Made by a program: the position numbers and the translations under genes. Positions 1-64,000 of a stretch of 64,000 nucleotides of DNA are shown piece by piece. The notes beneath the pieces are model-generated. The model was not told the DNA's origin and searched no databases. It saw nothing but the letters and a program-made list of their open reading frames with translations. The stretch comes from Myrmaecium sp. VS I D KN 1. Lineage: Eukaryota; Ascomycota; Dothideomycetes; Valsariales; Valsariaceae. The stretch covers positions 186,001-250,000 of the forward strand of contig JADQAV010000044.1 of NCBI GenBank assembly GCA_019775845.1, in the 5' to 3' direction. The first letter of the stretch is position 1, and the number at the start of each line of letters is the position of its first letter.

Positions 1-61
1 TGTTTAGTGTGAAGCGTGAGCGGCTTTGTGTCGCTTGAGGTTAGGTGGACCGTCTACGTAC

Positions 62-627
62 TGTCTTCGCTCTGAACTTCGGTGATGTCGGAGATCTGCT
101 GGGCATCAAGCAGAGCCGAAACGCGGGGCATCAAGTTCTTGCCGAAAGCAGAGTGGCCGGCGACGACGTGTGTGTAGCCGCCCTTCTTGATGTTTTCCAC
201 CAGGAGCGGTGCGTAGTTCTCGGGAAGACCCTGCGGAAGTGGAAGACGTGGTCAGCCGCGACGGTCAACTTGGAGCCGGATAGAGCCATGACAGAGCTCT
301 CGGTGGTATCGGCCCAGTCCATACCTTGTCATAAGCACCGTTTTCCACGTAGATGACCTTCTCCAAGCCCTTCACTTTGGCTGCTTCATCCGCGACGGCC
401 TTGACCCCACTTCCAGCAACGAACCCGTGAACAGGACCTCCCAACTTCTCGGCGGCGGTGACTGCCGCAAGTGACGAAACATTGAGCTTTCCATCCTTCT
501 GTTCAAGCACTGCGAGCGTCGACAGCAGCCGTGCGAGGGCCGAGTATTGTGGAACAGCCGTGGGCTTAGTGAGTCTGAGTTGAGTGCGTGCCTGGCGAAG
601 GACCGAGTTCCTCGCCGCGGAGAACAT
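62..627 (-). CDS. ETFA: Electron transfer flavoprotein alpha subunit, 5' part (partial at left edge)
   Basis: Mitochondrial matrix FAD protein that passes electrons from acyl-CoA dehydrogenases to ETF-ubiquinone oxidoreductase. Two exons are visible: 627-325 and 230-62, with an intron at 231-324 (donor GTATGG, acceptor TTCCGCAG). Exon 2 ends at a GTACGT donor at 61-56 and the gene continues beyond the window. The start at 627 gives an Arg/Ser-rich, acid-free N-terminus of about 37 residues, a typical mitochondrial presequence. The ETF-alpha N-terminal domain follows (LAVLEQKDGKLN, then GGPVHGFVAGSG, then VIYVENGAYDK). After splicing it reads GLPENYAPLLVENIKKGG and ends in SDITEVQSED, which matches the family order. 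The C-terminal FAD-binding domain is outside the window. Identity rests on family recall of these blocks. Confidence 0.9.
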
Positions 628-1199
628 GGTGCCGGTCTTGCGAAAGCAGGTATGGAGGCAAGGTCCGTGGGTTTGAGTACCGAAAGGCGGGCGAGGGAGA
701 GGTGGAAGGTGGAAGAGGTAGCGGGTGTTGAGAGAGCAATGAGCGGAGTGTTGGTTTCCCGAGAATGGGCGAGCTTCACCGAGGCATTGGCCTCACATGC
801 TTAGGCCGAGACGGCGACATGAACGCACGCCTGCTTTATGGACCGCGACGCAAAAGAGACTCGACAGACCAGCAGAATCGCATAGCCATATCAGCCAAAT
901 CCATTCACTCCCTCAGTCTTGCGCTTTGCTTCCTGCATCCCTAGCCTGTAACGGAGAACTTACTGCCTGAGGCATAAATGGCTGACTCAGCCGTCGCCTC
1001 CAAAAGTTGTCCTGACGCGCTTCACGTCCACCAACCCCATCTCCAGACCAGTCCCACAAGCGGCGAGGCATTGCGCATCCATCTCAACAAGACGCAGACA
1101 CTCATTTGAAGTTCTTACAGTGTAGTTCGCGCCTTACAACTCGACCCCAAAACTCAAGCGCCTTCGGTAGGGCTTTCCAGACAGGTCACGACTCGAACC
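628..1199. promoter_or_regulatory. Divergent promoter region between ETFA and SWI3/RSC8
   Basis: 572 bp between two divergently transcribed start codons, so it must hold both promoters and 5' UTRs. I see no TATA box, CCAAT box or repeat that stands out. Short ORFs on both strands here overlap the ETFA start in other frames and look like chance. Confidence 0.5.
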
Positions 1200-3638
1200 A
1201 TGCCCGACGAAGCCCACGCCGCAGAAGGCGCATCTGGCGCCGCGCAAGATACTGGAAGCAATCAGAACCAGCAAGCAGGGACGGCTGGCGCACCGGGACC
1301 GGAGGGCGCGGATGCGCAGAATGAACCAAACACAGGTACGTGGACCGGATACTGCGTCGCAGAGCATCCGCATGGCGCTCTCTATGGAGTTTCCCGGAGA
1401 GGATGACATCCGGGCGCTGTTGGAGCCTGAACAATTTGCGGCCGAACTATCCCAAATTACAGACGGTGCCATTCTAGACAATCCACGCTGGCGTCGTGTG
1501 TAAAGAGACGTAGCTAAAATGCTTCCTTAGATATTCTCATGGGTGACGGAACCCCCAAAGTCAAGACAGATACACAGGAAGCATCTGCCGAAACCCCAGC
1601 CGGCACCTCCGACAACCCGCTCGACGCTCCTGAAGCGCCACGACCGGAAGCCGCGGAGGCCGATGCGGTCGAGGATGAAGAGATGACTGGCGTTGAAACA
1701 GCAACGAAGAAGGAAGGGGACGGAGATAAAACACCCGCAGAAACCGTAGACACTGCCACCGATCAAGGCTCGCAGTCGAAGTCTGCGATCGAAACGGCTG
1801 CGAGGTCACATCTCATTGCGCAGACGCATGCGATCATTCTTCCTAGCTACAGCACATGGTTCGATATGCACCAGATCCATAACCTCGAGAAGAAAGCTTT
1901 ACCGGAATTTTTCAACAGCCGTAACCGAAGCAAAACCCCCGCCGTGTACAAGGATTATCGCGACTTCATGATCAACACCTACCGTCTGAACCCCGCCGAG
2001 TATCTTACCGTGACAGCATGTAGGCGTAACCTTGCGGGTGACGTCTGCGCGATTATGCGTGTGCATCAGTTCTTGGAGCAATGGGGTTTGATCAACTATC
2101 AGGTAGTCACCGTTCTGTCGCACCATGTCAGCTATCACTTACCAGCTACACAGGTCGATCCTGACACAAGACCGTCGAACATCGGACCCCCATCCACCGG
2201 CCATTTCAAACTCACCGCAGATACGCCTCGCGGGCTGCAACCTTTCCAGCCAGCTGCCAGCCGTGTGCGGACCGAAGGCAAGGAGTTGGCTAAGACGCAG
2301 GAGTATCTTGCTAAGCCCGCTCCGTCCAAGGCTGACCTGAATCTGGAGATCCGCCGTAACATCTACGATGCTAACGGCAAAGAAGTCACGCCTGCAGATC
2401 TGAAGGAGAAGGGTGCTGGTGGTGATGCGAGTGCTTCTAACGGGACTCCGTCAGCAGAACCGAAGTCTCTGGAAGAGTCGCTCAAGGAGACTGGCAAGAC
2501 TATCTACTGCAACGCTTGCGGCGTGGACACGACGCGCATACGCTACCACTGTGCCAAAGCCCCGCCTCACTCCGCTCAAGGCAAGACAGGCGCGGCCACC
2601 AAGATTGACCTTTGCCCTGCTTGCTTCGCTGGCGGTCGTTTCGCGGGGAGTTACGCGGCAACCGATTTCACCAAGCTGGAGAACCAGAGGTATCAATCCA
2701 TCGCCGACCGCGATGCGCCGTGGACGGACGCGGAAACGCTGCTTCTGCTTGAGGGCTTGGAGCTCTTTGACGAAGACTGGAATCAGATTGCTGAGCATGT
2801 CGGCACCCGGACGAGGGAGGAGTGCGTGTTGCGATTCCTTCAACTTCCCATTGAGGATAAGTATTTGGAAGGAGAGGCGCGAGGCGCAGAGAACCTACTT
2901 GCCCAGGGCGTACCATTGGACGGACGTCTTCCGCTCTCCCAATCCGAAAACCCGGTTCTCAGCGTTGTGACCTTCCTCGCCGGCCTCTCCGATCCCAAAG
3001 TCATCGCTGCTGCTGCTGATCGCAGTGTCGAAGAGATGCGTAAGGTTCTCCGCGATAAGCTCGGGGTGTCCGACAAGGGCAAGGAAAAAGGCAAGGCTGC
3101 GGAGTCCACCGCTCCGCCGCCAGTCCCCGAGTTCAAGGGTGGTGACTCGATGGAGGTTGACACGGACGCAACACAGAAGGAGGAGCCGAAGAAAGAGAGC
3201 CCGCTCGCTACAATTCCTCTGGCACTGTCCGCCGCGAGGGCTTCCGCTTTGGCGTCGCATGAGGAACGTCATATCACCTACCTCGTCTCCTCGGTGGTGA
3301 ACATGCAGCTGCAAAAGCTGGATCTCAAGCTTTCTCAGTTCCAGGAGCTGGAGAATCTGCTCGCGGCTGAGCGTCGCGACATTGAGAAGCGCCGGCAGCA
3401 GCTGTTCCTCGACCGGCTGGCGTTCCAGAAGCGAGTGAAGAGCCTAGAGGAAACGCTGAAGGCGGCGCAGGGCGCTGCTTCTCCGGACGAGGGCATGCGT
3501 CTGGTGCAGGAGGCTATCTCGACGTTCGGCATCCAGCGGGGGGACAAGCTCGGCGTGAAGCGCGTTGATGCCCAGGAGGGCGGTGAGGTGCAGCCGCCCA
3601 GCGCGAGCGATGCGGGGTTTAAAGCTCATGAAATTTGA
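1200..3638 (+). CDS. RSC8: SWI/SNF-RSC complex core subunit (SWI3/RSC8/SMARCC family)
   Basis: Core scaffold subunit of SWI/SNF or RSC nucleosome remodellers, nuclear. Exons 1200-1335 and 1531-3638; the intron 1336-1530 (GTACGT...CTTCCTTAG) restores the frame exactly, giving 747 aa. Domains in order: acidic Pro/Ala-rich N-terminus; SWIRM at about residues 140-230 (ILPSYSTWFDMHQIHNLEKK, then YRLNPAEYLTVTACRRNLAG); ZZ-type zinc finger at about 370-412 (CNACG...CPAC); SANT/Myb at about 440-490 (PWTDAETLLLLEGLELFDED); and a long C-terminal coiled coil at about 632-692 used for dimerisation. This SWIRM-ZZ-SANT-coil order is diagnostic. An internal start at 1539 is possible if exon 1 is non-coding. 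Which of the SWI3 or RSC8 roles applies cannot be read from sequence; many Pezizomycotina have a single copy. Confidence 0.92.
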
Positions 3639-4429
3639 GGTGTTTCCTTGCTGGCTGGTGGAAAACGTGGGTGGGTGAGGGTCTTTGTTCGTCTTGTTCG
3701 GATCGACTGGGTTTACGGAGGAGGTGTGCGGGCGTTCTTTTCTTTTGTGCCGACTCTGTTACAGGCTTGGGATTCTTTTCTTCTACTGTCGGCCGGTTTT
3801 TGTTTTCCCTCCCTCTCTGCCATATCTCTATCTTTTCTTTTTTGCGTTCGTACGACTTGCCTTCATCTATGGGCTTCTTATCCTATCATCAGAGGGTAGC
3901 GTCCCGTGCTACATGCATTGTAGATTAGGTTTCCAGAGTTATATCGAAAACCATATGTTTTCCCAGAAATTAGAAGAGTGTGGTGCGAGAATCAGATCGT
4001 GGCGCTGGTGAGGTTCGGAGATCGGGCCGTGGATCGATTGCGCGCGTTGGCTCCCTTGTTTAATTGATTTTGGTGGCTTCTCACGTGCGTGCGCGCGTCA
4101 TTGACGTCTTTGATCCGCGAGCGTGTCTTGTCCCTTCGTGACTTCCTCTTGCTCGCCACCTCCACATTCTTTACAGCACGCTCACTGGCATTGCGCTCGA
4201 AATATCGCTTCAGATCACCTTCCGGGGGAGCGGCTATATTCTTTAGTGTCTTCTTACATCCTTTCCTTTCGCACCAACCTCACTCGCCCTTCCTGCGCGA
4301 CGTCAAACATCTCGTTTCACGACGAAGGACAATTGCGTTCTTTGTCACTCCGACCCACGCTTCCCTCTCACTGCACCTTCTAGCCACACCCTCACACAAG
4401 CCCCCTCTGCGCGTCGTACCATCCCCACA
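3639..4429. promoter_or_regulatory. 3' UTR of SWI3/RSC8 and promoter of the LSH-type gene
   Basis: The first part is T-rich, as expected of a fungal 3' UTR. A palindromic E-box CACGTG lies at 4082-4087 and a CRE half-site TGACGT at 4102-4107, about 330 bp before the LSH start codon. The last 200 bp are CT-rich, typical of fungal core promoters. The sites are by-eye matches only. Confidence 0.4.
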
Positions 4430-7186
4430 ATGGCCCGGGCGACCCCGAACACAAGCGCCGACGCGCCACCAAGCAGCACAGCCGACGCACCAGCGCCCTC
4501 CCATCTCGAGGCGGAGGAAGCACAGCTGCGCGCGCAACGCGAAAAGGCAGACGCGGCGCGATCGGCGCAGCTGGCGGCGGAGCGGCAGAAGGACGTAGCG
4601 GGGGGCGCGGAGGTGGTGGACAGCAAGTTCAAGGCGCTGGAATACCTGCTGAGCCAGAGCAAGCTGTACAGCACGATCATGCTGGCGCAGATGCAGCGGC
4701 AGGAGGAGGAGGAGGAGCGGCAGGGGGAGCGGGCAAGGAAGCGGGAGGAGAAGGCGGAGGGGAAGGCGGTGGGGGAGATGAGGCGGGCGACGAGGAGGGG
4801 GGGGAAGGCGGAGGAGACGGAGCAGGAGCAGGAGCAGGGGGTGAAGGAGGAGGAGGGTGGGGAGGTGAAGTTGGCGGAGCGCCCGAGAAGGGGTAGGCCG
4901 CCTGCGAAAGGCGCTGGGAAGAAGGAGGGTCCGAAGAAGATATCGGATTTTTTCAAGAAGGAGGCGGTTCAGGAGAAGGCGGGGACGGATGTTAAGGCTG
5001 CGTTGGAGGAGGCGGTCAAGGAGGAAGAGGAGGAGAAGGATAAGGCTGCCAAAGACGGGGTGAAGACGGCGGATATTGGGATACAGAATCTACGCTCGGC
5101 GAGGCAGCCGAAGCTGGTCACTGGCGGAACGATGCGCTCGTATCAGCTGGAAGGGCTGGAATGGCTCACGAGCTTGTACGAGAATGGGCTCAATGGGATT
5201 CTGGCGGATGAGATGGGGTTGGGAAAGACAGTTCAGACGATTTCATTCTTGGCGTTTTTGCGGGAGAAGGGCAGCTATGGGCCGTTCCTCGTGGCGGCAC
5301 CATTGAGCACGACGACCAACTGGGTGGAAGAGTTCCGCAAGTGGACGCCGAGTATCCCGGTCGTCCTGTATCACGGGAGCAAGCAGGAGCGGGAGCAGAT
5401 CCGGAAGAAGCAGCTGAAGCGGCCGGGGACCGCGGAATTCCCGGTCGTGGTGACGAGCTATGAGATCTGCATGAACGACCGGAAGTTCCTGGCTAACTTC
5501 GGCTGGAAGTTCATCATCATCGACGAGGGCCACCGGATCAAGAACCTCAACTGTCGCCTCATCCGTGAGCTGCAATCGTACCAGTCGTCGAACCGACTGC
5601 TCATCACCGGCACGCCGCTGCAGAACAACCTGACCGAGCTCTGGTCACTCCTCCACTTCCTGATGCCGACCATCTTCGATAAGCTGGAGGCGTTTGAGAG
5701 CTGGTTTGACTTCTCCGCGCTCAAGGACAGCAACGGATACGAGCAGGTGCTGTCGGAAGAGCGTCAGCAGAAACTCGTGGCCTCCCTCCACGCGATCCTC
5801 AAGCCGTTCCTGCTGCGCCGCGTCAAAGCGGACGTGGAGGACATGATGCCGCGGAAGCGAGAGTACGTGCTATATGCCCCGCTGACGCCAATGCAACGGG
5901 ACCTCTACCAAGCCATCCTCGACGGCACCAGCCGGCAGTTCCTGGAGGAGCAAGCGGAAGAGCGGTTCGGCAGCGGCGCCGGCACCCCGCGCAGCGCGCG
6001 GAGCACGTCGAGCGTCAAGCGGAAAGCCGCCGAGCTCGACGGCGCCGGAACGGGCACCACCACCCCAAGCAAGAGCGCGAAAACGTCCCGCGAAGGCACG
6101 CCTGCCAGCACGCGCTCCCGCCGCGGGCGGCCGCGGAAAAACTACGAGGAGATCAGCGACGCGCAATGGTTCAAAAAGGTCGCTGACGAGGAGGCCGCCT
6201 CCCGAGCCCGCACTCCGGAAGCGGATTCACCCGCGTCCGCAGCCGACGAGGAAGAAGCCATCCGAGCGGAGAACCTCGTCATGGCCAAACGCCAAATCGC
6301 AGCGAAGAAGCTGCAGAACCCGATCATGCAGCTGCGGCTGTGCTGCGATAGCCCGTACAACTTCTTCAACCCCTTCCTCGTCACGACATCCACGAACGAG
6401 GACGACGCGATCACGCCGGACGAGACGCTGGTGACGACGTCGGGCAAGATGCTCCTGCTCGACGGGCTCCTGCCCGAGCTCCTCCGCCGCGGGCACAAGG
6501 TGCTCATCTTCTCGCAGTTCAAAACGCAACTCGACCTGCTCGAGCTGTACGCGACGCAGCTGCGGGGGTGGCGCTGCTGCCGGATCGACGGCGGGGTGCC
6601 GCAAGCGGAACGACAAGCGCAGATCCACGCCTTCAACCGGTCGAACGATGACGAGGACCGGTGCGACATCTTCCTCCTCTCGACCCGCGCAGGGGGCCAG
6701 GGCATCAACCTCGCGGCCGCGGACACGGTGGTGCTGTTCGACAGCGACTGGAACCCGCAGCAGGACCTGCAGGCGCAGGACCGCGCCCACCGCATCGGCC
6801 AGACCCGGCCCGTGCTCGTCTACCGGCTCGCGACCCGCAACACGGTCGAGCAGCGGCTGCTGGATGGGGCGCACGCCAAGCGCCGCCTGGAGAAACTCGT
6901 CATTCGGAAGGGGGGGCTCAGCCGGGCGGAGGCCCAGCAGCGGAACCAGCTGCAGCGGGTGCAGCGGGAGGAGATGGAGGAGCTGCAGCGCCTGTTGAGG
7001 CGCGAGGATGGTCTGCGCTGGGATGTGGATGGTGCTATGTTGAGTGAGGGGGATTTGGAGGTTTTGCTTGATCGCAGTGAGGAGGCGTTTGAGCGGGCGG
7101 AGAAGGGGTTGGATGATGGGGGGACGCTGTTTCGGGCGGTGGAGAATCGGGGGGAGGGCGCGTTGATGGAGGGGTTGAAGGCTTGA
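4430..7186 (+). CDS. Snf2-family chromatin ATPase, LSH/HELLS/DDM1/Irc5 subfamily
   Basis: Double-stranded-DNA translocase that remodels nucleosomes; relatives are needed for DNA methylation and repair (plant DDM1, mammalian HELLS, yeast Irc5, Neurospora MUS-30). Single exon, 918 aa. The N-terminus (1-220) is charged, with an AT-hook-like RPRRGRPP (about 150-157) and a PIP-box-like PKKISDFF (168-175). The Snf2 ATPase begins at MRSYQLEGLEWL; Walker A is DEMGLGKT (about 259-266) and the DEAH-type box is DEGH (about 364-367). The second lobe has RAGGQGINL and QAQDRAHRIGQTRPV. An insert of about 100 residues between the lobes carries a second AT-hook RSRRGRPRK (about 561-569) just before NYEEISDAQWFKK, which is typical of the LSH group rather than ISWI or CHD. 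There are no chromo, SANT or bromo domains. The start has ACAATGG context. Confidence 0.9.
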   Translation: MARATPNTSADAPPSSTADAPAPSHLEAEEAQLRAQREKADAARSAQLAAERQKDVAGGAEVVDSKFKALEYLLSQSKLYSTIMLAQMQRQEEEEERQGERARKREEKAEGKAVGEMRRATRRGGKAEETEQEQEQGVKEEEGGEVKLAERPRRGRPPAKGAGKKEGPKKISDFFKKEAVQEKAGTDVKAALEEAVKEEEEEKDKAAKDGVKTADIGIQNLRSARQPKLVTGGTMRSYQLEGLEWLTSLYENGLNGILADEMGLGKTVQTISFLAFLREKGSYGPFLVAAPLSTTTNWVEEFRKWTPSIPVVLYHGSKQEREQIRKKQLKRPGTAEFPVVVTSYEICMNDRKFLANFGWKFIIIDEGHRIKNLNCRLIRELQSYQSSNRLLITGTPLQNNLTELWSLLHFLMPTIFDKLEAFESWFDFSALKDSNGYEQVLSEERQQKLVASLHAILKPFLLRRVKADVEDMMPRKREYVLYAPLTPMQRDLYQAILDGTSRQFLEEQAEERFGSGAGTPRSARSTSSVKRKAAELDGAGTGTTTPSKSAKTSREGTPASTRSRRGRPRKNYEEISDAQWFKKVADEEAASRARTPEADSPASAADEEEAIRAENLVMAKRQIAAKKLQNPIMQLRLCCDSPYNFFNPFLVTTSTNEDDAITPDETLVTTSGKMLLLDGLLPELLRRGHKVLIFSQFKTQLDLLELYATQLRGWRCCRIDGGVPQAERQAQIHAFNRSNDDEDRCDIFLLSTRAGGQGINLAAADTVVLFDSDWNPQQDLQAQDRAHRIGQTRPVLVYRLATRNTVEQRLLDGAHAKRRLEKLVIRKGGLSRAEAQQRNQLQRVQREEMEELQRLLRREDGLRWDVDGAMLSEGDLEVLLDRSEEAFERAEKGLDDGGTLFRAVENRGEGALMEGLKA

Positions 7187-9105
7187 GGGGGTGAGGTGGG
7201 GTGAGGTGGGGTGTGGGGAGGGAGGAAGGATGTCTTTCCGACATTTTTTGGGGTTGTGTGGGTTTGGTTTTGTATTTTTGTAGAGTATCTCTTCGTCTCT
7301 TCATTCCCTGTTGGTGATGAGGAAGCGGAATGGAATTGCACGTATCATCACACAGATTTCTTTATTTTTCATTTTCTCATAGCCTCTCTCCCTTCCTTCC
7401 CTTCCTCTGTGGACAGCCTATCTTTGTCTTTGATTTTCTTGGGCGTTTGTCGATGTGCAGAAGAAAAGAGGAAAGAAGGTTCCGGCCAGATATACTGCCT
7501 AAATATATAAAATCCCCCCGCATACGCAACACGGTGCTGGCGGTATGTAGAAGCAGACTGCCGGTATAGATAGTGATGTAGTGGGACATTGTGGGGGTGT
7601 CACGGGTGGTATGGAAGGGTGTGGGGTAATTGTTGTTGATCCGTTTGTGGTTCTTGATTGCAGTGTTACAGTTGTTGTTGCTGCTGCTGCTGCTGCTGTT
7701 GTCAATATGATGGTTGAGGTATGGATAGGATCCGATGCGTGAATAGACTACAAGTGCGTGTTTATCGTTGGCAATGGGATGGATTCTTGGAGGGCGGTTT
7801 GAGGAACAATTTATGGACGAGGAGTGAAGGTCTTCTCCTTCTTTTCTTCCCCTTGTTTTCTTGTCTTTCTTCCTGTCTATCTTTTTCACCTTTTTCTTCT
7901 GCTTCTTGAGCGACCAGCTTCTCTTCTCTTGCCTGGCCATAGGTCCATAGATTATCTGTTTGTGGGTTGATCTCTTGATCTCTTGATCTCTTGATCTCTT
8001 GTTCACTTTCCTCTCTTTTTTGAGGCTTGGTTTACAAACATCTGATAGCACGGAAATCCATACAGTACATACTGTATTTATCTCTGTATCCGTACGTGTG
8101 CCTAAATCATGGAGTCGGGTTTATGTCTCACTCCTCGGCACGGACGAACGGGAGCACACTCGGCTATTCCGTCCTATTGCCGAACCTAGAAACAACGAGC
8201 CTTGCCGACCAGTGACCATCCGCCCCGGACATCCCGCCCCGCGGACCACGCTTTCCTGCAAGGAGTTGCTGCGGTTTTTTTATGGGGACGGCCGAAACGT
8301 GGACGATGCTCGGGGCGGACACAACAGCGGGAAAGAATGGCGGGGTGGGGGAGGGAGCGTGGGAGGGTTGGGGTTTTACGTTTATTGGCTGGGGAAGGGG
8401 CGTGGGGAGTGTGGATGGAGAATGGAGAATGGAGAATGGAGAATGCAGAGCTTCCTCTTTTAAGGCGCCTCGGATTGGTCGGATGCGGGTTTGATGACGG
8501 AGGGAGATGGGGATTGGAGTGATTGTGTTTGGTTCGGTATGGATGGGACTGGACTGTGCCGCAGAGCCGCAGTGGCGATGGCATAGGATGGAGGTGGGAT
8601 GGTGGATATTAGAGTGGAGGGGAAGAGGCAGATCGGTATTGTATATATTGAGATATGTGGGGGTGGCCGTAAGTGGGTTCTATGGAGGTGGGGATCTGTC
8701 TCCCTCTCTTCTCCGCCGTGTCTTCCGCCGCCGCGCCTCGTGGGTGCCTCGGGCTGGCAGCCGACCATCCCACCCGATTTCGCTCCGGCTGGCATCATCT
8801 CCCGTCGCCGGGCCTGAGGTGCCCACTGCAGCTATCCCCCCCCCTCGCTAACGTAACGTAGTAGCTAGCTCACCTCCACGCCCTCTCTCTCTCTCTTCCT
8901 CCATCCTCCTCCCCAACCCTTTCCCCAACTTTTCCCATCCCTTCTCCAGAACTCTCCACTCCTCCCTTTGCCTGTCTCGTCCTCTCGCGGTGGAAGTGTG
9001 ACATCCGCTGCTGCTGCTGCTTCTTCTGTTTTCTCGTCTTCCCTCGTGCATCCCCATCTTCTCTCCTCTCCACTCCGTCACAGCAACCGCAACCCTCCCG
9101 CAGCG
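7187..9105. other. Intergenic, 1.9 kb: LSH 3' flank and ACH1 promoter, with simple repeats
   Basis: I find no convincing gene. Contents: a GTT/GCT triplet run at 7672-7701; four copies of TTGATCTC at 7967-8001; four copies of the heptamer AATGGAG (last one AATGCAG) at 8421-8448; inverted CCAAT boxes (ATTGG) at 8384-8388 and 8474-8478; and a CT-rich block at 8870-8970 directly upstream of ACH1. A 224-codon minus-strand ORF at 7377-8051 is Lys/Ser/Asn low-complexity and has no family look. Confidence 0.5.
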
Positions 9106-10811
9106 ATGGCATCTGCTCTGCTCAAGAGCCGTGTCAAGCGTGCTTCCTACCTCCAGAAGCTCGCCAAGGCTGAGGACCTTATCCACCTCTTCCCCAACGG
9201 TGCCTACGTCGGCTGGTCCGGATTCACCGGTGTTGGATATCCCAAGTACGGCAACCTGTCCTCCCGTCCTCCCCGACACCACCCACTCGCCATTGCATGA
9301 ACCTCCGCTCACAATCGCCTGCAGGAAGGTCCCGACCGCCCTCGCCGACCACGTCGAGAAGAATGGGCTGCAAGGCCAGCTCAAGTACAACCTCTTCGTC
9401 GGCGCCTCCTCCGGCGCGGAGACGGAGAACCGCTGGGCGCGCCTGAACATGATCGAGCGACGCAGCCCCCACCAGGTCGGCAAGGAGATCGCTAAGGGCA
9501 TCAACAATGGGAACATCAAGTTCTGGGACAAGCACTTGAGCATGTTCCCCTCTGACCTGATGTACGGATGGTACACGCTCAACAAGCCCAACAACAAGCT
9601 GGACGTCGTCTGCGTGGAGGCTTCCGCCATCACCGAGGACGGTGGTATTATCCCCGGTGCCTCGGTCGGTGCCTCGCCGGAGCTGATCCAGATGGCCGAC
9701 AAGGTGAGCGGGATATTCGGACACGTGTGCTGAGCGGCGGACTGACGGAACCCAGATCATCATTGAGGTCAACACGGCCACGCCCTCTTTCGAGGGTCTG
9801 CACGACATCACCATGACCGACCTGCCTCCTCGCCGGAAGCCCTACCTCATCATGTCTCCCGAGGACCGCATCGGTACCCCTCACATTCCCGTCGACCCCG
9901 AACGGGTCGTCGCCATCGTCGAGTCCGACTACCCCGACCAGACCCAGCCGAACTCGCCCGAGGACGAGAAGTCCCAGGCTATCGCCCATAACCTGATCGA
10001 GTTCCTTAAGCACGAGGTGGACCACGGTCGCCTTCCCCAGAACCTGCTGCCCATCCAGTCCGGCATCGGCAACATCGCCAACGCCGTCATTGGCGGTCTG
10101 TCCAAGGGCGGTGCCAACTTCAAGAACCTCAAGGTCTGGACTGAAGTCCTCCAGGACTCTTTCCTCGACCTCTTCGACTCGGGCAACCTTGACTTCGCCA
10201 CCGCGACCTCGATCCGCTTCTCCCCCGACGGCTTCAAGCGCTTCTACGACGGCTGGCAGAACTACTCGCCCAAGCTCCTGCTCCGCTCCCAGCAGGTCTC
10301 CAACTCGCCCGAGATCATCCGCCGTCTCGGCGTGATCGGCATGAATACCCCGGTCGAGGTGGACATCTACGCGCACGCCAACTCCACCTGCGTGATGGGC
10401 TCGCGCATGCTTAATGGCTTGGGCGGTTCGGCCGACTTCCTCCGGTCGGCCAAGTACTCCATCATGCACACGCCCTCGACCCGCCCCACGAAGACGGACC
10501 CGCACGGCGTCTCCTGCATCGTTCCGATGTGCACGCACGTCGACCAGACGGAGCACGACCTCGACGTGGTGGTGACGGAGCAGGGTCTGGCCGACGTCCG
10601 CGGCCTGTCGCCCAAGGAGCGCGCCCGCGTCATCATCGACAAGTGCGCCCACCCGGAGTACAAGCCCATCTTGACGGACTACCTCGACCGCGCGGAGTTC
10701 GAATGCCTGCGCAAGGGCTGGGGCCATGAGCCTCACTTGCTCTGGCAGGCGTTCAACATGCATAAGAATTTGAACGAGAAGGGCACGATGAAGTTGGATT
10801 CTTGGGAGTAG
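9106..10811 (+). CDS. ACH1: Acetyl-CoA hydrolase / succinyl-CoA:acetate CoA-transferase
   Basis: Mitochondrial CoA-transferase of the Ach1/CoaT family; in fungi it moves CoA between acetate, propionate and succinate and helps growth on acetate and propionate detoxification. Exons 9106-9245, 9325-9703 and 9756-10811, with introns of 79 and 52 nt; 524 aa, equal to the usual family length. Splicing at 9245/9325 rebuilds the family block [20 protein letters not shown]. Other family blocks are [42 protein letters not shown] and [19 protein letters not shown]. The ATG at 9106 ([16 protein letters not shown]) is preferred over an in-frame upstream ATG at 8968 because it matches the usual N-terminus and lies after a CT-rich leader. 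High C-ending codon use suggests strong expression. Confidence 0.95.
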
Positions 10812-11118
10812 AGGGAGAGATGGGGAGGAGAGATAAGGGATGGTGCTTTGTTGTTTTATATAGGGGGAGAGGAGAGGAAAGGGATATTGGAGTAGAGAAA
10901 AATGTAGGATTACGTTACTTGGTTACTTCATCTTTGTATTTAAGATGTCGTCGAGGGGTGGTGGTAATTAGACTGCACATCTTATTTACTTGGCTTTCTT
11001 TCAATTCTTCTATGCATGCAAGGGACGGCAATGCCAATGCCAATGCTATCTCACATGGTGCGACAACCAAGAAAAGGCATATGTAGGATGGTGTATATAC
11101 ACTCCTTCTCTCCCTCCC
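10812..11118. other. Convergent 3' region between ACH1 and the Nrm1-like gene
   Basis: 307 bp between two stop codons that face each other. It must contain both 3' UTRs and terminators. A short run of CAATGC/AATGCC repeats sits at about 11028-11048. No gene seen. Confidence 0.5.
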
Positions 11119-13090
11119 TCAGCCTCCCATCCCAGCAACAGCGCCCTGAGCCAGAACCGGAGGAGGCGGTGGCGGCGGCGGCGGGTTTATCTCCATCGCA
11201 TGCGCTGCCGCTGGCGGAGGAGGCAGAGGCGGAGGAGGAGGGGGCATGGCCGTCGAGTCCGACACCGGCGACGGTCGGACGCGCGGACTTCCGCCTCCAT
11301 CATGATAGCTATCGGCATGGCTTCCGTCATGCATTTGTACGTCTTCCTCTCCTTCTCCGTCTCCCTCTTGCTCGCCTTTTCTCACGCGCTCTTCTTTGGC
11401 TTCTCCTTCCTCTTCGGCTTCTGCTTTAGCTTCTACTTCTGCTTCTTCTGCTTCTGCTTCCTTTTCTTCTCCTGCTTCTTCTGCTCCTTCACGCTTCGCT
11501 CTTGCTCGTGCTCTCTTCCCCCTTTCCACATCCACATCCTCCACATGCTCCTCCTCCTCTCCCATCCTCTCCTCCCCCTTCTTCGTCACCGGCACATCCC
11601 CAGCAACCGCCTCCCCTCCACCCCCTCGTTCAAAAGCCACATGCCCTCCCTGCTGCATCTGCAGCCCCGCGCTTACCGGTCCTCCGCCAGAGAACGCCGG
11701 GTGGTAATGGTGGTGGGGGTGGTACGTCGGACTACTCATGCACAGCAGCGTATCCACCGCGTCCTTCTCCGCTTGATGGGAGGGCATGCGAAGCACCGGG
11801 GCGGGGGTGAGGGGGGTGTTATGCTGTTGCTGCTGCTGCTGCTGGTAATACTGGCTGGATTCGGTTTGAGCGGAGTGACGGCGGAGGAGGGTGGAGTGGG
11901 TGTGGGTGGAGGAGAGAGAGGTGGTGCGGCGGTGGTTGTGGTGGTGGATGGTGGTGCTGCTGTGATGGGAGGAGGGGGGAAAGTCGACGGGGGGTGCGAG
12001 GGCGGGGGCGGGGGAGCTGAGGAAGGGGGTGTTGGGTTGAGGATGGGGGTAGTGGTGGGAGGGCGGCGATTCGGGAACACGAGTGCTGGCGGAATGCCAG
12101 AAGGCTGTGGGAGATGTGGGGTTAGCATGTGGTGAAGGGAGGGGGTTGCGGAGGAAACGTACTGCTCGACGGAGTGCCGTGGAGGGATAGGGAGGTGGTG
12201 CCGGGCGGACTACCGTGACCCCCGGCCACCGGCGAGGCGAGGTGAGGGGCGGCGGAGCCGTCGGAGAAGCCGCTCGGCCGGCGGCGGCGGAGGTGATCCG
12301 CGACCATCGGGGAGGAAGTCGGGGAGCCCTCGAGCTCGTCGACGGACTGTCGCTCCCACCCGTGCTGCACCTTCACCATCGCGTACGACAGGCGCGTCTT
12401 GAGCTTGGCGGAGAGCTGGGAAACGATGAGCGAGGACGCGTCGTCTCCTCCCCGGGGCGCCGGACGACCCACCTCTCCGATCCGGCTCAGGTTGGAGTCG
12501 AGGCTCTTGTTGCGGGCGTGGTGTCCGCCGCCGCCGCCGCCGCCGTGGACGCTCCGGGCGAACCGGCTCAGCTCCGACTCGGACCCGACGCTCTTGACCT
12601 CGCCGCTGGCCGTGCGCTTGTGTCCGCGTGCGGGATGCGGCGTGTCCAGCGCCATCGGGCTGGCCAGCGCGCTGGGCGTCGGCGTCGCGGCTTCCGCCCG
12701 ACCATCCGCCTTCACGGGCGTGAGCTGGCGCGTGGAGGACTCCGGAACGGCGCGCTCGGACGCGTCGCCGTTCGTCGCGACCGGCTCGTTTTCGTCTGTC
12801 CGGCGCATGTGCGCGGCTTCGTTCGAGGACATGGGGGATGTCTGCTCGGTGGTGGTGGTGGTGCTGGCAGCATTGGAGGAGGCATCGCTCGTCGTGGACG
12901 CGGTCAGACACGACGGCGCGGTTGCCGCGCTGCAGGGGTGGTGGTTGGCGGTAGACGCGGTCGAGTCTTGCGAGTTGGACGGCGGCGGCGGTGAGAACGA
13001 GTCAGGCGGGCTCTCGTGCGACGCGACGGGTGGGTTGGCGGCGTGGATGCCGGTGGGATCTGTGATGCTTGCGAGACTGGGTTGGTACAT
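11119..13090 (-). CDS. Whi5/Nrm1-type cell-cycle transcriptional corepressor (GTB motif)
   Basis: Family members bind SBF or MBF and repress G1/S genes until CDK phosphorylation. Exons 13090-12163 and 12104-11119 (intron 12105-12162, GTACGT donor, branch GCTAAC, acceptor CCCACAG); 637 aa. The N-terminal part is Ser/Thr/Pro-rich and disordered with several S/T-P sites. The GTB-like motif LKTRLSYAMVKVQHGWE lies at about 232-250. Splicing creates SSSTFWHSAST; a second compact block, QAEKDAVDTLLCMSSP, lies at about 418-433. The C-terminus holds a polyQ run, an acidic Glu/Ala helix and polyproline runs. The start at 13090 (MYQPSLASITDPTG) is preferred over an upstream in-frame ATG at 13414 whose extra 108 residues look like translated leader. 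Assignment to Whi5 or Nrm1 specifically is not possible by eye. Confidence 0.75.
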
Positions 13091-14258
13091 GATCGTGTTT
13101 CTTGTGTGAACGAGTGGATAAATGGATGAATCAGGAAGAATCGCTTCAGCGTACAAGCCCTCCTTCGTGTTCGCAGGGACAGGGCTTGGACACGTAAGGA
13201 CGACACAGTAGGTACGGAGTACTCGGGAGGTAGAGTACAGTACAGTACTTAGGTACAGTCGAGTCGGCATATGACACGCACCTCTCATAGTATCAATGGC
13301 GGGGTAATCCGGGCAGCGCGCCTCCGCAGCAGCAGCAGCAGCAGCAGCATGTCCTCCCTCCTCCCGGTCCTTCACGTTAAGCGCCCCCGGGAGAGGAGGC
13401 GGTGCGTGCATCAACCCGCCGGTCTTTCCCGCTTTCTCGTGCGGCGCGGAGCAGGGCAGCGGCGATTAATCTCTAGCTTTCGTTTCACACGCTCTGAAGC
13501 GCTTTCTTTTTCGCGGATGAAGGAGCTCGAAGACGTCAGACGGAGGAGAAGGAGAAGGAAGAGGCGATCTCGATCCTCCTCAACGCGCGACTCGCTCGGC
13601 TCAGTCGGACGGGGGTGAGGGGGGTTCGACAGGGGGGTGATGGAAGCCGCGGCTTGTAGTGATGAAAACCGCGTATATCGATCTTCGATATTCACGCAGT
13701 TGAGTTAATTCAGTATGTAGTGGTTGATTGAGATTCAGGATTGAAGTCAGAAAACTGCCCAGCAACATAATGAGGTACATCACTTTAGCCGTCGCGTCGT
13801 CGCGTTGCCGCGCCCAAGCGCGACGTGCCGGGACGCGACGAGCGGGAAGTGCGATGATGCGTGGGGTACGCGAGGTCACGCCCCCTCCGTTTCCCGTGAC
13901 GCACAATGAGAAGGGTAAGGCACGCCATGAAAAATAAAGAAAAATAAATATATCGAGATAAAAGGAATGAAACAAACGAAGAAGAGACGTTAAATAATAA
14001 GAGAAAAGCTAGGATGAATATATATACAGCTGTATGGGCCAGGAGAGATCAAGTACGTAAGAACGAAAGAGGAAAATTATAGATGCTGTCTAGAATACAT
14101 TACTACAAGATGGTATGAATAAGGAAGTAAATAGTAGCTTCTAGATGCACATCCACACTTCGATAACCATTTCAGGCCTCTCAAAGACGAGCCTCGTACC
14201 TAAAGAGAACATCACATCTCACAACCCTTCGCCAAATACACACATACCATCAACTTAC
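13091..14258. promoter_or_regulatory. Promoter and leader of the Nrm1-like gene; 3' flank of the TBC gene
   Basis: About 1.2 kb. In the orientation of the minus-strand Nrm1-like gene, an SBF/MBF-like element CGCGAAAAA lies at 13515-13507, about 420 bp upstream of its start codon. Short repeats AGTACAGTACAGTAC occur around 13236-13250. The segment 13930-14140 is AT-rich and resembles the TBC gene's 3' flank. No gene seen. Confidence 0.4.
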
Positions 14259-15797
14259 CTACCGCCGCCGCCCAAGCAAATCCCACACCCTCCTCACCAC
14301 CCCATGCCAACCCCGCCAGCCCGCATACGGAAACGCATCCGCCGGCGCAGCACCCGCAGAATACGCCCCAACCCACCACGCAAACACACCCACCAGCACC
14401 GCCAACCCCAGCGCCCCCGCCGGCCGACGATACACCCACAACCGCCTACGAGCGCCCGCAACAAGGCGCGCCAGGGCACGGGCGCGCCGGAGCTGCGCCT
14501 CCTGCCGGGCCAGCAGGCGCTCGCCGTCCTGGGGGGACTGCCGGCGGAGGGCGGGGCCGTGGTGGGTGGTTTTGAGGACGCTGTAGGGGGAGGCGGCGCG
14601 CCAGCGGGGGAGGGAGGTGGGGGGCACGGCGCGGCGGAGCGCGGTCGTTTGCGCGATGAGGGCTTCGAGGTCGAGGGGTTTGGGGAGCTTGGAGAGGATG
14701 GCGTGCAGCATGTCCGGTTCGTCGGGCCTGATGTCGAGGAGCTCGGCGCGGCGGGCGCGGATGATCTGTAGCGATTTGGTTAGCTGGTTGGGGGGCCGGG
14801 TTTAGTTTGGTTTGGGAGGAAAGGCGCACCACGGCGAAGAGATAGAGGGACATGGCTGCCTCGTGTGCGAGCAGGAAGTCGAACAAGCGCGCGATCTGCC
14901 CGTATTGCTCGATATCGTGCGCGTACAGCGTCAACGTCGCGGAGAGGGCGAAGAACGGCTGCGCCAGTGTGTGCGAGAGGTGCTCGCAGAGGACGGGGTC
15001 GGCGGCGTGGAGGATGGCGGGAAGCAGGTGCAGGTGGGCCATGGCGCCGTCGAGCGAGGGCAGCATGAAGTCGCGGATCCGGAGCAGGGAGAGCCGGACG
15101 ACGGCCGGCGTGGCCAGCTGCGGGCCCAGAACCAGCAGCAGCACCTGCACGATGTCGTGGTAGCCCTGGAAGTAGCAGAGCGATGGGTATCGGCGGAGGA
15201 CTTCGGTGATCAGGTCGAGGAGCTCCTGCTTCCGCCGCTCGATCTGCTGATCCGATTCATCTGCGATCGCCCGGCGTCAGCGATGGGCTCTGGGTCTGGG
15301 GGTCGTCTGTCCCTCACCTTTGGGGTAGTACACGAAGGATCGGTGTACGTCGAGCTTGACCTGGTCTTCGTCCCGGTGCGGTGGAAGTGCCTTCCAGGAA
15401 GTATCGGATTCCCACGTGTCATTGTTGGCGCCCAGCAGAATCGGCCCTGATGATATCTCGGTCAGCGTGACTCGTCGGTGGCGGCGTCCTCCTGGGAGGG
15501 AAGTTGATGAGAGGTTGGGTGCGTACATGCTGTCTTCCGCACCGTGTCCTCGACCAAGCCGCCCTCGGTCGTTGCGAGAGCGGCGAGCGCGTCGAAATCG
15601 CCGTCGCGGCAGGCCTGCAAGATTTGCGTCACCTTCGCTGACTCGGCGGCAGACAGGGATTTCGTGGTGGAGGTCGAGGGCGACGGGGAGGGCGATGGGG
15701 ACACAGCGCGCTGCTGGTGGTGCTGTTGGCCATTGCGGGGAACGTCGGAGGTGGTGGAGGTCGAAGGACTGCTGCTACGGCTCTGTGAGGGATCCAT
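14259..15797 (-). CDS. TBC-domain Rab GTPase-activating protein, TBC1D20/Gyp8-like, membrane-anchored
   Basis: Stimulates GTP hydrolysis by Rab1/Ypt-type GTPases at the ER-Golgi. Exons 15797-15527, 15446-15318, 15260-14830 and 14765-14259 (introns 80, 57 and 64 nt, all phase-consistent); 445 aa. The first splice makes VRKTAWPILLG, the classic TBC opening. The arginine finger lies in KLDVHRSF (about 120-126) and the glutamine finger in YFQGYHDIVQV (about 163-173). The TBC domain continues with LPSLDGAMAHLHLLP, TLTLYAHDIEQYGQIARLFDF and ALIAQTTALRRAVP. A C-terminal hydrophobic segment ALGLAVLVGVFAWWVG (about 408-423) would anchor it, as in TBC1D20. The stop TAG is followed directly by GTAAGT, so an alternative 3' exon is possible. 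Confidence 0.88.
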
Positions 15798-17147
15798 GAC
15801 GCTGCCTAGCCCATTCTCGAGGATCGCGGCCCGGTGGTGTTGCTCACGAGGTCAGAGTTGCTGCTGGAGAGGCTGGAGCTTGCGTGCCTGGGTGCGGATG
15901 GAAGGAGCATTTCCCCGACGGTTGTGAGCGGCGATAGGTAGCTGCGACAGAGCATCCCGACAGCTGCGGCGACGGGCAGTGAGCTGTCCGCTGTTCGCGC
16001 GTGCGCCGTGATACCACTGGGCCGAATCAGACGTGCAAGCCAGCCGGATCTGCTCAGGAGAAGGACGGCGGCGGATGCAAATCAAAAGTCTAACAAATTG
16101 CGAGCATTCTCACGCCGGAGGTTATGGAAGTTGGGTGGTCGGTCGGTTGCAGCCCACCGGCCACCCCCTCCAGTCCGTCAGTGTCCCCCGAGGCGGGTCT
16201 GTCAGATCCTGTGGCTCGACGTCCCCGTTTCTCCACAGTCGATACCTTACTCATTGACCGACGATATATCCTCACCTGCCAGCTCTGCGTCGTCTGAGGC
16301 GTTGAGAGTGTACCCGCACGCTGGTATATATCCTCCGAGAGACGCTTCCCCTCGTCCGCGAGCAACGCTGTCCGATCCGCGTCTAGAGTTGTGCCGACCT
16401 GCATGCAGCGGCCAGACGCTCAGGTTACCTTCGCGTCTGTCGCCTGCTCACCCACTCATTAATCCTCACCCAGCGCTCGGCAGCGTCAAGGTAAGGCTGT
16501 TCACGACTCGCGATACCCTCACCGCCGCCGAGTCGGACTGGCTGTCATCCTCCCCTCAAGGACTCGCGTCAAGGCCCTCCGTTTGGCGCCATCCGGCACG
16601 GGCCGACGTGGTTGCTGCTCGTCCTCTCCCTTGCTCCGCGGTTCCAGCCGCATCGGTTCGCTCGGTCTGCTAGGGGAAGAGGCACGCAAAACCGTCTGAT
16701 GCACGGTTGCACGGCCCTGCACCGATCCTGCGGCGGGCTCTTCCGTGACTTCCAAACCGCCTAGCCTCCTTGCTTTAATCGAGCCTTGCATCAGGTGGAT
16801 CTTGTACGAGTCCGTGGTCGCGGACAGAAGCGCATTCACGTCGAGTGCGCAAGGCTGGCTGCTCTCAACTTCACATAATGCGTCACCAGTCCCCGACACC
16901 TCAGACCCTCGATTTTCGGATTGCTCTGTTTTTGTTGCGTTTCCTCTCTTAGCCATCGTTCTTAGTCACTTCCCTCTACTTTTTCAAGCATAGCCGTTCC
17001 GCTTCAAGGCCTCTCGCAAGCGGGGGCGACGAATTCATAGACATCGTGTTGAGCTGAAGCCCGACGGTGCATTCAGTAAATCACGCTTCACCTGTTTTCT
17101 TGAAACTTGGCAAGCATTGCAGTCCCGGTACGACCAAGGCTGCCGCC
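15798..17147. other. 1.35 kb divergent intergenic region (contains one doubtful small ORF)
   Basis: Lies between the TBC gene (-) and the CPSF-A/MMS1-like gene (+). The only ORF with some protein-like character is listed separately (16519-16956, -). Other ORFs on either strand lack any recognisable motif. No clear TATA, CCAAT or repeat structure seen. Confidence 0.4.
16519..16956 (-). CDS. Doubtful small hypothetical protein, 145 aa
   Basis: Not recognised. Starts with MAKRGNATKTEQ in a good context (AACGATGGC) and is divergent from the gene at 17148, 191 bp away. The middle (LDVNALLSATTDSYKIHLMQ, then ARRLGGLEVTEE) looks like a short helical protein segment rather than chance, while the C-terminus is Arg/Pro-rich and may be non-coding or lead into further exons. 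There is no intron evidence and no known domain. It may be a small nuclear protein or simply leader sequence. Confidence 0.3.
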   Translation of the reverse strand: MAKRGNATKTEQSENRGSEVSGTGDALCEVESSQPCALDVNALLSATTDSYKIHLMQGSIKARRLGGLEVTEEPAAGSVQGRATVHQTVLRASSPSRPSEPMRLEPRSKGEDEQQPRRPVPDGAKRRALTRVLEGRMTASPTRRR

Positions 17148-20100
17148 ATGTCGATTCAAACTGCCGTCTATGAGGGCGGTCAGTGGACCACGCGGGATGT
17201 GAATATCCACGATATCATAGGGAGAGCTCGCCAAACCGAACGTACAAGGACGCAGGCATCTGATGCCGGCCCGGCGGAGCCAACACCCATCGTTGGTCTT
17301 CTCTCCAAAACCATCGTACGCAGTCCTGTGATCAACCGAATCATCCCAGGGAGGATCCGGGACAAGGACAAGAATGACATTATCTTCATCGGGGAAGACT
17401 TCATCCACATCAAAGAGGTGGACGCCGACGCGCATCTCACCCACATCGCGACCAAGGACGACTTCCGCTCCCGCATCCGCGCCGCGCGGGTGTTTGGAGA
17501 ACCCCGAATGCCGATCTTAGACGTCAAGAAAGCGCAGGATGAAAGTGTGGTCAAAACAGAGCCGGAAGACGATGCGATGGACATCGACCGGCCGGCCACC
17601 ATCCCTCCTCAGGTGCTTGTCCTGACGCTTGAGTCGAACGAGATCATGTTCCTGTTCGCGCACGAGGAGCCGGACGGTGGGATTGTCTTCATGCACAGCG
17701 GGTTACCCATGCCGCAAGGGACATCTCAGCTCGACCAACCGGGGCGGCACCTTGCGGTGGACCCGTTGTCTCGAGCCATTGCCGTTGCCGCATGCGAGAA
17801 TACCGTCATTATCTACTCTACGAAGAAGATGGATGACGTGCGACAAGAGTTCATGGAGGACTCGACTGCCTGGTCCCCCATCCGGGAAGAACGTCCGGTG
17901 CGGATCGACGGCGCCGTTTTGCATATGGAGTTTCTGTATCCTGCGCAGGATGACGAAAACCATGTCATTTTGCTGGTGATTTATGCGACAGAGACCAAGA
18001 CAAGGATGAACTGTTATGACTGGGATAATGCGAAAGGCCTCAGGTCGGCCGAGGTTAGAGCGCATCGGCAGCCGCTTTCCAAAGGTACGTGCTACGGACT
18101 GGAATCAGTGGAACGTTGCCGCTAATTCGTTCTATTGCTTATGCAGAAGAGCGGTTTCCGTCCCTATTGATACCCCTGCAGTTCTCCTCGGACTTCATGG
18201 TCATCGGCACTCGTGAAGTGTATCTGTACAAGAACATACTGTCCGGCGTGCCGTCGAAGACTGCAATGAGCATCACCCAGAATGAACCGCCCCGGTTTCC
18301 TGGAAGCTCGCCGCACTTCCCTCGCTGGACATCTTGGTGTCGGATGGTGCGAAATTTCCGCCTTAAAGGCAAGAACGAGGAGAATTTCTATCTCATCCGA
18401 GAAGACGGGGTGGCGAACTACATCCGCATCAACCCTGAGCAGAGTACTACGATTAGCCCAGCGGCACACTTCAACTGCTCGGTCGACACCGCGTTTGCAC
18501 GGCTTGATGTAGGATGGTCTTTGGATAAGCCGGACGTCTTGATCGCGGGTGGTGATTTCTGCTATGGCCAGGTCTGCAAAATCGGTTCCTGGAAAAACGA
18601 ACACAAGCCGGGGCGCAGTCGGACGGACGTGCTGAATGCAGTTCACATCGAATCCATCCCGAACTGGGCGCCCACGTTGGATTTGATGATCTCGGATCTC
18701 CCCGGACTTGCCACATCGCCCGGCAACGGTCGCGAATCCATCTATACTACTTCCGGACGATATCCGTTTGGCGCCATCTCGGAGCTGCGATGGGGCGTTC
18801 AGGCTCGTGTCGGAATCACGATACCCGAACAAGAACTCGCGGACATCACTGGCGTCTGGGCGCTCTTCGATGGCACGGGAGAAGGCATCTTCTTCCTGAT
18901 GTCCTTCGCCGAGCAAAGCACGTTGATCCGGATAACGGCCGAGTCGGAGGTCCAGTTCGACTTCAGCGACCAAAGCTGCGGTGTTGACGTGGATCGCCAA
19001 ACTCTCGCAGCTGCATCTCTCGATCTGCGGTCGGTTGTACAGGTCACTGAGCAGGCCATCACCGTTCTGGACAGCACAAGCACAGATGCAGTTCTGAAGC
19101 GCAGTGCGGCGCTGGAGCTGCCGTCCGGGACGACCATCGTCGCTGCCGACATTCGACCACCCCTTCCTGTCGTTGTTGTTGCACTTCGGCGTGAGGGCCA
19201 GGTCTCGGTGCAGGTCGTGCAAATCAGAGGAGGCGACACAACATCCATCAAACCCGTCGGAGAGAGCTACTCGCTTGACACCGACCTTACTTCCCTATCT
19301 CTTGTAAATCTCAAAGATCCTTCGTTGCCTCCGCTCATCTGCATCGGCACGGCAGACGGCCGCGTGTTGATTCTCAGCCTGGATCCCGAGCGTCGGCAGC
19401 TCTACTTGGTCAGGTCGTACTCGGTCAATCAACAAGCCACGCAGGACCCCGGATATGTTTGTAATAGTGTCACGGTACTGGCTAATTCTTCCCACAATAC
19501 CCATTGTCTCGTGTGTGGCCTGCGAAACGGCAGCATGTACAGCATTCCCATTGACCTAGCATCTCTGACCTCGGCACCGTCCACGCAAACAACTGATCAC
19601 CAAGGCAAGCTCATCCCTATCGGACAAACACCCGTGCACGTTTACTCCAGTCCTGATCGCGACGACATCGCGTTCTTTACATGCGGGCCTGAAACATGCC
19701 GCTTGACGTATGGAGGGCACAAGACCGGTCTCAACATCCACAACATCTGGTTCACCGATCGGAAGGAACCGGCATTCAAGCAGCCAACGCTGCATTCGCT
19801 TTCGCAGATACCGCTAGACTTCCCCTTTGAACGCCATCTCATCTGCATCTCCGGCAGCTGTTTCATGATCGCGCACATAGAAGATACGGTGGAAGTGGTC
19901 CCCCGCCGCGTACCACTGGACGACACCCCTTACAAGTTCCTCTACTCGAAGATCCTCCGGTTGATGGTGGTCGCCGCGTTGCGGACGAGGGAGCGTCCGA
20001 ATGACCCTGGCTACCGGGAGGTTCGCAGCGTCATATACTTCACGAACCCTCTGGACGACGACATCGAAGACCAGAAGTACCCCCACGTCAAAGGCGAGTT

Positions 20101-21378
20101 CAAGCTCAACCACGGCGAACGCGTCGTTTCCATGGTCGAGTGGGTTTGGGAGGATCCGGCCAAGGGCAAATATGTCTTTATGATCCTAGGCACCTCCACC
20201 GCGACCCCGAGCCCGGTATCCGACAAATCCGGCCGCCTGATCTTCCTTCGCATCACCAAGGATCAAGGGCGAATCCGCGCCACGGTCACGAAGACGAAGG
20301 ATTTTGCAGCTCCGGTGTACGCCATCGCCCCCTATGGAGACCGCAGGATCGTGTATGCTGCAGGAAAGCTGGTCGTCGTGGACGAGTTCAGCCCGGTGGA
20401 GGGGAAATACAAGTAGGTGATCCTCAGAATGAAGCGGGAGATGTTCCCTTGCTAACGCGTCCCAGGTGGCAGCGACTCTGCGACCACAAGCTCTCGTCCC
20501 CGGCCGTTTACATCTCCACCGTCCCGCCGTTCATTCACGTCTCCACCGCCGAAGACTCCCTCCTCACCCTCGAACTGTCCCACACCCACTCCGCCGATGG
20601 CAGCGACGAGCTTATCCACCACCTCGACCCTTACTGCAGCGACAGCCAAGCTCGCCAGCTGCTTCACCACCTCCCCGTCGCCCTCCCCAACAGCCCGCAC
20701 ACCCTCCTCCTCGCTACCGACAAATCCGCCACCTTAGTCGGGCTCCTCCAGCCGCCCCGCAAACTCCACCGCATCGCCACCACCACCCTCTTCGAAGCGC
20801 ACCTGCCCCGCAGCATCATCCGGCTGCGACGCGGACAAGTCCGACCACCCTGGCGCCTCGCCGGGCGCCCACCCCGAGGCGTCCTCCTCGACGACCTCCT
20901 CGGCACCTCCGCCGACGGCGCCGCCTTCGCCTTCGCCCTCCTCGCCCCGCCCGCCTGGCGCCTCCTCCGCCTGCTCGCCAACCTCCTCCGCGCCCAGGGC
21001 CTGCTCGACCCGCCCTTACCCACCTCCGCCTCCCCCCGCCGCGGCCTCCGCCCCCGCCTCGAGCTCCGCGACGTCGAGCCCGGCCGCGACCTGCCCGCCC
21101 TCGCCGACGGCTCGGCGTACTGCGTCGATGGCGATTTGCTTGCCGGCCTGGCTGCTGAGCGTGGCCCGGACGCTCTTCGTCGCGTGCTTGATGGTGTGGA
21201 GACTGATGTGCGCGCGCGGTTTGCGGAGTTGGCGAGGGAGTTGTTGGGGGATGGGGAGGGGCATGCGGATGGAGGGGTGGCTGGGACGGAGCGGGATGGA
21301 GATACGGAGACCGTGGATGCTGAGCTGCTGGACGGCGTGTGCGCGTGGTTGAGGGAGGTGCTCGCGGAGGTTTTGTAA
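17148..21378 (+). CDS. CPSF-A/MMS1/DDB1-type multi-beta-propeller protein
   Basis: Large nuclear scaffold of the Rse1-CPSF160-DDB1-Mms1 superfamily (MMS1_N plus CPSF_A type); members serve in mRNA 3' processing, splicing or Cul4-type ubiquitin ligases. Exons 17148-18084, 18147-20412 and 20466-21378; introns of 62 and 53 nt; 1371 aa. The splices give PLSKEERFPSLL and EGKYKWQRLCDH. It begins MSIQTAVYEGGQWTTRD, followed by LLSKTIVRSPVINRIIPG, a long array of beta-strand-like segments (for example VLVLTLESNEIMFLF, LICIGTADGRVLILSL) and, near residue 1035, DFAAPVYAIAPYGDRRIVYA as in CPSF-A domains. Exon 3 is far more C-ending and Leu/Arg-rich than exon 2, then returns to ordinary use near the stop. 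Family level is likely; ortholog (DDB1, Mms1, Rse1 or a Pezizomycotina-specific paralog) is open. An in-frame ATG at 17067 is less likely. Confidence 0.75.
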
Positions 21379-22645
21379 ATCTGCCGGTTGTTGTGTGTCG
21401 ACTGGAGGTTGAGGGTTTTTGGAGGCTGTGTCTTGTGCTTTTGCTTTCGTTCCTTTTGTCCAGCGTTGCGCTCCTTCGACCCTCCCGCCACTCGCCGTCT
21501 ATATAGCCATCTAGCTATCTACTTTTTTTTGAATATCTGCATGTTTCCCCTTCGTAACCTCGCCGACGCTTCATCCCACTCTCTCCATTCATTCATTCCT
21601 CCTGGCGTGAGTAAAGAATCCAAAAGAAAAAGCATTCTGTACTGCTTCCTAAGGGTTTGGATGATACAGGTCTGCGCTCCATTCTTCAGATCGAATCAGA
21701 TCGGTAAATCAGGCATCGAGAATCGGGCACTGGGCACTTATGGTGTGCATCCTCTTTTACCGTTCACTCATGAGCAGACGAGAATGAGTTGATACGATAC
21801 GGTATGAGTCAATTCAATTCCATCCACCAATCTCCCATCTCCTCTATCCTACTTCTCCGGCTCCGTTTCCCGTCTTCGCTCTCTCCCTTCCCCTTTTTCT
21901 TCCCCTCCCTGTCGACCAATCGTCTTCCATGGAATGAACACAAGAAGGAAAGAACAGAAGCAAAACGCCGATGAGAGACACGAAGAGGAAAGAGAAGCAG
22001 AAAGAAAGGGAAGAACGAAGCGCCAAGTAAGTCGATAGATGAGAGAGAAGATGAAAAAAAAGCGGAAGGAAGCGGAAAGTAAGAACAAGAAGAAAAACAG
22101 AAAAAGACAAAGAATGCCGCCGCCCAAAGACAGAAGAAGGGAAGAAAAAGTTCCAGAAGAGCATAAAACGCGTCGCGGAGAAGAAAGAGTAAGAAGTACG
22201 CACATGGATACAAGGAAGCAAAAAAAGCAGAAAGAAGACAAAGCACCCGTAACCCGGATTTTTCTATCGACGCCCGTGACGAAGTGAGAGGGGTAGGGGT
22301 GGGAGGGGGAGAGAGGAGATGAGGTGGGAAGGAGAGAGGATGACGAAGGAGAAAGGAAGAAAGAAAGGGTATGTCGGAGTGTAAGTGTAACAAATGTGAT
22401 TGAGAATGAAGAACAGATGCTGGTAAGAAAGACGTTCGCGTAAGTTTACGGATCGGGAGAGTCGGAGAGAGAACAAAGGGAGGCTGTGAGAACGGAAATG
22501 ATAAAGATGAACGCAAACGTGAAGATATGGAGGTTAGATGAAAGAAAAGAAAAAACAAGAAGAAGAAAGAAAAGAGAAGATTTCAATAATGTCCAAGGGA
22601 GATACGCATGTGGTCGGGTCTGAGGATCCGCGATCGAACGCCGGC
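21379..22645. other. Convergent 3' region with a long polypurine tract
   Basis: 1.27 kb between two genes that end facing each other. From about 21945 to 22560 the plus strand is almost only A and G, with AAGAAG/GAGAAA texture; the complementary strand gives a 249-codon Phe/Leu/Ser-rich ORF that is a composition artefact. No gene supported. Confidence 0.6.
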
Positions 22646-25600
22646 TCAAGCAGCAGCCTTAAAGACCGAATCGTGATTCTCGATGATGGCCTGGATGGCC
22701 AGGCGTTGCGAGGCCGCATCCTTGATCTCCTGCTCGACGGTGACGGTGCGCATGATGGTGGGGGCGAAGACGACGGACAGGTTGAGCGAGGTCATCTTGA
22801 CGGATTGGTCAGTGAAAGCTCTCGCAGAGTGCGCATGAAGGGGGAGGGGAGGGGAGGTCTTACCATGTTGTCGGCTTCGTGGCCGATGACGCGAGCTAGG
22901 TGGAACACCAGGAACTCGAGACACTCGCGGTGGCAGGTGGGAAGGCGGAAGATGGCATCGCGAAGCTCTGAGATCTTCTGGTTGCGGTTTTCAAGGGCTG
23001 GAGAGAGGGTCAGACAGGATGCATGAGCAAAAAGGTACAGATAAACAACTTACTCGTAGCAGCAAGGAGCTGGTCATAGATCTCATTCGTGATGAGAGGC
23101 GTCGGCAGGTTGCGGAAGTACTGCTTCAGCGTGGATGTGACGGCATGAATATCCAGATCCGGATCCGAGATGTCGTACTGCGAATCCTTCTCGAACCCAG
23201 CCTTGACGGCGTTGACCTGGCCGCTGCCACCGCTCTTCCGGTAGATGCCTTCCACGTCCATGCCGCGCATCTCCACCTCTGCGATGCAGCGCGTCACGAT
23301 GTTCGGGATGTGGCTCTTTTCATACTCGCAGCGGGCCTGGAGGTCGGAGCCGAACAGAGTGGAGGGAGGCTCCACCACCAACTCCGGGTTGTTGTTGTTG
23401 TTGGTGCCATGTGCGGTCTTGAGCTGGTCGCCACCCTTGCCCGAGTTGTTCTTCTGGCTGAACCATCCGCCACGACCATCAGGAGTACCCTTGGTGTTGT
23501 TGTGGTGGTTTGCCATCATGACGGCAACCGCATCCGGGTTCTGAACCGCGCCGTAAGGAGTGCCGATGACGCCCACGTGGCCCTGCTCCTCGCGGCGAGG
23601 GTCGGATGCGAAGGCGCCCTTGAGACCCTTGGTGACGTTCTTGGCCACGGCTTGGCCGCCCTTTTTCCAGTTGAACTTGTTGCCCTTTGTCTTGCGGATG
23701 TCCACAACCTTGGGCGCGCTGATGACCGTCGTTTCCGTGTCCACCTCGCTCAGCAGGTCCTTGAGAGAACCATCCGCGTTCCGCAAGTCGACAGAGATGT
23801 CGGACTTGCCCTTCTCGCTAGTATATATACCCAGGCCGTTTGCTGGTCGGCCTCCGTCAAGGGAGTTAGGATCTTTGACGTGCTTGTACTTCTCCTGGAT
23901 CTGGTTCACTAGGCGCGCATTCAGGGCGGTGAGCTCCCTGTTCGTCTGGTTTAGTGACTCATATTCTTGGAACCCCTTGTCTTTCATCTGGATCAGCATC
24001 GAGATTTCATTGTTAAGCTCAGTCCGTTTGTGGATGCGCTCTTCAATATCCGCGCCGAGCGTGTCCTTTAGCTTCTGGAGGGACGCGGCAAAGTCACGCT
24101 GGACGGCCGTTTTCAGGCTTTGTATGTCCACCGGTTGCGTGCTTTCTTTCACCTTTGTGAGATGGTCCGCGATCACCTCCAGCTCCCGGATGATGAGCTC
24201 TCGCTGCGTATCCAAGAATGCCATCGTCGACCTCTTCTCCTTCAGCTCGCTGTTTGCTTGTTTCAGCTCGGTGGACGAGTTGATCGTCTCTTGCCAGACA
24301 ATCTTCTCTGCTTCCAGTTCAGCGATGCGCGAGTGAGCCCGCTGCAGCTTGTTCCGCAGCTCAACAGCCTCCTCCTTTGAGCCAGGCGAAGCCATCGTAG
24401 GGCTGCTGATGTCCATCGAACCGTTGGTACCCCACTTCTTATGCCCAGGCTGGATCGACGAACGCGAACCTCGGTCGCTGAAGCTGCGTCCATGCTTCGA
24501 AACGGCATTGGAGACCCGGCGCAAGACTGAAGAGCCAGGCTCATTCACGTCTTCTCCCCTCATAATCCGCACCATATCATCATCCAACGAGAAATCGCCC
24601 GCGCCACTGTATCTCGGCAGTCCAACATGGTGAGACTGGTCGCTGGTGGTGGTGCTGATGGAATCGCTCATCTTGTGGCTCGACCCGGGCGGCGGTGGTG
24701 GGGGCGGGGCCCTCGGTGCGGTGAATGAGTCCGTCGTGTTACTATGCGGTCTTCCGGACGCACGAGGAGGGATCGAGGCGTCCAAGATACTCTTCGAAGT
24801 GGGCGACTCCTTCGGGCTAGAGATGGTCATTCCGCCGTTCAACAAGGCCGACGACGAAGAATTCTTGCGGCCATGACCTGACGCGACGGGGGTGGTGGGC
24901 GACATCTCCTTGCGACTGTTGGATCTCGCAGAAGCATGATCGTGCTTGGAGCGTTCCGATTTTTGCTGCGACGCGCTGGAGGAGGATTGTTGCGAATTCG
25001 ACAAGGAGCCGTCACGCGGTCTCGTCTCGAAGGGCCCATCCAGCGCAGGCGGGGACGCCGAGAGTTCTGACGGCGTACCCTTCGTTCGGTGCGCAAGGTC
25101 AACACTGGGCGAATCCCGACTCGGCGATCGCAAATCAGACCTGGACGCTTTCCTGGAAGAGGCTTTCTTCGAAGACGGTACGTCCTGCAGCTTGAAGCTT
25201 TCGCCCTGATTCGAGGCGGGAGACTGGCCGTGTTGGGTGCGCGAGCTCTGCGGTGTGCCGACTTCCTTTCGGACCAGAGAGTTAGAGAACGGCTCCCGCT
25301 CTCGTTCTGCATCCGTGGACCGGGACGAGCTCGGCCGGTTCTCCTTCATCACCTCCCGGTGATTGGACGGAGGTTTGCTGAAGTAGTCTCGGACGGACGA
25401 CTGGGTCTTATGATGGCCCTCCGCAGGCGCTTCATTGTACTTGCGACTTCGAGCCAGGGGCGAGGGACCAGGCGCAGGGTTCGGATCGAGAGCGAGAGGA
25501 ACGAAGAATCCGTCGTCGCCAGCGTCGGCGGTTTGTCGTATCTCGGAGCGGCGTTTCTCACGGTATGTACTGGCGGGTAACGTCAAGTTATCTGCGGGTG

Positions 25601-26482
25601 TCAGCGGAGCTCGAGAAGGATGCACGGCCATACCTACCATTTTGACTGTTCGTAGAAGCGGCCGGAGAAGCCTCCCGTCTGATGTCGCTTCCTTGCGGAG
25701 CCTCATTCCGACGCGCCGACCGCGGCCGAGGTGACAGCTCATTGGCATGGTCCGAAGGAGCCTCCGACGGCGGCGTCTCGGTATCGGTGTGGTTCAGGGC
25801 GCTCGGCGGAACGGCGTTGGGCGGCAGGGCTGGTAACGACTTATCCAAGATCGCGGGCGCCTGATTATTTGAGGCGGCCTGCTTCGCTTTCGACTTCTTC
25901 CGCCGTCGCGCCATGAGAGATTCGTGGCAAGCCATGCAGAAGATACCCTGCGACGTGCGAGCATATCGCAGGTTCTCAATCTTCCGCTTGCAGTTGCGAC
26001 ACTTGAAGCAGTTCGCGCAGTATGCCTGATCGCCGGTCAAGATGGCTAGGTCCTCGATCTTGTTGCCGCAATGGCTGCAGCTGTACGTGCAGTTGTTACA
26101 TATGAGCGAACCGTCGCCGAGGAGTAGGAGGTTCGCGTCCGAGTCGAGGAGGGTACCGCAGGTATTGCATCGAAAGCAATCGATGTGCCATCGGTTGCCA
26201 GCTGTTGTGCGTTAGTCTGGATGATCTCTCTGGTTGACGCTTGTCCGGCCTCGCCGGAGACGATCGCGTGGCCAAAACACGGTTTCTCGGTCGTGGGTGT
26301 CAGGTACCTAGCTCGAATGCTTTGCCTTCCTCAAGAATCTGGGGACAACCGTGTCAGCGAGAAGATGTCCATCGCCCGGGACGGAGACGGGGTGAACTTA
26401 CCTCTCCGCAACCTTTGCACGGGTAGACGATGTCATCCGCGTCCAGCCCAGGTGACTCCGGATACGGGCCTGGGGACTCCAT
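22646..26482 (-). CDS. RGA1: LIM-domain Rho GTPase-activating protein (Rga1/Rga2 type)
   Basis: GAP for Cdc42/Rho GTPases controlling polarity and septation. Six exons: 26482-26402, 26338-26308, 26201-25638, 25591-23054, 22997-22864 and 22795-22646; introns 63, 106, 46, 56 and 68 nt; 1165 aa, phases agree throughout. Two LIM zinc-binding domains occupy about residues 22-135 (CKGCGE, NRWHIDCFRCNTC, CSHCGNKIEDL, CFKCRNCKRKI, CMACHESL). A long Ser-rich disordered region follows, then two coiled coils (about 626-690 and 722-795). The RhoGAP domain spans about 970-1150 with the arginine-finger segment MDVEGIYRKSGGSGQVN and the late helix SLNLSVVFAPTIMR. The first exon (MESPGPYPESPGLDADD) is only 81 nt; the start is chosen because it is the first ATG that joins to the LIM-coding exons in frame. 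Confidence 0.92.
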
Positions 26483-29400
26483 GGCGAACTTTGGCTACGT
26501 CTGGCAATGTGCTCGATGCCGTTCAGGGCCTATGCGAGGCGTCCTTGGGACTGGTGGCAGAGGGGCAGAGGCGAATGCTGGGGGGGGCTCTCCACGCCGG
26601 TGCGAGAGAAGCCCTGGCGAGGACGAACGTGGCAACGGTGGAGACGGTGGAAGCAGACGGGATAGGAGGCGCGACGGAGACGATTAGGCCTCTTGCATCC
26701 GCATGACAGGGAGTGGAGAAAGATGGCGATAGAGGCGAGCGAATGCGAGACGGGGGCAGTCGGGCGCGGTACCGACGACGGCGGAGGACGGACGGGGATT
26801 GGATAACAATGCTCGAGGGAAAGGGAAATGGTAGAGGGACGTGAGGGACGAGATGAAGATGGAGAACGAGCAGTCGGGTGGCAGCAATGGCGGCAGCAAC
26901 GGCGGCGGCAGCGGCAGCCGATGCGGTGGAGGAGGGATTGTCGCAGGACGGACAGCGGGTTTGTGTTGTATGGGGAGTTCGCAGCCGTGCTCGTTCAGTC
27001 GGGTAGTGACACTCACGCTGGCACAGCCAGAGGCAGACGGGTAGACAGACGGTGGCAGACTCCGCCCTCCTCTCTCTCCTACCCTAACGTTACTCGTCTC
27101 GCCCAGCACCAGAGGGGGAGAAGGCCGGTCCAGGTGGATCCCTCGCGAGGCACAATAGCGTGCTGGCTAGCCGCGTTGGGGGGGGGGGGGGGCACTGGGG
27201 GCCACCTGGTGTTAATTCTGGGCGGGCAAGCTCAGGGTCCCGTCTCTTCCTTCCCCTGCACCGGCCGCGGCACCACAGCAGCAGCAGCGACGGAGTAGTT
27301 AGGAGCACACGCCTTTACGGATCATCACTCGCAGTCAAAACATATCCCGTCCACCTCCTGATGATATATTTTCGGTATGGGGGATGTCTGTGCCCACGCC
27401 TTTGTCGTTTCTATGTTGGCAGGCTGAATTGAAAGGAGAGCAGCGCGGTCGAGGGCGGGCATTCACTCCTGAAGCTCCCACTCCCGCTCTCCGTTGCACA
27501 CCTCCTCCGATACATACTCGAGTCATGCCCAGCAACAACAAGCTGTACCTAGGTATCGCATCTCTCCCCTCATAATCCCAATCTCTGCATCGCTGCTGCG
27601 ACAAGCCCACCCGTGCTCCCCCCAGGGACCGACCGACCGTGCCACTGCCACGCCTCTGATTGGCCAAGCGAACCAACTAGCCCCTCAGAACGTGAAACGG
27701 GGGCAGGAGAGGGCTCGGGAGCAGGAGAGTGGAAGGGAGGCACGGGGAGCAGGGAGGGAGAGAAGGAGGTCCAGGAGGGAGGTCCAGGAGGACGGACCAG
27801 GACCCTTTCAACGGTTGCGCCAGAAGCGGATGAGAAGCGCAGACGCGCTCGCTCCATTCCCATCCATGCATCCATGCATCCATGCATCTTTCCCCCATCC
27901 CACCGTTGAACGGGCACAAGGTTCACCGTCTGTCATGCACCTGCTGATAGATACAAAAATAAAGAAAGGACGAGCGAAGTGAAGCGATGATCCTCCCTTC
28001 CTGCCTCCAGCACAGCAGTACAAGTCCATCGTTCACCGTCCATCCCACAGGACCAAAACCCCCCAATTGGGGGAAAGGGAGGGCAAGGCAGGAGGGGGGC
28101 CGCCAGGACCTCCCGCTGGTCCCGCGTTTCCACAGGATTCAGTGAGGGAAAGGAAGGAAAGGAAAGGAAAGGAAGGGGAAGGGGGGGTCGGAGATCCCCT
28201 TTCGAATTCGAACGACCGCCGCTATTGCGCGTCGAGAATCATGTGGATCTCGTATGTCTACTGTAGTATCCGTACCTCACTACACTGCATGTTAGGGGAG
28301 GAGGAGAGGTGATGGGCCCCTGATGCTTTCTGTTTCTCCATATCAATCGCTCTCTCATCCCCAGCGACACTGTACTTATCGCCTCGTGCCGTGCCCAGCA
28401 GCAAAAGCATGCCGGGTACCCGTCTCCCTCCCTCCCTCCATTACAGTCTGTTTCCACGACCGATGGTTAGCGTTCTGCTTGCTTTTGCTGACGGGTGGCT
28501 TGTAATCCCTGTTCAGGCCAATCAAAAGCTGTCCCTGAGGCTGTTATTCCTCTCTATCAAGACGTGCATGAGAGTACGCTAACCATCGGCTGCGCCAGAT
28601 GTCTGTATACATATACCCCAGGTGATACCACACCATATTATACATCATGTCCCTCCGAGTTCCCCATGCTATGTGCTATGCAACATGACAGGGGCACTGC
28701 AACCCCACAAGGCTGCTTGCTGGCCTGCTTGGGTGGCGGTTATGCAGGCGGAAAAAAGAAAAGCAAGAAAACGATCGTGGTGGGAGATGAAGAACGATCG
28801 CGGCAGGGTTAGCCTTCGGTGGCTTCATGCACTATTTTGCTTTTTTGGGGCTTTTCTGGTGAGTGAGAGAGCGAGAGACAGCGATCTACTCTTATAGTAC
28901 ACAACCTGGATCGCTCTGTTTACGTCCTATATAAACATTCGCCCGTCCATCCGTCCGTTTGTCCGCAGGTTGATATGGACCCTTCCATCCCATCCATAGG
29001 AGTATCAACGCGGAAACAAGGAGCCGCTGGCCTGGCACGCCTGGCAGACGGTAGCGGTACAATGGTCCGACGCCGCGGGTTTTGCATTTGCATTTGCGGT
29101 TGCGCTTCCGCACTTTGTCTCCCCCGTCCATCCGTCCCTCCCTCCCGCCCGCCGGCGCCCGCGTGGTGATCCCAAAAACAAAAGATAAGAACGCACACAC
29201 CGGCGGCAACTCGCGCGATCTGTAGGAACCGCGGTTGGTACTGCGGTTTCTCTTGGACTACCGATGCTCATATAGGGAGAGATGGGGTGAAACGTAACCC
29301 TACTACATAGGTAGGTACTCTCAAGAGAGTAAGGTAGGGGGCGGGAAGGAAGAGCCGAGAGAAGACGGGAGACTTTCCAGTGTCGAACCGCACGAAACCG

Positions 29401-29910
29401 AACAAACACAAAGCGAGGCAATACAGCTTCTTCCCAGCGTCTTTCGCCTTTCCTCTCCGATCCGACATCAACGAAAGCTACCTACGTACATATGTACACG
29501 GAGATGGAAGCGTGGGGAGGCGTGGGGCTGCGGAAACACTGAACCATAGAACCTCGGATTCCGCGCTGGGTGGGATAGCTCTTAGCGAAGGAGGGCAGGG
29601 GGTGAGAGAGGGGGAAAATAGGGAAGGAAGTAGATGGAGAGATACGCAACAGATATAGCGCCGTGCAAAGGATACACGATGATATGTTTCTCATCTATAT
29701 CAGCTCGCAAACATTTTGCCCTGGGAAATATCGGGATTAGAACAGGGAGACTCTATCCCAAAGGGGGAAATAAACGACATAAAGAGCGAGATCGTAGCAG
29801 CGGGACAAGGAAAGGAATAATAATGCATACAAGACGATGATAACTAGGGTATAAAGATCTTCGAACGACAAATAAACAAACCCTCCTTGTCTCCTCCCTA
29901 CACACCAGAT
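26483..29910. other. 3.4 kb gene-poor region upstream of RGA1
   Basis: No convincing CDS. Contents: a G15 homopolymer at 27178-27192; tandem CATGCATC copies around 27864-27890; GGAAA-type repeats around 28143-28172; several CT- or GT-rich low-complexity blocks; and multiple short ORFs without family features. Part must be the RGA1 promoter and leader and the 3' flank of the CENP-L gene. The AT-richer end (29640-29880) fits a 3' UTR of the latter. Confidence 0.5.
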
Positions 29911-31275
29911 CTACGCAGCGCCCACCACCGCCGCCGGATCATGCAACTCATACGGCGGCGGAGGATCAGCAGGGATCTCGCTGCTCGCCTGTCCTCTCCT
30001 CGCCTGCGCACCCCGCATCCTAACATCGTCATCCTCCTCCTCCTCATCCTCATCATCCACAGCAACTCTCTTCCTCTTCCCGCGCCCACCTCCCCTCTCC
30101 TTCACACCCACCCTCCCTTTCCCCTTCCCCTTTCCACCATCCCCCCCATCCATCCACTCCCACCGCACCTTCCTCCGCTCCGCCAAGCCCACCAGCCCCT
30201 CAATCAATCCCTCCATCGCCCTTTGCGCCGGACTCATCTCCCCGAGCCCATCCGCCACGCTCTCTCCATCCCCGTTGGCCGGCGGCGGCACGAAAAGCTT
30301 AACCTTCCCCTCCGCCCCCAACGCAAACGCCCCACATGCAATCTTACCCACCTCCACCCCCGCGCCCGCCAGGATCGACAGCGCTAGATGCGCGTCTAGG
30401 TACGCCGCGAGCGCATGGGTGAAGGGTCCGACGCGCTGCTCGTCCACAGCCTCCGCGCTGGCGACGGTGCCTTGCTTCCGCCGCATAAGGATGCTCCTTC
30501 CCCGGCGCAGGAACCCCGCCACGTCGTCACGCGCGATAGCGACGTCGATGTTTCTGAGGAGGTGCGCCTTCCCTTGCTTCGCGAGATGGGGGAACTGCAG
30601 CTGGATCTGGAGGTTCTTGACGACGGCTGGAAGGGTCTGGGTCCCGTGGGGGTCGGCGGTGGCGGAGGTCTTTTGCTGGTGTGGTGGGGAGAGGTGGGCG
30701 AGGAGGTTCTCGAGGGCGTGGGTGAGGAAGTGGGAGGGGAGGGAGAGCGGGGCGATGTGTGTGTCGAAGGTGCTGCGGAGGTGGTCGAGGACGACGTCGC
30801 GGATGGAGGCTGGCATGCGGAGGAGTAGGAGGGGGAGGTGGGTGAAGCCGGGTGTGGTTGGAGTGTGGGCCTGTGAGCGGAGGAGGTGTGCGGCGTAGGT
30901 GGTGCGTGGGTAGCGGAGGGTAATGGAGATGCCGCGGGCGGTGGACGGAGTGAGGGTTGCGGGGGGTTGTTGTTCTTGAGAGGCGGATTCGGTGCTTTCG
31001 ACAGAGCGATCGTGAAGCCATGCAGCCTCATCGCCGAGGAGAGTCCATGTGCATTCTTGCAGCGGTCCGATGTTGCTGCTGGCGGTTGTTTCGGGGAAGA
31101 AGTTGGTCTCTACGCCGCGCACGTTGTCGCCTTTTAGGATGTCTCGTAGGCGGCGCGCATGCGTGCGGAGGGAAGCTTCGCTGAGGAGAGTCGGCTCGCC
31201 ATGGTTATATAATGGCGATACGCGGTATAGAGTGAAGGTGGAGTTGTATAGCGGGTAGGGTGCGCTGTCGTCCAT
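29911..31275 (-). CDS. fta1: Inner kinetochore (Sim4/COMA-CCAN) protein Fta1, CENP-L family
   Basis: Inner kinetochore subunit that acts with CENP-N/Mis15 at centromeric chromatin. Single exon, 454 aa. The start at 31275 gives MDDSAPYPLYNSTFTLYRVS, followed by SPLYNHGEPTLLSEASLRTH and ARRLRDILKGDNVRGVE, the N-terminal signature I associate with fungal Fta1. The middle is predicted mixed alpha/beta (for example GISITLRYPRTTYAAHLLRS). The C-terminus is basic then acidic and disordered (GKRKRVAVDDEDEEEEDDD), with an NLS-like KRKR. An in-frame ATG at 31437 would add 54 residues with no family support. Confidence is limited because CENP-L sequences diverge quickly. Confidence 0.75.
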   Translation of the reverse strand: MDDSAPYPLYNSTFTLYRVSPLYNHGEPTLLSEASLRTHARRLRDILKGDNVRGVETNFFPETTASSNIGPLQECTWTLLGDEAAWLHDRSVESTESASQEQQPPATLTPSTARGISITLRYPRTTYAAHLLRSQAHTPTTPGFTHLPLLLLRMPASIRDVVLDHLRSTFDTHIAPLSLPSHFLTHALENLLAHLSPPHQQKTSATADPHGTQTLPAVVKNLQIQLQFPHLAKQGKAHLLRNIDVAIARDDVAGFLRRGRSILMRRKQGTVASAEAVDEQRVGPFTHALAAYLDAHLALSILAGAGVEVGKIACGAFALGAEGKVKLFVPPPANGDGESVADGLGEMSPAQRAMEGLIEGLVGLAERRKVRWEWMDGGDGGKGKGKGRVGVKERGGGRGKRKRVAVDDEDEEEEDDDVRMRGAQARRGQASSEIPADPPPPYELHDPAAVVGAA

Positions 31276-32137
31276 GGCGGCGGTGGTGAAGTCGGTCGAC
31301 GCGACGCGCCGTGAGAAGTGAGGATGTGCGGATGTGATGAATCGGATCGCGAGCCAGGATATAGTCAGACTATCGGTTGAATGGGACCATTGGTGACGGT
31401 TGATGCTACAAGGGAGCAGGGAGCTGGGTGTTTGCAAAGGTTATGACCGGGAAAAGCGTTAGTCAAGGGAGTTCCAGGTTGTGAGAGGATGGATGTTGAC
31501 GGGCTAGATGCCAAGACATATGCCTGTCAAAACATTGGGCAACAGATGTGTGATGAGTGCTTATTTCACGTGAAAGCGATCTTTTCTGGTGACACCCCCA
31601 AGCGTTGTCACGTCCAGGGATGATGCATACCTGAAGCCTTGGAGTAGTGCGTGAATGGTGATTTGCGCTACGTCTGTGGTGTTGAAGGTGTTTGGGCGAG
31701 TGATGAGTGACCTGATTGTCCGGGGACGTCAGGCAGACTGGAACGTTGGCCTGAGGCTGGACTGCATCAATGCATCAGGCATCCTTTTGCGCAGACCTTC
31801 CCCCGCCGCACGGACCCGTCCACGGCCACTGCGCACCGCCTCCCAACCCGCCCTTCGCCAGCCCACCAGCCCACCAGGCAAAATCAGGCGCCAAGACAGT
31901 GACGCTGCGCTGTCTTTCTGGAAGCCCCTCGAAAACTCGAACAAATTGCTCGTCGCCTCTCACTGCTATCACACCTTTTTGAGCCTTACCCCGTCGCTGC
32001 ACATCCTACCAACAACTTCCTACCGACTAAAGTACCTACATCTCCATTTTCCATCCCCCTCCGTTTCCGCCTTTGCTTGATACCCACTTACACAGCGCAG
32101 TCCTTTTCCCTCCCCACACATCTACACATCCGCAACC
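31276..32137. promoter_or_regulatory. Divergent promoter between CENP-L/Fta1 and Hsp110
   Basis: 862 bp. A gapped heat-shock element (TTCtgGAA, then one 5-bp gap unit, then GAA) lies at 31916-31933, about 205 bp before the Hsp110 ATG, with an overlapping STRE core CCCCT at 31925-31929. On the Fta1 side, two partial MCB cores (ACGCGA, ACGCGC) occur around 31300-31311. Sites are by-eye matches. Confidence 0.45.
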
Positions 32138-34677
32138 ATGAGCAGCGTCGTTGGTGTGGATTTGGGTTCCCTCAACACAGTCATTGCTGTCGCGAGGAAC
32201 CGCGGTGTCGATGTCGTACGTATCTTCCTCCCTCTCTACGGCCACAGGATCAACGCCTGCTAACCGCCTCTCAAGATCACAAACGAAGTCTCCAACCGCG
32301 CTACGCCGTAAGTTTGCACCTACCCCGCCATCCACCGCACGATAACGAAGGCTTACAATATCGCACAGGACATTGGTAGGCTTCGGCCCCAAGTGCAGAT
32401 ACCTGGGCGAGTCCGCGAAGACCGCCGAAGTTTCCAACCTTAAGAACACCGTCGGCTGCCTTACCCGCCTGCTCGGCCGCACGATCAACGACCCCGACGT
32501 CCAGGTCGAGAAGGATTACATCAATGCGGCCCTCGTCGACGTCGATGGCCAGGTGGGCGTTGAGGTCAACTATCTCGGCAAGAAGGAGAAGTTCTCGGCC
32601 ACTCAGGTCGTTGCCATGTTCTTGACCAAGGTCAAGTCCACCACCCTCGCCGAGACCAAGCTTCCTGTCAAGGATATCGTTCTCAGCGTGCCTGAGTGGT
32701 ACACCGACGCCCAGCGCAGGGCTATGATCGATGCCGCCGAGATCGCTGGTCTCAACGTCCTCCGTCTCATCAACGACACCACCGCTACCGCCCTCGGATA
32801 CGGTATCACCAAGGTTGACTTGCCCGGTCCCGAGGAGAAGCCCAAGCGCGTGGTCTTCGTCGATGTCGGTTACAGCAACTACACCGCCTCCGTCGTCGAA
32901 TTCCGCAAGGGCGAGCTGGCCGTCAAGTCCAGCGCTTCCGACCGTCACTTCGGTGGCAGGAACTTCGACAAGCTCCTGGTGGACCACTTCGCCCAGGAGT
33001 TCAAGCAGAACTTCAAGATCGATGTCAACGAGAACCCCAAGGCCCGTTTCCGCGTTGCCGTCGCCGTCGAGAAGCTCAAGAAGGTCCTCTCCGCCAACGC
33101 TGGCGCTCCCATCAACATCGAGTCGGTCATGAACGACGTTGATGTTCGTGGTTTCCTTAAGAGAGAGGAGTTTGAGGCTCTTGCTAAGCCCCTCCTTGAG
33201 CGTGCCACCAAGCCTCTCGAGCAGGCTCTCGCCGAGGCCAACATGAAGCCCGAAGACATTGACCACATCGAGTTGGTCGGTGGCTGCACACGTATCCCCG
33301 CCCTGAAGGCCATCATTCAGGACTTCTTCGGCAAGCAGCTCAACTTCACCCAGAACGCGGATGAGGCCATTGCCCGTGGCTGTGCCTTCAGCTGCGCTAT
33401 CCTCTCCCCTATTTTCCGCGTCAGGGACTTCTCTATTCACGACGTGGTCAACTACCCCATCGAGTTCACCTGGGAGAAGTCTCCTGACATTCCCGATGAG
33501 GACACTAGCCTTACCGTCTTCAACCGCGGCAACAACATGCCCTCTACCAAGATTTTGACCTTCTACCGCAAGCAGCCTTTCGATCTCGAGGCCCGCTACG
33601 CCAAGCCCGAGCTGCTCCCCGGCTCTGTTAACCCTTGGATCGGCCGCTTCTCCGTCAAGGGCGTCAAGGCTGACGAGAAGGACGACTTCATGATCTGCAA
33701 GCTTAAGGCCCGCCTTAACCTGCACGGTATCCTTAATGTGGAGCAGGGCTACTACGTGGAGGACCAGGAAGTGGAGGAGCCGATTCCGGAGGAAAACAAG
33801 GAGGGTGATGTAGGTGTTCCTTCTTCTACTCAACAGCAACCCGCCGATCTGAGCGGTCCTAGCCCTGCCATGCCGGCTACGCGTTCAGAAGACTCACCAT
33901 CTCCTACGCCGATGCCAAAGCGTGCCAAGACCGGGGCCGCTCATGTCGCGCCACAGTCCTATGTTGCGGCTTCTGTTTCAACGCCAGATGAAGATGGAAC
34001 CATCCAGACGCTGACCACTCACCTCTCGCAGAAGATGGACGTTGACAGCAACGAGCCTCCCAAGACCCGCAAGGTCAAGAAGCAGGTGCGCAAGGGCGAC
34101 CTTTCCCTTGTTCCTGCCACCGCCGCCCTGGACACCGCCACCAAGGTGCTTCTCGCCGAGCGCGAGATGGAGATGATCATGGCCGACAAGCTTGTCGCCG
34201 ACACCGAGCACGCCAAGAACGAGCTCGAGGGCACCATCTACGAGCTCCGTGACAAGATCGACAACGTCTACGCTGACTTCGCCAGCGAGGAGGAGAAGGA
34301 GAAGCTTCGGGAGAGGCTGACCACTATCGAGGTATGTGATGTTCCGTTTCGAGAGTCTCGATGAAGTGTGCTAACATGATAACCAGGACTGGCTCTACGA
34401 TGAGGGTGATGACACCACCAAGAACATCTACGTCGCCAAGCTCGAGGAGATCCGCGCCGTCGCCGGCCCCATCGTCCAGCGCTACAACGACAAGCAGCAG
34501 GAGGAGCGCGAGAAAATCCTCAAGGCCCAGGAGGAGGAGGCTGCCCGCAAGCGCGCTGAGGAGGAGGCCAAGAAGAAGGCCGAGGAGGAAGCCAAGGCCG
34601 CCGCCTCCGAGAACAAGGACGAGGAGATGAAGGACGCCGAGACGACCAAGCCCGAGGAGGTCGAGGAGAAGCAGTAG
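32138..34677 (+). CDS. SSE1: Hsp110-family chaperone / Hsp70 nucleotide-exchange factor (Sse1/Hsp88)
   Basis: Cytosolic Hsp110 that exchanges nucleotide on Hsp70 and holds unfolded proteins. Exons 32138-32215, 32276-32307, 32369-34331 and 34387-34677 (introns 60, 61 and 55 nt); 787 aa as read. The ATPase domain starts MSSVVGVDLGSLNTVIAVAR, then NDTTATALGYGI and ELVGGCTRIPALK; the Hsp110 C-terminal domain has KTRKVKKQVRKGDLSL and ends in a charged Glu/Lys tail (EEVEEKQ). Within exon 3, 33810-34031 has a GTAGGT donor, a CGCTGAC branch site and a CTCTCGCAG acceptor, is 222 nt (74 codons) and has no stop; removing it gives 713 aa, the normal Sse1/Hsp88 length, and joins EENKEGD to KMDVDSN as in other fungi. 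The short form is probably the main product. Heavily C-ending codons suggest high expression. Confidence 0.95.
33810..34031 (+). other. Candidate in-frame intron (exitron) inside the Hsp110 gene
   Basis: 222 nt, starts at a codon boundary with GTAGGT, ends CTCTCGCAG after a CGCTGAC branch site 22 nt upstream. No in-frame stop. Encodes 74 residues rich in Ser, Pro, Thr and Gln with SPSPTPMPKRAKTG, an NLS-like basic patch next to S/T-P sites. The codons are mixed, unlike the strongly C-ending flanks, which favours intron origin. Confidence 0.65.
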
Positions 34678-36019
34678 AGATGATATCATAGAATCTTTTC
34701 GCGTTCCTTTTTCATGTTTTGATGATCATGATGGATGGTTCAAGTCACAGCGCGCGCGGCAACCATATATGAAGGCAAGATGGCAGGCTTGGGAGGATGG
34801 GTTGGCGTACCGCGTGTGTATGACTTGATGAAACTCTGGGAGAGAGAGAAGATGATTTTTCCATTTAACTAAAAAGCACTATATGGGCCTTTGGGATGAA
34901 ACACACTTTTTTTCCTTTCCCTCTTTTCACAACCACCAAGCTTCGCTACCACTACTGTACTCCCTACACGGCCATCGACAACACTTGTCATGTGGTTTCT
35001 GGTCAGATGAATGGAGGATATGTCCTCTTTTTCTCTCGTCTCTTCTCTTCCGTTAACATCTCTCATTTCATTCTATCTTCGCGGCACTTTCGTCTAGAAA
35101 CGCGAAACGGAAATCAGAATCATGACAATAAAATGTGCTCTGATATATTCATCCATAGTTGAACCTCCCCCCTTCTTTCTCATAAGCACGGAAAAGGAAT
35201 AACGGAAAGAAAGGAAATGGGTACATCAGGTACGGGAGTCCGGGACCGGATCTACGCCGTGATCGACGAGGAAAGACATGTTTGGAAACACATGAATCAA
35301 CTTGGATGAAGCTAGCATCGCTCGCGTTTTCATTCATTTACACACTCGCGAAGAGAAAACAAAGCCCTTTCGCCTTTACCTCGTCTGTGAACATGAACAC
35401 AGCCCCCTTCCTCGCTTTCCCACTCCGTCTCCCGCTGCGTCTCACACTCGCTCTGCTGCTCCGTGAGTGAGAAGACGCGAGGAAAAAAAGGCAGGATGAA
35501 GTAATGAGTATCCCACCGAAGGAGAGAGCGATCATAGAGAGAAAGGACAAGGAAAAGGTTAGGTTAGATTAGGAATTAACTTTTTCCACACTCGATTTTG
35601 GAGCTCTAATACCTCGTTCCTTCCTTTACTAACAACAGCAACAACGTCAAAGTCAAAGATCAAAAAAGATAAACGGTAGAAAAAGGGGATGACCCAAAAA
35701 GATACCAAGTTAAATATGCGCGGTGGTGGTAGTGGTAGCAGTGGTGGTACAGGACAAGAAACGGGTGGAAGGGGAAGGTGAACAAAAAGACACAAAGACG
35801 CCCTGCCCTTCTCTGATAGCAAAAACAATAACAGAAGTAAGAAGACCGACCGGAAAGGAAAACGAAACGGATAAGGAAACAACATTTTCCCCTTCTATAA
35901 TCCCCATCCTCCAACTTCCCACCGACTTTCTTGCTTCCCTCATAACCACATCCCATCAAGCCTATATAGTGAGGAAAAGGTAGAAGATGAACGCAGCAGC
36001 ACGCAACAAGGAAACCACT
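34678..36019. other. Convergent 3' region between Hsp110 and SEC7
   Basis: 1.34 kb holding both 3' UTRs. AT-richer than the flanking genes, with CA/GA-rich patches. No ORF with family character; the ORF starting at 35987 on the plus strand is antisense to SEC7. Confidence 0.5.
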
Positions 36020-39000
36020 CTACCGACCTCGACTCGCCCTCCTCGAAGCGCTGCCGCCGCCTCCCCCGAGGCCACCCTGACTAGCCACGCTGCCGCGCGG
36101 GCTCAGCGGGCCACCAAAGGTAGACGCAGCGTCGCGATCGCGGAGCATGCGAACGCGGGTGACGTCGACGCCGACCTGGCGCTCGAAGATGCGAGCGACG
36201 ACAGCCTGAACGGCGCGCTGGACGTCGAGCCCCATATCGGTGCCGAGGAGGTCGAGGAGGAGGGGTCCGAAGACGGGGACGTTCTGGGCGAAGGCGTCGT
36301 CGGGGAAGGCGAGGTAGCCCTCGAGCACGGTGACGACGACGGGCCGCCAGGTGAGGATGTTGCGCTGCTGGGTTTCCGGGTCGAGGGTGGCGTAGCTGGC
36401 GAGGATGTCGGCGCAGAGCGGCACGAGCGCGTCCGCCGTCTGCGCCCGGCTCGCCTTCCGCTCCTCCGACCCCTCGTCCGCGAACATCCGGAACAGGATC
36501 GCGACGTACACGCTCGCCGCCCCGGACTCCTGCTTCAGCAGGTTCGGCGGCTGCCGCATGAACCCTTCCCGGAACAGCCGCGCCCGCAGCTCCCGGTCCT
36601 CGTTGAACCGCTTCGCGAAGTGGTAGCTCCGCTTCAGCACCCCCATCAGCCGGAGCAGCTCGTGCGACGGGATCGCGTGGTAGGTGCTGTCGTTGGAGAA
36701 GAGCTCCGACACCGTCTCGATCATGAGCAGGGAGAGGACACACTTCGTGATGATCTGGTTGAAGAAGCGTCGGCGGGCCGCGGTCACAACGACGGGGGTT
36801 TGCTGCGCGGTGGGGGACGGCGGCCGGTAGTCTTCGAGGTGATCGGTCGCGACGGACTTTTGGGCGGGCAGGGGGGAGGGCATTCGGTCGGAGGCCGCGT
36901 TGGGGTTGTGGGGATCGGAAAGGGAGATGGCACTGCCGCGGCGCGGAGGAGTCCGGAGGCCGTTGATGCCAAGGCCCCGGTCGGAGGCCGAGTCCGTCGT
37001 GGCGTGCTCCTCCGAGTGGTTGAGGTTCAGGTTGTCCATGTTCTGATTGTCGCCGGGCGTCTGGGGCCGAGGAGCGGCTCCCGAGGTGGCGGCAGAAAAC
37101 AGGGCGGTCGCCTCGGTGCGAGCGAAGAGCTCGACGAAGGCGTTGACGATCTTGTGCCAGTGCTCCGGCTTGAACTTCATGACGTTCTGCAAGATCAGCT
37201 GCTGCAAGCAGTTGCTGCCGATGCGGGCCAGTGTGTCGTTCTCCTGGCAGATGCACAGAGCCAGCAACTCCAAAAACCGGTCCAGCATGTATTCCAGCGA
37301 GTCAAAGAAGTGGGTGAAGAGGTTGATCATGTTGCGGAGCGCCTGGATCATCGTGGTAGACAGCCAGACCGACAGCTCCTCGTGGTTGAGCACCTTCGAC
37401 ATCTCCGACTTCGACTTGAGCACCATGAAGATCGGGTAGAGCAGCTGGCGCCACAGGGTGTCCCAGAAGTCCTGCGGGAAATCGCCACCGTACTTGATGA
37501 GCGTCTCGAACAGATAGGTAAGAGCACTGCTGATATTAGCACCCACCCGCACGTCAGTAGAGGAAGCGAGTCAACATACCGAGATCGGACCTCCAAGTCC
37601 TCCCCAGTCATCAGCACATCATGGAACGCAAACAGCACCGGGAACCAGAACTGCTCCTCCTGCGTCTGACGCGTCGGCTGCTTCGGCAACGATCCGGCCG
37701 AGGGGGCATCCTGTGGCAGACCGGTCCGCGCCGAAAGCGGGCACTCCGGCGTGCGGAGCATCTTCGAGATGGCCGACTTGAGCAGCTCGATCGCCTGGAG
37801 AGACTTCTTCTGGAACTTATGGTTCTTGGAGAACTCCGTGAGGCAAACGATCAGGTCCGCGAAGGCGCCTTGAGAGATGACCACGCCGAACCGGGTGTTG
37901 TAGACCTGCGTCACGTTGTCGAAAGCCAGGCTAACGATACCCTCTGTTCCTCCGTCAGTAATCGAAGCGCGCAGTGGAAAGAAGGGAGGAACTCACCATA
38001 AGGCTCCCTCGCCGCTACCGTAAACACCCCAAACATCGTCCTCCATCCCGACCGGATATTCTCGCCACGCGCCTGGATCATCTGGATCAAGCAGCGAAGC
38101 ACCATGTCCTTAACGGCGACGACGGTGCTGTTGCTCATGATGTGCTCGAACGGCTTCAAAAAGTCCTTCTGGAACTTGAACCCGGGCAGCTCCTCGATCT
38201 CCATGAACTTCATCGACAGCTGGCGGAGCGAGTTGAGCGCGAAGAAGACGACGTTGGTGTTGGTGTGGCAGCCGACCTGGTTGAAGTGCTCGCCCAGGAT
38301 CTGCCAGATGTTCGTCCACTCGAACCGCACCCGCGTCATGTTGTACCCGCTGATCTCCACCAGCTTCTGCAGCGAGAACGTCCGCGGCGACTCGCTCTGG
38401 CCCGACGACTGGATCTCCTGCCAGCTCACCTGCGTCAGCGCCTTGACGAAGTACACGATGCCTTCGCCCGACAGGTTGGCCGTGTTGGTGAAGATGCGGT
38501 CGACGCTGCGGATGATGTCCGTCGACCGGCTCTCCTCGGCGATGTCGGCTTGGTACTGCACGTTTCCGCTGGTGGCGCGCCTGCCGTGCCGAGGGGGCAC
38601 TTGGAGCGATTTCCGCGAGTTTGGTGGGCTCTGCGTCTGGATGTGCGCCTTGAGAACGTCCGGCACGACCTTTTCGTCCACACCGGTGGAAATGAGTTGG
38701 AAGCGGTCCAGTTGGCTGATGCAGGTGAGGATATCCCTCCAGGACTCCTTGAGCAGGTCGCCTTCGTTGTGCGCGACCTCGAGGAGCACCTTGAGCGCCT
38801 CGACGTTTTTGGCCTTCATCTCGCTCAAGTTGTAGAGGTTGGTGAACTTGGTGAGGGCGGCGACGAAAGCCTGGCGAGGGTTCTCGAGGTCGAAGAGGCA
38901 GGAGATGCGGATGGCAAGTTTCAAGCCCTCACAGCACAGCTTGACCACTTCGAGGTTGTGCGTGTCCTGAGCTTGTCCGGAGAGCGCGGTGAGGAAGGGC

Positions 39001-42000
39001 ATCCAAGTCACCTCGAACATGGGACCAACATGCTTGAAAGAGGATGCGGGGATGAACTTGGAGACAGGAAGCTTGGAAGCCCCGCGCCGCTGAGCGCGCA
39101 GTAAGCTCTTGTAGAGCTGCTCCGTCTTCGTCGCCATTTCCTCTGCCGCCTGCACGTACGCCTCTCGCTGCAGATCGCGGCCGACGTTCGCCAAGGCTTG
39201 ACCGATACCGCCAGTGAGACCAGTAGTGGGTTGGGGTAGCATGCCGAGGTTCGCAGCGGTCTCGCGCTCCGTGTTGAGCACAATCTCATTGTTTGCGATC
39301 TCTTCAAAGATACCCCTTAGATACTCATCGGGTAGATCTGCATTGTCATTGATGCCGCGGTTGTTCTTGATGAAGTCCTCCGGCGTCATCCGCGGGCCCT
39401 TGAGCTTCGCGCTGTGCTGATCGGTGTTGAGCATGATGACGGAGTACGCGAGCACGTAGGCGGTGTCGGCGTTGGCGAAGGCGTTGGGGTTGCCCGAGAT
39501 GTAGCGCTCGGCGAACTTGAGCATGAAACGATCGATCTTCTGCGCTTCGCCGGGGAGACGGAAGCTCTGCAGGAAGCGGCGAAGAGCATCCACGAAGCGG
39601 ATTCGCGTGAAGTCCATGTTGTCCACGAAGGCGTGCATGATCGCGATGTTCTCCGGCTCTCCTTCTCCCAAGAACTCACCCAGCGTCTTTTTATCGATCT
39701 GATCGTTGTTGGCCAGGAAGAACCGCGCGATCGCCTGCGGGCTGTTCTCCGTGATGAAGCCTTCATCGAGAAGGATCTTCAAACCGCGCTTGGACTTGTA
39801 GTTGAACTGCCTGATGGCGTTCACCAACGCGGTCTTTCTCCGCTTGGCGTACTCCAGTTCGTTGGGATCATCTTCGGCCATCGGGGTGCCTGAAGGACTA
39901 TCTGTACCGCCGAGGTGAGGCGAGGGGGCGCCATCTCTCGTGTCCAGAGACATGCGCGTATCCTCTGAGACCCTCAATCCCGAGTTCTGCATGGTCGCTG
40001 CTGCATCTGTAAAGCCCTGCTGCGCCCAATTCACAAGCGATCTCAAGATCTCGACCAGCGCTTCGAGAGATTCTTGCTTCAGGGCGTATTCGGGGGGATA
40101 ACCGGGATCGGTGTCGGTCGGAGCGTGCATAGCAGCGGTCGACAGGGAGGGTGGAAGAGTCCCTTTGCTTTGCCAGTCAGAAGAGGCAGGCTGTTTGGCG
40201 TGCTGCTCTTGGAACACCTGCTGCTGCATGGGCGTGATGGCAACGGGGGTGCTTGATATCCTCGAAAGATGTTCAACTAGCCTTTGGTACATGTTATCGA
40301 GTGCGGTCCGGTCGCAATCATAGTTGAGATACATCTCAACCAGCGCTCGGGGGTCCGCCGCGAGCCTCATCAAGATCCGGAGGGTGATTTCTTTCTGGAA
40401 AGTAGGTGCCGTCCGCTTTTCCAGAATGGCGAAGTATATCTCCTTCAGGAAGACTTCGATCTCCTTCTTGAGCATGACGCGCAGGTACCGCAGCATCAGC
40501 CAGAAGATGTCACAGCTGACCTCGAAGACGTTCTTGACGGAGCTGGCGCCATTTCTGCTTAAGCTCAAGCAGAGGTATTGTTTGATCGCTTGAATGAAGG
40601 AAGTAGGCTCGTCGCTGCTGCTGCTCCGAATGGTGGCGTGGGGAGAGATGAAGACCGCCACGTTGTTGTGGATGATCGTTTGGATGATATGGAGGGAGAG
40701 TAGTTTGGAGCGCATGCCTTGCGACCGGACATCCAGGGCTTGATCGACCGGGAGGGACTTCGTGCTCAATCTACACATGGCACGGAAGACCAGATAGGCA
40801 TCTTTGACAAAGATCTCGTCTTCTTCATCCTCGTCGCCCTCGGATCCCTCGGGTGCAGCTCCTAGGTGACCACTCTCGGTTCTGTGAGGTTGCTTGCGCG
40901 TCTTGAGGCGTGTTACTAGCGTAGGCGCATTGTCATGAATCCTATCGTCGTTGAAGCTCATGTTGTTCTCGAAGCTTTGAAGAGTGATCTTAGGTCCGGT
41001 GTGCTTCTCCACAGGTTTATCACTGGGCACGTTTGATGTGCTTTCATTGGAGTCATCATCACCCTCCGCAGGGGCTTCCCCGTTGACATCAGGTCCATTG
41101 ATGCCCGCACCATTCTCTTCGCTCTCGTTCGAGCCATCTTCGGAGTTGCCCTGCCCCAATGACACTTGCGAAGGATTGAGCCGAGACTCCTTCAGTGCCA
41201 GCCGCGCCTTGACTCGTTCAAACACCGTTCCGACCATCTGTGTCAAGGCTCCTTGTGCCACTTGCTGGTTGGCGCTGGACTTGGACAGGAGGAAGATGTT
41301 GTATGTCAACCGCACCGCCTTCAGGAGACCGGCGCCGTGTACCACGATCTTGTCGTTCAAGATGGCCGCCAACAGCGACTTGACGATCTGCAATTGCACA
41401 TCGACGTGTGTCGCCTCGCCTTGGAAGCAATCGCAGATCGTATCAATCGCACGTTCGATCAAGGGTGGCTCTTCGGGGTTCACGGCGTGCGCCTCGGAGG
41501 GGGTTGAGAAGTATGAGTAGCTGATGAGCTTGCCGATGCAATCCAACGCAGCGATGACGACTTGCACCGTGTAGGCCTCGGACGCCAGCCGGAGGGGCTC
41601 AAAAAGAACCTCCGGGCTCATCCGCGACGGGTCATTGTCCTTGATCGCGCTCAACGCCTGCTGCGTGGCATCTCCGAGTTTCTTGTTCTTCCGTGCATCC
41701 TTCGAGTTCGCGATCGTTTCGAGGGCGGTGACTACGAACACAAGCGAGCTTCGACTCGGCCGCTGGGTGCTGACGGTGGCTGCTGTTGACTGGGAGTCTG
41801 TTCGAGGACGGCCAGGGGAAGCTGCGGGCTCCTCGGCGGAGGCCTCCTTTGGCGTTTCCTGAGGCGTCTGTACTTGCGGAACCGGCGGGGTAGACGGCGT
41901 CTCTTCCGACGCCTCCTGCAATGTCTCGGGCGTCTCCGTCGATTGTTCGGGTTGCGGTGATGATGGGGGTTCCTGCGACTGCTCTGCGGAGCTCTCCCCG

Positions 42001-42182
42001 GGGGCAGCGGGTTCGGGTTCCTCCTCCTGCGGCTCCTGCGGCTCCTGAGGCTCCTGCTCCAGCTGCTCTTCTTTTATGTTCTCCTCCTCCTGGTTCACCT
42101 GGTCGTACTGGGTATCTTCAATCTCGGACTCGGGTTCCGTAGGCTTGTCGACCTCCTCTGGTCTGGTATCCGCGTCGGCCAT
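36020..42182 (-). CDS. SEC7: Arf guanine-nucleotide exchange factor Sec7 (BIG family)
   Basis: Golgi/TGN Arf1 activator essential for secretion. Exons 42182-37997, 37943-37580 and 37529-36020 (introns 53 and 50 nt); 2019 aa, matching yeast Sec7 in size. After an acidic Gln/Pro/Glu-rich N-terminus comes the DCB domain (SLVFVVTALETIANSKDARK, then LFEPLRLASEAYTVQVV), then the HUS box in MYLNYDCDRTALDNMYQRL (about 612-630), the catalytic Sec7 domain (about 777-964) with the glutamic finger in FRLPGEAQKIDRFMLKF and NADTAYVLAYSVIMLNTDQH, and C-terminal HDS repeats. The splices rebuild REPYGEGIVSLAFDNV and LEVRSALTYLF. The second acceptor is a tandem CAGCAG. The C-terminal Ser/Gly tail is disordered. 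The start at 42182 (MADADTRPEE) is preferred to an in-frame ATG at 42383. Confidence 0.95.
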
Positions 42183-43368
42183 TCTGGTAGGGCGAAGGCG
42201 CCGAAAAGGCCCCGTGCTATCCGGCAGTGTAACGGCAATGGCAGAGATCAATGGTGCATCTCGCGGGGCCAAAGCTCCCCTGGAAAGTGTAGGAAAGAAA
42301 GGGACGGGACGGGTATCGGGGTGGAGTGGAGTGGTGGTTGGTCGCGGCGAGGTGTGTCGTGCCTGAATAAGCTTGCCTGCCACATTTCACTAAGGACGAG
42401 GATCGGTACCTCAGGCCAGGGTTCGGGGTCGGTAAGGCCATCGTATAGATTGACGCGCAACTCCGCTCCAGTGCCTCAGCAACCGCAGCTCCACGCCAGG
42501 AGCGGCGGACATGGAGAGATAATATACAGAACCCTTCGTCAACTTTGGTGCAACGAAGACGATCGTCACAAAAAAGGGCTTTTGAATTGCAAAAGGTACA
42601 TTTGTGTCTATTACACCCTTATAAACGTTACATTCACCTGGCTGGCGTAGAGAAATAATTCAGCTCGGACCCACTTCTCCCGATGACCACATTGATCAAG
42701 GAGATCCGTCTTCCATGCCGGTGTCCTAATCTTGTCAGGCTCATCGGCGTTGTTGCGGTCAATTCATGGCGGTTCCAGTTCTGTTGAGGCAAAGAGGCTG
42801 GAGGACCTGAGGTGTCCAGGGGTCTTCGGCGAACCCTACATTAGTCATGCAGCCGGCTGTAGCTGAGATATTGAAAAAAAAGATAACAAGTGTAATGTAC
42901 GTACGACGGACGCATCGAGATGGAGAAGCTGGATACCTACAGTTCTGTAGTAGACAAGTATAGTAGATGCGAACTACGACCGTCTTGATCATATCAATGG
43001 TGAGGAGTGTATTGTTCAAGGCGGATTGAGTAAACCTGGCCGCTCACTCGCCGTCTCGGACAAACACCCCGCAATGAAAGATGGGGGACGGGCGCCAAGG
43101 TTTCCGGTTCTTTTCTCACCCTCCGGACTCGTTTGCAAAAATCCCGTTCCCGAGAGGATTAGCTGCTGTTGGGGGGCCCTGAACTTTCACCTCCGTTCCT
43201 CACCTCCTTCCATCTCTCAACCTCGTCTTCGTCGATTCAATTCCCAGCGGGCGTCAAGGCCATTGACCTGCCTCGATCCCTTCTCCGTCTTCCCTTCAGC
43301 TCTTGCTCTTCCCTGTTATTTCCCCCCAGCTTCTCACTTTCTCCACCCGTCGCGGCGGCTCCTTGACC
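42183..43368. promoter_or_regulatory. Divergent promoter region between SEC7 and PDH E2
   Basis: 1.19 kb between two start codons. AT-richer in the middle (42560-43020), CT-rich for the 200 bp before the PDH E2 start. No gene and no clear regulatory motif seen. Confidence 0.45.
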
Positions 43369-45069
43369 ATGTCTACCGTCGCAACCGTGTTCGCCCGCAG
43401 CTCGCGGCAGATATATCAGCGAGGTTCAATTAGCTTGAAGGGAGGTCTGTCGGCCTCGAGGACGCAGGATTTCATCGCGTATGCATCCCTCCGACTGCCC
43501 TTGCGCTCTATCGGAGCTGACGCTGACCGTTGCCGCCCAACAGACGCCGCACTCCCGCTCTCTCCGCTCTTGCCAGATACTATGCCTCCAAGTGTAAGTC
43601 AACTTCGACAGATGTCTACTTGAATCACCATAGGCAATCCGCTTCGGCGCGTGGAGGATGCGATGTTGATGGATTTGCACAGCTTTCCCCCCGCATACCG
43701 TCGTCACCATGCCGGCGCTTTCCCCGACGATGACGGCAGGCAACATCGGCACGTGGCAGAAGAAGGTCGGCGACACGATCGCTCCCGGCGACGTTCTCGT
43801 CGAGATCGAGACGGACAAGGCGCAGATGGACTTTGAATTCCAGGAGGACGGTGTCCTGGCCAAGATCCTCAAGGAGTCTGGCGAGAAGGATGTCGCCGTT
43901 GGCAGCGTAGGTGACCCGCACGAGAACCCTTCGAATCGGATTTGCTGACAATTTTGTAGCCGATCGCTGTGATGGTCGAGGAGGGTCAGGACGTCTCCGC
44001 CTTCGCGGACTTCACCGTCGAGGACGCTGGCGGTGACAAGTCCGCCCCCAAGGAGGGCGCCAAGCAGGAGGCCTCCGAGGCTTCTGAGCCCCCGAGCAAG
44101 GACTCCCAGACCGCTCCCGAGCCCACGGAGACCCCGCAGGCCCAGGAGTCCGAGTCGACCGGTGGCAGGCTCCAGCCCGTCCTGGACCGCGAGCCCATCA
44201 TCAGCTACGCGGCCAAGAAGCTCGCTCTGGAGAAGGGCGTGCCGATCAAGGACATCAAGGGCTCCGGTCCCGGCGGTCGTATCACCGTCGCCGACGTGGA
44301 GAAGTTCAAGCCCGCCACCCCGGCGGCCGCTGCCCCGGGCGCTGCCGCTGCTGCGTACGAAGACATCCCCGCCACCAGCATGCGCAAGACCATCGCGACC
44401 CGCCTTACCGAGTCGATGAACAAGAACCCGCACTACTTCGTCGCCTCCACCATCTCCGTCACCAAGCTGCTCAAGCTCCGTGAGGCCCTCAACGCCTCCG
44501 CCAACGGCGCTTACAAGCTCTCCGTGAACGACTTCCTCGTCAAGGCGCTCGCCGTGGCGGCCCGCAAGGTGCCCGCGGCCAACTCCTCCTGGCGCGAGGA
44601 GGGCAAGGAGATCTTCATCCGCCAGCACCAGACGGTCGACGTGTCGGTCGCCGTGGCCACGCCGGTCGGCCTGATGACGCCGATCGTCAAGAACGTGAAC
44701 GGGCTCGGTCTGCAGAGCATCTCGGCGCAGATCAAGGAGCTCGGCAAGCGGGCCCGGGACGGCAAGCTCAAGCCGGAGGAGTACCAGGGCGGCACCATCA
44801 CCATCTCGAACATGGGCATGAACGACGCGATCGACCGGTTCACGGCGGTGATCAACCCGCCTCAGGCCACCATCCTGGCTATCGGCACCACCAAGAAGGT
44901 TGCCGTGCCCGGCGAGGTGGATGAGCAGGGCGTGCCGACGGTGGAGTGGGATGATCAGATTGTGATCACCGGCTCGTTTGACCACAAGGTCGTTGATGGC
45001 GCGGTTGGTGGTGAGTTTATGAAGGAGTTGAAGAAGGTGATTGAGAACCCGTTGGAGTTGTTGTTGTAA
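43369..45069 (+). CDS. LAT1: Dihydrolipoamide acetyltransferase, E2 of the pyruvate dehydrogenase complex
   Basis: Mitochondrial E2 that transfers the acetyl group from E1 to CoA. Exons 43369-43478, 43544-43593, 43683-43906 and 43960-45069 (introns 65, 89 and 53 nt); 497 aa. Exons 1-2 encode the Arg/Ser-rich mitochondrial presequence ([19 protein letters not shown], ending ALARYYASK). The lipoyl domain begins [19 protein letters not shown] (residue 63); the lipoylated lysine is in IETDKAQM (about residue 98). The peripheral-subunit-binding domain is at about 200-240 ([26 protein letters not shown]). The catalytic domain ends with the active-site motif [14 protein letters not shown]. The Ala/Pro/Glu linkers are typical. 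The three short 5' exons were solved by frame and by the [19 protein letters not shown] junction. Confidence 0.96.
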
Positions 45070-46764
45070 AGGGGGAGAGAGAGTAATCGTGAGGTATGAT
45101 ATGATGGGAGAGCGTGGGAAGTGGGAGTGGGAGTTTGTGTTGGAGAGATGGATTAGGGATATGTGATGGAGAGAGTGGAATCGGGAGAGATTGATTGATC
45201 GATTGTATGTGTTGCGTTTAAAAGAGAGGATCAGTTTAATTTCTTCGTTTTCTTCTTCTTTTGACCTTAACTTGAACGATGATTTTTTTCTCTTCTTATT
45301 TACCCTCCTCTTTCTACTCCGAATATTATTCAGGGGCCTTCTGCTTCTTCTCTAAGGGGGAAGAGAGTAGACTGAAAGTCCATCTGTTCTCTATTCTCTA
45401 TTCTCTATTATCTTTCTTATCCTCTTTCTTATTCTTCTTCCTTAATGAAAACTCCGTCTTTTATTTCTTCTTCTATTCCTTATTCTCCTCTTTTACCCTA
45501 TTCTACTATCCTTATACTATCTCTACCTACTTAGTTCCTACTATATATCCTCTTCCTCTTCCTCTTCCTCTTCCTCTACTCCCTCCTCCTACACCAGCCC
45601 ACACTTCTCTCGCTCCTCACCTCATCCCGTCCCTCCTCATTTCACCAAGGTAGTAGTAAAAGTCAACAAGGATCGAAACAAGGGTCAAGATAAGAGCGAA
45701 CCAGAGCAAACCAAGGGATAAGAACGAAGACCACATATCCCTACGTTCCTACATTTTCTATCCTGTATTCTGCCCCCCTATCCCGCGCTCCCCCATTAGG
45801 TATCGATCCCGTGTTCCAGTTCCGGGATCCCGTCCCCGTATCCCCTGCTGCCTGCGTTCACGCGGTATCCCGTTACTTGCTTATCCTACGCTTTCCCTGC
45901 GCCCCCGTATCCCGTGTCCCGTATCCCGTATCCCCCTTTTTCGACTCTTCCTATTCCTATTCCTATTCCTATTCCTATTCCTATTCCTATTCCTATTCCT
46001 ATTCCTATTCCTATTCCTATTCCTATTCCTATTCCTATTCCTGTGCCTGTTTAGGTACAGGTTCTCGAAAGAGCAGCACGGACGGCGACCCTACCCGGTT
46101 ATAGCAGGCTGGCCTAGCTGGCCTAGCTGGTAGACAGGCAGGCTAGGTTGATCGGCCGCCTTACAGGCCGGCTAGCTCCCGGGGACAGGGATTTCTTTAG
46201 CGGGGTCAGGACTTTTTTTGGTGTTACTGTCTTGATTGATTTTTCCGGTTTTAATTTTTTTTCTTCTTTTTTTTTCCTTCTATCTTTTGGGCTTTATTTG
46301 GTTTGCTTGGGAGGTGGTGGAATGCGGATGTGGATGTGGAAACGGGATGTGGAAACGAAATGTGCGAAGGGCTGGGATGTGGGATGTAGGACGTAGGAAG
46401 GAAGATGTGGATTTGGAAGGGGAAGACGTACGTACGAAGCAAGCCCAGGAAGTTCAAAGTAAAACAGTCTATCCATAGCTAGCAATCGTATATATACCCA
46501 TGCAAAATAGAAAGAAATCCATCGTTATTCATGCCCATCATCGCAAGTGAATCATCATCAAAACGTAAGAGCTCATCAACCATGCCAACAGAACATCCCT
46601 CCCGAAAGAAGGAGAAACATGCCGGAAAACAAAGGAAAAGAGGAGAGAAAGAGAGGAGAGACCCAGTCTCCAAGAAACAAAAGAGGAAAAAAAAAAAAAA
46701 AAAAAAAACCAAAAGCGAAAGGCGAGCACACATCACCCCCTCCCCTCAACCCCCCCCCTTAAAT
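45070..46764. other. Repeat-rich convergent intergenic region
   Basis: 1.7 kb between PDH E2 and the minus-strand BTB/disordered gene, holding both 3' ends. Polypyrimidine plus strand at 45240-45640 (with CCTCTT repeats at 45549-45578), TATCCCG-type repeats at 45900-45935, a 95-bp TTCCTA array (listed separately), GCTGGCCTA repeats near 46107-46130, GGATGTGGAAAC repeats near 46329-46360, and an A22 run at 46687-46708. No gene supported. Confidence 0.6.
45948..46042 (+). repeat. TTCCTA hexanucleotide tandem array, about 16 copies
   Basis: Uninterrupted hexamer array of 95 bp, followed by CTGTGCCTG decay. Composition differs from fungal telomere repeats (TTAGGG), so it is a microsatellite, not a telomere relic. 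Located between two convergent genes. Confidence 0.95.
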
Positions 46765-49224
46765 TCAAACACCCTTAACACTCCCCCTCCCCGAATCAAC
46801 CACACTCACCCCATCCCCATCCCCATCCGCCTCCTCCTCATCCCCCCCTAACCCCTCACCATCGCCCAATCCAGCAACATCAAAACTGATCTTCCTCCCC
46901 CCTCCCAAGTCATCCCCCCAATTCACCCCCCCATTCCCATTCCTTGTCGGCGTTCCAGTAGCAATCGTCGCCGCCGTGCTGCGCCGCCGCAAGCTCCAGA
47001 GGCTGCGTTTGCGCCCGAGGCTCGATGCCGACGACGCGACCCCGGAGCCTGCACCCCCGGCTGCACCTGCGCCGCCGGAGCCGCCTGCCACGGAGGCAGG
47101 ACCGGAGCCGGGCCCTGCGGGGGTCGAAGGAATGATGCGGCTGATGTCCGCCGACGCCCGGCGGGAGGTGCGCAGGATGCGCGACGGGGTGGAGGCGGCC
47201 GAGGTCGAGGAAGGGATGTCGACGGGTTGCGTCTGGCTTAGACTGGTGGATTGGCTGCGGCCTCGTCCGCTACCTTTTTTACTCGGTGACGTGGTGGAGG
47301 CGCTGTTGGAGGAACCGGCTTGACTCAACGCCGTGCCGATCCGACGGAGGCCCCCGAAGGGCGGGCGTTTGGTGCGGGGTTGCTTTTTGCTGCTGGAGGT
47401 GGAGTTTTCTTCGTCTTGGTCGTCGTCTTGGTCTTCTTCGTCGTTGGCGGGGGTGGAGGTGGAGGTGGAGTTGAGCGGGGTGAAGGCGGGAACGGCGGGG
47501 GCGGATTGTTGGCGGAGCATTTGGATGCCGCCGCTGAGCGGGGGTGCGGGAGAGGGTGCGGATCCCACCGACGTGTGGTCAAGCAGCTTGCTGTGGTTGC
47601 TGCCGCTGCGACCGCTGGCTAGGGAGCCGCGGGAGAAGCTGCGGCGGACCGGGGGTGGTGGTGGTGGAACCGAGGCTGGGACTGCGGGGGCCGAGGTGGG
47701 CGCCGAGAGAGGTTGCCCCGCCGCGGGTGTCGGCGTCGGCGTGCCCGGTTCCTCCGCTGGCACGGCCGCCAGCACCGGCTGCGGAATCCGACTGCTCGCC
47801 CGTCCCGCCCGGCTGTTGATGGTGGCCTCGGCGTCGGAGCTTCGGCGGCGCAGCATGGCGACGTCTTTGACCCGCTCGCCCAGCCGTCGGAATCGGTTGC
47901 GGCTCGGCGTCGGGGTTTCCGGGACGGGCACGGGCGCGGGCACGGGCATCGCTGGTGTCTGCGCTGGCGCCGGCGTCGGTGCCGGTTCCGGCTCCCGTAC
48001 CAGTCGCTCCGGCTCCGCGGCTGGGGCTGAGGCTGGGGCTGAGGCGGGAAGGGGCGTTTGCGTCCCCTGATCGCTCGGCGGTTGCGGCGTCTGCGTCCCG
48101 CTTTCCTTCTGCGGCACGCGGGCTTCCAGCTCCGCCGCTTCGACGACGGCGGCGGGCGGGGGAGGCGGCGTTGCCGGTCGCGTCATCTCGGGCGCCGGTG
48201 CTGTGGTTGGTGCTGGTGCGGGTGCTGCTGCGGCGTCGGGGGGCGGCGGAGTTGGCTGGCGGGCTTCGGGTGCTGCCGGCGTCGCCTCCGCTTCCGTCTC
48301 CGCTGCCACCGTGGGCGGGGCGGTGGACTTGGGGCTGGGATCCTCGTCGCGCTCGTCTGGCGTCGGCATCGGCATCGGCATTGGCATTGGCATCTCCGGC
48401 TCGGCCGGTTGCGTCGGCTGTGACGGCGGAGGAGGAGGCGTGCGCGGCCGAAAGACGGCGGACGGGAGGAGCTCCGGGGAGTCCCCGTCTGGCAGGGCGG
48501 TTGGCGTGGTCGGGGTGACCTCGTCCAGGGCTAGGGAGAGGCGATTCTCGCTGCCGGCTTCCTCCCGGTGTGACTCGGCCTCCGGCACGGTCAGGCGTGG
48601 GCGTGGAGGGCTTGAGGCTGACGACGCCTCCGCCATCTCCACGACCGGCGCTGCCGGATGGGCCATCTCCGCTGCCTCCGCTGCCTCCGCCGCCCGAGCC
48701 GCCTCCACCATCTCCGCCGCCTTCGCTGCCTCCGCCGCCTCCGCAGCTTCCGCAGCCTCGGCGCGCGCCTCGGCTTCCGCTTCCTCCTGCAGAACCGCGG
48801 GAAGCGTCGTGGCTACGGTGGGCATGGTCAAGGGTGCGGCGACGGGCTCGGGCGCCGAGACGCTCCTGCTCAACGGCTGTGGACGTGGCGGGAGAGGAGG
48901 ACCTGCTTCCTCTTCCTCCTCCTCCTCCACTACCTCCTCCTGTACCGCCTCCGCCAGGTTCGTCATCGGTGGTGGAGGGTGGCTGGTCGGAGAAGCGGGA
49001 GGCGGGGTCGCGGGACTGGTCGTGATCGTCGGCGGACTGCTCTGGTGGCGCTGCGGCAAGGGTGGCGGCGGGTTGGTCGACACTGGTACTGCAGGTGGAG
49101 AGGTCGGAGCGGTTAGCTTGGTGGTCGTCAACGTGGCTGTAGTTGTGGCCGCGTGGTCGGTCGAGCTGCTGCTGCTGGCGGGCTGGCTCGGCAGGGTGGC
49201 GCCCACCGCCTTGGACAGCGCCAT
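46765..49224 (-). CDS. Alternative reading: separate 819-aa disordered protein gene
   Basis: If the BTB gene stops at 49474, this ORF would be its own gene, with a start at 49224 (MALSKAVGATLPSQPASS). No known domain. Features: PPxP-rich segments; an Ala/Glu helix-forming stretch (encoded about 48660-48790) with AEAAEAAEAAKAAEMVEAAR; a Met-Pro run MPMPMPMPMP; two GTQTP repeats (ESGTQTPQPP and DQGTQTPLPA); a basic helix NRFRRLGERVKDVAMLRRR; Ser-rich basic blocks; and near the C-terminus GRKRSLWSLRRRS. The frame stays open upstream of the ATG to the proposed splice acceptor at 49434, which supports fusion with the BTB exons. Confidence 0.4.
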   Translation of the reverse strand: MALSKAVGATLPSQPASSSSSTDHAATTTATLTTTKLTAPTSPPAVPVSTNPPPPLPQRHQSSPPTITTSPATPPPASPTSHPPPPMTNLAEAVQEEVVEEEEEEEAGPPLPPRPQPLSRSVSAPEPVAAPLTMPTVATTLPAVLQEEAEAEARAEAAEAAEAAEAAKAAEMVEAARAAEAAEAAEMAHPAAPVVEMAEASSASSPPRPRLTVPEAESHREEAGSENRLSLALDEVTPTTPTALPDGDSPELLPSAVFRPRTPPPPPSQPTQPAEPEMPMPMPMPMPTPDERDEDPSPKSTAPPTVAAETEAEATPAAPEARQPTPPPPDAAAAPAPAPTTAPAPEMTRPATPPPPPAAVVEAAELEARVPQKESGTQTPQPPSDQGTQTPLPASAPASAPAAEPERLVREPEPAPTPAPAQTPAMPVPAPVPVPETPTPSRNRFRRLGERVKDVAMLRRRSSDAEATINSRAGRASSRIPQPVLAAVPAEEPGTPTPTPAAGQPLSAPTSAPAVPASVPPPPPPVRRSFSRGSLASGRSGSNHSKLLDHTSVGSAPSPAPPLSGGIQMLRQQSAPAVPAFTPLNSTSTSTPANDEEDQDDDQDEENSTSSSKKQPRTKRPPFGGLRRIGTALSQAGSSNSASTTSPSKKGSGRGRSQSTSLSQTQPVDIPSSTSAASTPSRILRTSRRASADISRIIPSTPAGPGSGPASVAGGSGGAGAAGGAGSGVASSASSLGRKRSLWSLRRRSTAATIATGTPTRNGNGGVNWGDDLGGGRKISFDVAGLGDGEGLGGDEEEADGDGDGVSVVDSGRGSVKGV

Positions 49225-50674
49225 CACGGCGGGTGAGGGTGGTCGGGGATAGAGGAGGCGAAGGAGGGTAGGGATGGGTGAAGATGGTTCGGGGGAGGCG
49301 TGGTGTAAAGCCTGGGTTGCTGTAGTTAGGGGGGGTTGGTTATTGCGTGCTTTGCGGAACGCGAGACAGAAACGAAAGCGGGACGGTGGGAGCGACGGCG
49401 CGGACGCCGGGGCGGGTTGCTCGTGCGGTGGTGCTGGCGAAGGATAAACCGACCGCACGCGGCGACAGAAGTTTTAGATGCGAGATTGTGATTTACCTTG
49501 TTTGCCTTTGGACGGGCGGATCGGACAGGCCATGCCGGCCTCGTGGTCGTGGTAGGCGCAGTCGTCGCCCTCGGTGGGGTCGTCGAAGAGCATGCCGCCG
49601 GTGCCGTTCTTGATCGCCTTGACGAGCTCGACGGCGAAGTCGGCGTTGTCCTCGAAGCACTGCCGGTACGCCTCCGCGTCCTTCTCCGCGTCCGGGTCCA
49701 TGATCTGCCGGGCGGCGATGAGGACCATGAGCTTGCGGAAGGGCGAGCCCCGGACGCTGGCCCGGTAGATCTCGTCGATCTCCTCGGCGTCGGGGACGAG
49801 GCGAGCCTGGCGCAGCCCTTTACGGTACTGGTCCATGGCGATGTTCTTCAGCTGGGGCATGCCGAAGCGTTCGCAGAGGAGGTAGAGCTTGTGGCAGGCG
49901 ACGGCATAGTCGTACTTGCGGTCGGCATCGGGAAGGTCGGAGACGTCATCGATCTTGCCCTGGTAGAGCCACTTTACAAGCAGCTCGAAACCGGCGGGGT
50001 CGAAGTCGGTCAGGTCGAGCTTGCATTCCGGATGCTTGTTGGCCTCGGTGGGGAGCAGCTCGTCGGCGAGGTAGGCGGAGTGATGGCAGAGGAGGTTGCG
50101 GTGGACGGCCCAGTGGTGCTTGGTCTTGCCGACGTAGACGTCCACGATGGGACCGGCGAGCAGTCTGGCGCGGAGGTTAGCATCGCGGAGGGGATCGGAT
50201 GGGCCTGGAAGGACGCCGCACGAGCGGGGCGGGGGACCGTCGTCCGGCGGCAGGTGAGCGGCGCGGGCGGGGGTCGCGGCGGACCGGAGGGGCAGGGGAG
50301 GGAGGGGGAGGGGAACGGGGAGGGGAACGAAGCGGGAGAGGAGGGCGTAGAGACGAGCGAGCAAGGCCCGGAGCGCGCGGAGAGTGGACTCGGCGCGACG
50401 AAAGCAGAAGAGGAACATATTCAGAAGGATGGAGGAGAAGAACGACATACTCGGCATACATGGGCGCGGGCGCATCGCCTATATCACCGTGGGCCATGCG
50501 GAGGCGAGCGTTGCGTGGAGGGGGAGGATAGGCGAAGTCGCGATAGTAGACGTAGCCGTACACGATCTTATACGACGACGACGACAACGACGGCAACGAC
50601 GGCAACGACGGCGACAACGAGGCGGGCGCAGGGGAGGGTGACAGCTGGTCGGCGGGTGGAAGGGGGGAGGACAT
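46765..50674 (-). CDS. BTB/POZ protein, probably spliced to a long disordered Pro/Ala-rich C-terminus
   Basis: Exons 50674-50451 and 50164-49497 encode the BTB part: the intron 50165-50450 (286 nt) has donor GTATGT, branch ATGCTAAC and acceptor CGCGCCAG. The BTB fold starts at about residue 76 (LLAGPIVDVYVGKTKHHWAV, LLCHHSAYLADELLPTE, FELLVKWLYQGKI), followed by a helical C-terminal region (ACHKLYLLCERFGMPQLKN) and a His/Cys segment CAYHDHEAGMACP. If translation reads on, a stop comes at 49474 (309 aa). A further candidate intron 49434-49496 (GTAAAT, branch CTAAA, acceptor CGCCAG, 63 nt) joins in frame to exon 49433-46765, giving 1186 aa in total with a Pro/Ala/Ser/Glu-rich disordered tail. 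BTB proteins are often Cul3 adaptors; that role is inference. The fused model is my preference, not proven; two tandem genes remain possible. Confidence 0.6.
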
Positions 50675-51221
50675 GGGCTGCGGCGGCGGAGGTGGCCTCT
50701 ATTTGTAGGGGCCACGCAGGCTGGCGGCGCATGGTGGAGATGCGCGCGATGACGCTCGGAAAGGGATGAGCTGGATGGACGGGAAGGGATTGGGAGGGGG
50801 AGGGGGAGGGGGAGAGGAGGGAATGTGTGAACGTGTGGATGTGTGGATGTGTGGATGTGAATGGGGGGGGGGGGGGATGGCGTACGGGAGGGATGGGGAG
50901 GGGTGGAAGGGATGAGATGGCAGCCGAGTCCGGTGCGCTGTACCAGGCCGGCTGGCGGGACGTGGAGCGACTGGCAGGGATGCTCGCTGAGATCGGGGCG
51001 GGCGGCTGGTGAGCCTTCTGGTTGGATGGATGGCGGGGGGGAAGGAGAAGAGGGGGAGGAGGGGAAGGTAGTCAGAGAGAGAGAGAGAGAGATGGGCAGG
51101 CAGACTATGGATGGATGGGCTGGATGGACTGGATGGGATGGCATGGCATGAGCATTGGCACCTCTACCTACCAGTACGGATAGTGGGATGGCTGGTCTCT
51201 ACAGTACTACAGTAGCTGGTC

Positions 51222-51291
51222 TGGCTGGATGACTGGATGACTGGTTGACTGGTTGACGGGTTGACGGGTTGACGGGCGGTTGACGGGAGGG
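51222..51291. repeat. Degenerate minisatellite, GACTGGTT / GACGGGTT units
   Basis: Roughly eight tandem units of 8-9 bp that drift from TGGATGACTGG through GGTTGACTGG to GGTTGACGGG. Lies in the BTB-CTF18 intergenic region. Confidence 0.8.
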
Positions 51292-52228
51292 GTCGGGGAA
51301 GATAGATCCCTTCATGTCACTGACTAGTCGATTAGGTGCCGGATTAGAGGTCTCAGGAGGAGGAGGAGGAGAGGAGAGGGCCGTATAGTAGATAGAGTGT
51401 GAGGGGTGAGGCAACCAGTGCATGTACATTAGTACTTCGTATGTCACTAGCAGAGTGTGAGGCACCGACAGGACCCCATCCACGCCCATCCAACCTGCGA
51501 CGTGGTGGTTCCCTCTCACCGCCATTGTCCGATCATCCATCGATCGCGGCCTGTGCGTCTCTCTTCCTCTCTCTCTCCCTCATTCACTCTCTCGCTTGCC
51601 CCCTCCTCATCCACTTCTCTTCCCCTCCTGATGCCCCACGATACGCTCCTCGACCTTCCCTTCCCTTCCCCTCCTCCCCTCTCTTGGGGGGGCTGGGCAG
51701 AGCTCCGAGGTGGCAGAGGTGGCAGGTATAGTCAGATGGCATGTGAGAGGTGGCATGTGTCATGTCACGGCTCTCTTTCCTCTCATCTCGTCTCGTCTGC
51801 TGCGCTGTGCTGTACCTGACATGATGATGACCGGGGGACAGCGGAACAACTGGCATGGATGCCGGCTATGCCCGCTGGCGGGCGCTGGCTGCTGCCTGTT
51901 CATTTGATGTATGGTGAGGTAGGTAACTCCGTACTGCACCTCCTGTCGTTTCGTGGAACCAAAAATACTCCGAGCCTGCCCCCCTCCCTCCCAGCCTCGC
52001 GCGCACGGCGGCAGCTGCGGCGGCGGCGGCGGCGGGAAAGCGGAGAAGGATCGAGGAAGAACTTGGGGAGCTCGTGCCGCCGTGCGCCCTTCCTGTCATG
52101 CCTTAGGCCGCATGGACACGTCGTGTGTGATTCCTCGGGAACGACAGCGCTTTCTGCCTAACCTAAAAATATTCATGGCTCAGGCATCCACCAACGACCA
52201 CAGGGCACATGTTTCCACTCTACGCGCG

Positions 52229-52252
52229 ACGCGTTCCAGACCGCCGACGCGT
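52229..52252. promoter_or_regulatory. Two MCB boxes (ACGCGT) upstream of CTF18
   Basis: Perfect palindromic ACGCGT at 52229-52234 and 52247-52252, 18 bp apart and about 130-150 bp before the CTF18 start codon; the second sits in the extended form GACGCGTTTC. MCB boxes bind MBF (Mbp1-Swi6) and drive G1/S transcription of replication genes in yeasts. Function here is inferred. Confidence 0.6.
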
Positions 52253-52379
52253 TTCACCCACCGCCTGTTCGTTTGCATCGCGCACAACCACCCACACCCA
52301 CATTCACACTCCACCCAGAGAACCCACACGGGAGCAGTTCACTTACCCACAGCCAAGAGACCAGTTCTCGCCGGGTTTG

Positions 52380-55300
52380 ATGGTTTGCTCGTCTCCACAG
52401 CTGCCCTCTTCCTTCGATCCTGCCATCCACCTGCACTCCGACTTCGATCACAACGACCTCCACAGCGTCGATCCACCGGTACCGCCCTCCTCCCACGCCG
52501 ACGAACTCGAGGCCTTGCACCTTCAGGTCGCAGAGACAGCCGCGGCCAGAACTAGAGACGGCGTCGTCATCCAGCACCGAGCCTGGAGACTGCAGGACGT
52601 CTTTCGCAGCGACTCGGACTGCCTCGTCGGTATGCAATTGGCGTACGCATCCGTCTCTGCTACTCTTTCTAACCATCCCACCTTGTAGATACCCCCTTGA
52701 AGCGATTGAGGCCCGTGACTACACCGACGACACGATCGCATTCGCACTCGAACACCGTCATTCCGCCATCCTCACCTCCCTCCATCCACATGCCTCTCAT
52801 GTCATCCCCACCCGCCTATCCGGCTACCTCGTCCCCGCCGCAATCGCCTCGGAAACGACGGAAGCTCGATGAACGCCGGGACCCTCTCAAGAAGACGGAT
52901 GGCAACAAGGCAAAGGTCTTTGGCGGATTCATCATGGACGACGACAGCGACGACGAAGACGATGCGATGCCACGAATCAAACCCCCGACCACGAGAACCA
53001 ATCTCCTCGCCGAACTCGACGAACTCCCACCCGTCACGGCCTACTTTTCCCAACCAGCACAATCTCAACAAGAAAACCAGGAGGCAATTGAAGCACCCCA
53101 AGAGCCGCCGATGCAACTCGATGACACGCCACCGTCCACTCTGGACCCCTCCAAACGACCCCAGACCATGACTACCTCCACCGGCCGCACTTTCTACGTC
53201 GCCCAGCGTCGCCCTTCCCCGAAGCAGACCTACGAGCAGCTAATCGCCTCCCGCTCCGCCGCCGCCCCGGGCCGCGCACGCACATCATATTACGGCATCG
53301 ACATCCACCAGCTCCTCGACGACGCCGCCGCCGAGAACGCCGCCGCCCTGGCGCAGGCCCAACGCGAGGCCGAAGCCGACGCTGAAGCCGCCCTGCGGCG
53401 CTCCGTGGAGCAGAGCCCGCCCTCCAAGTCCAGCAAGCCTAGCCGCACACTGATGTGGACGGAGAAGTACCGGGCGCGCAAGTTCACCGACCTGGTCGGA
53501 GACGAGCGCACCCACCGGGCCGTCCTCAAGTGGCTCAAGTCGTGGGACCCCATCGTCTTCCCTGGGCTGAGCCGGCACCGAGCTAAGAAGGCGAGGTCCA
53601 CTGCGATGACGGGAGGGGCGGAGGAGTCGGAGCCCCAGCGGAAGAAGATCTTGCTGCTCACCGGACCCCCCGGACTGGGCAAGACGACCCTGGCCCACGT
53701 CTGCGCACGCCAGGCTGGGTACGAGGTCCAGGAGATCAACGCGAGCGACGAGCGCAGCGGCAACGTCGTCCGCGGCCGCATCCGGGATATGGTTGGGACG
53801 GAGAACGTGCGGGGGGTGGAGGCGAAGGCGGAGAATGGGGCCAAGGTGCGCAAGGCGGGGCGGCCTGTTGCCGTCGTAGTGGATGAGGTGGATGGCGTGG
53901 TGGGCGGCAATACCGGCGGCGGCGGCGGTGGCGAGGGCGGCTTCATCAAGGCGCTCATCGACTTGGTCAACCTGGACGCGCGGAACGCGGCGACCACAGG
54001 GGGTGGCTCCCACGCGCCCGCCCGCAAGAAGAAGGGCGATCGCTTCCGCCTGCTCCGCCCGCTGATCCTCATCTGCAACGACGTCTACCATCCGGCCCTG
54101 CGCCCGCTGCGCCAGTCCGGCGTCGCCGAGATCGTCCACGTGCGCAAGCCGCCGCTGGCCATGGTCGCGCAGCGGCTGTATGAGATCTTCGTGCGCGAGG
54201 GCGTGCCCGCCGACGCCGACGGCGTCCGCCGCCTGTGCGAGGCCACGTGGGGCGTCACCAGCCGGAAGGAAGGCGGCTCGGGCGCTGGCGCTGGCACCGG
54301 CGACGGCGATCTGCGCGGCGTGCTCGTGGTGGGGGAGTGGGTTGCGCGCCGCCTGCGCGCCGCTGGCGGACCGGATACCGAAACCCCCCGCCTCACCCGC
54401 CAATGGGTCGAGCAGTCGCTCCTGGACTCGCTCGCCCACGGCGGCGACGCGTCACGCAGCCTCGGCCGCGGCGGCGTCCGCGAGATCGTCGAGCGCGTCT
54501 TCACCGAGGGCGGAGGGTTCGCGCGCACGCCCGGGCGGGATGACGCCACTTCCACCTCCGCCGCCGCCGCCGCCGGACCCATCGGCGTAGCAGAAGCCCA
54601 CAAGCGCCGCGCGATCGAGCGACTCACCGAAATGATCCACACCGCAGGGGACGGGGTGGAGCGGATCGTCACCGAGTGCTTCGCCACCTACCCCACCCAG
54701 CCCTACCAAGACGACACCTTCCTCTCCAAACCCGACCGCGCGCTCTCCTGGCTCGGCTTCGCCGACGGCCTGCTCGCCGCCGTGCACGCGCGGCAGGCGT
54801 GGGAGCTGCACCCTTACCTCGCCACCCCGGTGCTCGCGTTCCACGACCTCTTCGCCGCGAGCACGCGCTTCACCGCTAATACTACCGCTTCCGCTTCCGC
54901 CGCCGCCGATGCCCTGGATGCGGCTGCGCAGGTGCACCCCTTCCTCACCCCGCACGCCCCCTTCGCCGCCGCCGACGCGCTCAAGCTGCACTCCGCCACC
55001 CTGGCGTCGCTGGCGCAGGGCCTGCCGCTGCCGCTCGCGCGCCATTTTCCGGGCGGGGGTGGCGCCACCACGACCGCGCGTCTGGCGGCGGAGCTGCTGC
55101 CGTGGCTCCTGCGCATGCTGAGTCCGCGCGTGGCGCCGGTGGTGCTGAGCGCTGGTGGTGGGGGTGGTGGGGCGAAGGGCCCGTCGATGGCCTCGACGAC
55201 GGCGACGGCGACGGTGCGGCGGGAGTCGGAGCGCGTGCTGGTGAGGAGGGCGGCGGGGGTGATGGTCGCGACGGGGTTGGGGATGGAGAGGGTGAGGGTG

Positions 55301-55864
55301 GATCATGATGCTGGTGTTGGTGCTGCTGCGGCTGCTGGGGCTGGGGGGTGGGTGTGGAGGTTTGTGCCGGATGTGGAAGGGTGGGGGGCGTTTGAGATGT
55401 TGAGTAGGTCTGCGGGTGAGGGGGCTGGGGGTGCGGGGAAGGTCAGGTTTGCGGTGAGACAGGTGGTGGAGGGGGAGTGGAGGGCGGAGGTTAAGAGGTT
55501 GGAGGGGGTGAGGGCTGTTAGGAGGGGGGGTGGGGTTGGTGGGGTGGGTGGTGCGGTTGCTGCTGGGGTGGATGGGGAGGTGGAGGAGAGGAAGGATGGG
55601 GAGGCCAAGGTGGAGGTGCCGAGGAAAGTGAAGAGGGACTTTTTCGGGAGGGTGATCGAGGGCGGACAGGCTGTGGCTGCTGGGGGTGGGAAGGAAGACG
55701 GGAGTGAAGACGGGAGTATGGGGATAGGGAGGAAAAGGAGGAAGGTTGATGGCGGTGAGGATGGTGAAGCTGGAGAGGGCCGGGTGTGGGTGAGTTTCCA
55801 TGAGGGCTTCTCGAATGCGGTCCGCAAGCCGGTTACGTTGGGGGAGTTGATGGCGGGGCTGTGA
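52380..55864 (+). CDS. CTF18: Ctf18/Chl12, large subunit of the alternative PCNA clamp loader
   Basis: AAA+ ATPase of the Ctf18-RFC complex, needed for sister-chromatid cohesion and replication checkpoint. Exons 52380-52629 and 52689-55864 (intron 59 nt, branch CTAAC, acceptor CTTGTAG); 1141 aa. The N-terminus has an NLS next to a CDK-like site, PQSPRKRRKLDER. The RFC-box region starts LMWTEKYRARKFTDLVGDE; Walker A is GPPGLGKTT (about 408-416), then INASDERSGNVV, Walker B VVVDEVDG, LILICNDVYHPALRPLR (sensor 1). A Gly-rich insert GGNTGGGGGGEGG follows Walker B. The long C-terminal half (HKRRAIERLTEMIHTAGDGV) matches Ctf18 rather than Rfc1, Elg1 or Rad24, and it ends in PVTLGELMAGL, resembling the Dcc1/Ctf8-binding tail. 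Confidence 0.92.
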
Positions 55865-56492
55865 CTTCAATTGTAGAGCACTTTGCTTTGCTTTTGCTTT
55901 GCTTTTGCTTTGCTTTGCGGCTGATGGCTCTTTCTTGCTCTTTGTCTATGGTTAACACCTAAAATCTCTTTACTTCGCTCTTAAAAGATTTCCAGGTTGT
56001 TGGTATATTTATGTATCCGTGAAGAGTTGGGGAGTCGTGCCTGGCTATTCCGTACTGGCTATTCCGTACCCGGTGAGTAGGGCAAGCACGTGACACCGCG
56101 CTCCCGTGCTTCCGTCCTCCTCGCGTTCCGCCTGTGCCCACTTCCACCTCCACCTCACCTCGCCGGACTTTGGCTGGAGCATACTACATCACCCTCCTCT
56201 TCCAACCAAGATACATACCTTTCCTGTTCCGCTATTGGTGGCCGAGAGTTCCGGTTTGAGGGACTCCTCCATTCCTCTCCCTTTTGGCTTCTCTCCCGCC
56301 GCCGATCCACGACCGCCGACGCGGGACCCACCTACGATCGATTGAACGTCTGCCTACTGTGGTCTGTACTGTACTGAGCTGGGATATATACGTCCTTCCC
56401 TCTAGGTCCCTACGCGGGCCAGCGCAGCGACTCGTCCAACCAAACCACCAACGACCGCCCAAAAAGCCAGACAGCAAGAAAAGCAAACCCCA
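55865..56492. promoter_or_regulatory. CTF18 3' flank and PMS1 promoter
   Basis: Directly after the CTF18 stop is a CTTTGCTTTTG-type tandem repeat (about 55881-55917). A perfect tandem 14-mer CTGGCTATTCCGTA x2 lies at 56041-56068, an E-box CACGTG at 56087-56092, and a partial MCB ACGCGG at 56319-56324, about 170 bp before the PMS1 start. Confidence 0.45.
56041..56068. repeat. Perfect tandem duplication of a 14-mer
   Basis: CTGGCTATTCCGTA twice head to tail, in the PMS1 promoter. The 11-mer core GGCTATTCCGT also occurs once at 8162-8172, upstream of ACH1. Confidence 0.9.
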
Positions 56493-59400
56493 ATGTCCAC
56501 CATCCACCCCATCCCCGCCACCGCCGTCCGACGCCTCCAATCCGGCCAAGTCATCACCGACCTTCGCAGCGCCGCCAAAGAGCTCGTCGAAAACGCGCTC
56601 GACGCCGGCGCCACCGCGATCGAGGTGCGCCTCCGCCAGCACGGCCTGGCGAGCCTCGAGGTCCACGACGACGGCGCCGGCGTCGCGCCCGAGGACTTCG
56701 ACCACCTCGCCCGCCCCCACCACACCTCCAAGCTGCGCGAGTACGACGACCTGGAGGGCTTGGCGACGTTTGGGTTCCGCGGGGAGGCGCTGGCGTCGTT
56801 GTGTGCGCTGGCGCGGGTGCGGGTGCTGACGGCGCGGGCGGCGGATGGGGCGAAGGGCACGCGGTTGGAGTTTGATGCGGGCGGCAATGTGTGTGGGAGG
56901 GCGGTGGTGCCGGCGCGCAAGGGCACGGTGGTGACGGTGGAGGAGTTGTTTGGGAATTTACCCGTGCGTCGGCGGGAGCTGGAGCGCAATGTGAAGAGGG
57001 AGTTTGGACGCGTGGTCGGGTTGTTGCAGGCGTATGCGTGTATCTGCACGGGCGTGCGGTTTTCCGTCAGCAATACGGTGGGGCCCGGGGGGAAGAAGAC
57101 GGTGGTGTTCTCGACGCAGGGGAATCGGACGACGAGGGAGAATATCGCGAATGTGTATGGCGCCAAGACGGCGCAGGCGTTGATCCCGTTGGAGTTGGAG
57201 CTGGAGATGCAATCTTCCGGCTCTTCTTCTTCTTCCTCCGCGGCCTCAAAAACCGTCCGCATCAGCGGCCACATCTCCCGCCCCGTCGTCGGCGAGGGGC
57301 GCTCCCTGCCCGACCGCCAACTCTTCTTCGTCAACGGCCGGCCCTGCGGCCTGCCCCAGCTCGCCCGCGCCGTCAACGAGGTCTACCGCGCGTACAACCT
57401 GACCCAGGCCCCCTTCGTCTTCGCGGATCTGCGCCTCGACCCCCGCGCCTACGACGTGAACGTCTCGCCGGACAAGCGCACGATTCTTTTGCATGACCAG
57501 GCGGCGTTGCTGGAGACGCTCAAGCTGCGCCTTGTGGAGCTGTTTGAGCGGTTTGATCATCGGGTGCCGCAGTCGCGTCTGCCGTCCGCGCCGAAGGTCT
57601 CGGCGTTTCGGCCGTTGACGTTGGGGAGGAGGGGGACGGAGGAGGCTGCCGAACCTGTCTCAGAGGAGAGTGAAGAGGAGGATGAGGCGATTCAGGACAT
57701 CTCATCCGTCAGGGCATCCAGCCCTCCCGCTTCCGCTTCCACACCGGCTCGACGACCGAGTTTGATCGAGACGTTTGCGCAGCGGGATGCGAGGGAGCGG
57801 TCGAGCACGACAACAGCGAGAACAAGCAAACCAAGCATCACGCGGGGGAGGTCGGATCCGACTTCCCTTATGCGCTTTGAGTCTACACAGGATATGGATG
57901 CGCGGGACGGCGGGGAGGCGCTGGGACCTGAGGAGGAGGAGGAGGAGGAGGAGGAGGAGGAGGAGGAGGAGGAGGAGGAGAGGGATAGGGTTGACCTTGG
58001 CTCATTTGCGCCGAAGTCTTCTGCGACAGCTGTTCCGCATGCGGTGAGGGAGTTTAATGCGCGGATGGCGTCGCAGGAGGGGAGGAAGGTGGGGCGGGAT
58101 GCAATGGAGGAGCATGGGTCTGAGGTTTCTGGGCTTGATAATGAGGACGAGGAGGACGGGGATGAAGACGAAGAAGAAGAAGGACAAGACACTGAAGCAG
58201 CCGACGACGAAGAACCCATCCCCTCCTCCCAACAACCCGCGCGGAAATCCACTCCGGGCCCCGTGCCCAGCGCGTTCGACCGCATGCGCCCGCCCAAGCG
58301 TAGAACGACGGCGGAAACGGCCACCATCACCATCGGCGGTAGCACGACGATGGTGGCGACGCTGGAGGCGCCGCATAAGCGGAGGCGCGTGCGTACGCTG
58401 AGGGATGGGTTGGATGGGGAGGTGCTTCCGCAACTACCGCACCCGCCGGTTGCGGCGGAGGGGTTCAAGAGTGCGTTGCGGTTGTTTGGTGCGCCGGGTA
58501 CGCAGATGGAGGAGCAGGGTGGTGGTGAGGGGGATGGGGAGGCTTTGATGAGAAGGTTTTTGGGGAGGGGGAGGGATGGTGATGGGGGAGCACGAGGGGA
58601 GGATGATGAGGACGAGGAGGAGCAACAGCGTGAAGGGATGGCGGAGCGAGATATGGATGAAGAGGGAACAGAGCGGGAAGCTTCCGCGGAAGAGGCTGTG
58701 CCAGACGAGGAAGAAGACGAGGCATCCGACGGCGAGTACCTCGACGAGGAAGCCAAGAAGAAGCGCGAAGAAGCCAAAGTGGCCAAGATGATCGCCGTCG
58801 CCGAAGCCGCCTCCGCGACTCCCACGGAGGACAACCTCAAGCGAGCGGCCAAGGTGTTGCGCGGTCCGCTGAAGAAACACTCCACCCTCCGCCTCGCCCA
58901 AACCCTCTCCACCTCCCCCGCCCAGATCACCCGGGCCATCGCCCATCTTCACCGCGCCGTTTCCGCCAACGCCGCCAACGCCGCCGCCGATCCCGCGCAT
59001 CCAACAACCACCCCAGACCCCAACCAATCCCCCGAAGACCGCCTCTCCCTCACCGTCTCCAAATCCGACTTCGCCCGCATGCGCGTCGTCGGGCAATTCA
59101 ACCTAGGCTTCATCATCGCCCTGCGCCCCGGAGGGGGGGCGCCCCACCCTCACCCTTCGCTCTTCATCATCGACCAACACGCCTCAGACGAAAAAGCCAA
59201 CTTCGAACGGCTGGCAGCCACCACGGTGCTCACCCCACAACGGCTCGTCCACCCGCTTCCCCTCCCCCTCAGCGCCGTCGACGAAGCCGTCCTCGCGGAC
59301 ACCGACCGCGGTCCCACCGGCCCCCTCGCCGCCAACGGCTTCCTCGTCGCCTTCGACCCCCGCCAACCCCCCGGATCCCGCGCCTCCCTCCTCGCCCTCC

Positions 59401-59747
59401 CGACCTCGCGCGAGGTCACGTTCGCGCCGGCGGATCTGGAAGAGCTGCTCGGCCTCCTTGCTGAGCGGCCGCGGGGCGGGAGCGAGATCCCGCGCCCTGC
59501 GCGCGTACGCCGTCTGCTGGCGATGCGGGCGTGTCGCGGCAGCGTGATGGTGGGGATGCCGCTGGCGCGGCCGGCGATGCAGCGCTTGCTGTGGCGTTTG
59601 GGAGAGCTGGATAAGCCGTGGAATTGCCCCCATGGTCGGCCGACGATGAGGCATTTGGGGGAGGTGGAGGGGTGGGGGGGTTGGAGGGAGTGGGATGAGG
59701 ATGAGGTGGATTGGAGGGGCTGGGTGAGTGGGGTGGGAGGGGGTTGA
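56493..59747 (+). CDS. PMS1: MutL homolog Pms1 (PMS2-type mismatch-repair endonuclease subunit)
   Basis: Partner of Mlh1 in MutL-alpha; nicks DNA during mismatch repair. Single exon, 1084 aa. N-terminal GHKL ATPase: AKELVENALDAGATAIEVRL, HHTSKLREYDDLEGLATFGFRGEAL, then FVNGRPCGLPQLARAVNEVY. The long acidic linker contains 17 uninterrupted GAG codons (57930-57980). The C-terminal endonuclease domain carries the metal-binding DQHASDEKANFERL (about 894-907), ACRGSVMVG (about 1011) and CPHGRPTMRHL (about 1044), the set of motifs found in nuclease-active Pms1/PMS2. Longer than yeast Pms1 (873 aa) mostly through the linker. The stop is closely followed by the convergent gene at 60362. Confidence 0.95.
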   Translation: MSTIHPIPATAVRRLQSGQVITDLRSAAKELVENALDAGATAIEVRLRQHGLASLEVHDDGAGVAPEDFDHLARPHHTSKLREYDDLEGLATFGFRGEALASLCALARVRVLTARAADGAKGTRLEFDAGGNVCGRAVVPARKGTVVTVEELFGNLPVRRRELERNVKREFGRVVGLLQAYACICTGVRFSVSNTVGPGGKKTVVFSTQGNRTTRENIANVYGAKTAQALIPLELELEMQSSGSSSSSSAASKTVRISGHISRPVVGEGRSLPDRQLFFVNGRPCGLPQLARAVNEVYRAYNLTQAPFVFADLRLDPRAYDVNVSPDKRTILLHDQAALLETLKLRLVELFERFDHRVPQSRLPSAPKVSAFRPLTLGRRGTEEAAEPVSEESEEEDEAIQDISSVRASSPPASASTPARRPSLIETFAQRDARERSSTTTARTSKPSITRGRSDPTSLMRFESTQDMDARDGGEALGPEEEEEEEEEEEEEEEEERDRVDLGSFAPKSSATAVPHAVREFNARMASQEGRKVGRDAMEEHGSEVSGLDNEDEEDGDEDEEEEGQDTEAADDEEPIPSSQQPARKSTPGPVPSAFDRMRPPKRRTTAETATITIGGSTTMVATLEAPHKRRRVRTLRDGLDGEVLPQLPHPPVAAEGFKSALRLFGAPGTQMEEQGGGEGDGEALMRRFLGRGRDGDGGARGEDDEDEEEQQREGMAERDMDEEGTEREASAEEAVPDEEEDEASDGEYLDEEAKKKREEAKVAKMIAVAEAASATPTEDNLKRAAKVLRGPLKKHSTLRLAQTLSTSPAQITRAIAHLHRAVSANAANAAADPAHPTTTPDPNQSPEDRLSLTVSKSDFARMRVVGQFNLGFIIALRPGGGAPHPHPSLFIIDQHASDEKANFERLAATTVLTPQRLVHPLPLPLSAVDEAVLADTDRGPTGPLAANGFLVAFDPRQPPGSRASLLALPTSREVTFAPADLEELLGLLAERPRGGSEIPRPARVRRLLAMRACRGSVMVGMPLARPAMQRLLWRLGELDKPWNCPHGRPTMRHLGEVEGWGGWREWDEDEVDWRGWVSGVGGG

Positions 59748-60361
59748 TGGGGGTGGGGTTTGGGGGTTTTGGGAAGGATTGGAGGGGATTGAATGATGTG
59801 AATTGTAGCACGGTGTCTCTTTGTTTTGGGAAGTAGAGAAAATTCCATTTTTGGTTTGTTATTCTACATACGCATTCCCCACCCCTTCCCCGCCTTTCCC
59901 GCTGCTTTTTGTGTTCTTTTTTTGAGCTTTTTTTTTGAGTTTTTTCTTTCATGGATAAAGAATGCTTGACTGCTTGAGACCCTTTCTCGCTATTATGTAT
60001 GTTTGTATATGCACGCCTCTTACTGCCCGCTCGAAATGGTGTGCTGGGTGGGATTGGGGAAGGTGGATGGCCTGTTTGTGTCATCTTGGTGCATGATTTT
60101 GGTGAAGGGAAAACAAGGGGGAGGGTATGGGGGGTGTCGTTGTGCTTTATGGGGGAGGGGGGAAGTGTAGAAGGGGGAGTGCTGATAACTCGAGGTGCGC
60201 TCTTCTGAAAGGGGAATTGTGAGATTTTCTGCTTAGGGTGAGCGGAGTAGGATCCGCTGCACGCACAAAGTGAGCAGTATAGGGCCGACGTCCCACGATC
60301 AGACGTTTCCATGTAGACGTAGGGAAGTGGAACGGTCAACTTTCTCACCATACCGCCCCGT
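59748..60361. other. Convergent 3' region between PMS1 and the Myb-like gene
   Basis: 614 bp with both 3' UTRs. Long T runs at 59918-59949 and G-rich patches near 60115-60180. No gene supported. Confidence 0.5.
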
Positions 60362-61936
60362 TCACAGCGAAGACCAGCGCTCGCGCAAAACCTCAGCGCG
60401 GAAGTGCAGGCCACAGCGACGCTCCAAGGTATCCGCAACCGTGATCCAAAAGCCCTCCTTGACCTCCTCAACGGCGTGAACAAGAAGCTCGTCCAGACGC
60501 TCGTTAACAAAGCAAGCAGCCCGATCATGGCGGCGAACAACAGGCCTCTTCATACCAACAGGCGGCGCAGTCGCATAGCCCGGCCGACCCTGCATCGGCG
60601 CATCCTTGCCAACGCCCTGGCCCGCCATCACACCGGGGCGGAGCTGCATGTGCGCGCGCACATCGTACGTCTCCTCCCCACGCGCCTTGGCGATGCGCGG
60701 CGCCGTGCGCACGAAGCGACCATACACCACGGGCGCGGTCAGCGGCTCGAGCGCGGTGACGGCTTCCGGGGGCATGTGCGCGTCGTCGCCCCGGCGCGCC
60801 GTCAGGTGCTGCGCGATCGTCCGCCAGCCGTACCCGGCCTCGCGCAGCTCCTTGATCAGGATGTTTTCCGGGTCGTCTTCGGGCCGGGGCCGCTGGATGG
60901 GCGCGAGCTGGTCACGCGTGCCCGGGGTCAGGACGACGCCGGAGTCTGGGATCTGCGGGCCGCCTTCTTCTTCGAGGTGGTCTGGGTTGAGGAAGGGTTC
61001 GAGCAGCTTGGACTTGAGCACGCGGGCCCAGCTCGCGTCGGATGGGTAGGGGACGGGGGCGAGCTCTTCTTCGAGATCGGGCGTCTCTGAACGGGCACGC
61101 TTGTTCTTATTGGTAACGGGAGGCCGGCTGAAGGGGTTGGTGGAGGTCATGGCCAGAGACTTGCTGGTGGCAGGAGTCTTGCCGGTTGCAGATGACTTGC
61201 CGGTGGCAGGAGTCCTCGGAGTCTTGGGGCCCTTGTTTTTGGCGGGCGTGGCCAGCTTCTTGCCTTTGGGGGTATTGGGCAGGAAGAGAGACTCATCTTC
61301 CTCTTCGGCGATGAGGTCGGGATCAGGAAGACCGCGCTGGGCACGCTTGGACGCTTCGCGCGTGATAGTGCGCTCGTAATCGGAGGCTTGACTGTCTTCG
61401 GAGGAAGGAGACGAGCTCGTGTTCACATAGATCGACTTGCCCTTGTTGCCAGGAGTCAAGCTTGCGGAAGCAGCACTAGACCTGCTACGTAGACCGAAGT
61501 AACTCTCGGGGCTCATGTCAACCTGACTAAGGGTGCCAGGACGCCGCGCGTACGGAGTCTCGTTGTTGTCGTTCATCTCGACATCCTCACCGTCGACACC
61601 GGCCGTGTGGCGCGGAACGCCTAGTCCATAGGGCGTCGTAGGATTGCTTGTTGCCGGGGTCGGAGCAGGAGTCTGAGTGATCTGGTTTTCATTGTCGGAC
61701 TCCTCGTTCTCATCATCGTCGGCGATGGCGATAGTCTGAGGGGGAAGCCAGGCCGGAGTACGCTCAACCGTGCGACCGGCGCGGGAGCTGCCACTGAGTT
61801 CGCGACCCTCTTAGCATGGTCGTTGAGCACGGCGGGACAGACGAAGAAGATGAGATGCTGTTGTAGATGACGAGCTTCGACGAGCGACACTGCGTCACAA
61901 CGGCGAGAATGCAGGGAGATACACTTACGGAGCCAT
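60362..61936 (-). CDS. Uncharacterised nuclear protein with Myb/SANT-like C-terminus
   Basis: Not matched to a named family. Exons 61936-61929 (only 8 coding nt) and 61793-60362, intron 61794-61928 (135 nt, donor GTAAGT, acceptor ACTCAG); 479 aa, frame closes exactly. N-terminal half is disordered and acidic, then Thr-Pro/Lys repeats (KTPRTPATGKSSATGKTPA) and a bipartite NLS-like NKNKRARS. The C-terminal half is compact: NILIKELREAGYGWRTIAQH resembles a helix-turn-helix half, and LLVHAVEEVKEGFWITVADT with FRAEVLRERWSSL resembles a single Myb/SANT repeat with spaced tryptophans. DNA-binding role is inference. If the 8-nt exon is wrong, the first internal ATG (61576, MNDNNETPYARR) would give 404 aa. 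Confidence 0.65.
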
Positions 61937-63859
61937 CTTGATATTGCTTGGTATCGTGATTATTGTCTGCAGTTCGCAACGCGGTACTTTTGTTGCTCCG
62001 ATGTACAGCGATACCTCCGGTGACGCAAGGATGAAGCGACAACGTCAGTGACAGCGAGAGCTGAATAGAATCAGAAGTGCAATGAGACGTCAAGGTCACA
62101 AACAGGCTGCTTACTCAGTTCTGTGTGAGGAGGCCGCGGGGTAACCTTGGCAGCCGACGATGTGGTGACAGTGGAGGTAGTGTCGTCTAGGGGCAGTCGA
62201 AATGTCACACGAATAAACAAGAAAGAGACGTGCCGTCGCTTTCATGTTTATCCGTTTGTAGACCGCCGGGTGGTGCCTTGATCGGCTAAAAGAATGTCCG
62301 TTCGTCAGACATGACAAGCCGAGAATGTCGGTGAGCGCAACAAAGGCAGAAAGAAGATTCATGAGAACTGAAAGATGTTTCTACACCCTCTCGGAGTAGA
62401 GATTAGGTTATAAGGGTCATAGATGAAGCTGTTATAGAAATGAAGGGATGTTATTACAGAGCAGAACTTCATGCAATATCAAAAAATGACCATGTAGAGA
62501 GTGTTTTAGGATAGAGAACTTGTAAGAAAGTTGGATCATGAAGAGAGCTTGATATAAGCGAAATGCAGAGCGAAAAATGTGAGCATGTAGCTATTTTCAG
62601 CCTCTGGCATGAGGCTACCTTGCTATTCATACTCCTACTCCCTACGGTGATCTCACCTATCATCAACTCTAAAACGTCCGTAAGTTGTCTCTTAGGCTTT
62701 CCGGACAACTGCTTCGGCCGATGCGTCTCTTGATATTTCCAGCTTCCACGAAGTGACTTATACGTTATGTAATACCGCAAGGAAACTTGATGATAAAGAA
62801 GATAGGGGCAGGTAGACTGGAACAAAGAAACAACGGCCAAGACATGAATCAAGACTTGACAATTGGAAAATCACCTCATATCCACGTCGAAAGCGGTAGC
62901 TGACAAGAACCTACAGTGGCAGAGGGCATCGTTGATGCTTAACGTATGCAAAGCTGGATGCTTTCCTTCGAGGGAGCGCAAAGGACTTCTATGTTAGCCG
63001 CTACCTGACTTTGCGACTACGGGGACCGGTGCTCATCCCCAAATCATCGCAATGCGGATGATGGGCTGCCATGGAATACAATCATGAGATAGGCGGTGAA
63101 GACTTTTCTGACGGCGGAACTGCGTGCCGGGACTGGTTTGAGGGTGTTGGTCACCTGTGAGACAGGCCAGGACGTCACTATTCAAGGGCCGGACAAAGCT
63201 CCTATTGAGGACGTGGTGCCCAGCTTCGCTGGCATTGGAAGGCAGGGCGTGAGTCCGGGACTGTTGGGAACGGTAGCCGGAGACGTTGGCTGGCCAAATT
63301 CCAATGACACCGAAGTGGTTTGATGACTGCCAGAGGGGGCTGTTTTCACCAGAACTGCGAACGTTTCTCGCCCGGGAATCGGCCTAGCCAATTCCCATGC
63401 TCCTAGCTCTTCCGCCGTAAACACGCTTTATATACGTTAAACGCAGGAGGGAGGCATCAAACCCGCGGCGGCGGTTAATGGAAGCCTTGTTTGCTGCGAG
63501 GTATAGCGCTTACCTCGCAACGGTGGCCTTTACCAGTGATTGTCGCTTCTGGCAGACGTGAAAGTTCAGAGCCCTTACTAAGAAAGTAGGTAAACAAACA
63601 GGTTTCGCTTCGATTCATGCGCTCAGGGATCCGATCGAATTCTGACTCATGAGCAACGATGCACGTGCCCACACCCTCCCGTCCCCGCGCGTCGGGTTTA
63701 AGCCCCGGCGATTACGCGAGGTGGTTCGTCGCGGACAAGCCATCTCTCCCTCGCGACCTCCAAGCATGCCTACGATATACATCCCACATAAGACGCACTA
63801 CTCCACGAGGAAACAGCTACCGGTCAGCTAGAGCGATGTTTTCAAAGCCGGCTGCATTA
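61937..63859. other. 1.9 kb intergenic region, nothing clear
   Basis: Upstream of the Myb-like gene and downstream of the partial gene at the right edge. AT-richer than average at 62360-62860. Short ORFs (for example 62469-62852 and 63182-63424 on minus, 63096-63323 on plus) have no motif, good start context or splice support. No repeat or tRNA recognised. Confidence 0.45.
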
Positions 63860-64000
63860 TCAGCCTCGATCCTCGAAGCTCATCACACCGCGCGGCGCGA
63901 GCGTGGTCATTTTGTCGTTGAACTCCGACGGCCTTCTCGCCGCACTATCGGATTTGTTGGCCGCGTTGAAGACCTGAAAGGCTCCGGGCACTTCTTGGTC
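63860..64000 (-). CDS. C-terminal fragment of an unidentified gene (runs off the right edge)
   Basis: Reading the minus strand from 64000, a frame stays open for 46 codons and ends in TGA at 63862-63860. It reads in part PGAFQVFNAANKSDSAARRP, then SEFNDKMTTLAPRGVMSF and EDRG. The balanced, non-repetitive composition and C-ending codons look like a genuine protein end, and no other frame here is comparably good. Family unknown; the upstream part lies outside the window. Confidence 0.45.
   Translation of the reverse strand, partial: DQEVPGAFQVFNAANKSDSAARRPSEFNDKMTTLAPRGVMSFEDRG

Follow-up and report, generated by a model that had tools for sequence, protein, structure and literature searches.

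The closest fungal precedent is yeast PTC7, whose stop-free intron, of a length divisible by three (3n), gives rise to two proteins in two compartments; that study calls the production of two functional proteins by intron retention rare (PMC3597508). Among chaperones of the Hsp110 family, mammalian Hsp105 alpha and beta are described as differing by a splicing event that adds or omits a segment of 43 amino acids, the shorter form being nuclear and heat-induced (PMC4771732). Exitrons are characterized as coding sequences with splice sites weaker than those of introns, the retained form being the major one (PMC4484396). Retention of intron 1 in the hsp7-like transcript of Trichophyton rubrum is described as varying with conditions, and a second case from the same fungus, hsp75-like, was not validated by its authors (PMC6830096). 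Our literature searches on exitrons, Hsp110/Hsp88 and Sse1 splicing brought up no fungal Hsp110 for which in-frame intron retention is reported.

Here we analyse a 222-nt segment of an Hsp110 (Sse1/Hsp88 type) gene that lies in a window of 64,000 nucleotides, by which we mean the whole stretch of DNA under analysis. As in PTC7, the candidate is a stop-free fungal intron of 3n length, and both mRNAs would encode full proteins (PMC3597508). For PTC7, unlike Hsp110, both proteins and their locations are reported; its intron shows conservation across twelve Saccharomycetaceae as a stop-free 3n segment and is predicted to encode a transmembrane helix (PMC3597508), whereas the Hsp110 insert is probably disordered. 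The likeness to Hsp105 alpha/beta consists in an Hsp110-family protein to which splicing adds or from which it omits a segment, with the difference that the shorter form is described as the nuclear one there, whereas here the longer form would bear an NLS-like motif (PMC4771732). The Hsp110 event would be an intron retention, unlike that of Hsp105 alpha/beta. The alternatively spliced segment of Hsp105 occupies the same linker region. The hsp7-like transcript of T. rubrum likewise belongs to the Hsp70 superfamily; its retention, however, is described as leading to premature stops, is not in frame and concerns a gene other than Hsp110 (PMC6830096).

The Hsp110 gene and the anatomy of its 222-nt segment

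The encoded protein belongs to the Hsp110/Sse1 family, matching 3c7n_A with a phmmer E value of 1.6e-192 and possessing both the NBD/SBD-beta and the helical-lid blocks, while Pfam HSP70 matches the large exon of the gene (E 4.2e-133). Yeast Sse1 entries are its best solved relatives (phmmer, PDB), and Sse1, represented by 3 distinct sequences, is the only fungal Hsp110 in the best 60 of 91 PDB matches. Searched against its own genome (25.66 Mb, 66 contigs), the protein returns 12 matches at E <= 1e-5: the Hsp110 gene itself accounts for four, each an exon, and the eight others, at 27-39% identity, are probably other Hsp70-superfamily genes. Fungal relatives carrying the gene were found in neither of two contig collections scanned: a scan of one gave 47 loci, all bacterial by title, which cover the query in part at 23-53% identity, and a single scan of the other, a viral collection, gave no relative. 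The 758 bases upstream of the start codon contain one TTCnnGAA, a two-unit site that occurs at 0.53 per kb in the 260-kb stretch described below, and lack any three-unit heat-shock element; the sequence thus gives no evident sign of heat induction.

Briefly, an unsupervised gene finder was trained on 260 kb of the same contig (the window plus 196 kb) and gave 67 genes and 140 introns, all counts being made after removal of those predicted genes that scored no more than 20 or overlapped a better-scoring one. The 26 of the 140 introns that are in-frame and stop-free were set aside as ambiguous. To prevent circularity, site models were rebuilt on 111 definite introns, namely those whose retention breaks the frame or adds a stop, with the three undisputed introns of Hsp110 excluded. 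The features of the locus are as follows.

32138..34677, + strand: Hsp110 (Sse1/Hsp88 type) gene, start to stop codon (gene model; phmmer to yeast Sse1)
32216..32275, + strand: intron 1, 60 nt, GTACGT donor; retention brings an in-frame stop (gene model)
32308..32368, + strand: intron 2, 61 nt, GTAAGT donor; retention shifts the frame (gene model)
33810..34031, + strand: candidate intron 3, 222 nt, phase 0, stop-free (gene model; splice-site and coding statistics)
33810..33815, + strand: 5' splice site GTAGGT, at the 51st percentile of the 111 definite introns; the hexamer occurs in 7 of 111
33909..33929, + strand: codons of the NLS-like PMPKRAK, translated only upon retention (pattern [PR]xxKR[^DE][KR])
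34009..34015, + strand: branch-like CGCTGAC, with 17 nt between its branch A and the 3' splice site
34020..34031, + strand: 3' splice site CACCTCTCGCAG, together with the branch at the 91st percentile of definite introns
34062..34100, + strand: basic block KTRKVKKQVRKGD, upstream of the C-terminal helical region and common to both forms (gene model)
34332..34386, + strand: intron 4, 55 nt, GTATGT donor; retention shifts the frame (gene model)

The original prediction had described a stop-free segment of 222 nt with a GTAGGT donor at a codon boundary, a CGCTGAC branch and an acceptor, and the gene model bears out each of these elements. The donor at 33810 directly follows GAT, and the acceptor CTCTCGCAG (CGCAG) ends at 34031 and is itself directly followed by AAG, which creates a tandem CAG/AAG acceptor. 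The 74 codons of the segment contain no stop in frame 0, three in frame 1 and two in frame 2. Removal yields a protein of 713 aa, just as had been proposed, and retention one of 787 aa that ends at the same stop codon; the gene's remaining introns, given there as 55-61 nt, measure 60, 61 and 55 nt. Upon retention, 33810..34031 encodes 74 residues rich in Ser, Pro, Thr and Ala, including the peptides SEDSPSPTPMPK and TGAAHVAPQSYVAASVSTPDEDGTIQTLTTHLSQK. The proposed PMPKRAKTG is present in this insert together with five S/T-P dipeptides, and the conserved block said to follow it is KTRKVKKQVRKGD at 34062-34100. The same donor can also be paired with an internal acceptor, CGCCACAG, ending at 33956 (+), which would delimit a stop-free 3n intron of 147 nt; its signals are weaker (10.9 vs 13.7 for the 222-nt pair), and it is a possible minor form or third isoform. 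Use of an acceptor at 34048 instead of 34031 would result in a frameshift.

Alignment of the retained form with Sse1 (3c7n) falls into two blocks, residues 1-511 and 601-741, of which the first extends to residue 511 of the Sse1 chain and the second starts at its residue 521, beginning at the basic block shared by both forms. The insert lies wholly within the gap between the two aligned blocks, and the candidate intron thus brackets a part without Sse1 counterpart. Between the blocks there are 15 linker residues in the spliced form, 89 in the retained form and 9 in 3c7n, with the Sse1 gap itself varying by structure (9 in 3c7n, 8 in 2qxl, 4 in 3d2e). These lengths support a linker in the spliced form that is close to that of yeast Sse1.

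The surrounding DNA, from 1518 to 59744, is an ordinary gene-rich region. Pfam matched 10 of 15 open frames examined there on both strands. The matched neighbours encode a SWIRM/Myb protein, an SNF2 helicase, a CPSF/RSE1-type protein, a RhoGAP and CENP-L, and further matches are to an AAA ATPase, a MutL homologue and, over two open frames, a Sec7/BIG-type protein. Also matched is a 527-aa open frame antisense to the Hsp110 exon (32301-33884, - strand), which hits PF10712 NAD-GH at E 1.9e-30. We take this family to stem from the antisense shadow frame of Hsp70 genes, formerly mistaken for glutamate dehydrogenase, and the frame is probably not a gene.

Strength of the splice signals

With the rebuilt models, the candidate intron attains a splice score of 13.8 (donor 5.4, branch plus acceptor 8.5), which places it at the 78th percentile of the 111 definite introns. 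Its donor, branch and acceptor resemble those of the genome's own introns, as is characteristic of a U2-type spliceosomal intron. The predicted introns of this contig show the branch consensus CTRAC, which, along with their shortness and the genes present, suggests a filamentous ascomycete. The branch-A distance of 17 nt lies within the 5-95% range of definite introns (10-30.5 nt), and the length of 222 nt is likewise within their range, at least 150 nt being reached by 8 of the 111 and at least 200 nt by 4. The other 26 in-frame, stop-free intron calls have a median score of 7.7, and none reaches 13.8.

Signals of this strength are scarce in coding sequence. A scan of predicted coding exons of at least 150 nt (124,653 bases, 67 genes) identified the candidate as the sole 3n GT-AG pair of 60-400 nt to score as high. 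When the 67 coding sequences were shuffled synonymously, in 60 sets and with the insert removed, they contained on average 0.33 such pairs of 60-400 nt and 0.13 pairs of 150-300 nt per 129.5 kb of coding sequence, and not one of 2000 synonymous recodings of the insert peptide matches the candidate's score at the same ends. The sites are therefore unlikely to have arisen by chance or as a by-product of the insert peptide. Taken alone as a first step, the claim that the segment is truly spliced appears very likely.

Elsewhere in the window, at 13060-13281 (- strand), the gene finder made a second 222-nt, in-frame, stop-free intron call, with a good donor and a weak branch and acceptor; this may be a coding stretch that was falsely spliced out.

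Coding and noncoding character of the segment

Among 29,659 noncoding 222-nt windows, a background in which 'noncoding' includes any missed gene and in which overlap of the sampled windows renders the percentages not independent, 3,467 (11.7%) are stop-free, from which the chance of a segment being both stop-free and 3n is about 4%. Introns and exons for these comparisons come from our own gene finder, applied to a single contig over 260 kb. Of the 26 ambiguous in-frame intron calls, five are 144-222 nt long, with weaker sites; if these five are real introns, the stop-free 3n class is less rare here than 4%.

The segment displays a three-base periodicity (G = 27.6, matched by none of 5000 permutations, a training-independent result) that is attained by 1.4% of noncoding windows overall and by 3.8% of those that are stop-free, corresponds to the 41st percentile of 1,565 coding windows and is equalled by none of 17 predicted introns of at least 120 nt. 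This periodicity arises at the amino-acid level, from C in the second position of Ser, Pro, Thr and Ala codons, and not from codon selection. Frame 0 scores best of the three frames, and its coding score of 0.47, a leave-out value from an order-4 Markov model trained with the gene left out (4.7 with the segment in training), exceeds that of 96.4% of the 3,467 stop-free noncoding windows; among 2,418 cross-validated coding windows it ranks at the 14th percentile, and among the 239 that are rich in P/S/T/A/Q at the 24th. Base composition also approaches that of exons, with a GC of 0.586 compared with 0.582 and 0.607 in the flanking exon parts and a predicted-intron median of 0.535 (segment at the 76th percentile, n=140). 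The gene finder called the segment exon, but once the coding model is trained on the other genes only, exon and intron paths tie, at -1.6 to +0.8 nats depending on the length prior.

Synonymous codon use in the segment resembles that of noncoding DNA and departs widely from usage elsewhere in the gene. Its GC3 is 0.486 vs 0.69-0.95 in all 640 of the 74-codon windows elsewhere in the gene. The synonymous log ratio of average gene usage vs background is -5.8, which ranks the segment at the 4th percentile among 1,536 coding windows and at the 58th among stop-free noncoding ones. When the gene's own usage replaces the average, the log-likelihood relative to background is -22 for the segment, whereas windows from the rest of the gene never fall below +19.6. 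This usage suggests that the segment is probably not translated at the level of the gene; in a gene so strongly biased, a constitutively translated segment should carry the bias unless very young.

A repeat or introner origin was considered and rejected, a DNA search of the own genome returning the segment alone. As a protein, the insert has four matches in the genome at E <= 10, one of them the segment itself; the best of the others (34% over 68 aa, E 0.002) falls in a compositionally biased part of another protein and is for that reason read as shared composition, not homology. No Pfam family matches the insert at E values up to 1.

Like published exitrons, the segment is stop-free, has canonical splice signals, 3n length and coding exon flanks and, if retained, would lie inside a long exon (PMC4484396). 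Exitrons tend to have a GC above that of introns and below that of exons (PMC4484396); the segment's 0.586 compares with the intron median of 0.535 and with 0.582 and 0.607 in the flanking exon parts. Exitron sites tend to be weaker than those of introns (PMC4484396), whereas the segment's stand at the 78th percentile of the definite introns. Exitrons are also coding sequence; the segment combines noncoding-like synonymous usage with a coding-like periodicity and an intermediate frame-0 score. Of the original prediction, the analysis supports that the Hsp110 linker holds a stop-free segment that can be spliced in frame; an exitron in the strict sense is not supported, given the strong sites and the noncoding-like usage.

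Interpretations of the segment

In our judgement a plain intron is the simplest reading, and we consider it probable on balance that the segment is a genuine long intron, mostly removed, whose retained product is leakage without a dedicated job. U2-type splicing would remove it like the other three introns and generate the 713-aa chaperone from most of the mRNA, although its length may lower splicing efficiency somewhat. Unspliced mRNA should escape nonsense-mediated decay by virtue of its 3n length and lack of an in-frame stop, following the rule described in PMC2911113, and its translation would yield the 787-aa protein, in which the retained 74 aa would probably form a disordered loop within the linker that joins the beta substrate-binding domain to the helical lid. 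Supporting a plain intron are the site score, above 78% of definite introns and all 26 ambiguous calls, the singularity of the splice pair in coding exons, the Sse1-like linker left after removal, the GC3 and synonymous usage, and a length within the range of definite introns. The cost of this reading is the roughly 4% chance of a stop-free 3n segment, plus the periodicity, and the frame-0 score, the exon-like GC and the gene finder's exon call oppose it.

A more tentative reading, possible and clearly less probable, holds that the intron serves a dual, exitron-like use in which both forms are purposely made: splicing would give the ordinary 713-aa Hsp110, whereas the disordered linker loop gained by retention, NLS-bearing and phosphorylatable, would alter location or partner choice. 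Such use would explain the stop-free 3n length and the periodicity, and it draws further support from phase 0, from a periodicity and a frame-0 preference that only 1.4-3.8% of noncoding windows attain, from the near-exon GC and from an insertion point in the linker. Precedents exist in PTC7 (PMC3597508) and Hsp105 alpha/beta (PMC4771732), and stop-less 3n introns are described as rarer than expected in Yarrowia and as selected against in other species (PMC2911113). Against it stand the noncoding-like synonymous codon use, splice sites stronger than those described for published exitrons (PMC4484396) and the five long ambiguous intron calls, by which the stop-free 3n class may be commoner than 4%.

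The motifs of the insert, PMPKRAK and the five S/T-P sites, also speak for deliberate retention. PMPKRAK fits [PR]xxKR[^DE][KR], which we take to be a class of importin-alpha signals. This pattern occurs, however, in 2.0% of the 3,467 stop-free noncoding translations and in 0.4% of 1,565 predicted-protein windows of 74 aa, which makes it mildly unusual in the insert, and the shared block KTRKVKKQVRKGD provides a basic stretch in both forms anyway. At least five S/T-P dipeptides are found in 3.3% of the 1,565 coding windows. Function is proven by neither the PMPKRAK motif nor the S/T-P count. It is a possible but rather unlikely reading that keeping or removing the linker intron generates two chaperones of which the retained one carries a nuclear-import loop phosphorylatable by proline-directed kinases; such a pair would constitute an independent counterpart of the mammalian Hsp105 alpha/beta switch, arising through another kind of splicing event and reversed in polarity.

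Less probable still is a constitutive coding insertion, in which the segment would never be spliced, the protein would always have 787 aa, including a disordered loop specific to the lineage, and the resemblance to splice sites would be fortuitous. The open frame, the exon call and a periodicity and coding score within the span of coding windows, including those rich in P/S/T/A/Q, count in its favour. However, the rarity of such sites in shuffled coding sequence, their absence from every recoding of the peptide and the fact that the splice pair brackets a part missing from Sse1 make a segment that is never spliced unlikely, and its GC3 and codon usage are far from the rest of a strongly biased gene. 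A structured RNA such as a snoRNA hosted by the segment, which would explain why it is longer than the gene's other three introns, is highly improbable, as an Rfam search of 33700-34100 finds nothing at E values up to 5, the whole window contains no hit at the gathering threshold, and the folding z-score is -1.17, with 27 of 200 shuffles folding equally well or better.

If the segment is a plain intron, it is a mildly unusual one that predictors may call exon, as our gene finder did, thereby adding a false 74-aa loop to a conserved chaperone. If both forms are made, this Hsp110 would join the fungal examples in which intron retention yields two functional proteins, and the Hsp110 linker would be suggested as a recurrent target of isoform switching in fungi and animals.
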